Origin: Deltaproteobacteria bacterium
GTDB taxonomy: Bacteria > Myxococcota > JACRCW01
Reading direction: 5' to 3'
DNA length: 64,000 nt
Assembly (NCBI GenBank): GCA_016218805.1
Contig: JACRCW010000169.1
Location: 1 to 64,000 of the forward strand
A program made the translations under genes and the position numbers. Numbering within the stretch: the first letter of the stretch is position 1; the number at the start of each line of letters is the position of its first letter. Of this stretch, positions 1 through 64,000 are shown in pieces. The notes below the pieces were generated by a model. That model worked only from the letters and a program-made list of their open reading frames with translations. It made no database searches and was not told the origin of the DNA.

Positions 1-99
1 AGGACTGCCTTCGGATTCCACTCCGCCGAAGCCCTCATTGCGCTGGCCTATGCCAAGTTCGGCGGACTCTGCCCGCCGCTGCCAACCATGCTCTCGTGA
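1..99 (+). CDS. C-terminal end of a transposase (partial)
   Basis: Frame 1 is open from the window edge to a TGA at 97-99. The 32 residues contain GFHSAEALIALA and GGLCPPLP. A tail of the form GFxSxxALIALAxxxxGGxCPPLP is one I associate with ISL3-like transposases; this is recall and not a search. The body of the gene lies outside the window. Just downstream, a Clp-type ATPase gene on the other strand stops abruptly, which is what an insertion sequence ending here would cause. Confidence 0.45.
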   Translation, partial: RTAFGFHSAEALIALAYAKFGGLCPPLPTMLS

Positions 100-141
100 T
101 CCCATGCGTCAATTTCAACCCATTCGGAGTGCAGGAGGGCC
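100..141. mobile_element. Probable right end of the insertion sequence
   Basis: This stretch lies between the transposase stop and the last residues of the truncated ATPase that still look like a Clp family protein (QYMEPAL). The exact terminus and target duplication cannot be fixed because the other end of the element is outside the window. The boundary is inferred from where homology to the ATPase family seems to stop. Confidence 0.3.
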
Positions 142-1191
142 GGAAAGCGCGGGTTCCATGTATTGCGCCACGTGGGTCTTCCCCTGGCGGGTCTGACCGG
201 CGAACGCCATGGAGGCCAGGTCATCCAGGTAGAGCACGTCCCCGAGCTCGCTGAGCTCCCGCAACATCTCCTGGGCACGCGCCTCCCATTGCCCGACGTA
301 GCTCATCCCCGCAATGAAGCGATTTCCGTCAACGCGCCACACGTCACGCCGCTGATTGGCCTTGCTGTAGGCAACGTGGAGCCGGCGCGTGAACTCATGC
401 ACCAGCGCGGTCTTTCCTGCGCCGGATGGGCCCACCAGGCACACCGCCAGACCCTCGCGCGCCTCAAAGGTGGACACCAGTTGCCGCACCAGCGCCTCAC
501 GACCGAGACACCGCTCCAGCGTGTCATCCTGCGCGGCGTGACTGAGGTTTCTGCAGACGGTGCGCAGCGTGTCGGCCGTCAGCCGCCTACGACGACGACG
601 CTCCTCCTTCTGCAACGGCGTCTCCGGCTCGCGCGTGCCCGGCGCCGCACGCGGTTTGTGCTGCGTCCTCTTCGCCAACCGCGGCAGCACGCTTGACGGG
701 TAGACATCCACCTCAAGGATGTCCAAACGCTCCCTATGGCGCGAAACGCAGCTTTCAAGCGATTCAGCACGGGTTGCGAGGAGGTGCTTGCCCAGACGCC
801 GCGCCAGGGTGTCCGGCAGGGAGTCCAGGGACGCCAGCGCAAAGCGCGCCTCCGGCAACCTGATTGGGGTCACGACGAAGAAGTCATCCTTCGGCCACTT
901 CTCAATGAACACCGACACCATGCCCTTCAACTCGGCCTTGCGGCCCCGCTTCGGGTCCCGCGCCACGGAGTCCAGCCGCACCTGCCGCAGGCTCATGTGC
1001 GGCGGCAGGGCAAACGCCGCCTGCTCCAACGCACTGCTGTGCTCGTACGTATCCATCACCATCAACGCGAGATCGTCCCTGAGTTCCGCGGCCGACCCGC
1101 CCGACGTCCGGAACTCCGGCATGGCAGGCAACCACATTTCCACGTGGCGCGCGGAATGACGATCCACGATGAGCGGCAGCTTCAGTTCCAC
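115..1191 (-). pseudogene. Clp/Hsp100-type AAA ATPase truncated by an insertion
   Basis: An open frame of 358 residues. Residues 1-230 are a divergent N-terminal region with a basic linker (KEERRRRRRL). The first Hsp100 AAA module then begins: Walker A GPSGAGKT at 254-261, the pore-side motif RFIAGMSYVGQWE near 291-303 and Walker B LYLDDLA near 320. The frame ends at QYMEPALSGPPALRMG, so the rest of module 1 and all of module 2 are missing. It is a paralogue of the upstream gene, with which it overlaps by 10 bases, so the two were probably co-transcribed. A transposase end lies directly downstream. The product is very likely inactive as an unfoldase, although the N-terminal half could still be made. 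Confidence 0.7.
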
Positions 1192-4100
1192 AGCGCCACC
1201 TCGTCCACGTCGAGCTGTTGTTCCAACCAGGCCTGCCAGATGTCGGCCAGGGGCGGCGGGTGGCCATCCACCAGCGGGTAGCCAGTCCTGGTGCGCAGGT
1301 CCTGGATCACGTGCTTGTCCCAGTCCACGCGCCGCACCTCAGCGCCGGGCTTGGCCTTCTCAATCTCCTCCAGGTCCGGCAGCGCGGCTCCCGCCCGCAC
1401 TGCATCAACCAGAATGCGCAGCAGAAACGTGTTCCCGTTGGTGATGACGCGGTGGACGCCGTGCTCCGCACGGAGCAACCACCGCGCTGAAGTACCACCA
1501 AACGTGAGCGCCACAGCGAGCGCCTCATCGCCGGGAGGCGGCTGCCGGTCGTCGGGGCGCTTCCACTGGGGCGCCTGGGTGATCCGCGGTGGCTTGCCGG
1601 GCCGGCCGGCCGGCGTCTTCACCTCCCGCACCACGAGCACCTGGCAGTCCGTGCAGCTTATGGCATTCCGGTAGGCATGAACCCACTGGCGGGCCTGGGC
1701 GGCTCCGCCGCGGCTCCACGTCATGACCACCCGCACCGGGCTCCGGGGAGGATGCATGGCGGCAAAGAGTTCTTCCGCCATGGGCCGGAGGCCCGCTTCC
1801 ACCGCCACCAGGTCCCCCCGCAACGAAGTGAGCGAATCCGCCGAACGATCGTAAAAGGCCTCAAACGCCACATCTTCAATGGCCGTGGCCTGGCGGGAAC
1901 CGTGCTCCAGTTTCTCCACGATTTCCCGGGCAACCGTGGCATCCTGGGATTGCTTTTCCGCGGCGCTGTGATCCGCCCAGAAGGCGGGATGTTTGCTCGC
2001 CTTGTCAAAGAGGGCGGTGCGCTCCCGCAACTGCGTGACCACGGCACTGCGCTGGAGCTTCATTAGGCGCGCGCGCAGCTCGGCGGCGTCCGCCAGCAGT
2101 TGTTCAACCTGCGCGGTCATGTCCGGCGCGCCACGGCTGTCACCAAGGTGCGTGAAGACCACCCTTTCACCGTCGGCTTCGGCCGCCAGCACTGCGCCCC
2201 GGGTGTTGGGATGGGACGCCAATGACGACGCCAGGGGAACCACCAGGTCGCGCTCCAGCGCACGTTTGAGTGGGCGGGCGCCGTAGCGCGGATCCACACC
2301 GTTCTTCAGCAGGAGCGAACGCGCAACCGCGCCCACCTCCATGCGTACTCCCAGGCGGCGCAGTCCTTCCCGACGGGGAACGGCCTGCAACTCACGGTCA
2401 AGCACGTGGTGGAGGACTGGTGGCGGCAGTGACGAGAAGACAATGACGTCATCCAGCCGGTTGAAGAGCTCCGGGCGGAAGAACCGCTCCACCTCGCCCC
2501 GGTAGTGCCTGCGCCGGTCAGCGTCCTCCGCGCCACCCTCCGCGGACCGGCCAAATCCCACTGTGGTGCGCAACGTGTCCGCGCCAAGGTTGGACGTCAG
2601 GATGATGACGGCGTTCCGGAAGTCCGTGAAGCGTCCCGTGGCGTCGGTCAGGCGCCCCTCCCCCAGCACGCCCAACAACGCGTCAAACACCGCCGGGTGC
2701 GCCTTCTCAATCTCATCCAGCAGCACCACGCAGAACGGCTCCCGCCGCACGGACGACGCCAGCAGCCCGGGACTCTCCGGGGTACCCAGGAGCCGCTCCA
2801 GCGCATCCGGCCCGGCGTATTCACCCATATCCAGGCGCACGAGGCGCTCGCGCGAGGAAAAGACGCATTCGCACAGCGCCTTGGCAAGTTCAGTCTTTCC
2901 CACGCCGGTGGGCCCGCAGAAGAACAACACCGCCATGGGCCGGTGTTCATCCGTCAGCCCGGCCTTGATCCGCGCCACGGCTTCCACCGCGCGGGCCACC
3001 GCTTCGTCCTGCCCCATCACCGCGCGTGCCATGCTGGCCTGCAGTTCCGCGCGCGGCATGGGCAGGTCGTCCCGGAGCAGCCGCTCGGGTAGGCCGCTTT
3101 CTGACGAGAAATGCCCCACCGCCACGTTCTCCGTGATGCGCGTGGTGCCGGCATGTGCCGCCGCGTCGGCGACGCGCCGGAGGAACGCGGCCCCCGTCCC
3201 AACCGCCGAACCATAGGGCCAGAACCGCCGGGCCAGCCGGAGGGTCAGCCGCACCACCTCGTCGTCAATCACAACCTTTCTGCGCGTGCCCTGGCGGCCG
3301 GCAACAGCCAGCAGGACGCGCTCCGCCTGGGCAGGGGGCGGTTCCTCCACGCGCAGCACGGTCCACTGCCGTGCAAAGGACTGGTTGATGTTCTCCACGC
3401 GTGACCACGCCTCCGGAGTTGCCTCCGCCACCACGCTGATACGACGGGTTGCCAGGAGCGGGGTGATCAATTGGGAGACATTCTCCTCGCTGTGTGCGCT
3501 CTTGCCCGCGTGCAACAGGTCCTCTGCCGTTCCCAGGTCCAGCAGCACCCGGGACCGCTCCGCCTCCGCAAACGCTCGGAGCGTGTCTCCCTGCCACCCA
3601 CCCAACATGCCGCCGCCGGCAATCAACCGCGGGCCGTCCAGGCGGAAGAACGGCCGCACGCGGCGGCCGGACGCCTGACGCTCCGCGGTCAACGCGCACG
3701 CAAGTTCATCCACCAGTGCCGTCTTGCCCACTCCGGCGCGCCCCACGATCACAACGGGCTCCGGACGTTCCGCCACCATCATGTTCCTGAGGCTGTGCAC
3801 CAGCGCATCCACGTGAAACGCGCGCTCCAGTGTTCCTTCAAGGGCCAACCGGTGCAGGGCCACGCCCTTCGCCTCCAGGAGCGGCGTGGCAAACCGGCGG
3901 CGCACCCTGGCCGTCCACTTCTCTTCGGGGAGATCTTCCGGCGGGCCGTCCTCATCGGAGGGTGCCGCCGTGTGACTCTCCTCGTCCGTATCCGCATCCG
4001 GAAGTTCCGGATCGTCGTCGTCCTGTGGATCGGGCAGGCGTTCACGATGAAGGTCCTTGGCCCCGATGTCAGACAGGCGAACCGGTTCGGCGGACACTTC

Positions 4101-4568
4101 CACGTGCTGGAACAACTCGGAACCGTCACTCCGCAGGCCCAGCAGCGAGTGGTCCCCCTGGGCCTCCAGATGCGCCTCCAGGAGGCGCTCCGCCGTGGTG
4201 GCCGCGTGTTCGTCGTCCTTCACCCAGGCGCGCCAATCCAGCCGCGGGACCCATACCTCCGCAAAGCCGGCGTGCACCGCCGTCAGCACGGCGGCAAACG
4301 CCAGCGGTTGCAGGTTGCGCCCTTGCGGTGTCCACACGGGAAGCGACTTGGGCGCCAGGCCCAGCGGGCGGAAGGCGGGACCATGCGGGAATGACGCCAT
4401 GAGGCGCGGATGCGTGCGGGAGATCATGTCATCCAGCGCCAGGGTGAGTTCCTCCAGCGCGGGTTCCAGCGCCACCGCGTGCAGCGAAAGCGAACGGAGT
4501 CCCTTGGGTACAACCGAAACCCGTCCGCTGGCATGGCGCGCCACAAGCGTGATGATGCGGAACCGCAT
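1182..4568 (-). CDS. Two-module Clp/Hsp100 ATPase fused to a release-factor-like domain
   Basis: A protein of 1128 residues. Residues 1-220 are a unique N-terminus ending in an acidic linker. AAA module 1 has Walker A GRAGVGKT (276-283), but its Walker B is degenerate (VLLDLG near 341). AAA module 2 is intact, with GPTGVGKT (552-559), VVLLDEIEKAH (614-624) and a normal D2-small domain (NGVDPRYGARPLKRAL). After TSNLGA comes VGFG (670-673), where ClpA and ClpC carry their ClpP-docking tripeptide. Residues about 817-1128 resemble peptide chain release factor 2: HPAFWADH (PCRF domain), RAEHGVHRV (1033-1041) and DLRTRTGYPLVDG near 1090. The GGQ catalytic motif is absent. The likely role is ATP-driven remodelling directed by a ribosome- or RNA-binding module; this is inference. 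The truncated paralogue follows with a 10-base overlap. Confidence 0.8.
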   Translation of the reverse strand: MRFRIITLVARHASGRVSVVPKGLRSLSLHAVALEPALEELTLALDDMISRTHPRLMASFPHGPAFRPLGLAPKSLPVWTPQGRNLQPLAFAAVLTAVHAGFAEVWVPRLDWRAWVKDDEHAATTAERLLEAHLEAQGDHSLLGLRSDGSELFQHVEVSAEPVRLSDIGAKDLHRERLPDPQDDDDPELPDADTDEESHTAAPSDEDGPPEDLPEEKWTARVRRRFATPLLEAKGVALHRLALEGTLERAFHVDALVHSLRNMMVAERPEPVVIVGRAGVGKTALVDELACALTAERQASGRRVRPFFRLDGPRLIAGGGMLGGWQGDTLRAFAEAERSRVLLDLGTAEDLLHAGKSAHSEENVSQLITPLLATRRISVVAEATPEAWSRVENINQSFARQWTVLRVEEPPPAQAERVLLAVAGRQGTRRKVVIDDEVVRLTLRLARRFWPYGSAVGTGAAFLRRVADAAAHAGTTRITENVAVGHFSSESGLPERLLRDDLPMPRAELQASMARAVMGQDEAVARAVEAVARIKAGLTDEHRPMAVLFFCGPTGVGKTELAKALCECVFSSRERLVRLDMGEYAGPDALERLLGTPESPGLLASSVRREPFCVVLLDEIEKAHPAVFDALLGVLGEGRLTDATGRFTDFRNAVIILTSNLGADTLRTTVGFGRSAEGGAEDADRRRHYRGEVERFFRPELFNRLDDVIVFSSLPPPVLHHVLDRELQAVPRREGLRRLGVRMEVGAVARSLLLKNGVDPRYGARPLKRALERDLVVPLASSLASHPNTRGAVLAAEADGERVVFTHLGDSRGAPDMTAQVEQLLADAAELRARLMKLQRSAVVTQLRERTALFDKASKHPAFWADHSAAEKQSQDATVAREIVEKLEHGSRQATAIEDVAFEAFYDRSADSLTSLRGDLVAVEAGLRPMAEELFAAMHPPRSPVRVVMTWSRGGAAQARQWVHAYRNAISCTDCQVLVVREVKTPAGRPGKPPRITQAPQWKRPDDRQPPPGDEALAVALTFGGTSARWLLRAEHGVHRVITNGNTFLLRILVDAVRAGAALPDLEEIEKAKPGAEVRRVDWDKHVIQDLRTRTGYPLVDGHPPPLADIWQAWLEQQLDVDEVALWN

Positions 4569-4653
4569 AGGCCGGATTCACCCACACGGACACGGCCGCC
4601 GGCAAGTGCCGTGCGAGACACCGCAAGGTTGCCGTCGTGGAGAGGGTGTCACA

Positions 4654-5121
4654 TCACGCCGTGACGCGCGCGCTCAACAGCATTTCAAACCGGGCCACGG
4701 GCGTACCCTGCACGGATGCCAGCACATTGACGGGTGTTTCGTGCCGCTCACCGCTCCGCACGGCTGCTTCCACGGCGGCGCGGATCTTCCGGCCGTCCTC
4801 GCAGGTGAAATCCACGTGGCCATCCGCGCGCCGGAGAAACTCCGCTTTCATGTCCTTGAAGAGCACCTTCACCCGGCCGCGGTGCTGCCAGGCCAGGTCC
4901 ATGGCCAGCATGCCGCCGGCGCAGTCCGCCCCGGTGCACAGCGCGCCCACGTACATGCTCCCCACGTGGTTGCGCGTCCGGCGGCACAGGCGGATCCGGA
5001 GGACCACGCGCTCGTCGTCGTACTGGGTCACCCGTGGCGCCAGAAAGGCAATCAGCGGAATGCGCAGCGTGGTGATGGTCTTGAGCAGCAGGTTGGCGCG
5101 GACGGTGGAAGGCAGGCGCAC
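4654..5121 (-). CDS. DUF4442 hotdog-fold protein, thioesterase-like
   Basis: The protein contains LAPRVTQYDDERVVLRIRL, a segment NHVGSMYVGALCTGADCAGG and a C-terminal half with LFKDMKAEFLRRADGHVDF. Together these fit the DUF4442 (YiiD C-terminal-like) hotdog family, which resembles acyl-CoA thioesterases. I chose the GTG at 5121, preceded at 5 nt by GGAG, which gives 155 residues, the usual size. The frame also runs upstream to 5229, but that N-terminus looks non-homologous. It lies 85 bp upstream of the Clp-like gene on the same strand and may share a transcript with it. The substrate is unknown. Confidence 0.65.
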   Translation of the reverse strand: MRLPSTVRANLLLKTITTLRIPLIAFLAPRVTQYDDERVVLRIRLCRRTRNHVGSMYVGALCTGADCAGGMLAMDLAWQHRGRVKVLFKDMKAEFLRRADGHVDFTCEDGRKIRAAVEAAVRSGERHETPVNVLASVQGTPVARFEMLLSARVTA

Positions 5122-5285
5122 GGGATCTCCGGAGCGGGAGTCCCCGTGTAGCAGAGCCCGGTCATGCGTAGAAAGTACAAACCGCACCCCGCCAGGCGTC
5201 AGAGCCCTTGCATTTCCGGGCAGTTGCACCGGACCGGCCTGCGCGTCAGGTCCCTCTGCGCGCCTTCACAGCGCGGGGAGGCACC

Positions 5286-5777
5286 ATGATCGCAGCATCC
5301 ATTCCCACGGCAGACTTCAGCGTCGCGCAACTTGCCACGCCGCAGGTGCCGCAGGCCGCGGCGTTGCTGCTGGCCATCAATGATGACACGGCCTACTCGG
5401 ACGAATGCGCGTGGCTGCTGCATTGCCTCACGCGGTGGCCGCCGCTGCAGGTGGGCGCAGTGGACCACGGGCAGCTGGTGGGCGTGGCCAGCGGCGCGGT
5501 GGACGAGCGCGACCCTGGACTGGGCTGGTCCCATGATCTGGTGGTGTCCGCTTCGTACCAGCACCACGGCGTGGGCGCGGCGTTGCTGCGGGCGCAGCTC
5601 CAGGGCTTCCGGCTGCTGGGGTGCTCGCGCATCCGGGGGCAGTCACCCACGCGGCTGGCCAGCGCCATTGCGTTCTTTGAGCATTTCGGGTTCCGCGTCG
5701 TGGATGAAACCACCGCGGCCGGATTCCCCGGTATTGCGGACGGAACCCGGGTATTCATCACCGAGTGCGCGTTGTGA
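5286..5777 (+). CDS. GNAT family N-acetyltransferase
   Basis: A protein of 163 residues with the GNAT core: LVVSASYQHHGVGAALLRAQ is motif A (Q/RxxGxG/A, acetyl-CoA pyrophosphate binding), followed by ASAIAFFEHFGFRVVDE, the typical FYexxGF segment. The ATG at 5286 is supported by GGGGAGG 4-5 nt upstream; the frame is open further 5-prime without a better start. It is transcribed divergently from the DUF4442 gene, so 5122-5285 must hold both promoters. The acceptor substrate cannot be told. Confidence 0.8.
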   Translation: MIAASIPTADFSVAQLATPQVPQAAALLLAINDDTAYSDECAWLLHCLTRWPPLQVGAVDHGQLVGVASGAVDERDPGLGWSHDLVVSASYQHHGVGAALLRAQLQGFRLLGCSRIRGQSPTRLASAIAFFEHFGFRVVDETTAAGFPGIADGTRVFITECAL

Positions 5778-5807
5778 CCCAGCGCCGGGGTCAGGGCCGC
5801 GCGGGTG

Positions 5808-6674
5808 TCACGGGGCCGGGTTGAGCGCCCGGTGCAGCGTTCCCACTTCCTGCTCGCTGATGCCCACCCCGTTGCGGGGACGCATGCCGGCGGGACACAT
5901 GGCGCCCAGCCCCTTCAACGCGCTGGCATCCAACCGCGCGGGCAGGTCCAGCGCGCGCGTCAGTCCCGCCTGCGCGCGGCCCGCCGCCGTGGTGTCCAGC
6001 TGAAAGGCCAGCTTGGCGGCGTTCCACGCCACTCCGGTCAGTCCCACGTCGTGGCTCCGGAAACTGTCCGGAATGCGGTTGTCCTTGAAGAGGGTGACCA
6101 CGTCCTTGAGGTCCAGCGATTTCTCGCCTTTTGCATTGGGGGTGCCAAACACCATGGTCAGCGCGGCAATCTCCACCACGCCCAGCGCCTTGTCCCGCAG
6201 GCCGCCCTGCTCCTGCGCCATGCGCAGTGACTCCGCCTTGGACAGGTCCGACAGCGTCAGCGACTTGCCGTCGCTGGAGAAGCTCATGAGTTGGTCCAGG
6301 TATTTCTGGTTGAAGCCACCGTCCTGCAGCGGCCCCAGGCTTCCCTTGTGGTCCAGCGTGCTCCCGTACAGCTTGAACAGGTTGAGCTTGTTGGCAAACG
6401 CGTTCCCTTCAATGGCCAGCGTCCCGCCGTGTGCCAGCAACAGCTGGGCGGGCGTGGACAACCCCATCTTGTTGAGCGCCTCCTTGAGCTGGGTGACCTG
6501 GACGTTCCCGTCCTTGTCCGGCGTCAGCATGCCTTCCATGACCAGCACGGAGAGCATGGGACAGGGGATGGCACTGGCGCGTGCGTCCCCCACCTTGTCC
6601 ACCAGGTGCTGGCGGAGCTGTGGCAGGTTCTGCATGGGGAAGCTGGGCCGTGGCGACGAGCTGATGCCGGACAT
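5808..6674 (-). CDS. Heme-thiolate peroxidase (Peroxidase_2/chloroperoxidase)-like protein
   Basis: A protein of 288 residues. IPCPMLSVLVMEG (Cys38 in a PCP motif) matches the axial heme ligand motif of chloroperoxidases and unspecific peroxygenases. The spacing to DGNVQVTQLKEALNKMGLS also fits that family, as do LDHKGSL near 107-113 (the position of the family's EHDxS) and FNQKYLDQLMSF. No signal peptide is seen, and the acid-base residues are altered from the fungal enzymes, so activity is uncertain. AGGAGG lies 5 nt before the ATG. It follows the DcrB-like gene after 18 bp, so the two are probably one operon. It could instead be a non-catalytic relative. Confidence 0.5.
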   Translation of the reverse strand: MSGISSSPRPSFPMQNLPQLRQHLVDKVGDARASAIPCPMLSVLVMEGMLTPDKDGNVQVTQLKEALNKMGLSTPAQLLLAHGGTLAIEGNAFANKLNLFKLYGSTLDHKGSLGPLQDGGFNQKYLDQLMSFSSDGKSLTLSDLSKAESLRMAQEQGGLRDKALGVVEIAALTMVFGTPNAKGEKSLDLKDVVTLFKDNRIPDSFRSHDVGLTGVAWNAAKLAFQLDTTAAGRAQAGLTRALDLPARLDASALKGLGAMCPAGMRPRNGVGISEQEVGTLHRALNPAP

Positions 6675-6692
6675 GCGTGCCTCCTGGGGCGT

Positions 6693-7193
6693 TCAGGTGT
6701 TGAGGAAACCGGGACGGCTGGCGGGCGCGGGGGGCTTCATGGACGCCAACGACCGCAGGTAGAGTTCCCTGAGCGTGTCATTGAGCGTGGTGGAGTCCAC
6801 GGTGAGCGTCAACGACGTCAGCACGCCCGCATCCAGGCGCAGCGCCTGGAACTGGCGGACGGTGGCAAGCGTTCCGGCGGGGAAATCAAACACCACCAGC
6901 ATCCCCCGGCCACCGTCATCAAACGCGAACGCCTGGGTCCCCAGCCCCTTGATGCCGTCCACGGCGCTCACCAGCTCCGCGCAGACCTCCCCGCACAGCA
7001 TTTCCACCGTGGCAGCGGAGCCCACCACCCGACGGTGGATGATGAGGTTGGGCCGCACCGGCGTCTGCTTCTGCAGCATGCGCGGGTCCTTCAGGCCAGC
7101 GACGGGCGCACCCTTGAGGGTGAGCATCACTTCGTCCACGCCAAACTCCGGCGGCGGATTGAACTGAATCCCCTGCGCCTCAAACACGCTCAT
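6693..7193 (-). CDS. DcrB/DUF1795-like protein
   Basis: A protein of 166 residues with no signal peptide. The pattern of an N-terminal beta segment, NLIIHRRVVGSAATVEMLCGEVCAELV, then GMLVVFDFPAGTLATVRQFQALRLDAGVLTSLTLTVD resembles the DcrB/PsbP-like DUF1795 fold, which often occurs beside type VI secretion effectors as an accessory or adaptor protein. It sits directly upstream of the peroxidase-like gene (18 bp), so the pair may work together. No other secretion genes are in the window. The assignment rests on fold-level resemblance only. Confidence 0.4.
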   Translation of the reverse strand: MSVFEAQGIQFNPPPEFGVDEVMLTLKGAPVAGLKDPRMLQKQTPVRPNLIIHRRVVGSAATVEMLCGEVCAELVSAVDGIKGLGTQAFAFDDGGRGMLVVFDFPAGTLATVRQFQALRLDAGVLTSLTLTVDSTTLNDTLRELYLRSLASMKPPAPASRPGFLNT

Positions 7194-7307
7194 GCGCGCG
7201 CCCTCCCTGCTGAAATGGAACCGACACCGCTAGCAGCGGCGGAGACGTGACGCAACGGCATGCTCAAGAACTCCGCTGCGGGGCGTTGGGGTCATGCTTG
7301 CTGTGGG

Positions 7308-7748
7308 TCAGGGTGCCGTGGCGGGGGCGTGCACGCCGGTCTGCGGTTGCGTGTTCTCCTGCGCGCACCGGCGCACCCACGCAAACTGCAGCAGGTCCAG
7401 CGCCGCCAGGACGGCAATGAGCACCCACCCGGCGGGCGAGGCGAAGCGCGGCGTGAGCGGCCGGGCGAACGCCGCCGCGCTGCTGGTGGCGATGTCCCCG
7501 TCGTCGGTTGTGGCGGAGGCGTCCTCGGTCCGCGCGGAACGCGCTTCATCCACCAGTTGCCGGGCGCGCTCCAGGTGCGCCGCGGGCACGCGGACGCTGC
7601 ACCCTCCCCCGCCCAGCCCCGGCGCCCAGGCGCCCAGGCCCGCGTCGCCCAGGACGGCGGGGATGTCCGCTGCCCCCACCACGGACACTACAAACCCGGC
7701 CTCCGCGACATCGCGGCATACGCACAGAACGACCCACCCGCTGGTCAT
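7308..7748 (-). CDS. DUF2007-like domain protein with a C-terminal membrane segment
   Basis: A protein of 146 residues. The N-terminal 65 residues (WVVLCVCRDVAEAGFVV, DIPAVLGDAGLG, VRVPAAHLERARQLVDEA) follow the DUF2007 pattern of a small alpha-beta domain found in putative signalling proteins. A Ser/Thr/Ala-rich linker follows, then one hydrophobic segment (PAGWVLIAVLAALDLLQFAWV, near residues 105-125) that is probably a membrane anchor. The role is unknown. It stands alone between the DcrB-like gene and the Hsp70-coiled-coil gene, on the same strand. Confidence 0.6.
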   Translation of the reverse strand: MTSGWVVLCVCRDVAEAGFVVSVVGAADIPAVLGDAGLGAWAPGLGGGGCSVRVPAAHLERARQLVDEARSARTEDASATTDDGDIATSSAAAFARPLTPRFASPAGWVLIAVLAALDLLQFAWVRRCAQENTQPQTGVHAPATAP

Positions 7749-7829
7749 GGCCCGGTCCTCCCGTGGTTACCCGCGGGGAACGGTAACACCCGCGCGCGCT
7801 GCCCACATGGCCGCGCCTGTGTGGGCGGT

Positions 7830-10800
7830 TCAGCCGGGCCCGGCCTTCTTGCGCAGCTTCTTGACCGCGGTCTCAATCTTCTCGTTGAGGCCGCGCTCCT
7901 TGCGCAGGGCCACCGCGGCGCGCTCCGCATCGTCAACCAGTTGCTTGAGCTCGCGCGCTTTTTCAATGGCCAGCTCCACCATGGCCTGCTGTTCGGCCAG
8001 TTCCTCCACCTGGGCGGCGGCGCGGTCCAGCAGTTCACGCGTGGCGCCCACCTCGTCACGCAGGCCGGACCACTGGCGGCCGGCCTCCTGCAGGTCCTCC
8101 AGGTTGTGCTGCAGCGCGTGGACACCGGCGCGGGCCTCCTGCACGTCGGCCACCACGCGTCCCACCTCGTCGGCGCGCGCGCGTGCGGCCGCGGCGGCGC
8201 GCTCCACCTCTTCGCGGCGGCGCTCCAGCACGTCCAGGGAATCATGCACCTCCTGCACCACGCTGAGGCGCTGCACCACGCTCTGCAATTCCTGGTCAGC
8301 CGCGGCCGCCATGGTGCGGACCTGGTCAAACATGGCCTGCCGCGCGTCCACGCGCTCCGCCGCGCCCTGCAGGGCCACGCGCTTCTCCTCCATGGTCCGC
8401 ACCAGGCGCTCCAGGGTGCGGGCGTCATCCTGGGATGCGCCCAGTTGTGACTCCAGCGCCACCTGGGTGGCGCGGGCATCCGCGGCGGCACCGGCCAGCG
8501 CCTGCTCCAGGGCGCCCACCCGCCCCAGCTCGGTGACCAGCTGTGAGGCCTGCCGGGAGCGCTCATCCAGCAGGCGCGCGTACTCCTCCTGGCGGCGGAC
8601 CAACTCGCGCAGCGCCTGCTCCTGCGCGGCCAGGTCGGACTTCTGGACCGCCATGGCGGTCAGGCGCTTCTCCGCCTCTTCCATGCGCGTGCGGATGCCG
8701 CGGATCTGCTCGGGGAGGGCAGCCAGCTTGCCGCGGAGGTCCTGCACCGCCTCCATCTCGCGGCGCAGGCCTTCCAGCTGCTGCCGAACGCCGTCGGTCG
8801 CCACGGACAGCGTCTGGATGTCACCGCGGCGCTTGAGCAGTTCCTGCCACTGGTTCTCCACGTCCTGGTGCAGGCCGGCCAGGCGGTCCAGGCGCGTGTG
8901 GATCTCCTCGGTCTGCCGCGCCCGGTGCTGCAGCTCCTCCATCTGGGACTCAATTTCGCGGCGGGACGCCACGGCGCCGGCCAGGACCTCCTGCCGCTCC
9001 TCCACCTCATCCAGCGCGCGCTGCAATTCGTCCGCGCGGCCGGCCATGGCGGGGAGCCCGTCCTGCGCCGCGCGCAGCCGGGAGAGCAGCGCGTCCGCCA
9101 AGGACGCTTCGCGCGCCAACTCCGCGCGTGACCGCTCCGCCGCCTCGCGTGCCAGCTCCCACTGTTTCAACGCGGCGTGCTGTTCCTGGAGCCCCGCGTA
9201 CATCTGCTCAATGGACGCCATGTGTTCCGCGGTGGCGTGCGCGGCCTGTTTGACCTGATCCATGCGGGCGCGCGCGTCCTCCAGCTGGGCGCCGCGGTCA
9301 CGCAGCTCGTCGTGGCGCTCGTGCAGCTCGCCCATCTCGGCCGCCACGCGGTCAGACAGGGCCTTGAGCAGCTCCCCGTCGGCGCGGACGCGGCGCGCGG
9401 CATCTTCCGTGCGCTCCGCGGCAGCCTCGGACGCGTTGAGGCGCGCTTCCAGGGCCTGCGCGCGCCGTGACGCATCCTCCATGATCTCGCGCGCGGTCTT
9501 GGCCACCTCGTTGGACTCGCGCAGGAGGGCGGCGTCCCGCAGCACCTGGTCGCGCATGGCACGCACGCCCTGCATCTCGCGGCCGGCCTCCGTGACAAAG
9601 TTCCGCAGCGCCTCCACCTGGTCCCGTTCCTCACCGGACAGGAACAGGTCCCGCGCGGCCCCACTGATCCGCTGCTCCAGCGCGGCCAGCGTCTCCAGCT
9701 GTCCGGCCACGGCGCGTTGCCGGTCCTCCATTTCGCGCAGCCGGGGATGCATGCGCGCCAGCATCTCATCCCACTGCTGGGGTGATCCCGCGCGGGCCAC
9801 AATGTCCGTGACCACGTCCGAAGTGGCCTGCGCCTGGTCAATCAGCGGCTTGAGGCGCGTTTCCACGCCCTGGGCCACGCGCTGCATCAACTCCACCTGC
9901 TCGCCCTGCTCGCCCAGGGAGGCCACGGATTCCGCCAGGGACTGCTGCAGCGCACCCGCCTGCATCACCAGCCCGCCCAGCTTCAGCGCGGTGGCCTCCG
10001 CGCCGGCCAGCCGCTGCTCCATGGCGCCGAATCTCTGCTCGCGCTGTTCCACGGCGGCCATGCGCTGCGCCTGGCGGGTGGTCAGCGCCTCGGCCTGCCG
10101 CACCATTTCCATCAGCGCCTGGGCGCGGTGCGCCGCGTGCTGCTCCAGCTCGTCCGTGCCCATCCGCTCCACGGCGGGGGACTCATCCAGGCTGGCGCGG
10201 GGCGTGCGCGCGTTGGGTGGGCGGCGTCCCTGACCGGCGGCGGCCGCGTGGCGGGCCGCGCCCACACACACCACCAGGCGCGGGTCCACGGACAACCGCG
10301 GATCCTTCTTGAAGTACCGGCGCAGCGCCAGCGCCACAAACGGCAGCCGGGTGGGCCCGCCCGACAGGATCACGTGGTCCACCTGTGCGGCGGTGACCTG
10401 CGCGGTGCGCAGCGCCTCGTCACAGATCTTGAACCCGCGCTGCACCAGGTCCGCCACCATGCGCTCCAGGTGCGGGCGCTGCAGCACCAGGTCCACGTCA
10501 TGCAGGGTGCCGTCCGCGGCGGGGACCGCGGGGACGGCCAGGCGCGCGGACTCCGCGTCCGCCAGCGCGTTCTTGGCCTGCTCCGCCGCGTCACGGATGC
10601 GCACCAGCGCGGCCGGGCTCTGCGCCAGGTCCACGCCCTGCTGGGCGCGGCACGCTTCCACCACGGACGAGACAATGCGGTTGTCCAGGTCATCCCCGCC
10701 CCACGTGGGGTCCTGGGACGCACCCGCCACGCGGCCCGCGCCGCCGCCCAGTTCCACCAGGGTGGCGCGGCATTCGTCCGCGCTCAGCTCAAACACCAGC

Positions 10801-11372
10801 GCGCGGACCGCGGGCCCGTCATCCAGCCCATAGGCGCGTGCGGCGGCCACCGGTTCTTCAATCACGTCCAGCGGCTCCAGCCCGGCCAGCCGCAGCGCGT
10901 CCGCCGCCGCGGCGCGCTGGCGCTCATTGAACCACGGCGGCACGGCCACCACGCCCGCCTCCGGGGCCTCCCCCAACCGGTCCCGCGCGCGCGCGCGCAG
11001 CTCGCGCACCAGGAACGCCTCAATCTCCTCAGGGCCGTACGCCCGGCCGTGGAGCACCAGCCGCACGGAATGCTCGGGGCCCTCGCGCAACTCGTAGGGC
11101 AGCGCCGCGCGCGCCTTCTGGACCTCGTCAGAAAAGAACGGGCGCCCCAGCAGCCGCTTGGCGCGCGCCACCGTGGTCCGCGGCGCGGTGAGCAGCTGAT
11201 CCCGCGCCTCCCGCCCCACCAGGATCCGGCCGTCCGCCAGGATGGACACCACGGACGGAAGCTGCGGCTCACCCCACGCGTCAGGGATCACCTGCGGCAC
11301 GCCATCCTTCACGGCCGCGGCGCGGGTGAAGCGCGTACCCAGGTCGATCCCGAGTGCCAGGGCGTCCGCCAT
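7830..11372 (-). CDS. Hsp70-type ATPase head fused to a giant coiled coil
   Basis: A protein of 1180 residues. Residues 1-380 are an Hsp70 nucleotide-binding domain: phosphate-1 loop GIDLGT (8-13), Lys72 in AKRLLGRPF, IEEPVAAARAYGLD near 171 and adenosine motif ILSGGPTRLP near 335. The phosphate-2 loop, normally DLGGGT, reads ELSADE near 195, so ATP hydrolysis may be weak or absent. No peptide-binding domain follows; instead about 780 residues are continuous heptad-like coiled coil. The ATG at 11372 begins exactly at the Hsp70 domain; the frame extends further 5-prime without homology. Its last 60 residues resemble those of the divergent coiled-coil gene. A structural, polarity or chromosome-organising role is conceivable but not shown. 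Confidence 0.8.
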   Translation of the reverse strand: MADALALGIDLGTRFTRAAAVKDGVPQVIPDAWGEPQLPSVVSILADGRILVGREARDQLLTAPRTTVARAKRLLGRPFFSDEVQKARAALPYELREGPEHSVRLVLHGRAYGPEEIEAFLVRELRARARDRLGEAPEAGVVAVPPWFNERQRAAAADALRLAGLEPLDVIEEPVAAARAYGLDDGPAVRALVFELSADECRATLVELGGGAGRVAGASQDPTWGGDDLDNRIVSSVVEACRAQQGVDLAQSPAALVRIRDAAEQAKNALADAESARLAVPAVPAADGTLHDVDLVLQRPHLERMVADLVQRGFKICDEALRTAQVTAAQVDHVILSGGPTRLPFVALALRRYFKKDPRLSVDPRLVVCVGAARHAAAAGQGRRPPNARTPRASLDESPAVERMGTDELEQHAAHRAQALMEMVRQAEALTTRQAQRMAAVEQREQRFGAMEQRLAGAEATALKLGGLVMQAGALQQSLAESVASLGEQGEQVELMQRVAQGVETRLKPLIDQAQATSDVVTDIVARAGSPQQWDEMLARMHPRLREMEDRQRAVAGQLETLAALEQRISGAARDLFLSGEERDQVEALRNFVTEAGREMQGVRAMRDQVLRDAALLRESNEVAKTAREIMEDASRRAQALEARLNASEAAAERTEDAARRVRADGELLKALSDRVAAEMGELHERHDELRDRGAQLEDARARMDQVKQAAHATAEHMASIEQMYAGLQEQHAALKQWELAREAAERSRAELAREASLADALLSRLRAAQDGLPAMAGRADELQRALDEVEERQEVLAGAVASRREIESQMEELQHRARQTEEIHTRLDRLAGLHQDVENQWQELLKRRGDIQTLSVATDGVRQQLEGLRREMEAVQDLRGKLAALPEQIRGIRTRMEEAEKRLTAMAVQKSDLAAQEQALRELVRRQEEYARLLDERSRQASQLVTELGRVGALEQALAGAAADARATQVALESQLGASQDDARTLERLVRTMEEKRVALQGAAERVDARQAMFDQVRTMAAAADQELQSVVQRLSVVQEVHDSLDVLERRREEVERAAAAARARADEVGRVVADVQEARAGVHALQHNLEDLQEAGRQWSGLRDEVGATRELLDRAAAQVEELAEQQAMVELAIEKARELKQLVDDAERAAVALRKERGLNEKIETAVKKLRKKAGPG

Positions 11373-11565
11373 GTGCTGCCGGTTCCGTTCTCCGTGGACG
11401 CCGTGTCCTAGCACGGGCGGGCGGGCGGCCGCGGTGTGCGAGCGGTGCCTCCGCCCTCCCACCCCTGCTGCCGGCGCGGCACGCGGATCCAGGATGCGCC
11501 GGGGGCCCAAGGGTCTGTAGAGTCCGCGCCCGGGCGGGCGAACTGAACTAGCGCGGAGGCAGTGA
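11373..11565. promoter_or_regulatory. Divergent intergenic region of the two coiled-coil genes
   Basis: These 193 bp separate the starts of the Hsp70-coiled-coil gene and the coiled-coil gene and must hold both promoters. It is very GC-rich. I see no convincing -35/-10 pair. Shared control of the two genes is inferred from their arrangement and their related C-termini. Confidence 0.4.
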
Positions 11566-14058
11566 ATGGCGACGTTGTTCCGCAAGAGCGGCGGGAGCAC
11601 CGGCAAGGAGGCTGAGGAGCTGAGCGCCGCGGTGGCGGCCGCGCAGAAGGAGCGCGAGGCATTGCAGCAGCTGGTGGATCAGCTGGCCGGAGCGCAGAAG
11701 CTGGGTGACCTCATCACCCGCGCCGGCGCGGAGAAAGCGGCGCTGGAACAGGCGCTGGCCAACACGGAGAAGAACAAGCCGCGCTTTGCCTCCGCGGAGA
11801 AGGCGCTGCGTGACCTGGAGGGGCTGGCGGAGGCGCTGCAGGGCCGCGTGGCGGCCGCGGAGGGCAAGGCGGAAGCGCTGTCCAGCATGGACCAGCGGGT
11901 CCAGCGCCTGTCTGATGACGCCAAGAAGGCCGAGACCGCGGTGCAGGCCGCGTCCCAGAAGGCGCTGGACGCCGTCAAGGACGTGGAGGGGCGCCTGGAA
12001 GGCGTGGCCAAGCTGCAGGAGCTGGCCGGGCCGCTGCAGGAGAAGTTGTCGTCGTTGAACTCACTGTCTGAGTACGTGCAGCAGAAGGTGAAGCTGCTGG
12101 AGAAACAGAAGACCACGGTGGAGCACGCGCTGCTGGAGGGCAACCGGCTCAGCGAGCTGGTGTGGAAGATGGAGCAGCAGATCAAGACGCTGAAGGAGGG
12201 CGGCGCCGAGGCGGAGCGCGTGGAGCAGATCCTGGGGCGCGTGGAGGAGTTGTCCCAGCGGTCCAAGTCCGCACTGGAGGAGTCCACGCGCGGGACGGAG
12301 GCCACTGAGGCCACGGCGCGGCGCCTGGCCGAGGAGCGCGCGGCGCAGGAGGAGCTGCTGCGCACGCAGTCCGAACAGTTGGCCACCGTGCGCAAGGAGT
12401 ATGAGGCGTTCAGCGGCCGCACCGACGCGCTGCGCGGCCAGCTGGCCGAATTGGAGAAGACCGCGGGCGACCTGGCAGAGAAGGAGCGCGCGCTGGCCGG
12501 GCTGACGCAGAAGCTGGACGGCGCATCCCGCCAGATCCGGGACAACCTGGCGCAGGCGGATGCGCTGCACGCGCGGCAGTCCGCGCTGTCCGCCCTGGAG
12601 GAACAGCTGGCTGACGTGGAGGGCGTGTCCCGCAAGGCCCTGGGACAGGCCGAGTCCCTGGCGAAGGCGCAGGCGGAGTTGGACCGCATCCGCGGCGAGA
12701 TTGAGAAGCTCTACAAGTCCCACGCGGAGGTGGTGGCCCTGGTGGAGAAGCTGCGCGGCGAGCGCGTGTCGCTGGAGGCGTTCATGGAGCGCGCGCGGGA
12801 CTTTGCCACGGGGGTGCCGGAGCTGGAGCGCCGCATGGGCGGCATCAAGGACGGGCTGGCCACGCTGGATGAGTCTGAGGCGCGCGCCAAGGAGATCCTG
12901 GCGCAGTCCGCGGACATGGCGGCGCACATGGAGCGCCTGGCCGCGCACCGTGACGTGGTGGAGAAGGTGGACGGCCGCCTGACGCGGCTGCATGAGCTGA
13001 CCGCCGAGGTGGACCAGAAACACCTGGCGCAGATTGCGCGCCAGTCAGAGATTGACGGGCTGAAGAGCCGGTGTGACGCGCTGGGCATCCAGCTCAATGA
13101 CGTGGAGCACAAGGTGGACGCGGTCTCCGCCGTGGAGCGGCGCCTGTCCCCGCTGCTGGAACAGGCCAAGGCGCTCAACACGGAGCTGGACAAGGCCAAT
13201 GCGCGCTTCCGTTCCGCGCTGCGCGAGCAGGCCGCCGTGGACGCCCAGGAGAAGCGCCTCACCGCCATGGCGGAGGAGACCCGCGTCACGTCCGGGCAGG
13301 TGGAGGAACGCCTCAAGCAGGTCAACTCGCTGCAGGACGATCTCTCGCTGGCGTCGTCCGTGAAGGAGGACCTGTCCAAGGAGCTGGGCCAGGTCAGCGC
13401 GCGGCAGCTGGAGGTGGGCAGCCAGATGGACGCCGCGGAGACGCACCTCAAGCGCATCCAGGACACGCTCAAGAAGCTGGAGGGGCGCCAGAGTGTGCTG
13501 GCGCGCGGGGAAGAGGTCATCTCCCGCTTTGAGCTGCGGGTGGAGGAACTCACGCGCAACGCGGACGAGACGGACCGCAAGCTGGCGTCCCTGGCGCAGC
13601 GCGGGTCCCTGGTGGAGGCGGTCAAGAAGGAGGTGGACACCATCCACGAGATTGCCGCGCGCAGCCGCGCGGACCTGCAGAACGTGGCGGACCACCGGGC
13701 GCAGGTGACCGAGCTGCGCGCCAAGCTGGACGAGGTGCTGGCGCGCGCCGCCGAGACGCAGGACCGCATCAACGCCATTGAGGCGCGGCGCAAGGTGATT
13801 GACGCCGTGGAACAGAAGGCCAACCTCATCACCAACATGCTGGAGGACGTCCGCGTCAACCTGGAGATGCTCACGGAACAGCGGGCGGTCATTGACCACG
13901 TCATGGAGTCCGCCGCCCAGCTGGAGAAGGCGGTGCAGGACGCGCAGGCGGTGCTGCGCAACCTCCACTCGGAGCGCGAGCTGGCCGAGAAGATTGGCAG
14001 CGGCATCAAGAAGCTGCGCAGCAACCGCTCCACGCCGCCCACGGAGGGCGGCGGCTGA
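11566..14058 (+). CDS. Long coiled-coil protein, partner of the Hsp70-coiled-coil protein
   Basis: A protein of 830 residues that is almost wholly heptad-like alpha-helix, rich in Glu, Lys, Ala, Leu and Gln and without membrane segments or a recognisable enzyme domain. It starts MATLFRKSGG at an ATG. The C-terminus (TEQRAVIDHVMESAAQLEKAVQDA, read in parts, ending ERELAEKIGSGIKKLRSN) matches the end of the divergent Hsp70-coiled-coil protein (EQQAMVELAIEKA, ERGLNEKIETAVKKLRKK). The two probably derive from a duplication and may co-assemble. It ends 16 bp from the convergent ATP-grasp gene. The function is unknown; a cytoskeletal or scaffold role is inference. Confidence 0.8.
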   Translation: MATLFRKSGGSTGKEAEELSAAVAAAQKEREALQQLVDQLAGAQKLGDLITRAGAEKAALEQALANTEKNKPRFASAEKALRDLEGLAEALQGRVAAAEGKAEALSSMDQRVQRLSDDAKKAETAVQAASQKALDAVKDVEGRLEGVAKLQELAGPLQEKLSSLNSLSEYVQQKVKLLEKQKTTVEHALLEGNRLSELVWKMEQQIKTLKEGGAEAERVEQILGRVEELSQRSKSALEESTRGTEATEATARRLAEERAAQEELLRTQSEQLATVRKEYEAFSGRTDALRGQLAELEKTAGDLAEKERALAGLTQKLDGASRQIRDNLAQADALHARQSALSALEEQLADVEGVSRKALGQAESLAKAQAELDRIRGEIEKLYKSHAEVVALVEKLRGERVSLEAFMERARDFATGVPELERRMGGIKDGLATLDESEARAKEILAQSADMAAHMERLAAHRDVVEKVDGRLTRLHELTAEVDQKHLAQIARQSEIDGLKSRCDALGIQLNDVEHKVDAVSAVERRLSPLLEQAKALNTELDKANARFRSALREQAAVDAQEKRLTAMAEETRVTSGQVEERLKQVNSLQDDLSLASSVKEDLSKELGQVSARQLEVGSQMDAAETHLKRIQDTLKKLEGRQSVLARGEEVISRFELRVEELTRNADETDRKLASLAQRGSLVEAVKKEVDTIHEIAARSRADLQNVADHRAQVTELRAKLDEVLARAAETQDRINAIEARRKVIDAVEQKANLITNMLEDVRVNLEMLTEQRAVIDHVMESAAQLEKAVQDAQAVLRNLHSERELAEKIGSGIKKLRSNRSTPPTEGGG

Positions 14059-14074
14059 AGCCGCGGCAGCACCG

Positions 14075-15382
14075 TCACGCTTTGGAGAGCGTTTCCTCGG
14101 CGGCCTTCTCCGCGGCCTTCTCGGCCACCTTCTCCGCGGCCTTCTCGGCCACCTTCTCCGCGGCCTTCTCGGCCACCTTCTCCGCCTTCTCGGCGGCTCT
14201 CTCCGCCGCCTTCTCCGCCACCTTCTCCGCCTTTTCAGCCACTTTCTCCGCCTTCTCAGCTGCTTTCTCCGCCGCCTTCTCCGCCACCTTCTCCGCCTTC
14301 TCGGCGGCCTTCTCCGCGGGCCGGTCCTTGTCCGCGGGGTCCTTGCGGTGCACTGCCACCTGCGGCTGCGCGGGCAGCATGCCCTCGCGGCGCTCGCGGC
14401 GGCGCTTCCACGCAAACTCCACAATCTGGCGGATGAGATCGTCATACGGGATGCCGGAGTGCTCCGCCGCCATGGCCAGCTCCGCGTCCCGTGCAAGGTA
14501 CGGATTGGGGTTCACCTCAATCACGTACACGTCACCGCCCGGCGTCACGCGCACGTCCACGCGGCCGTAGTCACGCGCCTGCAGCGCCAGGTACGCCTCG
14601 CGCGCTGCCGCCTGCACGCGCGCCGCCAGCTCAGACGAAAGGTCCGTGGCAATCACCGCCTTGGTCCCCTTGTACGCCCGCGTGCGCGCATTCCACTTGG
14701 CGTCATAACTGGCCACCGGCGGCACGTGCGGCGGCAGCCCGGAGAAGTCCATCTCCACCAGGGACAGCGGGCGCGGGTTCAGGTGGCCAATGACGCTGAC
14801 GTAGTACTCGCGCCCCTCAATGTACTCCTCCGCCAGCGCCGTCCCGCCAAACGTCTCATGCACGTAGTGCACGCGCTCAATGAGGCTCTTGAAGTCCGTC
14901 ACCAAAGACGCCTCGGTGATGCCCAGGGACGCGTCCGCGCGGGCGGGCTTCACAAACAACGGGTAGCGGATGTTGCCCCCCGTCTCGATGCGGTCCGAGG
15001 CGAACGTCAGGAACTGCGGGTATTTCACGCCGTGGTACTGCAGCAGCTTCTTGGTCAGCACCTTGTCCTGCGCCATGAACAGGCCACCGGGGTCAGCCCC
15101 GGTGAACGGCACCGCCATCAACTCCAGCAGCGCGCCCACGTGCATGTCCATGGTCATGTTGTTGCCAAAACTCTCCACCAGGTTGAACACCAGATCCGGC
15201 CTGGTATCCATCACGCCGTCAATGAAACCGCGCGCGTCGTCCGGCACGGCGTAGGGCGTCACGCGGTGCCCGTGGTTGGACAGCGCGGTGGCCACGTGCT
15301 CCACGCACGCATCGGGCTTCTCGGACCCGCGGTGGTCCTTCAGGGGTGCGTCGTGGATCACGGTGACGTTGAGCTTCTTCAT
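14075..15382 (-). CDS. ATP-grasp ligase (D-alanine-D-alanine ligase-like) with a low-complexity tail
   Basis: A protein of 435 residues. The N-terminus NVTVIHDAPLKDHRGSEKPDA, then FNLVESFGN, PLFVKPARADASLGI (ATP-grasp lysine) and VYVIEVNPNPYL (metal-binding Glu/Asn) are those of D-Ala-D-Ala ligase-like ATP-grasp enzymes, which join a carboxylate to an amine via acyl phosphate. From about residue 350 the protein becomes an 80-residue run of AEKAAEK/AEKVAEK units, predicted to be a highly charged helix. The ATG at 15382 has AAGGA just upstream. It follows the zinc metallopeptidase gene by 17 bp, so ligase and hydrolase probably act in one pathway. The substrate is unknown. Confidence 0.8.
   Translation of the reverse strand: MKKLNVTVIHDAPLKDHRGSEKPDACVEHVATALSNHGHRVTPYAVPDDARGFIDGVMDTRPDLVFNLVESFGNNMTMDMHVGALLELMAVPFTGADPGGLFMAQDKVLTKKLLQYHGVKYPQFLTFASDRIETGGNIRYPLFVKPARADASLGITEASLVTDFKSLIERVHYVHETFGGTALAEEYIEGREYYVSVIGHLNPRPLSLVEMDFSGLPPHVPPVASYDAKWNARTRAYKGTKAVIATDLSSELAARVQAAAREAYLALQARDYGRVDVRVTPGGDVYVIEVNPNPYLARDAELAMAAEHSGIPYDDLIRQIVEFAWKRRRERREGMLPAQPQVAVHRKDPADKDRPAEKAAEKAEKVAEKAAEKAAEKAEKVAEKAEKVAEKAAERAAEKAEKVAEKAAEKVAEKAAEKVAEKAAEKAAEETLSKA
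14090..14320. repeat. Low-complexity repeat encoding the AEK tail
   Basis: Imperfect tandem copies of 12-15 bases of the type CTTCTCGGCCACC/CTTCTCCGCGGC lie within the 3-prime end of the ATP-grasp gene. On the coding strand they read AEKAAEK and AEKVAEK. Repeats of this sort readily change copy number, so the tail length probably varies between strains. Confidence 0.85.
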
Positions 15383-15399
15383 CGCTTCCTTGTGCCCCC

Positions 15400-16455
15400 T
15401 CAGACTTCCACAAACTTCTCCCGGTACAGGTGGTTCACCACCAGGGTGGTCAGCATGATGGCCAACCGCACGCCCACGGCATCCTCGCGGCCCGTGGGGA
15501 CCACCAGCCCCAGCACGCCGGTGCGCGCCCCCAGGTGGTCCAACAGCGCGCCAATGACCCTGGGGCGCGCGCCCGTCCAGTACGCCACGTCCCGCGCCAG
15601 GTCCCGCCGGCGGCGGTGGATGAACTTCTGCGCGGGCTCCCCGCCCGCCTCCGGGCCGCCAAACAGATCCCGCAGGTCCCCGTCCAGCCACGCGCCCACG
15701 TGCTCCGCCACCTGCTCCGGCTCCTGCTGCGCGTAGTGCTCGCGGACCGTGTAGGACATTTCCTCAACGGGCAGCAGCACCGCGGGGGGAACCGCGTCCG
15801 CCACGCGCATGGGCGGCAGGGCGCGCGTGACGCGGTCCACGTAGCGAAGCTTCTCCAGCGCTGGCCAATCCTTGTACGCGGTCTCCCAGGAGGACCCGGG
15901 AGTGAGCCACACCGCAAACGTCTCAGCAAAGTCCTCATCCGGGTGCTTCTGCGCGTACCAGCCCGGGATGTGCTTCACGAACTTCTTGGAGAACGGCGAG
16001 GGCTTGTAGTCCTCCACGTACGGGCGCGTGTACGGCCCGAACAGCGCGTGCCATTCCTCCGTCTCGTGCAGGCGGTAGGCGTAGTTGTACGCGTGGCCGG
16101 CCTCGTGCCGCAGGAACATCAGGATCTGCTTCTCGCCCTCCAGGTCACCCGTCTGCTCCTCTTCAATCTTCGCCAGCATGGGGTTGGCCAGGTAGAACGG
16201 GATGCCAATAACGGGGACGCCGTCCGGACAGCCCCACTCGTCAGAGAGGTAGCACCGCGGCTTGAACGGCAGGCCCTTGGCGTCCAGCTCGCGGTGCAAC
16301 TGGTCAACCAGCTCGCCCAGGCGGGTGCCCTCAATGCGCAGCTGGAGGTCGCTGATCTTGCGCTCGAGGACGTCGAGGTCATCGCGGCCGCGCAGCTCCG
16401 GTGCGCCTTCCTTGAACGTCGAGTCTGCCTGGGCCACGGCCGCGGATCGTAGCAT
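15400..16455 (-). CDS. Putative zinc-binding metallopeptidase
   Basis: A protein of 351 residues. HEAGH at 117-121 supplies two zinc ligands and the catalytic Glu, and HPDEDFAETFAVWL about 50 residues later supplies the likely third ligand (Glu near 177). This layout, with GIPFYLANPML upstream, matches the putative zinc-binding metallopeptidase family (Pfam Peptidase_Mx-like). No signal peptide is evident, suggesting a cytoplasmic enzyme. It precedes the ATP-grasp gene by 17 bp and is probably co-transcribed with it. The ATG at 16455 was chosen as the first start near the conserved part. Confidence 0.75.
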   Translation of the reverse strand: MLRSAAVAQADSTFKEGAPELRGRDDLDVLERKISDLQLRIEGTRLGELVDQLHRELDAKGLPFKPRCYLSDEWGCPDGVPVIGIPFYLANPMLAKIEEEQTGDLEGEKQILMFLRHEAGHAYNYAYRLHETEEWHALFGPYTRPYVEDYKPSPFSKKFVKHIPGWYAQKHPDEDFAETFAVWLTPGSSWETAYKDWPALEKLRYVDRVTRALPPMRVADAVPPAVLLPVEEMSYTVREHYAQQEPEQVAEHVGAWLDGDLRDLFGGPEAGGEPAQKFIHRRRRDLARDVAYWTGARPRVIGALLDHLGARTGVLGLVVPTGREDAVGVRLAIMLTTLVVNHLYREKFVEV

Positions 16456-16551
16456 CACGGCCCGGGTGCCGCCCCTTCCCGGCGGCCGGGCCGGCCCATT
16501 GGCGCGCCGCGGCGGCACCGCTACCAATGCGGAGGCCAACGCTGGAGGCCC

Positions 16552-17145
16552 ATGGTGAACGCCCCGGGAGAGCCCCGCTCGCTTCGCACGCTCCTGGATG
16601 GGCGCGCCACGCTCTCCGCCGTGACCGCGTACCTGGACGGACTCACTCCGGCCGCGCGCCTGCATGAGGCCCGCGAGCTGCCGCCGCTGGGCCTGGACAT
16701 CCTGTGGGAGATTTCCGCGGCCGCGCCGCCCCTCACCGTGTCCCACGTGCTGCCGCCGTCCCGCGCGGCGCACCACGCGCTGCGCTGGGTGGGGCGCTCC
16801 ACGCGCCCGCCGTTCCGCCAGCTGGAGCTGCCGTGCTTCCAGGACGAGCACGGCCGCGTCTGGGGCCGCGTGGTCCCCGCGTATGACCTGATGGCCACCG
16901 TGGTGGGACCCATGTACTTCGCGGTGACCGCGCACCCCGAGTGGCCGGGCGAGGTGTGCCTGAGTTTTGACCGCGTGCCGGACACCGCGCCGCCGGGCTG
17001 GCCGGAGATCCGCCAGCACGGCCGCACGTCCGCGCTCATGCTGCAGGGCGTGCCGGACCGGCTGCGGGGCGCGGCCGCCGGCGTCCTCGTCGGGCGCGCG
17101 GAGGCCACCGGCGCGCACTCCATCCTCGTCGTCGTGGAGGACTGA
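16552..17145 (+). CDS. Hypothetical protein
   Basis: A protein of 197 residues that I do not recognise. It is predicted to be soluble, with no signal peptide or membrane segment. Codon use matches the neighbouring genes (very high GC at third positions), which supports it being real. GGAGG lies 3-4 nt before the ATG at 16552 and at a better 6-7 nt before the GTG at 16555, so either may be used. It precedes mfd by 45 bp on the same strand and may be co-transcribed with it. Confidence 0.6.
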   Translation: MVNAPGEPRSLRTLLDGRATLSAVTAYLDGLTPAARLHEARELPPLGLDILWEISAAAPPLTVSHVLPPSRAAHHALRWVGRSTRPPFRQLELPCFQDEHGRVWGRVVPAYDLMATVVGPMYFAVTAHPEWPGEVCLSFDRVPDTAPPGWPEIRQHGRTSALMLQGVPDRLRGAAAGVLVGRAEATGAHSILVVVED

Positions 17146-17190
17146 GCGCCGCTTGCACTGGCGCGCGCGCGCCGCTACCGCCGGGCGCCC

Positions 17191-20100
17191 GTGACCACGC
17201 CCCGTGCGCTCCAGCCCCTTGCGCGGCTCCCGCCGGCCGGCCAGCCGCCGCTGCGCGTCAACGGCGTGCACGGCCTGGGCGTGGCCTACGTGGCGGTGTC
17301 CGCGCGCCGCCTCCACCCTGCCCGGCCCGTCATCCTGGTCACCCCGGACGAGGAGTCCGCTGACGAGGCCGCCCGCGACGTGCGCTTCCTGCTGGGCTGC
17401 GCCGGTGACGCCGCGTCCGGCGAGCGCGTGCTGCGCTTTCCCGGCGACGAGCGCGGCCCGTACGCGGAGCAGAGCCCGGACTCAGTGGCCATCATGGACC
17501 GGGTGGCCGCGCTGTTTGCGTTTGCCACCGACCGCGCCCCGGCGTTCCTGGTGGTCTCCGCCGCCGCCGCGTCCCGCCGGACGGTCCCGGTGCGCGCCCT
17601 GCAGCGCTACGCGCAGCTGCTGGTCACCGGTGAACAGGTGGGCCGCGAGCCGCTGCTCCAGGCCCTGTCCCGCAGCGGGTACACCCCGGTGTCACAGGTG
17701 GAGGAAGTTGGGACGTTTGCCGTGCGCGGCGGCATTGTGGACGTGTACGCGGCGGGCGAGCCGTGGCCCGTGCGCGTGGACCTGTTTGGCGACGAGGTGG
17801 AATCACTCAAGTACTTTGACCCCGAGACGCAGCGCACGCGGCCGGACCCGCCACTCAAGGAGTGGAGCTTTGGTCCCGCGCGCGAGGTGGTGTTTGACAC
17901 GGAGAACGTGGCGCGCGCCAAGGGCGCCCTGCGTGACCTGGCCGACCGGCAGGACATCCCCACGCGCCAGGTGAGCCAGCACCTGGCGGACATTGACGCG
18001 GGAATCCCGTTCTTTGGCATTGAGGGATTTGTTCCCGCGTTCTACCCGCCCGGCCGCCCCAGCCTGCTGCGCTTCCTGGCGGAGAACGGCGGCGCCAACC
18101 CGCCGGTGCTGGTCACGGAGGACTCCATCGCCTGCGGGCACGCGCTGCGGGCGGCGCATGACGAGTTCCTCCAGGCCCACGAACGCGCGCGTTCGCGCGG
18201 CCGCATGGCGTTCCCGCCGGATGACCACACCGCCACCCCGGACGAACTGGAGCGCGACCGCGCGCTGCTCCCGCGCGTGGAGCTGGAGCGGCTCAACCTC
18301 ATTGAGGCGGGCCCCGCACCGGTGGAACTCAAGTGCGTGCCCACCCGTGACCTGCGCAACCAGATCGTCGCGCGGCTCAAGGGCGCCACCGCGCACCAGG
18401 CTGAGGAACACGGCCACCACGCATCCGCCGAGGAACTGCTGGAACCGCTGGTCCTCAAGGCCAAGGCGCTGCGCTCCGCGCGCGTGGCCACGTTCCTGGT
18501 GGCGGAAACGCTGGGCGGCGTGGAGCGGCTCAAGGAACTGCTGGACGGGCACGGGCTGGGCGTGCGCGTGGTGAAGCAGGCCCCGGACGTGTTTGACGAG
18601 GAGGTCCTGCGCCGCTGGTTTGACCCGTCCGTCCACGCGTGGATCCTGCAGGGCCGGCCGCACGCGCCCTCGCGCGGTGCGGAGTTCCCGGACCTGGGCG
18701 TTGCGTTCATCTCAGAGGAGGAGATCTTTGGGAAGCGCGCGCAGCGCGGACCCAAGCACCGCTCCGCGTTCAAGACCAGCCTGTCAGACCTGGAACCCGG
18801 GGACTACGTGGTCCACGTGGACCACGGCGTGGGCACCTACCGCGGGCTGGTGCGGCTGGCCCTGCGCGGCGTGGAGGCGGACTACCTGCACCTGGAATAC
18901 GCGGGCCAGGACAAGCTGTACCTGCCCGTCACGCGCATCAACCTCATCCAGCGCTATGCCGGCGCGGACACCGCCAAGCCGCGGTTGGACAAGCTGGGCG
19001 GCACCGGCTGGGAGAACGCCAAGCAGCGCGTCAAGAAGGCCATCCTGGCCATGGCCGGTGAGCTGCTCAACCTCTACGCGCGCCGCGAACTGGCCACCGG
19101 GCAGGCCTACCCCGAGCCGGATGCCATGTTCCGCGAGTTTGAAGCGGAGTTTGCGTTTGAGGAGACCGCGGACCAGCAGAAGGCGATTGATGACTGTCTC
19201 AAGGACCTGCAGCGCGGGAAACCCATGGACCGCCTGGTCTGCGGCGACGTGGGGTACGGCAAGACGGAGGTGGCGCTGCGTGCGGCCATGCTGGTGGCGC
19301 TGGCCAGCCGGCAGGTGTGCGTGCTCGCCCCCACCACGGTGCTGGCGCAGCAGCACTACTACACGTTCCGCGAGCGCATGAAGAACTACCCCGTGCGCAT
19401 TGAGGTGGTCTCCAGCTTCCGCGCCACGCGCGAGGTGAAACAGGTGCTGCAGCGGCTGAAGGAAGGCCAGGTGGATGTCATCATCGGCACGCACCGCCTC
19501 CTCAACCCGGACGTTGCGTTCAAGGACCTTGGGTTGGTCGTTGTTGACGAGGAGCACCGGTTTGGCGTGGCGCACAAGGAGCGGCTCAAGCAGCTCAAGA
19601 CCGCGTCCCACGTCCTCACGCTGACCGCCACGCCCATCCCGCGCACGCTGCAGATGAGCTTCTTTGGCGTGCGGGACCTCTCCCTCATCCAGACGCCGCC
19701 CGTGGACCGCCGCAGCGTCCGCACCACGTTGGCCCGCTTCAGCGAAGAGGACATCCGCGAGACCATGCTGCGCGAGCTGCGCCGCGGTGGGCAGGTCTAC
19801 TTTGTGCACAACCGCGTGCAGTCCATCCACGCCATGCGGGACTTCCTGCAGCGGCTGGTGCCGGAGGCGCGCATTGGCGTTGGGCACGGGCAGATGGAAG
19901 GGCATGACCTGGAAGAGGTCATGGTCAAGTTCATCAACCGGGAACTCAACGTCCTGCTGTGCACCACCATCATTGAGAGCGGGATCGACATCCCGACCGC
20001 GAACACGATCATCATCAACCGCGCCGACCGCATGGGTCTGGCGCAGCTGCACCAGCTGCGCGGCCGCGTGGGCCGGTCCTCCGAGCGCGGTTACGCGCTG

Positions 20101-20958
20101 CTGCTCATCCCGCCGTCCACACAGATCACCGCGGAGGCCAAGAGCCGCCTGGAGGCGCTGCAGAAGTTCACGGACCTGGGCGCCGGCTTCCAGGTTGCCC
20201 AACACGACCTGGAGCTGCGCGGCGCGGGCGAGCTGCTGGGCAAGCAGCAACACGGACACGTCACCGCCGTGGGGTTTGAGATGTACGCGGAGCTGCTGGC
20301 GCAGGCGGTGCAGGAACTCAAGGGCCGCGCCGGCATCCTCACCGAGCACGACGCGCCCGACCCCGAGGTCAACCTCCCGGTGCGCGCGCTGGTGCCGGAC
20401 GGGTTCATTCCCGACGTGCACGAGCGGTTGTCGCTGTACCAGAAGCTTGCCACCGCCAAGGATTCCGCGGCGATTTACGACGAGATTGGCCTGGTGGGGG
20501 ACCGCTACGGGGAACCGCCGCCGGAAGTGCTGGCCCTGGCGGAGGTCATGGTCCTCAAACAGAAGCTGCGCGAGATGCACGCGCGCGCACTGGACGTGGC
20601 CACCCCGCCCCCGCCTGACCCGCGCAAGGGTCAGCGTGTGAAAGAGCTGCCGCGGCCGCGCACCGCGGAGGGCGCCGCCGCCGCGGGAACGCGCGCGCTG
20701 GATGAGGGCCTGCGCATCTTCATCACGCTGGGTGAGGGCGCGCGCCTGGATCCGGCCAGGCTCACTGAGTGGATTGCCAAGGACGCGCAGCACCGGCGCC
20801 TCACTCCGCAGATGAAGCTGGTCTACCACCCCACCCCGGAAGAGCTGATGGCCGCGGGCGAAGACGTCACCGCGCTGTGCCGCCGCCTGCTCAGCACGCT
20901 GCTCGAGGTCGCCGCGCCGCACAAAGGCGCCCGTGCCGCGACCCTGTCCGCCCGCTAG
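17191..20958 (+). CDS. mfd: Transcription-repair coupling factor Mfd
   Basis: A protein of 1255 residues, close to the normal length of about 1150-1200. In order: a UvrB-homology region (FPGDERGPYAEQSPD, GGIVDVYAAGEPWPVRVDLFGDEVES), the RNA polymerase-interacting domain (LEPGDYVVHVDHGVGTYRGL near 530), the RecG-like helicase with Walker A GDVGYGKTE near 685 and VVDEEHRFGV near 785, TATPIPRTLQMS, the motif VI arginines in QLRGRVGRSS, and the C-terminal TRCF domain. Mfd removes RNA polymerase stalled at lesions and recruits UvrA. GTG at 17191 is the only start that keeps the whole N-terminus; its ribosome-binding site is weak. Confidence 0.97.
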   Translation: MTTPRALQPLARLPPAGQPPLRVNGVHGLGVAYVAVSARRLHPARPVILVTPDEESADEAARDVRFLLGCAGDAASGERVLRFPGDERGPYAEQSPDSVAIMDRVAALFAFATDRAPAFLVVSAAAASRRTVPVRALQRYAQLLVTGEQVGREPLLQALSRSGYTPVSQVEEVGTFAVRGGIVDVYAAGEPWPVRVDLFGDEVESLKYFDPETQRTRPDPPLKEWSFGPAREVVFDTENVARAKGALRDLADRQDIPTRQVSQHLADIDAGIPFFGIEGFVPAFYPPGRPSLLRFLAENGGANPPVLVTEDSIACGHALRAAHDEFLQAHERARSRGRMAFPPDDHTATPDELERDRALLPRVELERLNLIEAGPAPVELKCVPTRDLRNQIVARLKGATAHQAEEHGHHASAEELLEPLVLKAKALRSARVATFLVAETLGGVERLKELLDGHGLGVRVVKQAPDVFDEEVLRRWFDPSVHAWILQGRPHAPSRGAEFPDLGVAFISEEEIFGKRAQRGPKHRSAFKTSLSDLEPGDYVVHVDHGVGTYRGLVRLALRGVEADYLHLEYAGQDKLYLPVTRINLIQRYAGADTAKPRLDKLGGTGWENAKQRVKKAILAMAGELLNLYARRELATGQAYPEPDAMFREFEAEFAFEETADQQKAIDDCLKDLQRGKPMDRLVCGDVGYGKTEVALRAAMLVALASRQVCVLAPTTVLAQQHYYTFRERMKNYPVRIEVVSSFRATREVKQVLQRLKEGQVDVIIGTHRLLNPDVAFKDLGLVVVDEEHRFGVAHKERLKQLKTASHVLTLTATPIPRTLQMSFFGVRDLSLIQTPPVDRRSVRTTLARFSEEDIRETMLRELRRGGQVYFVHNRVQSIHAMRDFLQRLVPEARIGVGHGQMEGHDLEEVMVKFINRELNVLLCTTIIESGIDIPTANTIIINRADRMGLAQLHQLRGRVGRSSERGYALLLIPPSTQITAEAKSRLEALQKFTDLGAGFQVAQHDLELRGAGELLGKQQHGHVTAVGFEMYAELLAQAVQELKGRAGILTEHDAPDPEVNLPVRALVPDGFIPDVHERLSLYQKLATAKDSAAIYDEIGLVGDRYGEPPPEVLALAEVMVLKQKLREMHARALDVATPPPPDPRKGQRVKELPRPRTAEGAAAAGTRALDEGLRIFITLGEGARLDPARLTEWIAKDAQHRRLTPQMKLVYHPTPEELMAAGEDVTALCRRLLSTLLEVAAPHKGARAATLSAR

Positions 20959-20974
20959 GATCACCGCCGTCGCG

Positions 20975-21895
20975 ATGCGCTACCGCAACCTGGACGGTTC
21001 CATTCCCCAGACCCGTGCCTCCGTCTTCAAGTGGGCCGTGCTGGACCGCCTTTCCGGCAGGCGTGCGCCCAACCGCGCGCCCTTTGATGCGCCGCGCGTG
21101 CACAATGACGGCAGCGCCCTGCGCGGCAACACCGCGTCACCGCTGGTCACGTGGATCGGTCACGCCACGTGGATCATCCAGCTGCGCGGTGTGAACTTTG
21201 CCGTGGACCCCATCTGGGCCCGCGCCATCTCCGGCGTCATCCCGCGCCGCAGCGCACCGGGTGTGCCCCTGGACGCGCTCCCGCCGGTCCACTGCGTGCT
21301 CGTGTCGCACAACCACCGTGACCACATGGATGAGCCCACCCTGCGCGCGCTGTCCAACGCGCCGCGCGCCGTGGTCCCCGCCGGGCTGGGGCGCGCCATG
21401 CGCGCGCTCGGATATCGGGAAGTGACCGAGCTGGAATGGTGGCAGGACGTGGACGTTGGCGGCGTGCGGGTCACCCTGGTCCCCGCGCAGCACTGGAGCC
21501 GCCGCGGGCTGCATGACACCAACGCATCACTGTGGGGCGGGTTTGTGCTCGCCGCGGAGGGGAAGCGTGTCTACCACACGGGGGACACGGCCTACTTTGA
21601 CGGGTTCCGTGAGATTGCACGGCGCTGCGGCTCACCGGACCTGGCGCTGCTGCCCATAGGCGCGTACGACCCGGAGTGGTTCATGCGCAAGCAACACATG
21701 AATCCGGAGGACGCGTTGCAGGCCGCGCGTGACCTGGACGCGCGCCGCATCCTGCCCATGCACTGGGGCACCTATCAGCTCACGGACGAGTGGCTCGGTG
21801 AACCGCCGCAGAAGATCGTCGAGCTCGCTGCGCAGGACCCGCGCCTGCTGGAGCGCCTGGAACTGGTGCCCATCGGCGGCACCATTCCTTTCTAG
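20975..21895 (+). CDS. Metallo-beta-lactamase fold hydrolase, UlaG/NAPE-PLD-like
   Basis: A protein of 306 residues. WIGHATWIIQLRGVNFAVDPIW, SHNHRDHMD (the HxHxDH zinc motif), PAQHWSRRG, HTGDTAYFDGF and PMHWGTYQL are the five metal-binding segments of the UlaG/NAPE-phospholipase D-like branch of metallo-beta-lactamase proteins. The family cleaves phosphodiesters or lactones; the substrate here is unknown. ATG at 20975 lies 16 bp after the mfd stop, so it is probably co-transcribed with mfd. It converges on the sigma-54 activator gene across a long inverted repeat. Confidence 0.85.
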   Translation: MRYRNLDGSIPQTRASVFKWAVLDRLSGRRAPNRAPFDAPRVHNDGSALRGNTASPLVTWIGHATWIIQLRGVNFAVDPIWARAISGVIPRRSAPGVPLDALPPVHCVLVSHNHRDHMDEPTLRALSNAPRAVVPAGLGRAMRALGYREVTELEWWQDVDVGGVRVTLVPAQHWSRRGLHDTNASLWGGFVLAAEGKRVYHTGDTAYFDGFREIARRCGSPDLALLPIGAYDPEWFMRKQHMNPEDALQAARDLDARRILPMHWGTYQLTDEWLGEPPQKIVELAAQDPRLLERLELVPIGGTIPF

Positions 21896-21901
21896 GGAGC
21901 A

Positions 21902-22025
21902 CCTGGGAGGGCGAGGCTCCTGCCGAGCCCGCGTGAACGGCCCGCCCCGTGGCAACGCCGCGTGCCCTTTGTTTGTAATGTTTACCCGGCGGGACGTGGC
22001 TCGGCAGGAGCCTCGCCCTCCCAGG
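21902..22025. repeat. 28-bp perfect inverted repeat with a 68-bp loop
   Basis: The left arm at 21902-21929 (CCTGGGAGGGCGAGGCTCCT and 8 more bases) is the exact reverse complement of the right arm at 21998-22025. Further partial pairing (CCCGCC with GGCGGG) extends the stem inside the loop. It fills the gap between two convergent genes, so it could form a strong hairpin and act as a two-way terminator. Its length and perfection suggest a dispersed MITE- or REP-like element. I recall its translations (GRGSCRA, GSAGASPS) from many hypothetical proteins of Verrucomicrobia and Planctomycetes; this is unverified. Confidence 0.85.
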
Positions 22026-22029
22026 ATGT

Positions 22030-23574
22030 TCACATCCCGTAGTCCTTGAGCTTGCGTGCCAACGTGTTGCGGCCAATCTGCAGCACGCGCGCCGCCAGCG
22101 AACGGTTCCCCTGCACCAAATCCAGCACGTGCAGGATGTGCTCTTTCTCCACGTCAGCCAGCGGCTTTGTCGGCGGAAGGTTCCCGGACAGCGGAATGGC
22201 CAGCGGCGTGGGCAGCCGGGAAGGGCTCATCTCCGACGGTGCGTGCAGCGCCGGGGTGGCCTCCGGGAGTGGCAGGTGCTCGGGGAGGATCTCGCGGCCG
22301 TCCATGATGACCACCGCGCTCTCCACGCAGTTCTCCAGCTCCCGCACGTTTCCCGGCCACGGGTACGCGCACAGGCGTGACATCGCCACCGCGGACAACG
22401 TCGGTACCGCGCGCGCGTGGCGCCGCGCCGCTTGCGTCACAAAATGTTTCGCCAACCGCCCAATGTCGTCCGGGCCGCGCGCGCGCAGCGGCGGCAGGCG
22501 GATTTCCACCACCTTGATGCGGTAGTACAGGTCCGCGCGGAACGTTCCCGCTGCCACCATCTTCTCCAGGTCACGGTTGGTGGCCGCCACAATGCGCACG
22601 TCCACCTCAACGGGGCGGTTGCCGCCCACGCGCTCAAAATCGCGGTCCTGCAACACGCGCAGCAGCTTCCCCTGCACCGGCAGCGGCAGCTCGCCAATCT
22701 CATCCAGGAAGATGGTCCCCTTTTGCGCCGCGTCAAACTTCCCCACGGCGCGCTGGTCCGCGCCCGTGTACGCACCGCGCTCGTGCCCGAACAACTCATT
22801 CTCTATGAGCGACGCGGGCAGCGCCGCGCAGTCCACCTTCACAAACGCGCCGTCCCGCCGTGGCGAGTTCACGTGCACCGCGCGCGCGAACAGCTCCTTG
22901 CCCGTCCCGCTCTCGCCGGTGATGAGCACGGTGGCCTGTGACGCCGCCGCGCGCGTGGTCAGCTTGTACACCTGCCGCATCGGCGCGCTCTCGCCGACAA
23001 TGCGGTTGAAACGGTCCTGCAGCGGCACCGGCTCGGTGGCCTCCGCCGCGGGGCGCAGCAGCTGCGCGTGCAGCGTGGTGGACTCAATGGCCATCCCCGC
23101 CTGCCGTGACAGCTCCGTCAGCAGGCGCGCGTCCTCGTCCGTGAAGTGGCCGTCCAGCTTGTTGAGCAGCTGCACCACACCCACAATGTTGCCCGCGCGG
23201 TCCCGCACGGCCGCGGCCAGCATGCTCTCCGTGCGGTAACCCGTCTTCTCGTCCACACCGCCGTAGAAGCGCGCGTCCTCCTTGGCGGAGGGCACGTTCA
23301 CCAGCTCACCGGTCTGCGCCACGTGACCCGCCACGCCCTGGCCCAGCTTGAGGCGGATCTCCGGCAGCTCCGGCAGGTGCGCCGCCTTGGAGAACACCTC
23401 ACCCTTGCCGTGGTCCACCAGGTACAGCGTGCAGCGGTCCGCCCGCATGGCGGTCCGGATGCGGTCAATCATGGTGCGCAACAGGTCATCCAGCGCAACC
23501 TCGCGCCCAATGAGGTCGTGCACGCTCAGCAGGACTTCGTTGTCCTCACCCGGCTGCGCCATGACGGTGCTCAT
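22030..23574 (-). CDS. GAF-domain sigma-54-dependent activator with Fis-type HTH
   Basis: A protein of 514 residues. A GAF domain at about 10-165 senses a small molecule. The AAA+ module has Walker A GESGTGKE (220-227), the sigma-54 contact loop GAYTGA (267-272, Tyr for the usual Phe) and Walker [12 protein letters not shown]. The C-terminal Fis-type helix-turn-helix ends [25 protein letters not shown]. There is no receiver domain, so it responds to a ligand and not to a kinase. ATG at 23574 was chosen; an ATG at 23562 is an alternative. A sigma-54-like promoter upstream suggests autoregulation. Myxobacteria have many such activators controlling development. Confidence 0.92.
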
Positions 23575-23630
23575 CCTACGCCCGCCCCCCCGGGGGCGCG
23601 CCAGCGACAGGACGACAGGACCCGACATGC

Positions 23631-23646
23631 TGCCACCTCCGTGGCA
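23631..23646. promoter_or_regulatory. Short palindrome near the predicted start site
   Basis: TGCCAC-CTCC-GTGGCA is a perfect 6-bp inverted repeat with a 4-base spacer. It overlaps the predicted transcription start of the sigma-54 activator gene. It could be an operator or a small 5-prime hairpin; nothing else supports either reading. Confidence 0.3.
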
Positions 23647-23653
23647 TGGCGCA

Positions 23654-23668
23654 GCAGCGGACGTGCCA
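23654..23668 (-). promoter_or_regulatory. Possible sigma-54 promoter of the activator gene
   Basis: On the minus strand the sequence reads TGGCACGTCCGCTGC. This matches the -24 element TGGCAC exactly and, after 5 bases, gives CTGC against the consensus TTGC of the -12 element. Transcription would start near 23643, about 70 nt before the ATG at 23574. Matches like this also arise by chance in GC-rich DNA. Confidence 0.35.
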
Positions 23669-23812
23669 CGGCCGGCGCACAGGCCCATGGCGCGAATTGC
23701 GAGTTGCACCGGCCCCGCGTGGGCGGCCGTGAGCGGGGACACCGCGGAGGCTGCGCCGGGTTGGAGCGACGTCATGCACCACAACGGCGCAGTTGATCGG
23801 GAACAGCGCAGC

Positions 23813-25750
23813 TCAGTCCAACGACCGCGCGTGCGTGAGGTAGGTGTACCCGCGCATGACCTCTTCATAGAAGTCCGTGAGCATGACGCTCTCCTTGGGC
23901 TTCATGGCGCCTTCCTTCACCTTCTGCTCCAGCGCGTTCTTGATCTTCTTCATCATCGCGTGCGGGTCGTATTGCAGGCGCGTCACCAGCTCAATGATGG
24001 GGTCACCCGGGATGATCTCCTCAATGTAGTAGTCCTCGGGGTCCTCGTCGTCACAGAAGACGTGCACCTCATTCACGCGGCCAAACAGGTTGTGCATGTC
24101 CCCCATGATGTCCTGGTAGGCGCCCACCAGGAACACGCCCAGGAAGTACGGCTCACCGGGCCTGAGCGAATGCAGCGACAGCGTCTCCCGCACGTCCTTG
24201 AGGTCGATGAACTTGTCGATCTTCCCGTCGGAGTCACACGTGATGTCCACGATGGTGGTCTCGCGCGTGGGGCGCTCATCAAAGCGGTGCACCGGCACAA
24301 TGGGGAACAGCTGTTTGACCGCCCAGTGGTCCGGCGCGCTCTGGAACAGCGAGAAGTTGGCCAGGTACTGGTCCGCCAACGCGTCCTGCAGGCGCTGCAG
24401 GTCCTCCGGTACCTGCGTCATGCGTTCCTGCAGGCGCAGGATGGAGCGCAGCACCTCCCAGAACAGGTTCTCCACCTTGGCGCGGTCCTCCAGGGACATG
24501 AAGCCCAGTGAGAAACGCTGCAGCGCCTCGTCCTTCTTGGCCACCGCGTCGTGGAAGCTCTCCAGCAGGTTCTTGGGCGAGAGGGCCTGCAGCGTCTCCC
24601 GCATCTCGCGGACCACCTCGTGCTCGTCCTTGGGCGGCGGCTCCAGGGACTTCTGTTCGCCTTCGCCGATTTCAATGTGGCCGAACACGTTCATGATGAC
24701 GCAGCTGTGGTGCGCCACCAGCGCGCGCCCGCTCTCTGACACCACGTTGGGCGGCGGGACGTTCTCCGCCTCACAGATCTGTTGCAGCTGGTAGATGACG
24801 TCAGAGCAGTACTCCTCCATGGTGTAGTTCATGGAGGATTCAAACGTGGTGCGGCTGCCGTCGTAGTCCACGCCCAGCCCGCCGCCGACGTCAAAGTAGT
24901 CCAACGGGAAGCCCATCTTCTTGAGCTTGGCGTAGATGCGCGCGCCTTCGCGCACCGCGTTCTTCACGGTGCGGATGTCCGTGAGCTGGCTGCCCACGTG
25001 GAAGTGGAAGAGCTTCAGCGCGCCCTCCATCTTCCGCTCGCGCAGCATGGTGCAGACCTTGATGATCTCCGGCGTGGTCAGCCCAAACTTGGCAAAGTCA
25101 CCCCCGGAGTGCTCCCACTTGCCAGCGCCACGCGTGGTCAGCTTTGCGCGCAGGCCAATCATGGGCTCTGCCACGCCCATGTCCTGCGCCAGGTTGAGGT
25201 ACGCGGGCAGCTCGGACAGCTTCTCAATGACGACGATGACCTTGCGGCCCAGCTTGCGTCCCAGCAGCGCCAGCTTGAGGTACTGGTCGTCCTTGTAGCC
25301 GTTGCAGATGGTGAGCGCGTCAAGGTCGTCGTTGAGACCCAGCACGGTGAGCAGTTCCGCCTTGGAGCCAGCTTCCAGGCCCATGTGGTAGGGCGCGCCC
25401 GCGTCAAGGATCTCCTCGACGATCTCGCGCATCTGGTTCACCTTGATGGGGTACACGCCAAAGTAGGCGCCGCGGTAGTTGTGGTCCGCAATGGCGCGCC
25501 GGAAGGACTCATTGAGCGCAACCACGCGGCTGCGCAGCACGTCCTGGAAGCGGATGGTGCACGGGAACCCGAGCTTCTTCTCGCGGATGTCCTCCACGAC
25601 GTCCATGATGTCGATGGACGGGCCGTTCTTCCCATAGGGCGTGCAGGCCAGGTGACCGCGCGAGTTGATCGTGAAGTAGCCGGCGCCCCAATTCGCGATG
25701 TTGTAGTGCGTGAGCGCCTTGTCCAGCGACCATTCGGGGAACAGGGTCAT
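23813..25750 (-). CDS. speA: Biosynthetic arginine decarboxylase SpeA
   Basis: A protein of 645 residues, the usual size. YPIKVNQ holds the lysine that binds PLP, HFHVGSQLTDIRT and FDVGGGLGVDYDGS are phosphate- and substrate-binding segments, and SESGRALVAHH is the family's C-terminal catalytic region. The enzyme converts arginine to agmatine, the first step of the agmatine route to putrescine and other polyamines. ATG at 25750 has GGAGG about 11 nt upstream; a GTG at 25783 in frame has no ribosome-binding site. It lies 101 bp downstream of hepT on the same strand. Confidence 0.95.
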   Translation of the reverse strand: MTLFPEWSLDKALTHYNIANWGAGYFTINSRGHLACTPYGKNGPSIDIMDVVEDIREKKLGFPCTIRFQDVLRSRVVALNESFRRAIADHNYRGAYFGVYPIKVNQMREIVEEILDAGAPYHMGLEAGSKAELLTVLGLNDDLDALTICNGYKDDQYLKLALLGRKLGRKVIVVIEKLSELPAYLNLAQDMGVAEPMIGLRAKLTTRGAGKWEHSGGDFAKFGLTTPEIIKVCTMLRERKMEGALKLFHFHVGSQLTDIRTVKNAVREGARIYAKLKKMGFPLDYFDVGGGLGVDYDGSRTTFESSMNYTMEEYCSDVIYQLQQICEAENVPPPNVVSESGRALVAHHSCVIMNVFGHIEIGEGEQKSLEPPPKDEHEVVREMRETLQALSPKNLLESFHDAVAKKDEALQRFSLGFMSLEDRAKVENLFWEVLRSILRLQERMTQVPEDLQRLQDALADQYLANFSLFQSAPDHWAVKQLFPIVPVHRFDERPTRETTIVDITCDSDGKIDKFIDLKDVRETLSLHSLRPGEPYFLGVFLVGAYQDIMGDMHNLFGRVNEVHVFCDDEDPEDYYIEEIIPGDPIIELVTRLQYDPHAMMKKIKNALEQKVKEGAMKPKESVMLTDFYEEVMRGYTYLTHARSLD

Positions 25751-25851
25751 CGAGCTGCGGTCCTCCCGGGAGGTGATCTCCACACCGGCGAGGGAGCGAC
25801 CGCGCCGAGAAGCGCGTTTCTACCAGCAACCACCGCGTGCGCAACGGTTTT

Positions 25852-26280
25852 TCAGCGTGCAGCCGGCGGGGGGACCAGGCGGCCGCGCACGGCGGTGACA
25901 AAGCGCTCCAGGTCGCCCAGGTGGTTGTCAACGACGTCACGCACCAGGGTGGGGTCCACGGCGGCATACCCGTGCACCAGGACGTTCCGGAACCCGGCCA
26001 TGCGGCGCAGGTCGTCGCGGAGCGCCGGGTCGATCCACGCGTGCGCTGCGAGCAGGTCGAACAATTCGCGGTTGGTGGCGGGCTCACCCAGGCGTCCCTC
26101 GGCCACGATGTGGGCCGCCACGTCCAGCGCGGCCTGGATGGCCAGCTGCAGCGTGTGCTCAACGAAGCGGCGCTCCCGCACGTCCCGCAACAGCTCCGCG
26201 GGGCGGGCCAACGTGCGCAATTCCGTCAGGCAGGTCTCAATGAACGCGAGCTTCTTGAGGACCAGTTCGGCGTCGGTCAC
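25852..26280 (-). CDS. hepT: HepT-like ribonuclease toxin
   Basis: A protein of 142 residues. FRNVLVHGYAAVD contains the catalytic RX4HXY motif of HepT (DUF86) HEPN toxins, which cleave RNA. The partner antitoxin MntA lies directly upstream with a 4-base GTGA overlap, the standard arrangement. In the studied MntA-HepT pairs the antitoxin is an adenylyltransferase that adds AMP to the tyrosine of this motif, which is present here. The start is GTG. The pair sits at the end of the clpS-clpA operon. Confidence 0.85.
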   Translation of the reverse strand: MTDAELVLKKLAFIETCLTELRTLARPAELLRDVRERRFVEHTLQLAIQAALDVAAHIVAEGRLGEPATNRELFDLLAAHAWIDPALRDDLRRMAGFRNVLVHGYAAVDPTLVRDVVDNHLGDLERFVTAVRGRLVPPPAAR

Positions 26281-26666
26281 GGCGTCACCCGTCCCGCCCG
26301 GCGGTACAGCTGCAGGTAGGGCAGCAGGTCCCAGTATTCGTTGCGCCGCGCCACTTCAAAACGCACGCGGGCGGACCGGTCGTTTTCCACCAGCAGGACA
26401 CCATCACGCAGCACCCGGTGCACCAGGTCGGCCGGCGCGGCGTTGAGCGCCGTCACCTGCACCTCGTGTCTGACGGCCCGCTCCAGCCCGCCCTCAATGT
26501 CCAGCGCGCGGGCCGGCGGCACGCTGCCGCGGAAGAGCACCGCCACGTCCACGTCGCTGGCCGCGGTGGCGGTCCCGCGGGCGCGGCTGCCAAACAGCCA
26601 CGCGGCGGCCACGTCCGGCGCGTGCTCCTGCAACCAGGCCCGCAACGTGTCAGCCAGGTCCTCCAC
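26277..26666 (-). CDS. mntA: MntA-like minimal nucleotidyltransferase antitoxin
   Basis: A protein of 129 residues. FGSRARGTATAASDVDVAVL is the GSX10DXD motif of minimal nucleotidyltransferases, with both metal-binding aspartates. In the family it neutralises HepT by AMPylating its catalytic tyrosine. The GTG at 26666 begins 4 bases after the clpA stop; no ATG is available in the right place, and a longer frame runs back into clpA. It overlaps hepT by 4 bases. Co-expression with clpS-clpA by read-through is likely. Confidence 0.85.
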   Translation of the reverse strand: MEDLADTLRAWLQEHAPDVAAAWLFGSRARGTATAASDVDVAVLFRGSVPPARALDIEGGLERAVRHEVQVTALNAAPADLVHRVLRDGVLLVENDRSARVRFEVARRNEYWDLLPYLQLYRRAGRVTP

Positions 26667-26670
26667 GGCG

Positions 26671-29000
<2,330 letters not shown>

Positions 29001-29004
<4 letters not shown>

Positions 29005-29318
29005 TCGGGTTCCGACGTGACTTTCAGGGGGTACTGGTTGGCCTGGGCGTAGTCCGTCACCTGGACCACTTTTGCCTCGGCAACTTCGGCGGGGTAGACG
29101 CCAGCCACGCCCATGCCGGTGTGGTGCACCGTGAACATGATCTGCATGGCCTCCGTCTCGGACTTCTTGAAGAACTTCTGCAGCACGTGCACCACGAACT
29201 GCATCGTCGTGAAATCATCATTATGCAGGAGCACCTTGTGCTTGCGCGGCTTGCGGACCTCCGCCCGGTCTTTGGTGGCGACGTCGCCAGCGGGCGTTGA
29301 GGTCTTGGGCGTGGACAT
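29001..29318 (-). CDS. clpS: ClpS adaptor
   Basis: A protein of 105 residues. KVLLHNDDFTTMQFVVHVL and MFTVHHTGMGVAGVYPAEVAEAK are the signature segments that form the N-degron binding pocket (NDD loop, HHxG). ClpS delivers proteins with N-terminal bulky hydrophobic residues to ClpAP. ATG at 29318 gives the usual length. It is the first gene of clpS-clpA-mntA-hepT. The 72 bp to the divergent nth gene must contain both promoters. Confidence 0.95.
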
Positions 29319-29390
29319 GGGGATCGCGTTCCTCGTGGACGCGGGCCCACCCGGGCACCGCCCGGTCATGTTAAGCAGCAGGCCCGCCGG

Positions 29391-30077
29391 ATGCACGCGC
29401 CCACCGAGGAGACCGTCTTGGCTGCCAGGAGAACCCGAGAGACCCGGACCGAGAGGCTGGCCCGTGCGGCCGCCATCCTGGACGCACTGCGGGCGCGCTG
29501 GCCGGACGCGCGTTGCGAGTTGGCGTTTGAGAACCCCTGGCAACTGCTGGTTGCGGTGATCCTGTCGGCGCAATGCACGGACGCCAAGGTGAACCAGGCC
29601 ACGCCTGCGCTGTTCCGGCGTTTCCCGTCACCGGAGGCGTTGTCCGGGGTGGCCGCGGAGGAGGTGGAGCCGCTCATCCGGACGCTGGGGCTGTTCCGCA
29701 ACAAGGCCCGCAGCCTGGTGGTGACGGCGCGGGCGCTGGTGGAGAAGCACGGGGGGCAGGTGCCGGGCACGCGGGAGGAGTTGCAGGCGCTGGCCGGGGT
29801 GGGGCGCAAGACCGCGTCGGTGGTGCTGGCCAATGCGTTCCGTGTGCCGGCGCTGGCGGTGGACACGCACGTGGGGCGGGTGGCGCGGCGCCTGGGTCTG
29901 ACGACGGAGGAAGACCCCGACGGGGTGGAGCAGGACCTGTGCGCACTGTGGCCGCGTGACGCGTGGGTTGACGCGCACCATGCAACGGTGTTGCACGGCC
30001 GTTATGTCTGTCAGGCCCGCCGCCCGCAGTGCGAGCAATGTCCGCTCATGCCGCATTGCCCGCGGGTGGGCGTATGA
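29391..30077 (+). CDS. nth: Endonuclease III
   Basis: A protein of 228 residues. The helix-hairpin-helix LAGVGRKTASVVLANAF carries the catalytic lysine, VDTHVGRVARRLGL carries the catalytic aspartate, and the C-terminus has the [4Fe-4S] spacing C-X6-C-X2-C-X5-C (CQARRPQCEQCPLMPHC). It removes oxidised pyrimidines from DNA and cuts the abasic site. The ATG at 29391 has no clear ribosome-binding site; a TTG at 29418 is preceded at 6 nt by GAGGAG and may be the true start. Confidence 0.95.
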   Translation: MHAPTEETVLAARRTRETRTERLARAAAILDALRARWPDARCELAFENPWQLLVAVILSAQCTDAKVNQATPALFRRFPSPEALSGVAAEEVEPLIRTLGLFRNKARSLVVTARALVEKHGGQVPGTREELQALAGVGRKTASVVLANAFRVPALAVDTHVGRVARRLGLTTEEDPDGVEQDLCALWPRDAWVDAHHATVLHGRYVCQARRPQCEQCPLMPHCPRVGV

Positions 30078-30167
30078 CGGCGGCATGAGGCCGGGCGGTG
30101 CGCAGCAGCGCCCGGGTGGGAGGCGGGTTTGACAGCGGCCACGTTGGGTCATCAACGGAGGGATTCC

Positions 30168-31268
30168 ATGCGCATTCACGCTGCCACCGCGTGCGCGATG
30201 TGCCTGTGGGCCTGTTCACCCCGCCCGTGGGACAACAACGGGGGGACGCAGGTCACCGACGTGAAGTTGGACCCGCCCGGACCCGGCCAGGGCTTCCAGC
30301 TCAGCACCGGCGCGTTTGAGGTTCCCGTCGGCGACGAGTTGCAGGACTGCTACTTCTTCCAGGTTCCGGGGGCGGCCCCAGACCCCGTCTACGTGACGAA
30401 GCTCGACGTGGCGCAGAACAACGGGAGCCACCACATGAACGTGTTCCGCGTGAAGACCATTGTGCGCGACACGGATGGCAGCGCCAGGCTGGGGCCGGAG
30501 AACGGCGCCGTGTCACGCGGGCGCAACGGAACGGGCGAGTGTTTCAAGAGCCCCAATTGGGCGGACTGGCCGCTGGTCATCAACAGCCAGGCGGGCGGCG
30601 CGCTGTCCTGGGAGTTACCGGCGGGCGTGGCGCACCGCTTTGAACCGGGCGAATGGCTCATGGTGCAGACGCACTACGTGAACGCCACCACGCAGCGGAC
30701 GGATTTCCGCGGGCTGGTGCTGGTGAACTTCTGGACCGCACCGGCTTCCGCGGTGCAACACGAGCTGGGCACGCTGTTCGCAACCAAGCAGTCCATTCGC
30801 ATCTGCCAGGGGAATCCCACGCCGTCTTTTGACGGCACCTGCCAGTTCAACAACCCGGAGCCGGTGCACGTGGTGGCGGCCAATGGGCACTTCCACAGCC
30901 GCGGTACGGAGTTCTTCATGTACGCGTGGGACGGGATGTCCACGCAGCCGGCGCCGCCGGACCGTTTCTACTACTCGGACGTCTGGGACGACCCACCGAT
31001 GTTGCGCTCGCCCGAGCTGGACGCCACGGTGCCCGCGCACGGCGGCGTGTTCTACACGTGCGCGTACGAGTGGATGGAGCCCGCGCCGTCCATTGGTTGC
31101 AGCGGGTTGAACGCGTTGGACGCGGCACCGCATCCGAGCTCACCCACGGGGACGCCGCCGGAGGACCTGGACTGCTGCTACGTGTTTGGCGGGCTGGTTG
31201 AGACGGGCGAGCACTGCAACATCTTTGTCTACTATTGGCCCAAAGTGGACAACATCAACTGCTTCTGA
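30168..31268 (+). CDS. Lipoprotein with a PHM/DBH-like copper monooxygenase fold
   Basis: A protein of 366 residues. The lipobox LWAC (Cys16) predicts a lipoprotein. HHM at 88-90 and His169 in VQTHYVN correspond to the CuH site of peptidylglycine and dopamine monooxygenases. GHFHSRG (His241, His243) corresponds to two CuM ligands. The third CuM ligand, Met in DEMCN of PHM, is His349 here (GEHCNIFVYYW). Several cysteines could form disulfides, as in secreted members. ATG at 30168 has GGAGG 7 nt upstream. Whether it hydroxylates anything is unknown; it may be a copper-binding relative. Confidence 0.65.
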   Translation: MRIHAATACAMCLWACSPRPWDNNGGTQVTDVKLDPPGPGQGFQLSTGAFEVPVGDELQDCYFFQVPGAAPDPVYVTKLDVAQNNGSHHMNVFRVKTIVRDTDGSARLGPENGAVSRGRNGTGECFKSPNWADWPLVINSQAGGALSWELPAGVAHRFEPGEWLMVQTHYVNATTQRTDFRGLVLVNFWTAPASAVQHELGTLFATKQSIRICQGNPTPSFDGTCQFNNPEPVHVVAANGHFHSRGTEFFMYAWDGMSTQPAPPDRFYYSDVWDDPPMLRSPELDATVPAHGGVFYTCAYEWMEPAPSIGCSGLNALDAAPHPSSPTGTPPEDLDCCYVFGGLVETGEHCNIFVYYWPKVDNINCF

Positions 31269-31844
31269 ATGCACGCGCTCCGCTTCAACCGGCTGACCGT
31301 GGACGAGCTGCTCGCCGTGGCGCGGGCGCACCAGGCGCGGTTGCATGACCACGCGCGCGACGAGGTGCGCGCGTGGGGCGGGCGCGTGGCGACGTGCGTG
31401 CGCGGATGGGAAGACGCGCGCGATGCGGAACTGCGCGCCCGCCGCCACCTCTCCGAGGCGCGTGACCGTCGCCGTGACGACGAGGATTCGCTGCGCCAGT
31501 TGCTGACCGCGCTCCATAGCGACGTGGGCCCGCTCCCCACCGACCTGGCCGCGCTGCTGGACCTTCCGGCCGCGGCGCTGGCGGACGCGCTGGCGCCCGT
31601 CGTCGCGTGGATGCGCGGCCTTGCCGGGGTGGATGCGCGGCGGGTGACCGCGGCGGCGGCGCGCACCGCGGCGCTGGTGGAACACGCCGCGCAGGAACAG
31701 ACGGCGGCGCGCGCCCACGTGGACGCGCTGGCGGGGATGGCGGCCGCCGAGGAGGAACTGCGGCGCCGGCTGGCCGCGTCCGCGTACGTGCTGCGGGGTC
31801 TCATGGACGCGGACGCGCTCTTCCCCGCGCCGGAAGCCCAATGA
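31269..31844 (+). CDS. Hypothetical helical protein
   Basis: A protein of 191 residues, rich in Ala, Arg and Leu and predicted almost entirely helical, with no signal peptide. I do not recognise it. Its ATG follows the stop of the copper lipoprotein gene with no gap, and its stop overlaps the next start by 4 bases (ATGA), so the three genes form one operon. Functional links to the lipoprotein are unproven. Confidence 0.6.
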   Translation: MHALRFNRLTVDELLAVARAHQARLHDHARDEVRAWGGRVATCVRGWEDARDAELRARRHLSEARDRRRDDEDSLRQLLTALHSDVGPLPTDLAALLDLPAAALADALAPVVAWMRGLAGVDARRVTAAAARTAALVEHAAQEQTAARAHVDALAGMAAAEEELRRRLAASAYVLRGLMDADALFPAPEAQ

Positions 31845-32593
31845 CGCTGGAACGCGCACATCTGGAGCGGCTGTGCCGCATTCCACCAGAGCAGTTCACG
31901 GCCGAGCGGGACGCCCTGGTCCGTGAGCTCAAGTCCGCCGGCCGCAAGGAAGACGCCGCGGAGGTGAAGGCCCTGCGTCGCCCTTCCACGGCGCTGTACG
32001 CGGTCAACCAGGCCGCGCGGCAGACACCGGAGCAGGTGCAGGCGCTGCTGTCGTTGACGCAGCGCGTGCTCACAGCGCAGCGCGCAGGGGCTCCGGCCGC
32101 CGAGGTGCTGGAGGCCACGCGCCAGCAGCGGGCCGTCCTGCAGTCGCTCGTCGATGCTGCGCGGGCCTTTGCCCCGGACGCCGACGACCGGGTACGGGCG
32201 ATCCTGTCGGCCGCGGCGACGTCACCCGCGGCGACGGAGCAGCTCCGCGCCGGCGTGATGTTGCAGGAGCCCACCGCCGCCGACCTCTCCGAGTTGCTGC
32301 AGGCCCCTGCCCCGCCGCCGGGGGTGGCGCACATTGGCCAGCTGCGGCGGGAGCAGGATGAACGTGCGGAGCGCGAGCGCGCCGCGGAGGAACAGCGACG
32401 AGCCGCGCGGGCCAAGCGGTTGGCGGAACTGGAGCAAGAGGTGGCGCGCGCGGAGGCGGAAGCGCGGGCGGCACACACGCATGCGGAGGAGACGGCAGCG
32501 GAAGCCCGCAAGGCGCGTGAGACGGCGGAGCGCACGGCGCGCGTGCTGGAGGGGCTGCGTTCGCTGCGCAACGACCTGCTCAACGAGAAGTGA
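31841..32593 (+). CDS. Conserved hypothetical coiled-coil protein
   Basis: A protein of 250 residues. The N-terminal part includes KALRRPSTALYAVNQAARQTPEQVQALL, read in pieces. This resembles a conserved hypothetical family, common in Actinobacteria as far as I recall, with the motif KPxxxAWxVNxLAR. The C-terminal 90 residues are a charged coiled coil (EQRRAARAKRLAELEQEVARA). The ATG overlaps the preceding stop. No function is known. Confidence 0.65.
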   Translation: MTLERAHLERLCRIPPEQFTAERDALVRELKSAGRKEDAAEVKALRRPSTALYAVNQAARQTPEQVQALLSLTQRVLTAQRAGAPAAEVLEATRQQRAVLQSLVDAARAFAPDADDRVRAILSAAATSPAATEQLRAGVMLQEPTAADLSELLQAPAPPPGVAHIGQLRREQDERAERERAAEEQRRAARAKRLAELEQEVARAEAEARAAHTHAEETAAEARKARETAERTARVLEGLRSLRNDLLNEK

Positions 32594-32609
32594 ACCGCGT
32601 TTGGCGTTT

Positions 32610-33824
32610 CTACGCGGCAGGGCACGCGGCAAGCGCGCGCTCCATGTCCTCCGCCACGTCGAGCGGATCCTCCACGCCCACGCTGATGCGCACCAGGCCG
32701 TCCGTGATGCCGCGGGCCAACCGCTCCGCCGGGGGGACGCCGCGGTGGCTGCTGCGCGCCGGGATGGTGACGGACGTCGCCACATCGCCCAGGGACGGGA
32801 CCAGCCGGATGTCCTCCAGGTGGCGCACAAACAGCGCGGCCGCGTCCGCGTCCTTGAGCTCAATACACAGCATCATCCCAAACCGCCCGCCGGCGGCGCG
32901 CCCCAGCCACCCCGCCGCGGCGTGACCCGGCAGCGCGGGGTGCACCACGCGGCGCAGCGCGGGCAACCGGCCCGCGGCCCGGCGGTGTTCAAACCGGTGC
33001 GCCAGGAACAGCGCGTTGTCACATGCCGCCGCGGTGCGCAGGTGCAGCGTGCGCAGTCCCCGCGCAAGCAGCCAAGCCTCCAGCGCGCCCAGGTGCGCCC
33101 CCAGCACGCTGCGGCGCGTGCGCACGCGGTCCACCACCGCCCGCGGGCCCGCCACCACGCCCGCGCTCACGTCGCCATGGCCCGCCAGGAACTTGGACGC
33201 GCTGTGGTGCACCACGTCCGCCCCCAGCGCCGCCACCCGCAGCAGCGTGGGCGGCGTGAAGGTGGCATCCACCAGCACCAACGCCCCCGCCGCATGCGCC
33301 AGCGCGGCCACGCGGTCCAGTTCCAGCACCTTCAATGACGGATTGGTGAGCACCTCAAGCAACACCGCCGCAGGGCGGTCCGCCAGCGCCCGCTCCACGG
33401 CGCCCAGGTCCGCCATGTCCACGCGCGCCACGCGGCCGCCGCGCTCGCGGAACATCCCGTTGAGGTAGGTGTCCGTGGTCCCGTACAGGTCCGGCGACGC
33501 CAGCAGCAGCGCCCCCGGCGGGCACAGCGCGTCAATGGCCGCGGTGATGGCCGCCATCCCGGTGGAGAACAGGCAGGCCGCCTCCACGCCTTCCAGCCCC
33601 GCCAGCGTGCGCTCCACGGCGCCATGCAGCGGCGTACCCAGGCGCGCGTACAGCTCGGAATCCCCGCTGGCGTTGAACGCCGCGTCCGCGTCCTCCACGT
33701 TGCGGAACGCCCACGCGGTGGCCTGCGGGATGGGCGGCGCGGTCGGTTCGCCGCGGATGGGCGCGTGCAGCGCGGCGCGCGCGCACTGCGTCCCCACTCC
33801 TGCGGCGCGCTTTCCCGCCGTCAC
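32610..33824 (-). CDS. Cys/Met metabolism PLP-dependent enzyme (cystathionine synthase/lyase family)
   Basis: A protein of 404 residues. [37 protein letters not shown] and [13 protein letters not shown] (PLP lysine) follow the transsulfuration family that includes cystathionine gamma-synthase, cystathionine lyases and methionine gamma-lyase. The substrate-deciding residues cannot be read safely, so the exact reaction is left open. The GTG start overlaps the stop of the upstream UDP-glucuronate decarboxylase by 4 bases, an odd pairing of cell-envelope and amino-acid genes. Confidence 0.85.
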
Positions 33825-34765
33825 GCGTGGCCCTCCGCCACCTGTTTCCGGAAGTACTCCAGGGTGCGCACCAGTCCCTCCTCCAACGGCACCCGCGGCT
33901 CCCAGCCCAGCCGCTGGCGCGCCACACTGATGTCCGGACGGCGCTGCCGCGGGTCATCCGGCGGCAGCGGGCGGTGCTCCAGCTTGGACGAGCTCCCGGA
34001 CAACTGCAGGACCTTCTGCGCCAGCTCCAGCATGGTGAACTCGCCGGGGTTGCCCAGGTTCACCGGCCCCACAAACCCGTCCTGCTCCATCATCTTCACC
34101 ATGCCGGTGACCAGGTCATCCACGTACTGGAATGACCGGGTCTGCTTCCCCTCGCCGTAGATGGTCAGCGGCGCGCCCTTGAGCGCCTGCATGATGAAGT
34201 TGGACACCACGCGCCCGTCGTCAGGCAGCATCATGGGGCCGTACGTGTTGAAGATGCGCACCACGCGGATGTCCACGCCGTTCTGCCGGTGGTAGTCAAA
34301 GAACAGCGTCTCGGCCACGCGCTTGCCCTCGTCATAACAGGAGCGCGGGCCATTGGGGTTCACGTGGCCCCAGTAGCTCTCCGGCTGCGGGTGCACCGCG
34401 GGGTCACCGTAGACCTCGCTGGTGGACGCCTGCAGCACGCGCGCGCGCACGCGCTTGGCCAACCCCAGCACGTGGATGGCGCCCAGCACGGACGTCTTCA
34501 CCGTCTTGACCGGGTTGTACTGGTAGTGCACCGGCGAAGCCGGACACGCCAGGTTGTAGATGCGGTCCACCTCCAGCATGAACGGCTCCACCACGTCGTG
34601 GCGGATGAGCTCAAACCGCGGGTTGCCCACCAGCGCCTCCACGTTGCGCTTGCGGCCCGTGAAGAAGTTGTCCAGGCACAGCACCTCGTGCCCGTCCGCC
34701 AGCAGCCGCCGGCACAGGTGTGACCCGATGAACCCCGCCCCACCCGTCACCAACACGCGCGCCAT
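33821..34765 (-). CDS. UDP-glucuronic acid decarboxylase (UDP-xylose synthase)
   Basis: A protein of 314 residues, an extended short-chain dehydrogenase. [11 protein letters not shown] binds NAD, Y and K of the YxxxK catalytic pair are in [11 protein letters not shown], and [19 protein letters not shown] and [16 protein letters not shown] are hallmarks of UXS/SUD enzymes. It converts UDP-glucuronate to UDP-xylose for polysaccharide or LPS synthesis. ATG at 34765 starts directly at the Rossmann fold. A 7-bp hairpin lies just upstream. Confidence 0.93.
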
Positions 34766-34778
34766 GCCGTCCCTCGCT

Positions 34779-34798
34779 CCCGTGCGCGCCGGCACGGG
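34779..34798. terminator. GC-rich hairpin without a T run
   Basis: CCCGTGC-GCGCCG-GCACGGG is a perfect 7-bp stem with a 6-base loop. It lies in the 132-bp gap between the membrane signalling gene and the UDP-glucuronate decarboxylase gene, both on the minus strand. No T tract follows, so termination would be weak or Rho-assisted; it could equally be a 5-prime hairpin of the downstream gene. Confidence 0.35.
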
Positions 34799-34897
34799 CC
34801 GGGCGCGCGGCGGATGGTTGCCACACCGCGGCACGCCCGCTCAATGCGCGGTGCGCGTCCGCTCCCTGTTGTGTGTTGCCCGGCGGGCGGGCTCCGC

Positions 34898-35440
34898 TCA
34901 GCCGGTGCCCAGCGCCTTGGCCTTGCGGTCGCGGATCGCCTTCAGCGCGGCCCCGGATTCGCCCAGCTTGGGCATGGCCTCGTCAATGGCGGCAATGGCC
35001 TCGCGGTCCTGCTGCTTCATGCCCTCCAGCGTCGCGGCAAACAGGTCAAAGAAACCCTTCATCTCGTCGCCATCACGCAGCGGGCGCATGCTGGGGTAGC
35101 CGCCGTCCTTCAGCTCACGCAGGTAGCGGCTGATGATGTAGATGGGACCCGCAATGCGGTGCGTGACCAGCACGCCCCAGAAACCCAGCGCCACAATCTC
35201 CAGCACCACAAACGCCACCACCACGGTGACAATGGTGGTGCTCTCGCGGCGGCTGATCTCCTGGCCCACCGCTTCGCTCAACTCCAGCAGCTGCGTGTTC
35301 TCGTTGTACGCGCGGTAGATGAAGTACGCGCAGATGATGCTGATGATCGCTCCCATCGCCACCACCAGCCCGGTGTACTTGAGCTGGAACTGCGGATCGA
35401 TGAGCAGGATGCTCCGGCGGTACTGCCGCGGCTGGTTCAT
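34898..35440 (-). CDS. Membrane protein with two TM segments and a HAMP-like region
   Basis: A protein of 180 residues. Transmembrane segments lie at about 23-43 (YTGLVVAMGAIISIICAYFI) and 70-92, flanking a short periplasmic loop of about 25 residues. After the second segment, VTHRIAGPIYIISRYLRELKDG has the HAMP pattern (HRIxGPxxxxxxxL). The C-terminal helix contains no kinase or receptor signalling domain. It may pass membrane signals to a separate partner. The function is unknown. Confidence 0.7.
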   Translation of the reverse strand: MNQPRQYRRSILLIDPQFQLKYTGLVVAMGAIISIICAYFIYRAYNENTQLLELSEAVGQEISRRESTTIVTVVVAFVVLEIVALGFWGVLVTHRIAGPIYIISRYLRELKDGGYPSMRPLRDGDEMKGFFDLFAATLEGMKQQDREAIAAIDEAMPKLGESGAALKAIRDRKAKALGTG

Positions 35441-35610
35441 GGCGGGCTGCTCCCTCTAAGGCGCGTACGATACGCCGAGCCTAGGTAGGACTGCCCCGCC
35501 AGATCAAGGAAGACGCCGCCGCGCCACCCCCGCTTGCACGCGGCCCGCCCCGGCGCGACATCCCACCCGCACCGCGCCCAAGGGGGCGCACCACGGATGG
35601 GAGCAACGCC
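35441..35610. promoter_or_regulatory. Divergent intergenic region
   Basis: These 170 bp lie between the starts of the HAMP-like membrane protein gene and the aldo/keto reductase gene, so both promoters should be here. I see no clear -35/-10 pair, no repeat and no small open frame with a ribosome-binding site. Confidence 0.4.
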
Positions 35611-36585
35611 ATGCAGTACACGCAGCTGGGCCGCACCGGCCTGAAGGTGAGCCGCCTGTGCCTGGGGACCATGAACTTTGGGCCCAACACCACAGAGGAT
35701 GACGCGGTGGCCATCATGGACCAGGCGCTGGAGCTGGGGATCAACTTCTGGGACACGGCCAACGTGTACGGCTGGAAGTCCGGCGAAGGCGTCACCGAGC
35801 AGATCCTGGGGCGCTTCTTTGCCCGCGGCGGCGGCCGCCGGGACAAGGTGGTGCTGGCCACCAAGGTCTACGGCAACATGGGCGAGTGGCCCAACCAGGC
35901 GCGCCTCAGCGCGCTGCACATCCGCCGCGCCTGCGAGCACAGCCTCAAGCGCCTGCAGACGGACCACATTGACCTCTACCAGATGCACCACGTGGACCGG
36001 CACGCGCCGTGGGATGAGATCTGGCAGGCGTTTGAGGTGCTGGTCACGCAGGGGAAGGTGCTCTACGTGGGGAGCAGCAACTTTGCCGGCTGGCAGATTG
36101 CGCACGCGCAGATGGAGGCGCGCGCGCGCCACTTCCTGGGCCTGGTCAGCGAGCAGTCCCTGTACAACCTCACCGAGCGCACCCTTGAGCTGGAGGTCAT
36201 CCCGGCGTGCCGGCAGTTTGGGCTGGGGCTCATCCCGTGGAGCCCGCTGGCCAGCGGCGTGCTGGGCGGGAAGCTCAAGGCGCAGGAGACCCTGTCCCGC
36301 CGCCAGGAGGAATGGGGCCAGAAGGTCTACCACCGCAACCAGGAGGCCGCAGACCGCTACGAGGTGTTCTGCAAGGAGCTGGGCCACCCGCCCGCCGACG
36401 TGGCGCTGGGCTGGCTGCTGCACAACATGGCGGTGACGGCGCCCATCATTGGGCCGCGCACGGTGGCGCAGCTGGAGGCCAGCGTGCGCGCGCTGGACCT
36501 CAAGCTGGACGAGACCGCGCTCAAGAAGCTGGATGAGATCTGGCCGGGCCCCGGTGGCGAGGCGCCGGAGGCCTACGCCTGGTGA
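35611..36585 (+). CDS. Aldo/keto reductase
   Basis: A protein of 324 residues with the family's (beta/alpha)8 signature. The catalytic tetrad is visible: Asp48 and Tyr53 (FWDTANVY), Lys85 (LATKV) and His126 (YQMHHVD). IGPRTVAQLEASVRALDL is the NADPH-binding C-terminal segment. It resembles the group of oxidoreductases often annotated as YajO- or perakine-reductase-like. The substrate is unknown. The next gene is convergent after 18 bp. Confidence 0.92.
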   Translation: MQYTQLGRTGLKVSRLCLGTMNFGPNTTEDDAVAIMDQALELGINFWDTANVYGWKSGEGVTEQILGRFFARGGGRRDKVVLATKVYGNMGEWPNQARLSALHIRRACEHSLKRLQTDHIDLYQMHHVDRHAPWDEIWQAFEVLVTQGKVLYVGSSNFAGWQIAHAQMEARARHFLGLVSEQSLYNLTERTLELEVIPACRQFGLGLIPWSPLASGVLGGKLKAQETLSRRQEEWGQKVYHRNQEAADRYEVFCKELGHPPADVALGWLLHNMAVTAPIIGPRTVAQLEASVRALDLKLDETALKKLDEIWPGPGGEAPEAYAW

Positions 36586-36603
36586 CCACCCGCCACCACC
36601 GCG

Positions 36604-38619
36604 TCACTTGGGCTCAACTTCCGTGTGGTCCACCGCGGTGCACAGCGTCTTCACCGTGACGAACTTGCTGTGCTCATGCAGGCCAATGGCCACGCGGTGC
36701 GTGATGTTGGGCGGGGAGAAGTACCGCGGCTTGTTGGGGTCGCCAATGGGCGTGGTCCGCGCGGCCTCCAGGTCGGGCAGGAGGGCCTTGTCCAGCCAGC
36801 CGCGCGCCTGGTCCTTGGTGATGCCGTGGTTCTGCAGGATGTCCGGGGCCTGCGCTTCCACGCCCTTGAGCATGTTCTGCGCCAGCCCCATGGTCTGCGG
36901 GTTGATGGTCCCGCCCGGCGCAAAGTCCTCCTTCTTGCCACCCAGCCCCACGTAGAGCGCGGCCGCCGACTGTTGCATGAACTTCTGCAGGTCCGCCGGG
37001 GACGCAATGTTCTGCGTCTTGGCCTCCGCGATCATCACCTTGTTCATCACGGGCAAGGCCAGCTTGAAGTACTGCTCCGCGGTCACGCCCGTGCGCTCCT
37101 TGAGCACTTCCAGGAACCCGGCCAGCATGGCGCACGTCGTCACGCCGCCCACGTCCTTGAAGTTGGCGTAGACGTTCATGAAGTCGTTCATGATGTCCGG
37201 CGTGGTCTCCGCGGGCCACGCCAGACCCTTGCCAAACCCCGCCTCGTTCACCGGGTTCTGGATGCCCTCCTTCTTCCACAGCGGCTCAAAGCTGGTCTCC
37301 GGCATGTCCTTGCCGGTGGCAGCCTTGTACTTGGCCTGCACTTCGCCAAACAGCTTCTTCCCCTCGGCGTCGCCCCAGATTTCCTTGAAGGCGGCCTCAT
37401 TGTGGGGGACGTTGAGCATGATGTTGGTGACAATGGTTTTGTGCTCGGCGCAGTAGGTGTGCCACTTGGGGTTGGACTTCAGTTCCGGGTCGTCACGGAC
37501 CCAGCGCTTGTAGAAGTCCAGCGTCGTCTTGAGGTCAATGGTCTTGTAGAAGTCGTTCTTGTAGTCCGGCGGGAACTGGACGCCCTTGTTGAGGATGGCG
37601 TCGGCAATCAGCGCGTTCTGGTTGAGCGTCTTCTGGGGCACGCCCTCCAGGCTCACCATCTGCACGTTGGCCGGGTAGCCCGCCACCTCCCATTGGTTCT
37701 GGTGGTAGGTCTCCGGCGAGTTGGTGGTGCGCCCGCCACCGACGTACGCCCCCAGGTGCGTGTTGCCGCCTTCAGTCTTGAGCAGGGTGCCGGCCAGCTC
37801 CTTGAGCGTGCCGGTGTGCCCTTCCGGGTGGATGTAGCCAATGAGCGCAAAGATGGGGTCATCCGCGCCCAGGCCCATCTCCTTGCGCAGGAAGTCATCC
37901 ATCTGCTGGTGGCCGGGGACGGTCTTGCCGTCGGCCGTCTTCACCGTCGTGTCGTCGCCCACGGCCACAAACCGCATGCCCACCTTGCCGCCGCCCAGGT
38001 CGTAGTGGAAGTCCCGCACGTTGAAGGCGCCGCCGCCGGGCAGCTGCACATCCGTGGTGCCAAACTTGTCCGCCTTCACGCCCTTGTACGCGTCCGCAAG
38101 CGCGGCACTCTTGAGCTTCCACGGCCCGTCAAAGGTGGCCACGCCCTTGAACTGCGGGACGATATCGGTTGGCGCGACGCCCAGGCGCAGGTCCATCACA
38201 CTGCCGCCGGTGCCCACGCCGCCTGTGCCCACCGGGCGGTTGCCGCCGCCGGGCGTGGTCACGGTGCCCGTGCCGGTGCCACCGGTGTTGCCCGTGGGGG
38301 CCGCCGGCCGCAGCGACGTCAGCAACGCCTCCAGGCCTGCCGTCTTGGCCGCCTTGGTCAGGGTCACCCCGCGGCACTTCTCCTCCAGCAGCGCCTTCAC
38401 GGACGCATCCGCACCCGGGAGCGCGGCCAGCTTCATGAGCCACTTGGCCTCGGTCACATTGATGGTGGGCGTGCGGCCGGTCACCAGCTTGGGGAACGTG
38501 TCCGTCAACAGCGTCTTGAGCTGCTGGGCGTCCGCGTTGGCCGGGAACGCGGGCAGCGCGTTGGCGTTGGACGTGGTGGAGGTGCCGGAGACGGGACGGG
38601 TTGGATTGACGGGTGGCAT
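36604..38619 (-). CDS. Large protein of unknown function
   Basis: A protein of 671 residues that I do not recognise. Residues 1-105 form a small helical domain. A Gly/Thr/Pro linker at about 108-140 (TGNTGGTGTGTVTTPGG) follows, then a compact 530-residue region with WEVAGYPANVQMVSLEGVP and HTYCAEHKTIVTNIMLNVPHN. There is no signal peptide, lipobox or membrane segment. GGGGAG sits 7 nt before the ATG, and codon use is host-like. The domain-linker-domain build resembles secreted or effector-type proteins, but no secretion gene is adjacent. Confidence 0.8.
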   Translation of the reverse strand: MPPVNPTRPVSGTSTTSNANALPAFPANADAQQLKTLLTDTFPKLVTGRTPTINVTEAKWLMKLAALPGADASVKALLEEKCRGVTLTKAAKTAGLEALLTSLRPAAPTGNTGGTGTGTVTTPGGGNRPVGTGGVGTGGSVMDLRLGVAPTDIVPQFKGVATFDGPWKLKSAALADAYKGVKADKFGTTDVQLPGGGAFNVRDFHYDLGGGKVGMRFVAVGDDTTVKTADGKTVPGHQQMDDFLRKEMGLGADDPIFALIGYIHPEGHTGTLKELAGTLLKTEGGNTHLGAYVGGGRTTNSPETYHQNQWEVAGYPANVQMVSLEGVPQKTLNQNALIADAILNKGVQFPPDYKNDFYKTIDLKTTLDFYKRWVRDDPELKSNPKWHTYCAEHKTIVTNIMLNVPHNEAAFKEIWGDAEGKKLFGEVQAKYKAATGKDMPETSFEPLWKKEGIQNPVNEAGFGKGLAWPAETTPDIMNDFMNVYANFKDVGGVTTCAMLAGFLEVLKERTGVTAEQYFKLALPVMNKVMIAEAKTQNIASPADLQKFMQQSAAALYVGLGGKKEDFAPGGTINPQTMGLAQNMLKGVEAQAPDILQNHGITKDQARGWLDKALLPDLEAARTTPIGDPNKPRYFSPPNITHRVAIGLHEHSKFVTVKTLCTAVDHTEVEPK

Positions 38620-38724
38620 CAGAAGACTCCCCTCGGTTGACGAGAACGGCCGCGCACTGTTGGCCCCTGTCAGGGCGTTGTCAAGGCAGCGGCCACGCTT
38701 CCCGACGACGCGACGTGAGGTGTC

Positions 38725-39543
38725 TCACGGGCGGCGGCGCGGCTTGAGCCACTGCGCCACCGCCGTGGCAAGGGCCGCCGTGTCCCGACGGGCGGAGGCG
38801 GCAGCCAGGCGGGCCAGCGGTGTGCCGCGCGCGACCTCCGCCAGGATGGGTGCCGCCGCCTGCGCGTCCAACGTGCGCCCCAGGGCGTCCTGCACGGTCC
38901 GCAGCGCGTGCAGGTCGTCGTCGGAAAGGGGGCGCCAGCCCAGCGTGTGGGCAGCCTCCAGCGCGTACCGCAGGCGCTTGAAGCGGATGCGCAGGCGGTG
39001 CAGCGCGGCCAGGTCCCGGTGGTGCGCGGCGCGCTGCGCGGCCCGGGTCACCTGTTCAGCCAGGCCGGCCAGGCGGCGGGGCCAGCGTTCACCCAGGCGG
39101 CCCTGTGACGCAGTGGCGAACCGCGCGAGCGCGCGCGTCAACCGCTGCGCGGGGCCGGTGCACCCGGCGGCCGCCGCGTGACGGGCCGCGCGCACCTTCC
39201 TCTGCAGGGCGGCCCGGGCCGGGGCCAGGCGCAGGGTCACGCGCGGCTGGGACTCCCGGGCCAGCCGGGTGAGGACGCCCAGGGCCACCTCGGCGTCGCG
39301 CGCACCCCCAAGCGTACGCCGCAGCTCGCGCAAGCGGCGCTGCGCGGCGCGCGCCTGGCGCCGGGTGCCGCGTGGCCGAAGCAGCTCCACCAACGCCTCC
39401 AGCCGCCGGGTGGCCACGCGCGCGTCGTGGACGGCCTCTTCGCCGCCCGTCTGCAGCGTGCCCACGGCGTGCTGCAGCGCGGCTTCCGCGTCAGTCCAGG
39501 CGGCCAGAGGCACGGGCGGGCGGGGCGTGGGACGGCGCACCAT
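38725..39543 (-). CDS. CHAD domain protein
   Basis: A protein of 272 residues. VHDARVATRRLEALVELL and LHRLRIRFKRLRYALEAAH are the paired histidine-arginine helices of the CHAD domain, which forms a positively charged channel that binds inorganic polyphosphate. The protein is extremely rich in Arg and Ala, as usual for the family. There is no CYTH domain. It is divergent from purU. A role at polyphosphate granules is inferred from family knowledge. Confidence 0.85.
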   Translation of the reverse strand: MVRRPTPRPPVPLAAWTDAEAALQHAVGTLQTGGEEAVHDARVATRRLEALVELLRPRGTRRQARAAQRRLRELRRTLGGARDAEVALGVLTRLARESQPRVTLRLAPARAALQRKVRAARHAAAAGCTGPAQRLTRALARFATASQGRLGERWPRRLAGLAEQVTRAAQRAAHHRDLAALHRLRIRFKRLRYALEAAHTLGWRPLSDDDLHALRTVQDALGRTLDAQAAAPILAEVARGTPLARLAAASARRDTAALATAVAQWLKPRRRP

Positions 39544-39627
39544 GGCCGCAAACTAGCGCCCCTTTGGCCCTGCGCCAGTTCCCGGTCGCGTGGACAGCCC
39601 CCGCCGGTCGTGCGTTAAGGGAACGTC

Positions 39628-40485
39628 ATGACCGCCGCCTCCGCCACCGCCCTCATCAGCTGCCCGGACCAGAAGGGCATCGTCGCCGAAATCGCCCTGT
39701 TCATCCGTGACCACGGCGGGAACATCCTGGACGCGGACCAGCATTCCGACGCGGCTGTGGGGCAGTTCTTCATGCGCGTGGTGTTTGACCTGGCCGGGAT
39801 GAGCCTGCCCGCCACCGCCCTGCAGGCGACGATGACGGAGGCCCTGCGCCGCTTCAGCGCGCGCGTGGAGGTCCGCCTGTCCACCGACGTCAAACGTGCG
39901 GCCATCCTGGTCAGCAAGCAGGACCACTGCTTCTATGACCTGCTGCTGCGCCACCGCGCGGGCGAGCTCAACTGCCAGATCCCGCTCATCATCTCCAACC
40001 ACCCGGACCTGGAGGAACCCGCGCGGCACTTCGGCATCCCCTACCTGCACGTCCCAGTTGCCAAGGACAACAAGACCGCCGCGGAAGACAGCATCCTGGC
40101 CGAACTCGCCCGGGCCGACGTCCACCTCGTCGTGCTTGCCCGCTACATGCAGATCCTGTCCTCGCGTTTCTGCGCGGCCTACCCGCACCGCATCATCAAC
40201 ATCCACCACAGCTTCCTGCCCGCATTTGTTGGCGCCAACCCGTACCGCCAGGCGTTTGACCGCGGGGTGAAGCTCATTGGCGCCACGTCCCACTACGTCA
40301 CGGACGTGCTGGATGACGGGCCCATCATTGACCAGCAGGTGGACCGCGTGACGCACCGGGACAGCGTTGAGGACCTGGTGCGCCACGGCAAAGACCTGGA
40401 GCGCGTGGTGCTGGGGCGCGCGGTGCGGCTGCACCTGGAAGACCGCGTGCTGGTCAGCGGGCGCAAGACCATCGTGTTTGCCTGA
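39628..40485 (+). CDS. purU: Formyltetrahydrofolate deformylase
   Basis: A protein of 285 residues. An N-terminal ACT domain (ISCPDQKGIVAEIALFIRDHGGNILDADQHSD, read in parts) is followed by a formyltransferase-fold catalytic domain with ILVSKQDHCFYDLL, VVLARYMQILS, INIHHSFLPAFVGANPY and IGATSHYVTDVLDDGPIIDQ. It hydrolyses 10-formyl-tetrahydrofolate to formate and tetrahydrofolate, supplying formate for purine synthesis and balancing one-carbon units. AAGGGAA lies just before the ATG. Its stop overlaps the tadA start by one base (TGATG). Confidence 0.95.
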   Translation: MTAASATALISCPDQKGIVAEIALFIRDHGGNILDADQHSDAAVGQFFMRVVFDLAGMSLPATALQATMTEALRRFSARVEVRLSTDVKRAAILVSKQDHCFYDLLLRHRAGELNCQIPLIISNHPDLEEPARHFGIPYLHVPVAKDNKTAAEDSILAELARADVHLVVLARYMQILSSRFCAAYPHRIINIHHSFLPAFVGANPYRQAFDRGVKLIGATSHYVTDVLDDGPIIDQQVDRVTHRDSVEDLVRHGKDLERVVLGRAVRLHLEDRVLVSGRKTIVFA

Positions 40486-40934
40486 TGGATGACCTTGCCG
40501 CCATGGCCCTGGCGCTCGCGGAGGCGCGCGCCGCCGCGGAGGCGGGGGACGTTCCCGTGGGGGCGGTGGTGCTGCACGGCGGGGAGATTGTCGGCCGCGG
40601 CCGCAACCGCCGCGAAGCCCTGCGCGACCCCACCTGGCACGCCGAGGTGGAGGCAATCCGCGCGGCGTCCTCCCGGCTGGGCCGCTGGCGGCTGACGGGG
40701 TGCACGCTGCTGGTCACGCTGGAACCCTGTCCCATGTGCGCCTACGCGCTGGTGCTGGCGCGGGTGGACCGCGTGGCGTGGGCGGCTACCGACCCGCGGT
40801 TTGGCGGCGCCGGCAGCCTGCACGCGCTGCTGCGGGACCCGCGCCACAATCACCGGCCCGCCGTCACCACGGGCCTGCTGGCGGAGGAGTGTTCGGACCT
40901 GCTCAAGGACTTCTTCCGCGCGCGGCGCGCTTAG
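40485..40934 (+). CDS. tadA: tRNA-specific adenosine deaminase
   Basis: A protein of 149 residues. HAEVEAI (His52, catalytic Glu54) and PCPMCAYAL (Cys82, Cys85) are the zinc site, and DPRFGGAGS and LLRDPRHNHRP are typical TadA segments. The enzyme converts A34 to inosine in tRNA-Arg(ACG). Translation is coupled to purU by a one-base overlap. Confidence 0.93.
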   Translation: MDDLAAMALALAEARAAAEAGDVPVGAVVLHGGEIVGRGRNRREALRDPTWHAEVEAIRAASSRLGRWRLTGCTLLVTLEPCPMCAYALVLARVDRVAWAATDPRFGGAGSLHALLRDPRHNHRPAVTTGLLAEECSDLLKDFFRARRA

Positions 40935-40941
40935 GGAACGG

Positions 40942-41700
40942 CTAAGGACGGCCCGAACAGCTTGGCTGGAAACCCGTGCCACAGCGCGCACCCTGCGGGG
41001 CGGAACCGCCTCCTCCGCTTCCCTCGCCACCACTCTCTTTGGCGGGGCGGCGCTCGGTGCGGCGGAAGAACTGCTCCGCCGCGTCACGCCCGCGCTCCGC
41101 GCGCAGCCCGCTGTACAGCCGGTCCATCAGCGCGCGCCACTCCGTCTCCGCGTGCTCCCGCGCAATGCGCTTGGCCTCCAACGTTGTGAGCGCCTTGCCG
41201 TATTCGGCCTGCGTGTTGGCCCAATCCGTCACCGCCGCCAGCCGCCGCGGCACCAGATTCACCACCAACGGGTCGTCGGACGGCAGGTGCGCCTTGAGGC
41301 GCTCGGCCAGCTGGGCGAAGCGCTTCTGCTGCTCACCCACCGGGGAGGCCGTGTAATACAGCGAACCCTCGGGAGGATGCGATTCCAAGGCGACTGCTTC
41401 TTCGCGTCCGGTATCCGCGCCGCAAGGACGCGGTCGCATTCCTCGGTGGTGCTGTCCAGGGGTGTCATCCGCTGCGTCGCGGTCCGCCATGGCCACGGTC
41501 GCGGGGTCTTCCGCGTCATCCGCGGCCGCCTGCGCATCCCGGATGCGCCGAAGGGCTGCCGCGCAGTCGCGCGCTTGGGTCTCCAAGCCTAGGCGCTTCA
41601 ACTGGCGCACGGAGGTGGTGAACTGCCGCAGCGGGGTGACGCCCACGCCTTCCTTGGGCAGCTGCACGGGGTTGTCCTTGGGTGGAGTGAGTGCGCAAAC
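40942..41700 (-). pseudogene. Decayed hypothetical gene
   Basis: A minus-strand frame is open, but its codon quality changes along its length. The 3-prime part (VVNLVPRRLAAVTDWANTQ, EWRALMDRLYSGLRAERG) and the 5-prime part (PLRQFTTSVRQLKRLG) have coding-like high GC at third positions. In between, at about 41385-41490, a different frame reads better (TPLDSTTEECDRVLAARIPDAK). This suggests two compensating frameshifts or fusion of remnants. I do not recognise the family. A short functional protein cannot be excluded. Confidence 0.4.
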
Positions 41701-41730
41701 ACCTCCGCCAGGCCCGCGGGGGAAATGAAG

Positions 41731-41945
41731 TGGCCGCGGAATGCGCAATTGGCAGGCACTTCGAAAGTTCCGTGGCACCGGGATCCGGAATTCCGCGCGC
41801 ACTGCGCGTGTTCAGGGCCCCCCGGATCCCGAATTCCGCGCCCACCGGGCGTGTTCAGTGCCACCCGGATCCCGAATTCCCGGGGGTACTCGCAGCTTCC
41901 GTGGCACGCCATTCCGGGAATCCGTGCGCACTCCTGCGTTGCGGC
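41731..41945. repeat. Array of about five 43-bp tandem repeats
   Basis: Units start at 41774, 41817, 41860 and 41903, each exactly 43 bases, with a weaker unit at 41731. The best pair shares CCGGATCCCGAATTCC, and the units at 41774 and 41817 also share GCGTGTTCAG at the same place. Each unit has an imperfect palindrome around GGGATCCxGAATTCC. Since 43 is not a multiple of three, the array is not a protein repeat. It lies between a decayed gene and the NACHT module. Confidence 0.8.
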
Positions 41946-42150
41946 GGGCCCGCGGGGGCTCCGCCAGGGACAGCGGCGCGTTGGCTGCGCGCAAGCTGGC
42001 AGCCCGGACATTGACTCCGTGCGCATCACGTTCCCGGCCCAACGCACAAGGACAGGGTGCGCCATAGGACCTCTCCGCCGGCGGCTGGGTCCCGTGCTTC
42101 CTACTTCCGAGGTGATGACGTAATACCGGCGCCAGGGTGGCGACCACGAC
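41946..42150. other. Leader region of the NACHT module
   Basis: No gene is seen in these 205 bp. They run from the end of the 43-bp repeats to the first gene of the P-loop/NACHT pair and should hold its promoter. A TTGACT at about 42011 is present, but I find no well-placed -10 element. Confidence 0.3.
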
Positions 42151-43467
42151 ATGGCGAGTATTCCAGACTGGCGGAGTGCGTTCCCGTGGCTGCGGCCTGA
42201 CCGGCCGCCGGCAGACATGCGGCTGTATGTGGAACCCAAGTACCGGGCGGCGGAAAGTGCTTTGAAGCGGGTCCAGCGTGACCCTGGTGGATTTGCCAAG
42301 GTCCTCCTGGTGGGTCCGAGGGGCGGCGGCAAGAGCACCGAGTTGCGCAGGATCAGCCAACTTGCCAAAGACGACGCTATCGTCGTGGAGATAGACCTCG
42401 ACGCGTCCGGGGTCTCCGCGGCCAGCGTCTCGGCGTTCGACCTCCTGTATGTCACTTCGGCGGCACTGTTGCGGCACACCGCGGAGGGAACCGCTGAGAC
42501 ACTGTTCAAGGAACTCGCTGAAGCCTACGCCGGCAAGGAGGCGAAAAAGACCCTGGGGCCGCTCGCCGAGACACTCGCCGGTATTGCGACGTTTGCAACG
42601 GCGGCTACCGCCGTAGCGGCTGGCTCCGGACTCCTGGCGGGCGCGGCACCCCTCATCGGTGCGGCGAGCGCCACCACGGCGGGCGCACTCCGCCTTCTTG
42701 CCAGACCCACCGGCGTGATTGCCGAAACGTCGCCCCAGGGCTCGGCACTGATGAGGGTGAGCACCAAGATCACGCGGGAGGTTCGGTCGCAGTCCGACAA
42801 GCCGATTCTCGTGCTGCTTGACGGCCTGGAGAAGATGAATGGCGAAGCGGCGGAACGCTTCCGACAGATGTTTGTCCAGACTCGCCTGCTCGCCGATCCA
42901 ACGTGGTCCGCGGTCATCGCCGCACCGCCGTGCACGTTGACCGAAACCGCCTCCGCACTCGCATTCGTGCCCGTCACCGTCTGGGGTTTCGGGCCCGACG
43001 ATGGCGCGCGCGTGGTGCGGGCGCTTCAGCTGCGCCTGCAAGCCGCGGGTCTCGACATTCCGCGCGATGTTGAAACCGGCGTGCTGGAGTACATCGCCCA
43101 GATGAGCGGCGGCGTGCCGAACCACGCCATCAAACTGATGCAGGAGGCGGTTGCGGCCGCTGAGGGGAAGCCGCGGATGGGGCTCTCCATGGCGCAAGAA
43201 GCCGTCAGGTGGTTGGCCCAACAACTCGCACAGGGTCTGACAGGCGAGGACTTGGACGCGCTTGCGGCCGTTGACGAAGAACATCACCTGCGCGGGGACC
43301 GCGCCTCGGCGTTGTTCGCTGACGGCAGAGTGATTGCGCAGCCGCCTTCGGACGAATCGGACGCACCCGAATTCGTGGTCCACCCCGTGCTCCAGCGCAC
43401 CGTCAAAGTGCATGGGACGCGCCGGGCAGCGCGCGATGTCCCCGAAACCGAGCCAGCCGAGGAATGA
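42151..43467 (+). CDS. P-loop ATPase, first gene of a NACHT conflict module
   Basis: A protein of 438 residues. Walker A is GPRGGGKS (55-62) within KVLLVGPRGGGKSTELRRIS, and Walker B is ILVLLDGLEK near 219. Between them, residues 139-183 are strongly hydrophobic and Ala/Gly-rich, which could insert in a membrane. The C-terminal 100 residues look like a winged-helix-type region (LTGEDLDALAAV). The F/GxRGxGKSTELRRL style of P-loop belongs, as I recall, to ATPases encoded beside NLR-like partners in bacterial conflict systems. Its stop overlaps the NACHT gene by 4 bases. TCG-rich codon use differs from the host genes. Confidence 0.7.
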   Translation: MASIPDWRSAFPWLRPDRPPADMRLYVEPKYRAAESALKRVQRDPGGFAKVLLVGPRGGGKSTELRRISQLAKDDAIVVEIDLDASGVSAASVSAFDLLYVTSAALLRHTAEGTAETLFKELAEAYAGKEAKKTLGPLAETLAGIATFATAATAVAAGSGLLAGAAPLIGAASATTAGALRLLARPTGVIAETSPQGSALMRVSTKITREVRSQSDKPILVLLDGLEKMNGEAAERFRQMFVQTRLLADPTWSAVIAAPPCTLTETASALAFVPVTVWGFGPDDGARVVRALQLRLQAAGLDIPRDVETGVLEYIAQMSGGVPNHAIKLMQEAVAAAEGKPRMGLSMAQEAVRWLAQQLAQGLTGEDLDALAAVDEEHHLRGDRASALFADGRVIAQPPSDESDAPEFVVHPVLQRTVKVHGTRRAARDVPETEPAEE

Positions 43468-45860
43468 CCCGCTACCGCGATGCCGTGACTGCCGCCTTGC
43501 GGCACCCGCTGGTCGGGCAACCCGGCGTCTTCCTGCTCATCGTACCGTCCCGGGAGCACAAGGAAATCGGCGCCGAGGTAGCGCGGGTCCTGCCGACCGA
43601 ACGAATCTCCCCACTGGTGCCGGGCGCAGCCGCCGCGGACGACAAGCAACCGTGGATCATCCTTGGGCTCCCCCGCGATTCCGCGACGCGAAAAACGGCG
43701 CTGCAGGAACTCAATGGGCGGCGCGACCGGTTGGCAGCCGCCAACCGGCAGCTGGTGCTCCTCGTGACTCGGGCGGAGTTGAAGGACGTCCAAAGATACG
43801 CGGGCGATCTGTATTCGCGCGTGCGCTTCAACGCGGTTATTCCGTTTGAGCCGGACCCCACGGTGGGTGTCGCGGAAGCGCGATCCCAGCTTGGTGAGTG
43901 GTACCACCGCCGCTACGGCAAGCTGGACCTGCGCGGACTCGTGCGCGACAGCACCGAAGACATCGGGTGGGGAATCGAGAGCATCTACCAGGAACTGCGG
44001 GCAATGCCGGCTGACCTGTCCGGCGAATTCGATGCCCGTTTCGACCGGGGTGGACGCCTGCGCATGTCGTTTGAGCTGGGCGTTGGCGTGCCGTTGGTAC
44101 GCCTTGTGGCGGCACCCGACCATGTCGTGGTGGTGCTGGCGCACCCGGGGTCCGGCAAGACCTTCTTCTTGCGCTGGCTGGCCCTGCGCGCTGCCCGGGA
44201 GCCGACGCTCGGGATGAGCACCCCGCTACCCCTGCTGTTCCCGCTGGCCGCGTTTGGGGGAGCGGCCAGCGTGGACGAAATCGTGGCGATCATGGTGGAC
44301 ACGCTGCTGGAGGACTGCGCCCCGGCAGCGCACGTGCTGGGCGCGGCGCTGCGCAACGGTGATGCGCTCTTGTTGCTGGATGGGTTGGACGAGGTGGGGG
44401 AGGAAGCGCTGCGTGTCCAGGTCGCGGCCCGGGTGGTGGAATTCCATTCGCGTTACCCGTCGTGCCGTTTGGTGGTGACCAGTCGGCTGGCGGGCTATCC
44501 CGAAGCGCCGCTGCCGTTTCCGGCCTGCACCATCGCGCCCCTGGATCGGAATGCCATCAAGGCGTTCCTGGTCCAGTGGTGTGAACTGTACGCGGTGGAT
44601 CTGCACGGGGAAACAGCCCGTGACCGGGGGCGCCAGGACGGCGCGCGACTTGCCCAGGACGTCCTTGGCAACCCGCAGCTCACCGAGCTCGCGGGTAATC
44701 CCCTCCTGCTCACGGTGCTGGCGATCGTGCATCGGACGGGGGTTCGCCTCCCGGATCACCGCGTTGAACTGTACTCGCACGCCACGCGCGTGCTGGTGGA
44801 ACGCTGGAACCGTGCCCGCAGCCTGGGCGGCGACACCCATGCACGGCCCCTGACCAGTGCCGATGCAGCCAGGCTGCTGGGTCCGCTGGCGTTGCGGGCC
44901 GTCCGGCGTGCGTCGCGTGGAACCGTTCCGGAAGCCGAGTTGCGCGAGAGCCTCGAACGCGAGCTCTCAGATCGCGCCATCAAGGGTCTTGCGTCCGTGG
45001 ACGAGGCCATTGACCTGTTCAAGCGTGCGCTGGGGTTGCTCGTGGAGGTTGCGCCCGGCCTGTACGGCTTCATGCACCTGACGCTCGCGGAGTACCTGGC
45101 GGCGTGGGAATTGGTACGCACCGGGGAACTGGAGAAGTTGGTGGACCGGCCCACGGAGGCATTCCTGCCCGAGTGGCGCGAAACGCTGTTACTTGCCCTC
45201 GGCGAGCTTGGTGTGAATCGCGGCGAGGATGCGCGGTTGGCGGCCGCCATCCGCGCATTGTTGCGCAGCGCAAGGCGGCGGCGCGGACGTCCTTCGGTGG
45301 GGGTGCCGTCGTTGTTGGCGGGGCTGCTCGCGGACGACCCCGGGCTGACTCTCACGGTGGCGCAGAACATCGCAGACGAGTTGATTCCTCGGTGGTGGTT
45401 CAAACGCGACTACGGTGAAAAACGGCTCGGAGATTTTCTGGCGGAGGCGCTGAACCTGGCTTCCCGAATCGGCGCCGGTCGGTATGCATCCCTGGTCGTG
45501 GAGCGCCTTGAGAAGCACATCAACACGCTGCCCGCGCACATGCAGGTACCGCAGAATGCCGAACGGGTGCTGCGTGTGCTTCTGGTCTGCGGTGCCGGGC
45601 CACCGGCCGTGATGGCGCTGTTGGCGCGGTTGCCGAACGGGCTCTTCGTTTGGTGGCGAGGGGATGGCGAAGAGTTCACGCTCTCGCCAACCATTTCCAC
45701 GCTGGTTCGAGAGGGGGCGGTCCGACTGGAGGCGCACAGGGAGGACAAGACGACCACATCGGTTGAGTTCCTCGGCATGACCGGCGATCGGGGGCGATTT
45801 CGCACGGAGGGCCGCTTGGTGTATGCGCGCATCGCTGAGGTTCCCGGAAAGCGCGGATGA
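43464..45860 (+). CDS. NACHT-domain STAND ATPase (bNACHT-like)
   Basis: A protein of 798 residues. Residues 1-160 form a small alpha-beta domain (LNGRRDRLAAANRQLVLLVT) of a type seen in NLR-like conflict proteins. The NACHT module has Walker A AHPGSGKT (226-233), LLLLDGLDEV (302-311) and the sensor-like VVTSRLAGY. GNPLLLTVLAIVH and FMHLTLAEYLAAWEL (536-550) are the conserved NACHT-associated winged-helix segments. The last 250 residues are a helical, probably sensing, region. Bacterial NACHT proteins act in anti-phage defence by oligomerising on recognition. It overlaps the P-loop ATPase gene by 4 bases; the pair is one unit. Confidence 0.8.
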   Translation: MTRYRDAVTAALRHPLVGQPGVFLLIVPSREHKEIGAEVARVLPTERISPLVPGAAAADDKQPWIILGLPRDSATRKTALQELNGRRDRLAAANRQLVLLVTRAELKDVQRYAGDLYSRVRFNAVIPFEPDPTVGVAEARSQLGEWYHRRYGKLDLRGLVRDSTEDIGWGIESIYQELRAMPADLSGEFDARFDRGGRLRMSFELGVGVPLVRLVAAPDHVVVVLAHPGSGKTFFLRWLALRAAREPTLGMSTPLPLLFPLAAFGGAASVDEIVAIMVDTLLEDCAPAAHVLGAALRNGDALLLLDGLDEVGEEALRVQVAARVVEFHSRYPSCRLVVTSRLAGYPEAPLPFPACTIAPLDRNAIKAFLVQWCELYAVDLHGETARDRGRQDGARLAQDVLGNPQLTELAGNPLLLTVLAIVHRTGVRLPDHRVELYSHATRVLVERWNRARSLGGDTHARPLTSADAARLLGPLALRAVRRASRGTVPEAELRESLERELSDRAIKGLASVDEAIDLFKRALGLLVEVAPGLYGFMHLTLAEYLAAWELVRTGELEKLVDRPTEAFLPEWRETLLLALGELGVNRGEDARLAAAIRALLRSARRRRGRPSVGVPSLLAGLLADDPGLTLTVAQNIADELIPRWWFKRDYGEKRLGDFLAEALNLASRIGAGRYASLVVERLEKHINTLPAHMQVPQNAERVLRVLLVCGAGPPAVMALLARLPNGLFVWWRGDGEEFTLSPTISTLVREGAVRLEAHREDKTTTSVEFLGMTGDRGRFRTEGRLVYARIAEVPGKRG

Positions 45861-45982
45861 CGAGCCCGCGCATTCCTCGTGGAGTCAGGCCGCTGGTGTC
45901 CGTGGGGGTGGTTCAGGCCACCAGTCAGCTGCGCGCTGCGCCTCTCCGCCATGTGCCCGGGACGCAAACCCGGCCAGGTCCC

Positions 45983-47470
45983 TCAGGTCTCATGCTCACT
46001 GACGGGCTGCAGCAGGTCCTCCAGCCGGCGCTGCCGGTGCAACGTGCGCAGCGCCTCCACCACGGCGGGGTCCACCCGTCCCTTCTCCAGCCGAGCCAGC
46101 ACCGCAAACGCGCTCTCCAGGCCGGTGGCCACGCGGTAGGGCCGCGTGGAGGTGATGGCATCCGTCACGTCCGCCACGGCGACAATGCGCGCCTCCAGCG
46201 GGATCTGCGTGCCCTTGAGCCCGTCCGGGTAGCCGCTGCCGTCCAGGCGCTCGTGGTGGGCGCGGATGATGGGCACCACGCAGCGGAACTGGTCCACGTC
46301 ACGCAGCAGCTCATCCCCCAGCGTGGTGTGCGTCTTGATGACCTCAAACTCGTCCGGGGTCAGCAGGTCCGGCTTGAGCAGCACCGAGTCACGCACGCCG
46401 ATCTTCCCGATGTCATGCAGCAGCGCGCCCACGCGGACCATCTCCTTCTTCTCCGCGGGCAGGCGCAGTTCCTCCGCCAGGCGCACGCTGATGGCGGCCA
46501 CGCGGTCCGTGTGACCGGCCGTGTACCCATCCCGCGCTTCCAGCGCGCGCACCATGGCGTTGAGCACCTTGACCTGCTGCTCCTCCTGCGTGCGCCGCGC
46601 CACCGCCAGCTTGCGGTTGGTGGACACCAGGTCCCCGGTCACGCGCCGCAGGTCATGCACCAGCAGGCGCCCGTGCAGCGCGCGCTCCATCCGGTCCGCC
46701 ACCTCCTGCAACCCCGGCAGCGGGACGCCCATGAAGTCCACCGCGCCCGCGCCCAGCGCGGCCGTCGCCGCCGTCCACGTGGGCTCGGGGTCCACCACAA
46801 TCACCGGGAGTGACTCATCCAGCGTGCGCGCCAGGTGGACAATGAGCGTGGTGTCCATCCCGCCCTGCGCCTGCACTACCACCAGGTCAAACGCCCGGTT
46901 GGTCATCAGCGCCTGCGCGGCCCCCAGCCCAGCTTCGGAGGTGATCTCGTAGCGCCGCAGTTCACAGGCCTCGCGCAACACGTCAGACGCGGAGGCGTGC
47001 ACGCCCACAAACAGCGCGCGTGGCGGACGCGCCTCCGGCGCCCGCGCGGACTTGAGCGTGTCCAGCTCCACGCGCAGCAGCGCCTCCGCGCGAACGCGCT
47101 CCACCACCGAGAGCACCACCTGCCGCAGCTCCATGGGCCGCAGGGGCTTGGAGAAGAAGCGGTGCAGCTCCCCGGTGTTCACCGCCTCCACCGCCTTGCT
47201 GAACTCTGTGGACGCCGTCATCAGCATCCGCGCGGCCGCCGGGTGCCGGCTCTTGGCGCGCGCCAGCACCTGCGTCCCGCTGACAAATGGCATCATCTCA
47301 TCAACAAGGATGGCCACCGGGTGCAGCCCTTCCAGCAACTCCAGCGCGCGCTTCCCATCCGACGCAGCGTGCACGTTGAAGTCCCGCCGGAACGTCTTGC
47401 ACAACAGGTCCAGAAACGCCTGGTCATCGTCCGCGATGAGAAAGTCTCCGCTGGCGTTTGACTCGGGCAC
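45983..47470 (-). CDS. Response regulator with HD-GYP phosphodiesterase domain
   Basis: A protein of 495 residues. Receiver domain 1 has the acidic pair (FLIADDDQAF), the phosphoacceptor Asp57 (ILVDEMM) and Lys108 (FFSKP). A second receiver-like domain (about 151-265) lacks the phosphoacceptor (VVVQAQGG). A coiled coil then leads to HD-GYP with HTDRVA, HDIGK (352-356) and HHERLDGSGYPDGL (405-418), complete for c-di-GMP hydrolysis. GTG at 47470 has GGGGGAG close upstream; an ATG at 47521 is a longer option. It is the last gene after the MglA-like and PilZ genes. Confidence 0.92.
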   Translation of the reverse strand: MPESNASGDFLIADDDQAFLDLLCKTFRRDFNVHAASDGKRALELLEGLHPVAILVDEMMPFVSGTQVLARAKSRHPAAARMLMTASTEFSKAVEAVNTGELHRFFSKPLRPMELRQVVLSVVERVRAEALLRVELDTLKSARAPEARPPRALFVGVHASASDVLREACELRRYEITSEAGLGAAQALMTNRAFDLVVVQAQGGMDTTLIVHLARTLDESLPVIVVDPEPTWTAATAALGAGAVDFMGVPLPGLQEVADRMERALHGRLLVHDLRRVTGDLVSTNRKLAVARRTQEEQQVKVLNAMVRALEARDGYTAGHTDRVAAISVRLAEELRLPAEKKEMVRVGALLHDIGKIGVRDSVLLKPDLLTPDEFEVIKTHTTLGDELLRDVDQFRCVVPIIRAHHERLDGSGYPDGLKGTQIPLEARIVAVADVTDAITSTRPYRVATGLESAFAVLARLEKGRVDPAVVEALRTLHRQRRLEDLLQPVSEHET

Positions 47471-47545
47471 GGCGCTCCCCCGGGCCCCTCCCCCGGAGGC
47501 GGCCGCGCCCCATCCTGCCACAAGGCCGGCCCCGCGGCAGTCCGC

Positions 47546-47902
47546 TCACCCCCGCCGGGCCGCCGCCCGCGCCACGAGGTCACGCAGGGCGGCGCGCGAA
47601 GGCTCCTCCATCTGCGTGAACGTGAGCGCCATGCCGGCGGCCGAACCCTCCGTGGCAACCGGCAGGCACCGCACCACCACCGCGGTGCCCTCCAGCAGCG
47701 TCCCGCCGTCCTCCAGCAGGATGCGGAACTGCACGCGCGTGCCCATGGGCCGCGGGCGGTCGGTGCGGAGGAACAGGCCGCCTTCGCTGACGTCAACGGT
47801 GTGCGCGTCCAACAGCGCATCCACAGAGGTGGCGCGGTACTGCACCATGACGGTCAGCGGGACGCGGACAAAACGGCGGCGGTTCTCTGGCGGGATGGTC
47901 AC
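47546..47902 (-). CDS. PilZ domain protein
   Basis: A protein of 118 residues. RRRFVRVPL carries the RxxxR c-di-GMP-binding arginines and DVSEGGLFLRT the D/NxSxxG motif, together the full PilZ signature. GTG at 47902 begins just before the domain. It lies 11 bp after the MglA-like gene and 75 bp before the HD-GYP gene, so one operon probably encodes a c-di-GMP receptor and a c-di-GMP phosphodiesterase. The partner is unknown. Confidence 0.9.
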   Translation of the reverse strand: MTIPPENRRRFVRVPLTVMVQYRATSVDALLDAHTVDVSEGGLFLRTDRPRPMGTRVQFRILLEDGGTLLEGTAVVVRCLPVATEGSAAGMALTFTQMEEPSRAALRDLVARAAARRG

Positions 47903-47913
47903 CTGGGCACCGC

Positions 47914-49002
47914 TCAGAGCGCTTGCTGTTTCACCCGCGCGGACACCAGCAGGTACAGCGCAAACAGCGCGTCCTCCGCGGTCAGCGCCGCGTCCGGCGC
48001 GGACGCCAGCCGGCACAGGCGCAGGTATTCGCGCCCGTCAATGCCCAGCAGCGCCGCCCGGGCCATGGGTCCGCCCGTCCCGCTGGTGCCCGGCAGCGCG
48101 TCCAACAGCAGCGCCATCAGCTCCGCGGCCGCGCGCACGGCCGTGGCAAACTCGCGCGCCACGATGTGCCGCTCCACGCGCTCCACACCCGCCCCGTCCC
48201 CCGGCCACAGGGGCGCAAAACTCAGCCCCGTCCCCGCCAGCGCGGAGCGTGCGGGCAGCGAGGCCGGCGGCGGCTGGGTGGGCACCGGGAGGGAGGGAGC
48301 GGCGGCGGGTGCGGTGGCCTCCTCCACCGCCTCGCTGGCCACGGCGGACAGGCGCGCCGTCAGGCCGTCTTCGGCCACCAGCTGCGTTTCACCGGTGGGC
48401 GCGCGCCGGGCACCCTGCTGCCGGCGTCTGAGGTCCCGCACCACGGACGCGCTGATCTCCTTGAGCGCCTGCAGCACCCCCGTGCCCTTGGACGCGCAGG
48501 TCTCAAACGCCGGCGCGCCGTGGTGGTTGTACTCGGCGTTCATCGTCGCCACGGCCATGGCCGTGGGCAGGTCACGCTTGTTCCACTGGAACACGTGCGG
48601 GAACCGCGCCAGGTCCAGCCCCATCTCTGCCAGGTTGTCCTCCAGGTCCTGCAGCGACAGGCGGTTGTTGTCCCGCGCCGCCTCCTGGCTGTCCGCCACA
48701 AACACCACGCCGTCCGCACCGTTGAGCACCAGCTTGCGCGTGGCCGCGTAGAAGATCTGTCCCGGCACCGTGTACAGCTGCAGCCGCACCGGCATTTCCT
48801 GCACGCGCTCAATGCTGATGGGCAGGAAATCAAAGAACAGCGTGCGGTCGCCCTCGGTGGCCAGCGTCACCAGCTCGCCGCGGCGCTCCGCCTTGATGAC
48901 GGAGTACAGATACTTGAGCGAGGTGGTTTTCCCGGAGAGACCCGGTCCGTAGTAGACAATCTTGGCGGAGATCTCGCGGGCGAGCGGATTGATGAGGGAC
49001 AC
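47914..49002 (-). CDS. MglA-like Ras-type GTPase with a C-terminal extension
   Basis: A protein of 362 residues. Residues 1-190 match MglA, the polarity GTPase of gliding bacteria: KIVYYGPGLSGKTT (G1 at 19-27), DRTLFFDFLPI, LYTVPGQ (78-82, in place of DxxG), GVVFVADSQ and NKRD (141-144). MglA itself is about 195 residues; here a Pro/Ala-rich linker and an extra helical domain of about 90 residues follow. The GTG at 49002 begins exactly at the MglA N-terminus, with AGG 5 nt upstream. A role in polarity or motility signalling is inferred from the family and from the PilZ and HD-GYP neighbours. Confidence 0.9.
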   Translation of the reverse strand: MSLINPLAREISAKIVYYGPGLSGKTTSLKYLYSVIKAERRGELVTLATEGDRTLFFDFLPISIERVQEMPVRLQLYTVPGQIFYAATRKLVLNGADGVVFVADSQEAARDNNRLSLQDLEDNLAEMGLDLARFPHVFQWNKRDLPTAMAVATMNAEYNHHGAPAFETCASKGTGVLQALKEISASVVRDLRRRQQGARRAPTGETQLVAEDGLTARLSAVASEAVEEATAPAAAPSLPVPTQPPPASLPARSALAGTGLSFAPLWPGDGAGVERVERHIVAREFATAVRAAAELMALLLDALPGTSGTGGPMARAALLGIDGREYLRLCRLASAPDAALTAEDALFALYLLVSARVKQQAL

Positions 49003-49059
49003 GCGGCCTATATAGTCAAAGGAAGTCGGGCGCCCCAAGTCGCCCACCCGGAGGTCCCA

Positions 49060-50022
49060 CTGATAGCCGGTGACCTGTCCACCATGAGCCTGGCTGACCT
49101 GCTGCAGTGGGTGGAGCAGGCCGGCTGCAGTGGCCACGTCAGCCTCCACCGCGACGGCGCCGTCACCTGGCTCAACGTCTCCCAGCGGGAGGTCACCATG
49201 CTGTCCCCGGTGCGTGGCGGACCGGGCGCGGGCTCGCCGGAGGATCCCACCGCCACGGACCGCCTGCTGGATCTGTTCCTGGAACGGCACGGGCGCTTTG
49301 AGTTTGTCCCGCGCGTGGCGTTGGAGGGTGGCGTGCCCCTGCACCTGCCGCTGCGCGTGGTGGTCATGGAGGGGCTGCGCCACCTGGATGAATGGCCCCG
49401 CCTGGCGGAGGCCTACCCGCGCGACGCCGCCACCCTGGCGCGCACGGCGACGCCGGCGCCCGACCGGCTCTCCGGCGTGCAGCGATTGATCCTGCGCTTT
49501 GCGGAGTCCCGCCTCACCCTGGGCGAAGCGCGCCTGAAGCTGGGCGTCTCCCGTCCCGCGCTGCTGCGCCACGTGGAGGAGGTCCGCGGCATGGGGCTGG
49601 TGGAGGTGGAGGGCACGGAGTCCGGCGTGGACCCCGTGGCCCAGCTGCTGGCGCAGGCGTCCGTGCTGGTGCAGGAGCGGCAGTTTGAGGAGGCGGCCAT
49701 TGTGTTTGGGAGCCTGCTGGCATCCGACCCCACGGACCTGCGCGTGCGCCGCCTGCTGCGCGAGGCGGAACGGGAACAGGTGGCCGCGCTCTACCAGCAG
49801 CTGCAGCCGGTGAGCGTGGTGCGGCTGGTGGACCCGGCCGCGCTCCCCTCACGCAAGCTCAGCCGCACGGACCGGGAGATTGCCGAGCGCGTGAACGACC
49901 GCTGGGACGTGGCCAGCCTGGTCCTGGCCAGCCCGCTGCGCGAGGTGGAGACGCTGCGCAGCATCCGGCGCCTGTGGAAGATGGGCATTGTGGACCTGGA
50001 CCAGGCGGCCATGCCCGGCTGA
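49060..50022 (+). CDS. DUF4388 (PATAN-like) domain protein, probable non-standard start
   Basis: A protein of about 320 residues. The N-terminus IAGDLSTMSLADLLQWVEQAG is the DUF4388 signature, a domain that often joins signalling proteins in myxobacteria. The C-terminal half has a helix-turn-helix-like part (LTLGEARLKLGVSRPALLRHVEEV) and a helical repeat. The only nearby ATG (49084) lies inside the conserved motif and 28 nt from a perfect GGAGGT (49050-49055). CTG at 49060 and ATA at 49063 lie 4 and 7 nt after it, and no ATG, GTG or TTG is available in frame. I therefore place the start at 49060, with 49084 as the fallback. It is divergent from the MglA-like gene. Confidence 0.75.
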   Translation: MIAGDLSTMSLADLLQWVEQAGCSGHVSLHRDGAVTWLNVSQREVTMLSPVRGGPGAGSPEDPTATDRLLDLFLERHGRFEFVPRVALEGGVPLHLPLRVVVMEGLRHLDEWPRLAEAYPRDAATLARTATPAPDRLSGVQRLILRFAESRLTLGEARLKLGVSRPALLRHVEEVRGMGLVEVEGTESGVDPVAQLLAQASVLVQERQFEEAAIVFGSLLASDPTDLRVRRLLREAEREQVAALYQQLQPVSVVRLVDPAALPSRKLSRTDREIAERVNDRWDVASLVLASPLREVETLRSIRRLWKMGIVDLDQAAMPG

Positions 50023-50034
50023 CTGCGCCCGGTG

Positions 50035-51456
50035 ATGCCTCCGTTCCTCCCCGTCCTGGCCCTTGCCGTGGGTGCGTCCGCACCGGCGCTGGATTGTACG
50101 CTCTACCCCTCACCGTTGCCGGAGTTGCGTGTCCGCGGAGAATGCCGCGCGGTCGGGTGGCCTGCGGAGCCGGCCTGGGAGCTGGGCATGCGGGCCGGGG
50201 ATGCGTTTGTCGGGGATGCGTTTGTGACGGACCGCTTGGCGCAGCCGCGGGGCGCCCAATGGGTGGTGTCCTGGAGGGTGGACGCCGGTGCCATGGCGGA
50301 CGCGCACCGCGACGTGGACGTGGCCCTGCGGGCGGGGGACGCCGTCATTGTCAATGACTGCAACCTGCTGCTGCGACCGGCGGAGGTGCCGCCGGACACG
50401 CGCATCACCGTGCGCGTAGCCGGAGAGGTGCTGCTGTCCGCTCCGTGGCTGCCCGGCGGCGCGCCGCGCACGTACACCCTGAGCGCGGCGGCGTTGGAGG
50501 GTGGCAGCTACCTGGTGTTCGGGCCGCAGCGCGCGCTGGACGTGAAGGTGCCCGGGGCGCCGGTGTCCGCGGTGGCCGTGGGAAGACCCGGCCGCGCCGG
50601 TGATGCCGCGCTGACGACGTGGGTGTCCCGCAGCGCGGGCATGTCCGCCCGGTTTGGCGGCGGCAGCCTGCCGGTGGCCCGCACGCTGGTCGTCGTGGTT
50701 CCGTGGGCGGAACAGTCGGACCCCGGCGTGTTCGGGAGCACGCTGCGGTGGGGACTGGGGAGCGCGGTGCTGTTCTATGGCGCGGAGGCGCCGGCGGAGT
50801 CGTTTGCGGCGGACTGGGTGGCACCGCACGAACTGTTCCACCTGCACAACCCGGATGTGGTGCACCGCGTGCCGTGGTTCACCGAGGGTTTCACCACTTA
50901 CTATCAGGACGTGCTGCGTGCGCGCGGTGGCGTGCGGCCGCCGCCGGTGGCGTGGAAGGGGCTGCTGGACGGGTTCCGTCACGGATGCGCCACGGACCAG
51001 CGCACCCCGCTGCGCGCGGCCAGCGCGGACATGCGGCGGAACCATGACTACCGGCGGGTGTACTGGGGCGGCGCGTGCACGGCGTTCATCCTGGACGTGG
51101 CGCTGCGCGAGCACACGGACAACCGCGAAAGCCTGGACACGGTGTACCGCGCGCTGGCGGCGGAGAGCCGCGGCCCGGGCGGCGCGCTTGACGAAGCAGG
51201 CGTGGTGGAGCGCCTGCGCAACGCGCTCCCGGCGGACCACTGGGGGCGCGCCTGGCTGCACGCGTCGCTGGACGGGCGCGCGGCGCTGCCGGTGGGGGAG
51301 CTGGCCTCCCGGCTGGGGGTCTCCGTCAGCGGGGAGCAGGCGCGTTTTGACGACGGGGCACCCTGGTCCCACGTGCGCCGCGCCATCCTGGAGGAGCCGG
51401 TGCCCTCCCCCGCACCCGCGCGCCGGCCGGCCACACCGCCGCCTCCGCCGCGTTGA
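50035..51456 (+). CDS. Secreted M61-type metallopeptidase
   Basis: A protein of 473 residues. An N-terminal hydrophobic stretch (MPPFLPVLALAVGASAPALD) is a likely signal peptide. HELFH at 265-269 gives the zinc motif HExxH, and FTEGFTTYY near 282-290 gives the third ligand Glu284, the layout of M61 glycyl aminopeptidase-like enzymes. A Pro-rich C-terminus follows. A short internal duplication (GDAFVGDAFV near 55-64) is present. ATG at 50035 follows an in-frame GTG at 50032, 12 bp after the DUF4388 gene. Confidence 0.75.
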   Translation: MPPFLPVLALAVGASAPALDCTLYPSPLPELRVRGECRAVGWPAEPAWELGMRAGDAFVGDAFVTDRLAQPRGAQWVVSWRVDAGAMADAHRDVDVALRAGDAVIVNDCNLLLRPAEVPPDTRITVRVAGEVLLSAPWLPGGAPRTYTLSAAALEGGSYLVFGPQRALDVKVPGAPVSAVAVGRPGRAGDAALTTWVSRSAGMSARFGGGSLPVARTLVVVVPWAEQSDPGVFGSTLRWGLGSAVLFYGAEAPAESFAADWVAPHELFHLHNPDVVHRVPWFTEGFTTYYQDVLRARGGVRPPPVAWKGLLDGFRHGCATDQRTPLRAASADMRRNHDYRRVYWGGACTAFILDVALREHTDNRESLDTVYRALAAESRGPGGALDEAGVVERLRNALPADHWGRAWLHASLDGRAALPVGELASRLGVSVSGEQARFDDGAPWSHVRRAILEEPVPSPAPARRPATPPPPPR

Positions 51457-51485
51457 ACCGCGTGGCAATCCGCCGGTCAGCGCGG

Positions 51486-52781
51486 TCAGCGCACGGTACG
51501 GACTTCCACGTGCAGCGGACGGTCCCACGCGGCGGCTACCGCCAGGAGTTCGTCTGCGGGCCGCGGGCCGTCCAGGACGTGGGCCAGAATCTGGACGGAG
51601 AATGACCCGCGCAGCAGGTGTTGCGCGCCCGTCACCCCAAACCCCACGCCCGCGCCCTCCGCGGTGTCGACGTACTCCAACGCCGCGGTCAGCTCCGGGG
51701 GCAGTCCGCGGTGGGCCAGCACCACGGCGGCGTCCGGCCCCTGCAGCGCCACCCAAACCGCACCCACGCGTTGCGCGGAGGCCTCCACCTCGTCAGTCCG
51801 GCCGTCAATGCTGAGCCAGCGCGGATCCGAACTGGCCCGCGCGCGCCACCCGCGCACCGGCCGCAGCCCGGCCAGCGCCGTGAACGTGGCATCCTGCGCC
51901 ACGCCCGCCGGCGGAAACGGGACGTCCAGCCGGAATGACAGAACCACGGAGTCACGCGTGTGGATGCTCACGTTGGGGATGTCCGGGGAGTGCAGGCTGC
52001 CCACCAGACGCACGGAGGTGAGCACCTCCCGCAGCACGCGGACCGGCCCAGCGGTGTAGCGGCCCAGGTGCGAGCGCAGGTCGGACTCGTCCCGGGAGAT
52101 GGGCAGGACCCCCAGCAGCCGCGCGTGGATGCGCATGTGCAGCTGGTCCAGCAGGTTGTCCCCGTTGCCCACGGTCAGCAGGGACGGGACCACCGCGTTG
52201 CCGGGCACAAACCCAATGCGGAAGACCGGCGTGGCAACCAGATCTCCCAGGCCGGGTTGCGGTTGGAAGCGCACGTGCCGCACCGCGCTGCGCGGTGGCG
52301 AGGCGCCCGTGGAGACCAGGTAAGCCCACGCGGTCTCACCGGTGCGGGGGTCCGTCACGGTCAGCTCTTCAGCGGCGGCGTACGCCGCCAGCGCCGCCGC
52401 GCCCACGCGCGCCCCCAGGTCCGCCGGCATGAACGCCAGCTCGTCGTCCGCATCCAACAGCCCGGGGGACTCGTCGCCCTGCGCCCGGCGCCCGTCTGCG
52501 GCCCCGGCAGACGGAGACGCGGATTCCAGGCACCACCCGCCGGCGCGCGTGCGTTCGTCCACCTGGAAGGGGATGGGCGCCAACGCACCGTCCCGTGCGG
52601 CCAGCAGCGCCAACGCCGCCACGGGCCGGTTGCGGTGAACGGTGACCGCGGCACCGCGCAGGACCACGGGCTCCCACGCGCCGGCAAAGGGGCCGGTACC
52701 AGGCGCGGCGGCGCGCGCGCCCACCATGACGCCCAGCGCCAGCAACAGCACCGTCCCCGGCAGCAGCGCGCGCGGCCTCAC
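51486..52781 (-). CDS. Secreted protein of unknown function
   Basis: A protein of 431 residues with an N-terminal signal peptide (RALLPGTVLLLALGVMVGARAAA). The rest is mostly beta-type, with IPFQVDER and HVRFQPQPGLGDL. I do not recognise a catalytic motif. The GTG start overlaps the stop of the upstream TPR/HEAT-like gene by 4 bases, so the two are co-translated. A surface or periplasmic role is inferred only from the signal peptide. Confidence 0.7.
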   Translation of the reverse strand: MRPRALLPGTVLLLALGVMVGARAAAPGTGPFAGAWEPVVLRGAAVTVHRNRPVAALALLAARDGALAPIPFQVDERTRAGGWCLESASPSAGAADGRRAQGDESPGLLDADDELAFMPADLGARVGAAALAAYAAAEELTVTDPRTGETAWAYLVSTGASPPRSAVRHVRFQPQPGLGDLVATPVFRIGFVPGNAVVPSLLTVGNGDNLLDQLHMRIHARLLGVLPISRDESDLRSHLGRYTAGPVRVLREVLTSVRLVGSLHSPDIPNVSIHTRDSVVLSFRLDVPFPPAGVAQDATFTALAGLRPVRGWRARASSDPRWLSIDGRTDEVEASAQRVGAVWVALQGPDAAVVLAHRGLPPELTAALEYVDTAEGAGVGFGVTGAQHLLRGSFSVQILAHVLDGPRPADELLAVAAAWDRPLHVEVRTVR

Positions 52782-54604
52782 ACCGGCAGCTCGCGGTTGC
52801 GGCGCGCACGGCTGAGCAGCGCGCTGATGAACTGCCGCAGTTCGCGGTTGGGCTCGCCCTTGCGGTTGTTCTCCAGCGCCCCAAGCATCTTCTCGCTCAG
52901 GTGCTGCTGCAAGACGTCACGGGCCTGCGTGGCCAGGCCGGCCGCGTTGCTGCGCACCACGTCCAGCAGGAACTCCGCGGCCTCGTTGGTGCCGGCCGTG
53001 GCCACGTTGCGCAGCGCCAGCTCCTTCACCCGCACATCGTCATGGTGCCCAAACAGCCGCACCATGGAGTCCAGCGCCTGCGGGAAGATGAAGCCGCGCA
53101 GCGCCGCCAGCCCCGCCTGGTACACCTCGCCGTGCCGTTCCGCGCTGAGCGCCAGGTCCACCACCGCCATGGCCTCCTTCAGCTTCATCCGCCCCGCGGC
53201 CATCACGCACGCCACCTTCTGCGGGGTCTCGCCCCGGCGGAACGCTTCCACCAGCGGCGGGACCAGACCCGGGTGCCGCGAGTCCGACAGCAGCGCCATC
53301 ACCGAGGCGGGGAGCGCCTGCGCGGCCCCGCCGGCAAGCAGGTGATCCTCATAGGAGAGCACCAGGTTGAGCGCGCGCCGCCGCTCCACGTCCCACACGT
53401 TGGGATCCGCCAGCAGGCGCGCCGCGGCCATCCCCAGGTCCACGCCCGCTTCCCGGTCCAGCAGCTCCCGCACCGCAAAGTCCACCGGCACAAACCGCCG
53501 CCGGAAGTAGTCCGGGAGCACCGGCACTCCCTCATCACCCTCCGCCGCCAGGGCAATGCGCCCAAGATCCTCCGCCAGCCGCGCGTAGCGTTCCTTGCGG
53601 GACTCCGGCAGGTCCAGGTTGGCCAGTTGCCCGTAGCAGCGCACCACCTCGCGCGTGTTGAGCGTGCGGTTGAACGCGTCCACCGCCGCCAGCAGCGCGT
53701 TCTCCACCATCGCCACCGGGCGGCTGGCCTTGCCCGCCTCCTCGGCCACGCGCCGCCAGGAATGCCCCGCGGCAACGAGAAAGTAGTCCGCGTACAGGAA
53801 CCCCATGCGGCGCGCGTATTCGCCCGCCTCGCGGTACAGGTCGCTGGCCGCGTGCAGTTCGCCGTCCTCTTCAGCCTGCCGGATGAGCTCCTGCAGCGCC
53901 TGCACCGCGCCAAACCGGTCCCCCTTCTGGCGCAGCAGGCGCGCCGCGTTGAGGTAGCCCTCCGCCACGTCCTCAAACGCCTTGGCCGCCAGTCCCACGT
54001 CCTTCATCACAATGTAACAGCGGAAGGCGCCGTCGCGGTCGCCCTCGCCCTCGCGGCGGTCCGCCTCCTGCCCCAACGCGTTCATCGCCTCAAAGAACAG
54101 CGCCTGCGCGCCCGCGGCGTCCCCGGTGGCCTGCGCCGCGCGCCCCGCGTTGAACCGCGCCAGCGCGGCCACGTGGAGATTCCCCTGCACCTCGGCCGGG
54201 CGCACCAGCTGCGTCCATAGTGACCGCGCCTCCGCAAAGTTCCCGCCCTGCGCCGCCGCGTGCGCGGCGTGCGCCGTCATGTGCGCCCGCTGGAACTCCC
54301 GCGTGGCGCGCGCGTGGTCCTCCGCCAGCCCCGCCACGCGCGCCATGTCCCGCGCGCTACCCGTCAGCGCGTACAACCGCCCCGCCTCGTCAAGATCGCG
54401 CAGGTACTCGCGGATGGCGGCCGCCGCGGCCGTCCGCTTGAGCGCGGGTAGGACGTACAAATCCGCCAGCGCTTCGCAGCAGCGGCGGTAGTCTTCCTCC
54501 TCCACGTTGGTGGCGGACAGCAGGTCCCGCCACAGCGCCACCGCTTCGCCGCTCTTCCCGGCGGCCCGCGCCCGCGCAACCTTCTCATTGAAGTCAGTGG
54601 CCAT
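52778..54604 (-). CDS. TPR/HEAT-like helical repeat protein
   Basis: A protein of 608 residues, helical throughout. The N-terminal 280 residues are TPR-like (GGNFAEARSLWTQLV, GDAAGAQALFFEAMNAL, KGDRFGAVQALQELIRQAEEDG). The C-terminal part is HEAT-like (LLSDSRHPGLVPPLVEAFRRG, HHDDVRVKELALRNVATAG). There is no signal peptide, so it is probably a cytoplasmic scaffold. ATG at 54604 begins MATDFNEK; a GTG two codons upstream is an alternative. It is co-translated with the secreted protein gene. Confidence 0.8.
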   Translation of the reverse strand: MATDFNEKVARARAAGKSGEAVALWRDLLSATNVEEEDYRRCCEALADLYVLPALKRTAAAAAIREYLRDLDEAGRLYALTGSARDMARVAGLAEDHARATREFQRAHMTAHAAHAAAQGGNFAEARSLWTQLVRPAEVQGNLHVAALARFNAGRAAQATGDAAGAQALFFEAMNALGQEADRREGEGDRDGAFRCYIVMKDVGLAAKAFEDVAEGYLNAARLLRQKGDRFGAVQALQELIRQAEEDGELHAASDLYREAGEYARRMGFLYADYFLVAAGHSWRRVAEEAGKASRPVAMVENALLAAVDAFNRTLNTREVVRCYGQLANLDLPESRKERYARLAEDLGRIALAAEGDEGVPVLPDYFRRRFVPVDFAVRELLDREAGVDLGMAAARLLADPNVWDVERRRALNLVLSYEDHLLAGGAAQALPASVMALLSDSRHPGLVPPLVEAFRRGETPQKVACVMAAGRMKLKEAMAVVDLALSAERHGEVYQAGLAALRGFIFPQALDSMVRLFGHHDDVRVKELALRNVATAGTNEAAEFLLDVVRSNAAGLATQARDVLQQHLSEKMLGALENNRKGEPNRELRQFISALLSRARRNRELPV

Positions 54605-55031
54605 GCCCACCGGGTCAGTTACCGGCAGGCGCTGACCCGCTCAAGCAGCGGCCCCTGTAACCGGTTCACCCGGTCGCCCAATCATCACGCTGGAGCGACT
54701 CGAACCATTGAAGCCAGCGCGAAACCCCGCAGCGACAGCGACTTCAGTTCAACGGCCATCTGCAGCCTCCTGATTCCATCGGCGTGGGCGCAGCTCGGTG
54801 ACTTGTCGCCAGAGGTACCGCGGGCCGCCAGCGTGGACGCCTCGGTCAACCTGCAGTCCTGAGCGAGTCACCGAGGACGAGGCCCTTCCGTGGCGCCAGC
54901 AAGGTTGGCTCCATCGTTCCGACGGCTTCGACCCGGCGCAGGACTCACGCGAAGAGGATCGCCACCCAATCCGCTCTTTCGTCACCCGGGTTACCCACGT
55001 GCCCTGCGCCGGGATGGCGGATTCAACGGCC
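54605..55031. other. Intergenic region, mostly empty
   Basis: About 430 bp lie between the TPR/HEAT-like gene and the radical SAM gene. Apart from the possible 24-residue frame and the promoter expected for the TPR/HEAT-like gene, I see no gene. Open frames on both strands lack coding-like codon bias, and the base composition is less GC-rich than in the neighbouring genes. Confidence 0.5.
54685..54759 (-). CDS. Possible 24-residue peptide with a strong ribosome-binding site
   Basis: ATG at 54759 is preceded at 6 nt by AGGAGG, one of the best Shine-Dalgarno matches in the window. It opens a 24-codon frame (MAVELKSLSLRGFALASMV, then RVAPA). The peptide is short, basic and partly hydrophobic, and lies on the same strand as the radical SAM gene, 272 bp downstream of it. 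It might be a small protein, a peptide substrate or chance. No cysteine or other typical RiPP core is evident. Confidence 0.25.
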   Translation of the reverse strand: MAVELKSLSLRGFALASMVRVAPA

Positions 55032-56453
55032 TCAGCGCGCGTCCGCCACCCACGGCGGGGTTTCCTTGAACCACTCCGCAGCCAGGCGCGGGTTGAACGT
55101 CCCAAACCGCAGGGCCGGGTGGCGCCGGTGCAACTCCTCGACAAATGTGCGCAGGCCCATGGGCCGCTCCCGCTGCTTCGGGAGGATCTTCTCGTAATAC
55201 GCGGGGTCCACGCACAGGTTCCGCAGCTGGATCATTTCCAACAGCCCGTCGGAGACCAGGCGGCTCACGCGCTCCAGTTCAGAGCGGGTGTCCGTCCAGC
55301 CGGGCCACAGCAGCAGGTTGATGCACTTGTACAGGCCGGCGTCGCGCGCCACGCGCAGCGTCTCGTACAGGTCGGCCAGCTTGTAGTCGCGTGGGCGGTA
55401 GTAGGCCTCAAACACCGGCTCGTCGAACGAATTGACGCTGACGCGGATGCTGTTGATGCCGGCGGCTGCCGCGCGGCCCACCACTTCGGGGCGGCTGCCG
55501 TTGGTGTTGAGGTGGATGATGCCGCGCGTCTGCGTGCGCCGGGCAAATGCCACGGAATCCACCAGCGCGTCTGACGACAGCGTGGGCTCGCCCTCGCACC
55601 CCTGGCCAAAGCTGCACATGCCCTCCGGTGCATGCTTGAGGTGGAACGCAATGACGCGCCCAATCTCCTCCCCCTGCGGACTGAACTTGAGGCGCTTCTG
55701 CGGCGTGGGCGCGTCCCATTCCGCATCCTTGGACAGGCAGCCCAGGCACGCGGCGTTGCAGGCCGGTGCCATGGGGATGGCGCCCTCCCAGCGGCCATAG
55801 AAGATGTTCTGCGCGCAGCAGCACTTGTAGTCCACTGCGCATTCCCTGAGCTGCAACAGCACGGGGTTGTCCGGGTCCTCGCGCAGGCGCGCGTCCACCC
55901 TCGTCGGGAGTTCGTCCTTGTAGAACAGGGACGGGTGCCAGCGGCTCAGTTCGTCACCCTGGAACATGGCCGCCATCACCGAACCGCGCGCCCAGCCCAC
56001 CGCGGTGTACGCCCACAGCGGCAGCCCGCTGCGGCCCGGCATGCCGCCTTCATCCACAATGCGCAGCGGCGCGGTCTCCGGCGCCGTGAACGGCAGGTAG
56101 TCCGCGGCGGGCAGGTACTGCCGCACGTGACCGGGGGGCGGGTGGATGGCCGCCGCACGCGGGCGCACGCCGCGCAGCCCGGGAACGGAGTCCACCACCT
56201 CAAACGAGCCGGTCACCGGATCAAACCCAACGGGGAACGTGTCCGGCAGTTGCATGATCTCCCACTTGGGCGGGAGCGCCGTCATCTCCTCCACGGCGGG
56301 CACCACAAAGTCCTGGCCGTTGTGCGCGGCCATGCGCAGGTGCGGGTGCTCCAGGAGCTGCCCGTCGTCGGTGCTGAACAGCATGCGGGGGAGTTGGGAC
56401 CCACGGCCCGGGCGCGGGCCTTTTTGACGACGGTTGTTCCGGTTGTTGGCCAC
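55032..56453 (-). CDS. Radical SAM protein
   Basis: A protein of 473 residues. PACNAACLGCLS is the CX3CX2C motif binding the SAM [4Fe-4S] cluster, GQGCEGEPTL the GGE-like SAM motif and IIHLNTNGS the next strand. A CCC cluster (DYKCCCAQNIFYG) just before the core may bind another metal. The N-terminal 180 residues are unusual for the family, and the first 20 are basic and Asn/Arg-rich (NNRNNRRQKGPRPGR). The start is GTG with AGGA 7 nt upstream. The reaction is unknown; no partner gene is obvious. Confidence 0.88.
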   Translation of the reverse strand: MANNRNNRRQKGPRPGRGSQLPRMLFSTDDGQLLEHPHLRMAAHNGQDFVVPAVEEMTALPPKWEIMQLPDTFPVGFDPVTGSFEVVDSVPGLRGVRPRAAAIHPPPGHVRQYLPAADYLPFTAPETAPLRIVDEGGMPGRSGLPLWAYTAVGWARGSVMAAMFQGDELSRWHPSLFYKDELPTRVDARLREDPDNPVLLQLRECAVDYKCCCAQNIFYGRWEGAIPMAPACNAACLGCLSKDAEWDAPTPQKRLKFSPQGEEIGRVIAFHLKHAPEGMCSFGQGCEGEPTLSSDALVDSVAFARRTQTRGIIHLNTNGSRPEVVGRAAAAGINSIRVSVNSFDEPVFEAYYRPRDYKLADLYETLRVARDAGLYKCINLLLWPGWTDTRSELERVSRLVSDGLLEMIQLRNLCVDPAYYEKILPKQRERPMGLRTFVEELHRRHPALRFGTFNPRLAAEWFKETPPWVADAR

Positions 56454-56622
56454 GCGCTTGTCCTGGCGGGCAGAGTGGCGCCCGTTCGGCTGACCTACAA
56501 GCCGCTGCTGCTGGCGTCCAGCCTGTCGGTGCCCGCCGCCACAGTCGTGCTGCCGGATGGGCCACAGTGTTCATCCATCGTCCCACCCGTGCGGGCCGCC
56601 ACCCATGCCATAGTACGGCGCC

Positions 56623-57552
56623 GTGATCGGCCAGCTTGCCATGGGATGTTTGTTGGTCTGCGCCACGCCGCCACAGGTTGAGCTCCGCTATGCGCGCGGC
56701 CCCGGTGCCGAGAACTGTCCCGACGAGGCCCATCTCCGCGCGACGGTCGAGGAACACCTGGGTTACGCTCCATGGCAAGCCGGAGCCACCCGCGTGGTCC
56801 GCGCGCAGGTTTCCCTGCAGGAGCAGCAGCTTCACGCCGCTGTGACGCTGGAAACCGGCACCGGCGAGGTGCAGGGCTCCCGGACCCTCGCCAGTGGCAA
56901 CCGCGATTGTGATGAGCTCACCGCATCCATGGCGCTGGCCATCAGCCTGGCCATTGACCCGCTGGTGCTCATGCGCCCCAGCCGCAAGCCCAGACCCCGT
57001 GCGCCATTCAGCCCGTCACCGTCAGGCGGGATGACCAGGCATCCGCGCCGGACATTCCTGCCGGGATATTCCGCCTATTCACTGGTCGGGGCGGGTTGGG
57101 GAGGCACCCCGTCGCCAACGGGCACGCTGTCGGTGGGCGCAGCGGCGCATTGGCGGGGGCTCTCAGTTGCCGGCGAGACGACCCCCGAGGCCCCCTCCAC
57201 CCTGCTGCTGTCCGGCGGATCGATCCTGGTGACGCGGCTGTACGGCTCGTTGCTGGCGTGTGGGCATGCGTTCTTCCTGCTGGCGTGCGGCAAAGCAAGC
57301 GCGGGCGTGATGATGCTCAGGGCGTCATCTGGGCTGGCGTTGGGCACGGGTGCGGTGCCGGTGTGGACGGTGGGGGGGCGGTTTGGCATCCGCTGGCGAG
57401 CGTTGCGGCGGCTGGCCCTGGTGGCTGTGGTGGACCCAGAGTTGGTGCTGTTCCGGGTGCGGCTCCAGGATCCAATGAGCGGGGCGCCGCTGTGGAGAGC
57501 CCCGCCTGTGTCCCTGTCCGCCCGCTTGGGCGCCGAGTTGGTGTTCCCGTGA
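56623..57552 (+). CDS. Secreted or envelope protein of an ECF sigma cassette
   Basis: A protein of 309 residues with a short N-terminal hydrophobic stretch (AMGCLLVCATPP), probably a signal peptide. Residues 25-125 (VELRYARGPGAENCPDE, ELTASMALAISLAIDPL) and the C-terminal beta-rich part resemble myxobacterial proteins typically encoded just before an ECF sigma factor. The GTG start at 56623 is used; ATG at 56641 is possible. Its stop overlaps the sigma factor start by 4 bases (GTGA). Confidence 0.65.
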   Translation: MIGQLAMGCLLVCATPPQVELRYARGPGAENCPDEAHLRATVEEHLGYAPWQAGATRVVRAQVSLQEQQLHAAVTLETGTGEVQGSRTLASGNRDCDELTASMALAISLAIDPLVLMRPSRKPRPRAPFSPSPSGGMTRHPRRTFLPGYSAYSLVGAGWGGTPSPTGTLSVGAAAHWRGLSVAGETTPEAPSTLLLSGGSILVTRLYGSLLACGHAFFLLACGKASAGVMMLRASSGLALGTGAVPVWTVGGRFGIRWRALRRLALVAVVDPELVLFRVRLQDPMSGAPLWRAPPVSLSARLGAELVFP

Positions 57553-58133
57553 CGGATCTGGCCCCAGCCACCCATGTTCCTGGGAAGGATGGTCAGCAGC
57601 GCGTCCAGACCGCGGGAATAGGCTTGGATTTCCAGCGCCTCTACCAGGCGAAGTTCGCCTACGTGTGCAAACTCCTCCGCAAGTGGGGCGTGCCCGCGCG
57701 TGACCTGGAGGACGTGGTGCATGACGTCTTTGTGGTGGTGCACAGGAAGCGTTCTGATTGGGATCCATCCACGCCTATTGAGCCGTGGATTGCCGCCATT
57801 TCCTTCCGGACCGCTTCTGACTGGCGCCGCCGCGCGTTCCAGCGCCAGGACCTGCGCGCGGATCTGGGTGACCCGGCGGACGGCGCTCCCTCAGCGTTGG
57901 ACCGCGCCGAGCGCTCCCAGGCGCGCAGCCACGTGGAGATGGCGCTGGGTGAACTGGACGAGGCCCAACGCGTGGTGTTTGTCCTGCACGAACTGGAAGG
58001 GCACGCCATGCCCGAGGTGGCACGCGCGCTGGGGATTGGCGTGAATACGGCGTATTCGCGGCTGCGGTTGGGGCGGCAGCGGTTTGTGCTGGCCATCCGG
58101 AAACTGCGGGGAGGAGCGGAGGCGCGCCCATGA
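57549..58133 (+). CDS. ECF-type RNA polymerase sigma factor
   Basis: A protein of 194 residues. Region 2 is FQRLYQAKFAYVCKLLRKWGVPARDLEDVVHDVFVVVHRKR (read in parts; the DxxHDVF element binds the polymerase). Region 4 is VEMALGELDEAQRVVFVLHELEGHAMPEVARALGIGVNTAYSRLRLGR, with its helix-turn-helix. The 30 residues before region 2 are unusual. It starts at GTG, overlapping both the preceding stop and, by ATGA, the next start, so the three genes are one transcription unit. Confidence 0.92.
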   Translation: MTDLAPATHVPGKDGQQRVQTAGIGLDFQRLYQAKFAYVCKLLRKWGVPARDLEDVVHDVFVVVHRKRSDWDPSTPIEPWIAAISFRTASDWRRRAFQRQDLRADLGDPADGAPSALDRAERSQARSHVEMALGELDEAQRVVFVLHELEGHAMPEVARALGIGVNTAYSRLRLGRQRFVLAIRKLRGGAEARP

Positions 58134-58897
58134 GCGAGTTAGACGAGGACCTCCCGTCCGACATCACCGCGTTGCTGCGCGAGGAGCGCGCCCGCCAGGA
58201 GGAGGCGGTGCGCGACTTTGTCCCAGACGCCGGCATGCAGGCGCGCACCTGGAGCCGGGTGGAGGCAACCGTCGGAGGCGCGGCTGCCGGTACGGGCGCG
58301 GCGATGACGCTGGCGGGGAAGGCGGGGATCGCTGGGATTGTCGTCGTGGGCAGCCTGGCGCTGCTGAGCAATCTCTCCGGGCAGCCACCGCCAGAAGGCG
58401 CGCCCCCGTTGGCCAGCACGCCGGCCCTCGCCCCGCCGGAGCCGCCCGCGCCACCGCCTGCCGTGGCGCCCGGACCACTCGAGTTGCCGCGCCCCGTTGC
58501 CCGTCCGCCTACCCGTCGCCACCGCACCCCCTCCAGGGAAGCCGCGCCCACCACACCGCCCGCGGAGGCACTGCCAGCGGCCCAACGCGCTCCATCCGTT
58601 GGCGAGGCGATTCCCGCGACCGACACCAACCGGAAGGACTCGCCTGAGGAGCGGTTGTTGCTGGAGGCGGCGCGCCGGAAGCTGGCTGACGGGTCACCCC
58701 AAGAAGCGCTGGCAATGTTGAAACAGCACCAGCAGCAGTTCGCCAAGGGCAGACTTGGGGAGGAGCGTGACGCCATGCGCATCGTGGCGCTGGTCTCGCT
58801 CGGAAAGATCGACGACGCCAAGCAGGGTCTGCTCTTCTTCAAGAAGGAGCACCCACACAGCATGCTCACCCACGAACTGGAGGCCGCGCTGCCCTGA
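58130..58897 (+). CDS. Membrane protein with TPR-like C-terminus, putative anti-sigma factor
   Basis: A protein of 255 residues. The cytoplasmic N-terminus (residues 1-60) is followed by one membrane segment (AGIAGIVVVGSLALLSNL, about 66-83), a long Pro/Ala-rich linker, and a TPR-like periplasmic end (LADGSPQEALAMLKQHQQQF, VSLGKIDDAKQGLLFF). This layout is common for myxobacterial genes that follow ECF sigma factors and suggests it restrains the sigma factor at the membrane. The N-terminus lacks a zinc-binding ZAS motif. ATGA overlap with the sigma gene. Confidence 0.75.
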   Translation: MSELDEDLPSDITALLREERARQEEAVRDFVPDAGMQARTWSRVEATVGGAAAGTGAAMTLAGKAGIAGIVVVGSLALLSNLSGQPPPEGAPPLASTPALAPPEPPAPPPAVAPGPLELPRPVARPPTRRHRTPSREAAPTTPPAEALPAAQRAPSVGEAIPATDTNRKDSPEERLLLEAARRKLADGSPQEALAMLKQHQQQFAKGRLGEERDAMRIVALVSLGKIDDAKQGLLFFKKEHPHSMLTHELEAALP

Positions 58898-58977
58898 TCC
58901 CACCATCACGCAGAATCCGGTGACGGATTCCGGGCGCCGTGCCCATTTCCCAGGCAACCACCTTGGAGTTCGCGCCC

Positions 58978-59997
58978 ATGAAACCCGTGCTGTCCGGATG
59001 TGCTGCCCTCGCTGTGCTCGGCCTTGCGTGCACCGCCAACGTTGATGTGATCCATCCCGCGGGCGCCGCGCCCGACGGAGGAACGGGCGGGAGTTCGTCC
59101 TCCAACACGTCGGGACTCGCGCCCGGGTCGTCCAGCCAACTGGCCACTTCCAATGCACCCGCGTCGTCGTCGGCGTGGGCGTCGTCAGCGGCCACCAGCG
59201 CTGCTTCCACCAGCAACGGACTTACCGGGATCGACGTCGCGCCCGCGGCGTGCGACTTCGGGCACGTTGTCGTTGGCACCACCGCGACGTGCACCGTCAC
59301 GATCACCAACCACAACGCGGACATGCCGCGCATGATCACCGGCATGGCGTTCACGTCCGAGTCCAGCAGCGACTTCTCCGCGCCGCCGTTCCTGCCCCCG
59401 CTGGCCATTCCCGCGGGACAAAGCCACACGGTGTCACTGACCTTCAGCCCCAGCGCGGTGACGCTCCGCACCGGCGCATTTGAGATCTCGGACGGCACGG
59501 CCCTCACGCCACACGTGGTGCCGGTGACGGGGTGGGGGACCAGCGCTGATGACCTGGTCATCGTGCTGACCTGGAACGTGGAGGCGGCGGACCTGGACCT
59601 CCACCTGGTCCGGCGGGGCGGGCCCGCCGGTCTCCCCTTCACCAACGACGACTGCTATTTCCAGACGTGCCGGAACGGCGCGGGCGCGGTGAACTGGGGC
59701 GCCGTGAACCCCACGCTGGACATTGATGACATCACGGGGCCGGGCCCGGAGAACCTGAGTTGGCGTCCACCACTCGCCGGGGAATACGAGGTGGGCGTGC
59801 ATTTCTTCGCGGGAGTCACCCAACCGGTGACGGCACGCGTGAGGGTCTACCAGGGGGATCTTCCCATCGCGGACGCGGAACGGACCCTCCAGGCATGCAA
59901 CGAATTCTGGCATGTGGCCCTGCTGGACATCAGCAGCACCTTCGCGGTGACCGACCTGAATACCACCGCGGCGGACACACACGGCTCGTGCAATTGA
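58978..59997 (+). CDS. Lipoprotein with an ASH-like and a DUF2135-like domain
   Basis: A protein of 339 residues. Lipobox LGLAC predicts a lipoprotein. A Ser/Ala/Thr linker (about 35-80) leads to an Ig-like domain of the ASH/choice-of-anchor type (CDFGHVVVGTTATCTVTITN, FSPSAVTLRTGAFEI). Then comes a domain with WNVEAADLDLHLVR and YEVGVHFFAG, as in DUF2135/YfaP-like proteins. GGAG lies about 11 nt before the ATG. It follows the ECF cassette by 80 bp and could be one of its targets. Confidence 0.75.
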   Translation: MKPVLSGCAALAVLGLACTANVDVIHPAGAAPDGGTGGSSSSNTSGLAPGSSSQLATSNAPASSSAWASSAATSAASTSNGLTGIDVAPAACDFGHVVVGTTATCTVTITNHNADMPRMITGMAFTSESSSDFSAPPFLPPLAIPAGQSHTVSLTFSPSAVTLRTGAFEISDGTALTPHVVPVTGWGTSADDLVIVLTWNVEAADLDLHLVRRGGPAGLPFTNDDCYFQTCRNGAGAVNWGAVNPTLDIDDITGPGPENLSWRPPLAGEYEVGVHFFAGVTQPVTARVRVYQGDLPIADAERTLQACNEFWHVALLDISSTFAVTDLNTTAADTHGSCN

Positions 59998-60110
59998 TGG
60001 CCATTCACCGCCATTCCGGGCCATTGCTGTGAGCGCGCAAGGTTGCAGCGGTCGAACTGGCTTCTGGCGCACCGCGTGAGCACCGTCCGGGTAAGCGACG
60101 TGCGGGGTTT

Positions 60111-60778
60111 TCACCGCGCCAGTTGTCCCGGGAAACCGCCATCCGGCGGCGCGGCTGCCCTCCGCCTGAGTTCCCCTTCAGCGTCGAGCCGCCGGGACTG
60201 CTCCTCGGCGTGCTGCCTCCGCTCCGCCTCACCTTGGTCAACACTCTTGCGAGCCACGGAACAAGCCACCGCCAGGACCAGCAGCGCCAATCCTACGAGC
60301 AGCCCGCCCCATCTGGCGCCGCCCCGACCCGTCCGCCCTTCGGCCCTTTCGACGACGTACGCTGCGACGACGGAAACCATGGACCCAGCGGACAACGCAG
60401 CCAGGATGAGGAACACCACTGGAACCACGCGGGGCGGCAGGGACTCGGGTCTCGCATCCGGGCCCCCCACCGCGCTGACGAGCGCCATAACGACGACATG
60501 AGAAACGCCGCGAAACCCGCGCACAGGTTGGCGACACCGCCGAGGACCCGCAGGACCACGAAGCTCGACGTCCAGGCCCAAACAACGAGCGCGCAGACGG
60601 CCGCTGGCAGCAACGGCCGTGCGAGCCCCGGGCTTCCGAGAATGGTCCCAAGCTCGCCCCAGCTTCTCCATACCTCGCGCGGGAGGAACGCTGCCGCCAT
60701 ACCGAATCCGACGAGGGGAAGCGCGCCCAGCGCTCTGAGCCAGGCGATTCCAGGCAAATGGGTCCTTTCGCTTGGCAC
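60111..60778 (-). pseudogene. Membrane protein with a frameshift
   Basis: Two minus-strand frames join into one plausible four-helix membrane protein. From 60778, MPSERTHLPGIAWLRALGALP and VCALVVWAWTSSFVVLRVLGG give two hydrophobic segments, ending near GFAAFLMSS. The other frame continues with VVVMALVSAVGG, VVPVVFLILAALSAGSMVSVV and GGLLVGLALLVLAVACS to a stop at 60111. The frame changes near 60485-60505. A sequencing error, a mutation, or two overlapping genes (second start at the ATG near 60488) are all possible. The family is not recognised. Confidence 0.45.
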
Positions 60779-61218
60779 GTGTGGATTCTGGAGGTCAGTT
60801 CCGCCCAGGGCAACACAGGTGGAGCACCCGCCGGCCCTCGCCGCGCCGCGTCAGGTCTAGCTATAACTAGCGGTTTCTTCCACGTGCAGGTCGTAGACCC
60901 GCATGCATCGACAAGTTGCCGCCCAGCGACGTCAGATCGCTTGGCGGCTGCACTTGACCAAAAACTTGGCGCGCCAATCAGGATTCCGGCCGTCCGGTTT
61001 TCGGCTTCAGGGAAAGGTCTGGAACCCTGCCTCAGGTCTGAAGCCGGCGCGGAGGACCCACCCTCCGTGCGCGGGTGGTGACGGGCGAACCGTTGACAGC
61101 ATGAGGCCTTGGCCCCTGCACTGTGGCCGCCAGGGTCGTCGGCGACGCCGAGGCGTTGACCGACCCTTGCGCCTGACCATACGGTTGGCACCCTTGAGCC
61201 GCCGCGAATGGGAGCGCC
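60779..61218. other. Non-coding region before the ABC-3C operon
   Basis: These 440 bp contain no convincing gene. The base composition is lower in GC than in the flanking genes, and open frames lack ribosome-binding sites. It should hold the promoter of the ABC-3C operon and that of the minus-strand membrane protein gene. Confidence 0.5.
61156..61185 (+). promoter_or_regulatory. Possible sigma-70 promoter of the ABC-3C operon
   Basis: TTGACC at 61156-61161 and TACGGT at 61180-61185 are 18 bp apart. Transcription would begin near 61193, about 26 nt before the GTG start at 61219. The -10 element is weak. A TTGACA at 61093-61098 is a better -35 match but has no acceptable -10 element. Confidence 0.3.
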
Positions 61219-61974
61219 GTGTCTGAATCCGACATCAGCCCCAAGGACGCCAAGCTGCTCTGGGGGTTGGCCGCCGCCCGCTGCTCCAAGCCGGATTGCC
61301 GACGTCATCTCGTCGCCCATCCCACTGCTGGGGATCCCGCGAAGGTCCTTGGTGAAATGGCGCACATCGTTGCGGAGAAGCCTGGAGGCCCCCGGGGCGA
61401 TGCCACGTTTCCCGTGGACCAGAGGAATGCCTACGCAAACCTGATCCTCTTGTGCCCCACTCACCACACCGAGATCGATGGCCAGCCGCTCGCTTACCCC
61501 GTTGCTCTCCTCCACCAATGGAAAGCCGAGCACGAAAGATGGATCGCGCTTGAGCTGGATGCTCAGGTCCCGCGGGTGACTTTCAAGGAACTTGAAGCCA
61601 CTACCAGCGCGATTGCATCCAGTTCATCGCCGCCCACACAGCAACTTACGCTTACCCGGATACCGGAGAAGATGGCCCGCAACGGATTCACCCAGAAGGT
61701 GCGCGTCATGCTCAACCAGGCGCTTGCAGGGGCCGCAGAGGTCCATGCTTTCGTGCAGCACGCCGCCACCTACGACTCCGAATTCCCCGAACGGTTGCGG
61801 GACGGCTTCCTGCAGTCCTACCGGGCAGGCCAGAACGCAGGGCTGCTCGGAGACACGTTGTTTCTCCACCTTGTTGACTTTGCATGCCCGAAGTCTGTGG
61901 ACCTACTGGACCGAGCAGCCGCCCTCTCCGTCCTCGGGTACTTGTTCAGCGTGTGCGAGGTGTTTGAACCATGA
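61219..61974 (+). CDS. ABC-3C effector: HNH nuclease with C-terminal ABC-3C domain
   Basis: A protein of 251 residues. The N-terminal HNH nuclease has Cys22 and Cys27 (RCSKPDC), EMAHIVAEKPGGPRG (His49), and YANLILLCPTHHTEID (Asn74, Cys79, His82/83), giving both the metal-structural cysteines and the catalytic His-Asn-His. The C-terminal 110 residues (GFTQKVRVMLNQAL, LSVLGYLFSVCEVFE) match the C-terminal domain of ABC-three-component systems. The GTG at 61219 has GGGAG 4 nt upstream. Its stop overlaps the middle-component start (ATGA). It is predicted to cut nucleic acid when the system is triggered. Confidence 0.8.
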   Translation: MSESDISPKDAKLLWGLAAARCSKPDCRRHLVAHPTAGDPAKVLGEMAHIVAEKPGGPRGDATFPVDQRNAYANLILLCPTHHTEIDGQPLAYPVALLHQWKAEHERWIALELDAQVPRVTFKELEATTSAIASSSSPPTQQLTLTRIPEKMARNGFTQKVRVMLNQALAGAAEVHAFVQHAATYDSEFPERLRDGFLQSYRAGQNAGLLGDTLFLHLVDFACPKSVDLLDRAAALSVLGYLFSVCEVFEP

Positions 61975-62198
61975 TCCTCCCCAGCAAGCACATTCCGTCT
62001 CGTTCGTCCTTGCTTGGCGTTGGAGGCATCCTGCTGTCGCGCGTCAACCGCCCCATTACGGCCACATCGCTGTGGGAGCAGGTGCGGGGATTGCCGGAGG
62101 TGGGAACCTACTACCGTTTTGTGCTTGCGCTTGATCTTCTCTTCCTCATCGGCGCGATTGACCTGAACGATGGTCTTCTCAAACGGACCGCCCCATGA
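61971..62198 (+). CDS. ABC-3C middle component
   Basis: A protein of 75 residues. MILPSKHIPSRSSLLGVGG, SLWEQVRGLPEV and FVLALDLLFLIGAIDLNDG follow the small winged-helix-like ABC-three-component middle component (type 6 in current naming, from memory). It is thought to bridge the effector and the ATPase. It overlaps both neighbours by 4 bases, so the three proteins are translationally coupled. Confidence 0.85.
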   Translation: MILPSKHIPSRSSLLGVGGILLSRVNRPITATSLWEQVRGLPEVGTYYRFVLALDLLFLIGAIDLNDGLLKRTAP

Positions 62199-63940
62199 TC
62201 CTGCGCCGAGTGTTCGCGAACGTGGCATCGTTCCGCGCGGTCAGCCTCGAGCCGGGGTTCAACGTCGTGTTGGCAGACACCACCCGGAATTCATCCGAGA
62301 GGGACTCGCGCAACGGCCTTGGAAAGACCCTGCTTCTTGAGGTGGTCCATTTCTGCCTTGGGAGCAAGGCAGTCAAAGGTCAGGGGGTCTGCGTTCCCGC
62401 CCTTGAAGGTTGGGAGTTTTCGCTGGAGATGGAAGTGGCAGGCCGGAATTTGACGGTCACAAGGCGTACGAATGACCCACGATGGGTTCTCCTGGCCGGC
62501 GCCAACCTTTCCCTCCCAGTTCCCGTCGTGAACCACCCATCCCTCGCTCAGCCGGCCATGCCGGTTGACGATTGGAATCGCGCTTTGGGGGCAATGACAT
62601 TCGGGTTGCCCACCTCCGGACAAGACAAGTACGCACCCTCGTTCAGGTCCCTTTTCTCCTACTTCGCACGCAAGTCACGTGGTTCTGCACTTGACCCCTT
62701 CGCGCACTTCGAACGGCAACATGAGTGGGACAAGCAGGTGCACAACGCCTATTTGTTGGGCCTTCGCTGGGAAACAGCGTCAGAACTTCAGTTCATCAAG
62801 GACCGCAAGGCGGGGTTGAAGAGCTTCAAGAGCGCGATCAAGGCCGGGGTCGTGAAGGGCTACGCCGGCACCCTGGCCGACTTGGAGGCAAAGCGCGTGC
62901 GGCTGGAGGCAGACCTCGAACGACGAGTGGCCGATCTTGATGCCTTCCGCGTGCATGAGCAATTCCGAGAGATTGAGCAGGAGGCAGATCGTCTCACCCA
63001 ACAGATTCATTCCGTCTCGGATGACAACTTTGGCAAGCGCCGGTTGCTGACGACGTACAGGCGCAGCCTTGAGGAGGAGGCGCCACCTGGGCGGGCCGAT
63101 GTTGCTCGGCTCTATGCGGAGGCGGGGGTGGCACTTCCTGATGCCGCCAAACGCCGCCTGATGGATGTGGATGCGTTTCATGTGGCCGTGGTGAGCAATA
63201 GACGGTCTTTCCTCGACGCGGAGTGCCAACGCCTTGAGCGAGAGATCGCGGCGAATGATGCGCGCATTCATGATCTCAGCACAGCGCGCGCCACGCACAT
63301 GGAAATACTCAAGACGCACCGTGCTTTGGATGAGTACACTCGCCTCCAGAATGAGCTGGGTGTCCAGAGGATGGAACTCGCGAGCTTGCGCACCCTGGTG
63401 GAAAACATGCGCCAGCTTCGTGAGGGCGAGGGGGAGGTGCGACTTCAACAGGCGCAGACAGTCCAGGTTGGCCGTCGCGATTTTGACGAACGAGCATCGG
63501 TGCGCGATCAGGCAATTCGCCTGTTCAACGACAACAGCCAGTTCTTGTACGAGGCTCCTGGAAAACTTCTGGTCGATTTCGAGGAGAGAGGGTTCCGCTT
63601 TCGTGTGGAAATAGAACGGGCTGGTTCGGATGGCATTGAACAGATGAAGGTGTTCTGCTTCGACTTGATGCTTGCGCAACTATGGGCCACCCGTGACCCC
63701 TCGCCACGCTTTCTTTTCCACGACAGCCGATTGTTCGACGGTGTGGACGAGCGACAGCGTGCCCGGGCCCTGATTCTGGCGCAGCGTGAGTCGCACCAGC
63801 GAGGCTTCCAGTACATTGTGACATTGAACAGTGACGCGGTTCCAACGTCGCTACTCGGCAATTTCTCCCTTGACCAATATATGCGCCTCCGTCTCACGGA
63901 TAGCGACCCGGCTGGTTGCCTCCTCGGTATTCGGTTTTGA
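62195..63940 (+). CDS. ABC-3C SMC-like ATPase (DUF2326)
   Basis: A protein of 581 residues. The N-terminal ABC half has FNVVLADTTRNSSERDSRNG followed by LGKTLLLEVVHFCLG, a P-loop of the DUF2326 type. A long coiled coil spans about 200-420. The C-terminal half has FDLMLAQLWATRD and FLFHDSRLFDGVDERQ, the Walker B/D-loop region typical of DUF2326. These are the ATPases of ABC-three-component systems, thought to sense foreign nucleic acid and switch on the effector. It is complete and ends at 63940. Codon use is TCG-rich, unlike the host genes. Confidence 0.88.
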   Translation: MILRRVFANVASFRAVSLEPGFNVVLADTTRNSSERDSRNGLGKTLLLEVVHFCLGSKAVKGQGVCVPALEGWEFSLEMEVAGRNLTVTRRTNDPRWVLLAGANLSLPVPVVNHPSLAQPAMPVDDWNRALGAMTFGLPTSGQDKYAPSFRSLFSYFARKSRGSALDPFAHFERQHEWDKQVHNAYLLGLRWETASELQFIKDRKAGLKSFKSAIKAGVVKGYAGTLADLEAKRVRLEADLERRVADLDAFRVHEQFREIEQEADRLTQQIHSVSDDNFGKRRLLTTYRRSLEEEAPPGRADVARLYAEAGVALPDAAKRRLMDVDAFHVAVVSNRRSFLDAECQRLEREIAANDARIHDLSTARATHMEILKTHRALDEYTRLQNELGVQRMELASLRTLVENMRQLREGEGEVRLQQAQTVQVGRRDFDERASVRDQAIRLFNDNSQFLYEAPGKLLVDFEERGFRFRVEIERAGSDGIEQMKVFCFDLMLAQLWATRDPSPRFLFHDSRLFDGVDERQRARALILAQRESHQRGFQYIVTLNSDAVPTSLLGNFSLDQYMRLRLTDSDPAGCLLGIRF

Positions 63941-64000
63941 TGAATTCGCGGTGCCGTACGGACCGCCGGATTACGCGTCGGGAGCCTTCCTGAACACCGT

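Follow-up and report, generated by a model that had tools for sequence, protein, structure and literature searches.

A Clp/Hsp100 ATPase fused to a release factor 2-derived module without GGQ in Myxococcota

Class-1 release factors carry a domain 1 of the PCRF fold, which is their GTPase/factor-facing domain, a stop-codon loop (SPF or PxT), and a domain 3 whose GGQ motif hydrolyzes peptidyl-tRNA. In RF2, this GGQ-containing domain 3 precedes domain 4 and is recognized by PrmC, the best-known RF2 partner. Among the bacterial relatives of RF2, PrfH and ArfB are specialized for ribosomes that are damaged or stalled. Catalytically dead release-factor relatives, Dom34/Pelota and some baeRF-1 proteins, serve ribosome rescue or shutdown, and Vms1 links a release factor-like protein to the AAA+ ATPase Cdc48 (PMC6514570). 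Here we describe a locus at which an RF2-derived body is joined directly to a Clp/Hsp100 motor. It lies in a 64,000-nucleotide stretch of contig JACRCW010000169.1 from a Deltaproteobacteria bacterium, hereafter called the window, and its features are collected in Table 1.

Table 1. Features of the locus and examples of the stand-alone fusion; positions refer to the window unless another locus is named
Feature	Position	Strand	Basis or remark
Gene 1 (type A1), 1128-aa Hsp100 with C-terminal RF2-derived module	1182..4568	(-)	first gene of three-Hsp100 operon
D1 AAA module, about residues 240-500; retains Walker A (GRAGVGKT), with VLLDLG for LxDE in a degenerate Walker B	3069..3851	(-)	profile, motif alignment
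D2 AAA module with its small lid, residues 543-786; both Walker motifs intact (A, GPTGVGKT; B, LLDE), pore loop GYVG deleted, VGF kept	2211..2942	(-)	profile, motif alignment
RF2-like module, residues 817-1128	1185..2120	(-)	profiles, hhalign, AlphaFold, Foldseek
RF domain 1 (PCRF, long helices), residues 817-938, HPAFWADH	1755..2120	(-)	profile, hhalign, AlphaFold
RF domain 2, beta-alpha-beta core with EHGVHRV; tight turn replaces SPF/decoding loop	1401..1736	(-)	hhalign, AlphaFold, alignment
RF domain 4, DLRT motif and final helix	1212..1340	(-)	hhalign, AlphaFold, alignment
Gene 2 (type A2 Hsp100), truncated	115..1191	(-)	orthologue-like for codons 1-350 (142-1191), then repeat
End of multi-copy repeat	1..141	.	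recurs at contig ends elsewhere in this genome; interrupts gene 2 and the assembly
Type B example, locus L090	9258-12107	(-)	adjoins RNase J-like gene
Type B example, locus L092	7142-9964	(+)	

The RF2-derived module of gene 1 and a second fusion family

Gene 1 begins with ATG and runs through 1128 codons with zero internal stops, and the codon-position GC of this frame (0.75/0.49/0.81) is of the coding type. Profile searches matched residues 269-781 to ClpA and ClpB (7.9e-81 for ClpA, TIGR02639), with AAA_2 at residues 543-707 and ClpB_D2-small at residues 718-786. The N-terminal domain of about 200 aa had no Pfam match and differs from those of ClpA, ClpB, ClpC, and TssH. The initial annotation of this DNA, made from the letters alone, had read the protein as two Hsp100 AAA modules followed by about 310 RF2-like residues, a reading borne out by sequence, profile, and structure.

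The module searched alone matched the prfB profile TIGR00020 (E 2.9e-6) over module residues 14-113. The PCRF profile scored 1.1e-3 in the window protein and was matched in 13 of 16 homologues (best 4.9e-7, some above its cut-off), and the family profile, when run against all PDB sequences, returned RF2 chains only (5.5e-7). By hhalign, the module aligned with a myxobacterial RF2 set over domains 1-2 (96.2%, E 2.2e-9 on the scale of a single comparison), and the DLRT segment aligned to RF2 domain 4 in a separate, weak alignment. An AlphaFold2 model built from the window sequence and 19 relatives had a pLDDT of 83 and a pTM of 0.75. When this model was compared with the PDB by Foldseek, ranks 1-33 were all RF2 or RF1, with a probability of 1.00 and a best E of 1.4e-8, so that the structural comparison with release factors suggested in the initial annotation ended in a match. 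The Foldseek TM-scores were moderate (~0.3-0.54), as expected for hinged release-factor domains with one domain missing.

The secondary structure elements follow the order of the long helices of domain 1, a beta-alpha-beta core with EHGVHR, a tight turn, and a DLRT strand pair with the final helix; in the model, the tight turn sits where RF2 has its SPF/tip loop. Alignment indicated that domain 3 and the SPF loop were both lost in all type A sequences, and GGQ, already reported as missing in the window protein, was found in 0 of 48 distinct gene-1 sequences. Hence, among the features of class-1 release factors, the domain 1/PCRF fold is present in the module, as determined by TIGR00020, PCRF, and the fold search, and the GGQ-bearing domain 3 is absent. 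Searching the window's own genome with PF00472, the family of the GGQ domain, retrieved a normal RF1, a normal RF2, an ArfB-like protein, and nothing else, indicating that the module is invisible to that family. These data demonstrated that the tail of gene 1 is an RF2-derived fold of domains 1, 2, and 4, with neither GGQ domain nor SPF loop. Because domain 3 is deleted, the earlier proposal that the module acts without releasing peptide is strongly supported.

Furthermore, a prfB family search identified a second, stand-alone Hsp100-RF2 fusion of 940 aa (type B) with a much clearer RF2 tail. Type B occurred in 87 of 195 genomes, nearly all belonging to one family (f13, which includes Myxococcus), and is common in Myxococcaceae; the window's genome carries type A only. 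Its tail aligned with RF2 over the full length (hhalign, 98.9%, E 1.7e-17) and matched PCRF at 2.1e-15. According to the alignment, domain 3 of type B is shrunken, with GGQ changed to EGx, and the stop-codon loop is deleted as in type A. Both types keep the domain 1/2/4 layout and the RF2 motifs ExGxHR and D.RT. Release factors can thus lose catalysis and decoding yet keep their body plan, and in two architectures, the operon type and the stand-alone type, a finding of relevance to the reuse of dead translation factors.

Motor motifs of the Hsp100 modules

The class I Clp/Hsp100 arrangement, two AAA+ modules with D2 Walker A/B and a D2 small domain, is present in gene 1, and the D2 Walker A and B motifs are intact throughout the family. 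In D1, Walker A is kept, whereas Walker B is degenerate in genes 1-3 of the operon and in type B and intact in the ClpA and ClpB controls of the same genome. The ClpA-type control is encoded at 26671-29004 (-) of the window (777 aa) and has both VGF and GYVG. The GYVG pore loop of D2 was found in 0 of 48 gene 1, 0 of 27 gene 2, 0 of 27 gene 3, and 0 of 28 type B sequences, and was present in the ClpA, ClpB, ClpC, and TssH controls. At the D1 pore position, genes 2 and 3 retain an aromatic residue (YxGQW); gene 1 retains one at a shifted position.

In ATPases of the ClpA/ClpC/ClpX type, the loop facing ClpP carries a tripeptide of a hydrophobic residue, G, and F or L. This ClpP-type tripeptide is VGF in the window and in 47 of 48 gene 1 sequences, MGF or LGF in 28 of 28 type B sequences, xGF (mainly LGF) in most gene 3 sequences, and TGF, SGF, or AGF in gene 2; it is absent from the ClpB control. 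Two ClpP genes were found in the window's genome. Most gene-3 orthologues, e.g., at locus L040 4129-6768 (-), have GGQQGG at the position of the D2 pore loop. The GGQ strings of gene 3 (24 of 27) were considered as a release-factor feature and rejected, since they lie in the D2 pore region and not in an RF module and are probably a coincidence.

The term unfoldase used in the initial annotation is therefore doubtful as worded: the D2 ATPase motifs and the ClpP-type tripeptide are kept, but GYVG is deleted in all members and the D1 Walker B is lost. Judged from these motifs, the two losses argue against a standard unfoldase. At the sequence level, the retained D2 Walker motifs and xGF, together with the deleted GYVG, support an ATP-driven, perhaps ClpP-linked remodeller and do not support a classical threading unfoldase.

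Distribution and the three-gene operon

At a threshold of E <= 1e-14, the module was found in 40 of 195 Myxococcota genomes, nearly always in one open frame of 1130-1270 aa; one further, weak case came from another family (G015). An earlier contig scan with the single window sequence gave no loci, and a scan of GTDB contigs with an alignment gave 22, in Myxococcus (including M. xanthus AM003), Pyxidicoccus, Corallococcus, Archangium-type genomes, other Myxococcaceae MAGs, and one record labelled Comamonas. This GTDB scan depends on short motifs, so absence outside the listed groups is not proven. The operon in the last record (L109, Comamonas sp. KCTC 72670) is Myxococcus-like, and the record probably has a wrong label or contains contaminating DNA. 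No plasmid in the plasmid search carried the module.

The initial annotation had also asked how widely the fusion occurs and whether its genes stay adjacent. In the relatives, gene 1 is directly followed by a second Hsp100 (~1130 aa) and a third (~770 aa), and this order is conserved. In a tree of Hsp100 cores, genes 1, 2, and 3 formed three clades that grouped together, apart from ClpA, ClpB, ClpC, and TssH. The gene 1 of the window, whose host belongs to a different class, was placed sister to Myxococcus gene 1 inside the f13 sequences (96/91), a placement that suggests horizontal transfer.

Neither hhalign nor profiles detected a release-factor signal when the gene-2 tail (~320 residues) was compared with RF2. 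Its AlphaFold model (pLDDT 83, pTM 0.77), however, gave 39 fold-search matches at E <= 0.001, all of them release factors. The C terminus of gene 2 thus also has an RF-like fold, visible only by structure, and RF-like tails are carried by two of the three subunits. In Archangium-type MAGs (L047-L050; groups g35, g50, and g58), the RF module contains an insert, 30 residues of which resemble the L7/L12 C-terminal domain. One member scored 1.4e-5, narrowly missing the curated cut-off, and another 0.034; as a link to translation, this resemblance is suggestive only.

In the window's genome, gene 2 shares 10 bases with the end of gene 1 and is interrupted by the repeat, which is possibly an insertion sequence. 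The rest of the assembly, which is 92% complete, contained neither the gene-2 tail nor gene 3. The operon has either been broken by an insertion in this genome, or the assembly stops at the repeat.

PADLOC returned AAA-core matches only (PDC-M37B, DolB, mad8, and weaker ones) and left the N-terminal domain and the RF module uncovered; an anti-phage defence identity was rejected, since these matches are confined to the shared AAA core. Elsewhere in the window, the protein encoded at 7830-11606 (-) has an Hsp70 ATPase domain (HSP70, E 3e-83 over residues 9-379; called from 11378), followed by ~800 coiled-coil-looking residues instead of a substrate-binding domain. A divergent gene at 11566-14058 (+) encodes a coiled-coil-like protein of 830 aa.

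In a complete Myxococcus genome, the gene order is TssH, further genes, cysW, cysT, cysP, genes 1, 2, and 3, SOD, and more genes up to ClpC, which has a zinc-finger N terminus and is the seventh gene after gene 3. M. xanthus AM003 has TssH (T6SS), genes 1-3, and ClpC in the same order on one contig. Chloramphenicol is an antibiotic that blocks the ribosome. MXAN_4823-4825 are reported as one operon of three Clp ATP-binding subunits upregulated with this drug, with log2FC of 3.57, 2.67, and 2.61, respectively, at 8 h (i.e., 6- to 12-fold) and of 1.47, 2.17, and 1.92 at 36 h; the ClpC gene MXAN_4832 was also raised (log2FC 1.19) (PMC6617876). Gene order, rather than the DK1622 record, fits genes 1, 2, and 3 to MXAN_4823, MXAN_4824, and MXAN_4825 and ClpC to MXAN_4832. 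On this identity, genes 1-3 appear to be switched on by chloramphenicol in Myxococcus. As MXAN_4832 is also up, the induction may be general to proteostasis genes.

Candidate mechanisms and relation to known systems

In the best explanation, to which we give roughly even confidence, the operon encodes a translation-stress-induced Hsp100 remodeller with a gutted RF2 tail, for which we infer docking on the ribosome. Translation stress would induce the operon, and the RF-like tails would dock the ring at the factor-binding/A-site region of the ribosome, neither reading a stop codon nor cleaving peptidyl-tRNA. ATP hydrolysis driven by D2 might then pull on or displace the nascent chain, a bound factor, or a ribosomal protein at a blocked ribosome, and the displaced material would possibly be passed to ClpP via the conserved xGF loop. 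With GYVG lost from D2, pulling would fall to the D1 pore and its aromatic residue, or the stroke would be non-threading. Likewise, docking at the A site could not use the known decoding contacts, because the SPF and tip loops, which hold the mRNA-reading residues of RF2, are deleted. Putative ribosome binding by the module, already raised in the initial annotation, is plausible; it is helped by the chloramphenicol induction, with locus tags assigned by gene order, and weakly by the L7/L12-like insert. The broken or missing operon partners in the window's genome count against this explanation.

The main rival, which we consider rather unlikely, holds that the RF2-derived tail has no ribosome role and now serves as a structural or partner-binding domain, in the assembly of mixed hexamers or in binding adaptors or substrates. 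It would account for the combined loss of the GGQ domain, SPF loop, and tip loop and for a gene-2 tail that has drifted past sequence recognition with its fold retained, and the presence of three paralogues within a single operon points to a hetero-oligomer. Nevertheless, types A and B have both retained the RF2 layout with ExGxHR and D.RT, a ribosome inhibitor induces the operon, and some members carry the L7/L12-CTD-like insert, all of which speaks against this rival. A module that mimics RF2 so as to engage RF2 partners, RF3 or one of the rescue factors, instead of the ribosome appears improbable; through such binding, or through degradation, the Clp machine would then regulate factors of termination or rescue. 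The factor-facing domain 1 is indeed the best-kept part of the module and the xGF loop suggests ClpP delivery, but the GGQ domain that PrmC recognizes has been lost, and no termination or rescue factor was seen in the gene neighbourhood of the operon. Less probable still, the RF-like tails could cap the A site of idle or inhibited ribosomes for hibernation or protection, with the Hsp100 ring only loading or removing the cap. Dead release-factor relatives have been proposed as A-site blockers tied to hibernation (PMC6514570), and the chloramphenicol induction would fit; for a cap, however, ATPase cores of this size that retain the D2 Walker motifs would be unusually costly, and no hibernation factor gene was noticed nearby. 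Finally, a frameshift joining two genes, which the initial annotation named as a refutation, a misassembly, or a chance resemblance might be suspected because the ORF of gene 1 lies near a contig edge where the repeat breaks gene 2, but this is already refuted by a single-frame fusion in nearly all relatives (40 genomes and 22 GTDB records) and by the agreement of profile and fold.

Returning to the ribosome-docked remodeller, a tail that binds ribosomes would provide a direct physical link between protein-remodelling machinery and the factor site of the ribosome, and would make it testable whether bacterial ribosome quality control has an AAA+ ring, as Cdc48 in eukaryotes. Such a test is near, given that Myxococcus xanthus is genetically tractable and an inducer of the operon is published.

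Release factors and Hsp100s are both known kinds of proteins. The present analysis adds to the initial annotation the operon with a hidden release-factor fold in gene 2, the type B family, the altered motor motifs, and the correspondence by gene order with MXAN_4823-4825. No description of a Clp-release-factor fusion was found in a search of open-access papers, with the subscription literature mostly outside its reach. Compared with RF2 (prfB; PF03462 PCRF plus PF00472 RF-1), the module agrees in fold and in the succession of domains 1, 2, and 4, with EGVHR and DLRT, but lacks domain 3 with GGQ and the SPF or tip loop and is fused to an Hsp100 C terminus. With ClpA, ClpB, ClpC, and TssH, gene 1 shares the class I order of two AAA modules, the D2 Walker A/B, the D2 small lid, and a ClpA-like xGF; it differs in the lost D1 Walker B, the deleted GYVG, and the added C-terminal RF module. 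PrfH and ArfB keep GGQ and are reduced elsewhere, whereas the module is their complement, with the body kept and the GGQ domain lost. Tentatively, these myxobacterial proteins may represent an undescribed class of ribosome-docked AAA+ machines, in which translation inhibitors would induce a mixed Hsp100 ring that uses several GGQ-less, non-decoding RF2 shells as ribosome anchors to extract or displace material from blocked ribosomes. This class would be a counterpart, in principle, of Cdc48-Vms1 quality control, although Dom34/Pelota, baeRF-1, and Vms1 have the archaeo-eukaryotic eRF1 fold, unrelated to that of bacterial RF2, and the link to the AAA+ ATPase is by binding and not by fusion.

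What the first reader, a model, noticed from the sequence alone, without database searches (positions are those of the whole stretch)
42151..45860. Two-gene P-loop ATPase and NACHT module, candidate anti-phage system
A P-loop ATPase with a hydrophobic central segment is coupled (4-base overlap) to a NACHT protein with intact Walker A and B motifs and the FMHLTLAEYLAAWEL segment. The N-terminus of the NACHT protein looks like a domain from NLR-like conflict systems. TCG-rich codon use and adjacent repeats suggest acquisition. The hydrophobic segment could be the membrane-damaging effector.
Basis: partly seen in the sequence, partly recalled or inferred. Interest (0 to 1): 0.75.

Follow-up and report, generated by a model that had tools for sequence, protein, structure and literature searches.

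The report
Two-gene ATPase–NACHT candidate immune module
Two overlapping bacterial genes encode a pair of energy-switch proteins that resembles predicted immune alarm systems of multicellular bacteria; relatives of the pair carry other sensor or killer domains, but protection against viruses has not been shown.

Summary
Gene A (42151-43467, ATPase) and gene B (43464-45860, NACHT) are intact and overlap by ATGA. Their codon use is atypical for the window, and a 43-bp tandem repeat lies just upstream. A keeps its P-loop in 39 of 39 sequences; B-N lacks one in 36 of 36, although its low-confidence model matches AAA+/STAND folds. The rest of B varies: NACHT here; TPR, nSTAND1-WD40 or nothing elsewhere. 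A is fused to TIR in Calothrix and to the vWA protein of a VMAP ternary system in Nostoc. This matches the logic of the predicted nSTAND2 two-gene conflict system (Kaur 2021, PMC8195603), whose sequences I could not compare. Best reading: a conflict (immunity/cell-suicide) module in which B senses, B-N couples, and A is the ATPase output. Defence is inferred, not shown. No defence genes lie beside it in this window, and the "membrane effector" idea is weak. New variant of a known kind.

The parts
42151..43467 (+). Gene A: 438-aa ORC/RFC-, STAND- and KAP-like AAA+ ATPase
42313..42336 (+). Gene A Walker A (GPRGGGKS, residues 55-62)
   Evidence: P-loop kept in 39 of 39 A sequences
42574..42717 (+). 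Gene A Ala/Gly-rich hydrophobic stretch before Walker B (residues 142-189); peak 154-172
   Evidence: (pLDDT under 50)
42805..42831 (+). Gene A Walker B (ILVLLDGLE, residues 219-227)
43120..43122 (+). Gene A residue 324: Asn where most relatives have Arg in SGGxxR (sensor-2-like)
43464..43467 (+). ATGA overlap: start of B / stop of A
43464..45860 (+). Gene B: 798-aa B-N + NACHT + variable C-terminus
43464..43859 (+). B-N, constant partner domain (residues 1-132): AAA+/STAND-like alpha/beta fold without P-loop
43722..43724 (+). Arg87 of B-N, invariant in the alignments; candidate arginine finger (inference)
44118..44588 (+). NACHT P-loop domain (residues 219-375)
44139..44162 (+). NACHT Walker A (AHPGSGKT)
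44367..44393 (+). NACHT Walker B (LLLLDGLDE)
45069..45113 (+). FMHLTLAEYLAAWEL, in the region matching NLR NACHT winged-helix structures
45231..45857 (+). Variable C-terminus of B (residues 590-798), candidate sensor, no family match
41756..41927 (.). Four 43-bp tandem repeats upstream of A; role unknown

Best explanation
The pair is a two-gene NTPase conflict module: a member of a broad family of A + B-N systems in which A is an active ORC/STAND/KAP-like ATPase and B joins a constant, nucleotide-site-less AAA+/STAND-like domain (B-N) to a variable sensor/switch, here a NACHT module. Proposed working: B's C-terminus detects an invader or infection cue; its NACHT domain binds ATP and oligomerises; B-N, brought together, docks on A and completes or stimulates A's ATPase ring (its invariant Arg may act in trans); A then delivers the output, most likely stopping or killing the infected cell. 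Shown: gene pair, intactness, motifs, constant A + B-N pairing, variable C-termini, A fused to TIR and to a VMAP-system vWA protein in relatives. Inferred: complex formation, the direction of signalling, the trigger, the output, and any anti-phage role.
For: Same pair and 4-base overlap in Archangium SZUA-606 and Myxococcota MAG.78. B-N profile: 16 places in 14 of 195 phylum genomes; 13 were already in the profile; of 3 new places 2 have A upstream and 1 is an antisense chance match, so all 15 real places have A (one with an internal stop) directly upstream. Sixteen further A loci: 15 have sequence downstream and all 15 start a B-N-type ORF within -84 to +26 bp of A's stop; 1 runs off its contig. 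B-N groups are homologous: E 6.8e-7, 6e-6 and 7.1e-8, against at best 0.025 for shuffled or reversed controls. P-loop in 39 of 39 A, 0 of 36 B-N. B residues 1-120 match AAA+/STAND structures (Avs5 STAND Z 9.2, 2.7 A over 107); B 359-680 matches NLRP/NLRC4/NOD2. A matches ORC/Cdc6 (Z 12.2), RADAR RdrA (Z 10.2, 4.2 A over 170), CED-4 and NRC4. A-TIR fusion, TIR E 1.5e-33; A behind a vWA protein next to MoxR and VMAP. Immunity-type neighbours on Acaryochloris plasmids.
Against: No defence genes beside the pair in this window or obvious in MAG.78. No PADLOC model gives a meaningful match to A or B. A versus B-N homology is not detected by sequence (hhalign P 0.34-0.51), so 'eroded STAND' rests on a low-confidence model (mean pLDDT 49.7; residues 1-120 about 52-78). 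Cyanobacterial plasmids may be rich in such genes and no baseline was computed. A's sensor-2-like Arg is Asn here. No experiment.
Confidence: 0.6

Rival explanations
1. A signal-dependent regulator, not a defence system: B senses a metabolite or stress, A (ORC-like with a winged-helix-like C-terminus) binds DNA or remodels a complex, as SWACOS-type STAND regulators do.
For: A's best structural matches are ORC/Cdc6 initiators; TPR partners in most Myxococcota copies; ordinary neighbours: CHAD, PurU-like, TadA-like, HD-GYP-type, PilZ.
Against: A-TIR fusion and VMAP-linked fusion; scattered presence, 1 of 58 relatives by gene A; foreign-looking codons.
Confidence: 0.25
2. One reading: A is a membrane-damaging effector through its hydrophobic segment, triggered by NACHT protein B.
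For: Ala/Gly-rich stretch 142-189 lies inside the P-loop domain between Walker A and B, a place where KAP NTPases carry membrane segments (recalled); KAP model hits in relatives over cut-off (34.4, 24.8, 24.7 bits against 20). Peak hydropathy 1.61, 1.58, 1.93 in the three NACHT-type A proteins.
Against: Borderline hydropathy; in 10 other A proteins examined the region reaches 1.5 in only two (L044 1.53, L046 1.51); the model gives no reliable structure there (pLDDT under 50). KAP is not listed for A itself.
Confidence: 0.2
3. Plain bacterial NACHT (NLR-like) defence gene with an incidental upstream ATPase.
For: NACHT domain over cut-off; weak similarity to antiphage NACHT protein EruA (28.3 bits against cut-off 1000).
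Against: A and B-N travel together wherever B-N was found, with or without NACHT.
Confidence: 0.08

Closest known systems
nSTAND2 two-gene conflict system (Kaur et al. 2021, PMC8195603; section 15 and passages read)
   Same: Two adjacent genes; one active STAND NTPase; a second gene with an eroded NTPase-like domain fused to variable modules; predicted counter-invader role.
   Different: Published fusions are mostly GT4 or HEPN; here NACHT (relatives: TPR, nSTAND1-WD40). Both published proteins are STAND by sequence; here B-N versus A homology is not significant. Sequences of that family were not available to compare.
[quoted passage not shown] 2020, PMC7159879; sections 30 and 33 and passages read)
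   Same: An A-family ATPase is the C-terminal module of the vWA protein beside MoxR and VMAP in Nostoc C057.
   Different: No MoxR, vWA or VMAP gene was found among the ten window neighbours scanned.
Bacterial NLR-like NACHT proteins (bNACHT, EruA)
   Same: Intact NACHT with NLR-like winged-helix region.
   Different: N-terminus is B-N rather than an enzymatic effector; an ATPase gene A always upstream.
KAP P-loop NTPases
   Same: Insertion inside the P-loop domain (KAP feature recalled); relatives of A score above the KAP cut-off.
   Different: A itself is not listed by the KAP model.
RADAR RdrA / ORC-Cdc6
   Same: Fold of A.
   Different: No deaminase partner in the pair; no origin role known.

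Membership tests
nSTAND2 two-gene system | Two adjacent genes, one with an active STAND-type NTPase | tested here: met
   (motifs intact; activity not measured)
nSTAND2 two-gene system | Second protein has a STAND domain with eroded NTP-binding motifs | tested here: inconclusive
   No P-loop in 36 of 36 B-N and AAA+/STAND fold match, but low-confidence model and no sequence homology to A
nSTAND2 two-gene system | Eroded protein fused to variable modules | tested here: met
nSTAND2 two-gene system | Sequence membership in the published family | not testable with these tools
   Source data of PMC8195603 not available; no nSTAND2 model listed
NACHT-clade STAND (B) | NACHT domain over cut-off with Walker A/B | tested here: met
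NACHT antiphage protein EruA (NF058535) | Score over curated cut-off | tested here: not met
   28.3 against 1000 bits
KAP NTPase (A) | PF07693 over cut-off | tested here: not met
   Not listed for A; met by relatives
DS-41 antiphage system (NF053860) | Score over curated cut-off | tested here: not met
   12.2 bits and 13.7 bits against 370
VMAP ternary system | MoxR, vWA and VMAP genes adjacent | tested here: not met
   Ten window neighbours scanned, none found
Anti-phage defence system | Protection against phage | not testable with these tools
   Needs plaque assays

The most novel reading that the evidence does not exclude
A + B-N is the constant core of a widespread, largely undescribed class of two-gene immune switches: an active ATPase that can carry effectors (TIR, vWA-linked) is controlled through a catalytically dead AAA+/STAND adaptor (B-N) that plugs in interchangeable second sensors, including whole NLR-like proteins (NACHT here, nSTAND1-WD40 in cyanobacteria). 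It would be a modular two-stage NTPase relay with the dead domain supplying the activating arginine in trans.
Probability: 0.35. Interest if true: 0.75.

Novelty: new variant of a known kind. Interest (0 to 1): 0.52.

Why it matters
If right, one conserved pairing rule (A next to B-N) would let many unannotated pairs in multicellular bacteria be recognised as immune modules, though no Pfam, NCBIfam or PADLOC model tried here names B-N. It would also show an NLR-like NACHT protein acting through a separate partner ATPase rather than a fused effector.

Tried and rejected
Gene A as plain ABC or generic AAA: rejected, since the profile finds RFC-type chains best and the fold points to ORC/Cdc6. 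B-N as a relative of A by sequence: not supported; kept only as a structural suggestion. Hydrophobic segment as the family's common effector: rejected, not conserved. Empty-site test: no syntenic relative; the HD-GYP-type neighbour gave no match in the single class relative G001. Phage or viral carriage: none found (viral contigs; 102, 103 phages). Gene A on plasmids with the window protein itself: no match; B-N of L052: no match; relatives were found only through intermediate A proteins. A single-protein B-N search with MAG.78 in 192 genomes found only G166. DS-41 link: too weak. The full-length structure model of B is poor; its Foldseek list had nothing at E 0.001 or better. A truncated A-like fragment elsewhere in the genome (L132) has no recognised partner. 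L050 (G121) has an A gene with an internal TAG; it was left out of alignment A6 and of the tree. The L123 match (G124) was also reported with one internal TGA but was kept. L113 was left out of alignment A9 for its uncertain start. Several A8-profile rows were second fragments of loci already counted. Literature: seven searches listed no paper that I recognised as describing this A + B-N family beyond the nSTAND2 and ternary-system papers; subscription papers are not held.
Full report
WHAT IS THERE. Gene A (42151-43467, 438 aa) and gene B (43464-45860, 798 aa) are intact and share ATGA. B carries a Pfam NACHT domain over cut-off at residues 221-373; A has only sub-threshold AAA_16/AAA_22 matches. 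PADLOC gives nothing meaningful; NCBIfam gives Sll1717-family ATPase (19.6 against 75 bits) for A and EruA (28.3 against 1000) for B. The window is on contig C143 of an unnamed 6.4-Mb genome. A relative from the same phylum, G166, corresponds to Archangium SZUA-606, so I infer Myxococcota.

CODONS, REPEATS, SURROUNDINGS. GC3 is 0.76 and 0.79 in the pair, and TCG is 18 of 54 serine codons; near neighbours mostly have GC3 0.88-0.94, but the right end of the window is as low. A 43-bp unit is repeated four times at 41756-41927, and a probe from it hits only there in the genome. There is no tRNA in the window. Ten neighbours scanned with Pfam are an aldo/keto reductase, CHAD, a formyltransferase (PurU-like), a deaminase (TadA-like), an HD-GYP-type response regulator, PilZ, a small-GTPase-like protein and three without a family. 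PADLOC hits among ten neighbours are generic HD and deaminase cross-matches. Acquisition is plausible, not proved: no empty site could be examined.

THE PAIR IS CONSERVED BUT RARE. With gene A alone as query, 1 of 58 relatives (the genome itself) matched. With B, 31 of 195 phylum genomes matched, nearly all in the NACHT domain only; apart from the window itself only G166 matched over the whole N-terminus. A genome-contig scan gave two loci: L027 (the same contig as G166's) and L028 (MAG.78). Both encode A then B with the same 4-base overlap; A is 49% and 35% identical, B 46% (truncated by the contig end) and 34%.

B-N IS THE CONSTANT PARTNER OF A. A profile of three A proteins found 30 of 195 genomes at E 0.001, with 13 near-full-length matches including the window and G166. 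I fetched 12 regions. Downstream of each A gene there is an ORF whose first ~140 residues resemble B's N-terminus, overlapping by about 70 bp in the TPR group, 4 bp in L055, or 8 bp apart in L052; in L050, whose A has an internal stop, the partner was seen in the gene list. A B-N profile (14 sequences) found 16 places in 14 of 195 genomes. Thirteen were in the profile by construction. Of the three new ones, G121 and G123 have A upstream and G102 is antisense to another gene. A wider A profile found 16 more A genes. One ends at its contig; the other 15 are followed, from -84 to +26 bp, by an ORF with a B-N-type N-terminus, judged by eye. Fourteen of these 15 were aligned. Profile comparison joins the two Myxococcota B-N groups at E 6.8e-7 and the plasmid group to them at 6e-6 and 7.1e-8; 20 shuffled controls were 0.43 or worse and three reversed ones 0.025 or worse. 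The Arg of the N..R motif is invariant in each alignment. One A-like fragment of 205 aa elsewhere in the window's own genome has no recognised partner.

VARIABLE ENDS. B-N is followed by NACHT (window, L027, L028), TPR (most Myxococcota), a second P-loop-like stretch in L052 by sequence (no Pfam family), or nothing (L055, L110, L118 and similar). On plasmids of Nostoc and Acaryochloris the partner is B-N, TPR, nSTAND1 or another STAND-type P-loop and, where the C-terminus was scanned, WD40. In Acaryochloris the two genes overlap by the same 4 bases. Calothrix NIES-4101 has A, a second A fused to TIR (E 1.5e-33), then a B-N protein annotated as WD-40. In Nostoc C057 the A domain (profile E 6.3e-48 at a set database size of 100,000) is the C-terminal module of a SAV_2336-type protein beside MoxR and a protein with VMAP-M1 and VMAP-C; that SAV_2336 proteins are the vWA component is recalled. 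Acidisarcina has A then B-N-TPR. Neighbours on the Acaryochloris plasmids are CHAT, NB-ARC and TIR, or NACHT, HicAB and integrases. These plasmids may be rich in such genes generally; no baseline was made.

FOLDS. The A model (mean pLDDT 63.5) matches ORC/Cdc6 (Z 12.2, but 16 A over 218), RdrA of RADAR (Z 10.2, 4.2 A over 170), NRC4 (Z 9.5) and CED-4 (Z 9.0). The B model is poor (49.7). Its residues 1-120 match AAA+/STAND chains, best the Avs5 filament (Z 9.2, 2.7 A over 107), and 359-680 match NLRP9/NLRP3/NLRC4/NOD2 at Z about 7-8 with large rmsd; most of these Z values are near the tool's stated background. All 39 A sequences keep a P-loop and none of 36 B-N has one. Sequence profiles do not join B-N to A, so 'eroded STAND' is a structural suggestion.

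TREE. Among 39 A domains the three NACHT-type A form a clade (100/99), nearest to two stand-alone-B-N types with moderate support (93/92); deep branches are weak and several rows are long.

HYDROPHOBIC SEGMENT. Peaks of 1.61, 1.58 and 1.93 occur in the three NACHT-type A proteins; of the other ten, L044 (1.53), L046 (1.51) and L053 (1.39) show peaks above the 1.3 listing threshold in this region. It lies within the P-loop domain, as in KAP NTPases (recalled). KAP model matches exceed the cut-off in relatives but not in A. A membrane role is possible, not the family's rule.

MECHANISM. I favour a two-stage relay: B's C-terminus senses, NACHT oligomerises, B-N couples, A outputs. A is chosen as output because A, not B-N, is fused to TIR and occupies the effector position of a VMAP-system protein. 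Kaur 2021 (section 15 read) proposed that an active and an eroded STAND form a hetero-ring with variable modules on the eroded one, the same logic. In that paper the variable modules are called effectors; here they look more like sensors or switches. That difference is my inference.

NOVELTY. Searches of the held library listed no paper I recognised as describing this NACHT-bearing pair. 'nSTAND2' appears in one relevant paper. Whether A/B-N is nSTAND2 cannot be settled here. DS-41 is a validated system in PMC13092281 (passages read), but A scores far below its model. I rate this a new variant of a known kind.

Noticed in passing
G000 contig C59 5771-6067 (L132 5636-6250, minus): Truncated A-like ATPase frame (205 aa, GHRGTGKTTQLRR) with no recognised partner; possible decayed copy in the window's own genome.
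   Followed up: partly
L139 9363-11456 (Calothrix NIES-4101 plasmid): An A-family ATPase fused to a TIR domain, between a plain A gene and a B-N protein annotated WD-40: a three-gene version.
   Followed up: partly
window 43120-43122: The sensor-2-like Arg of SGGxxR in gene A is Asn here; the TIR-fused A of Calothrix also lacks it (SGGHVP).
   Followed up: no
L050 (G121 contig C11): Gene A carries an internal TAG while its partner frame is open.
   Followed up: no
window 1182-4568 (minus): Large ORF (1128 aa) with a weak NACHT/P-loop match at 3657-3758 (E 8.4e-4).
   Followed up: no
window 61000-64000: GC falls from about 0.70 to 0.59 and GC3 to about 0.7: another compositionally odd stretch.
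   Followed up: no
window 45983-49600: HD-GYP-type response regulator, PilZ protein and an Arf/MglA-like GTPase side by side.
   Followed up: no
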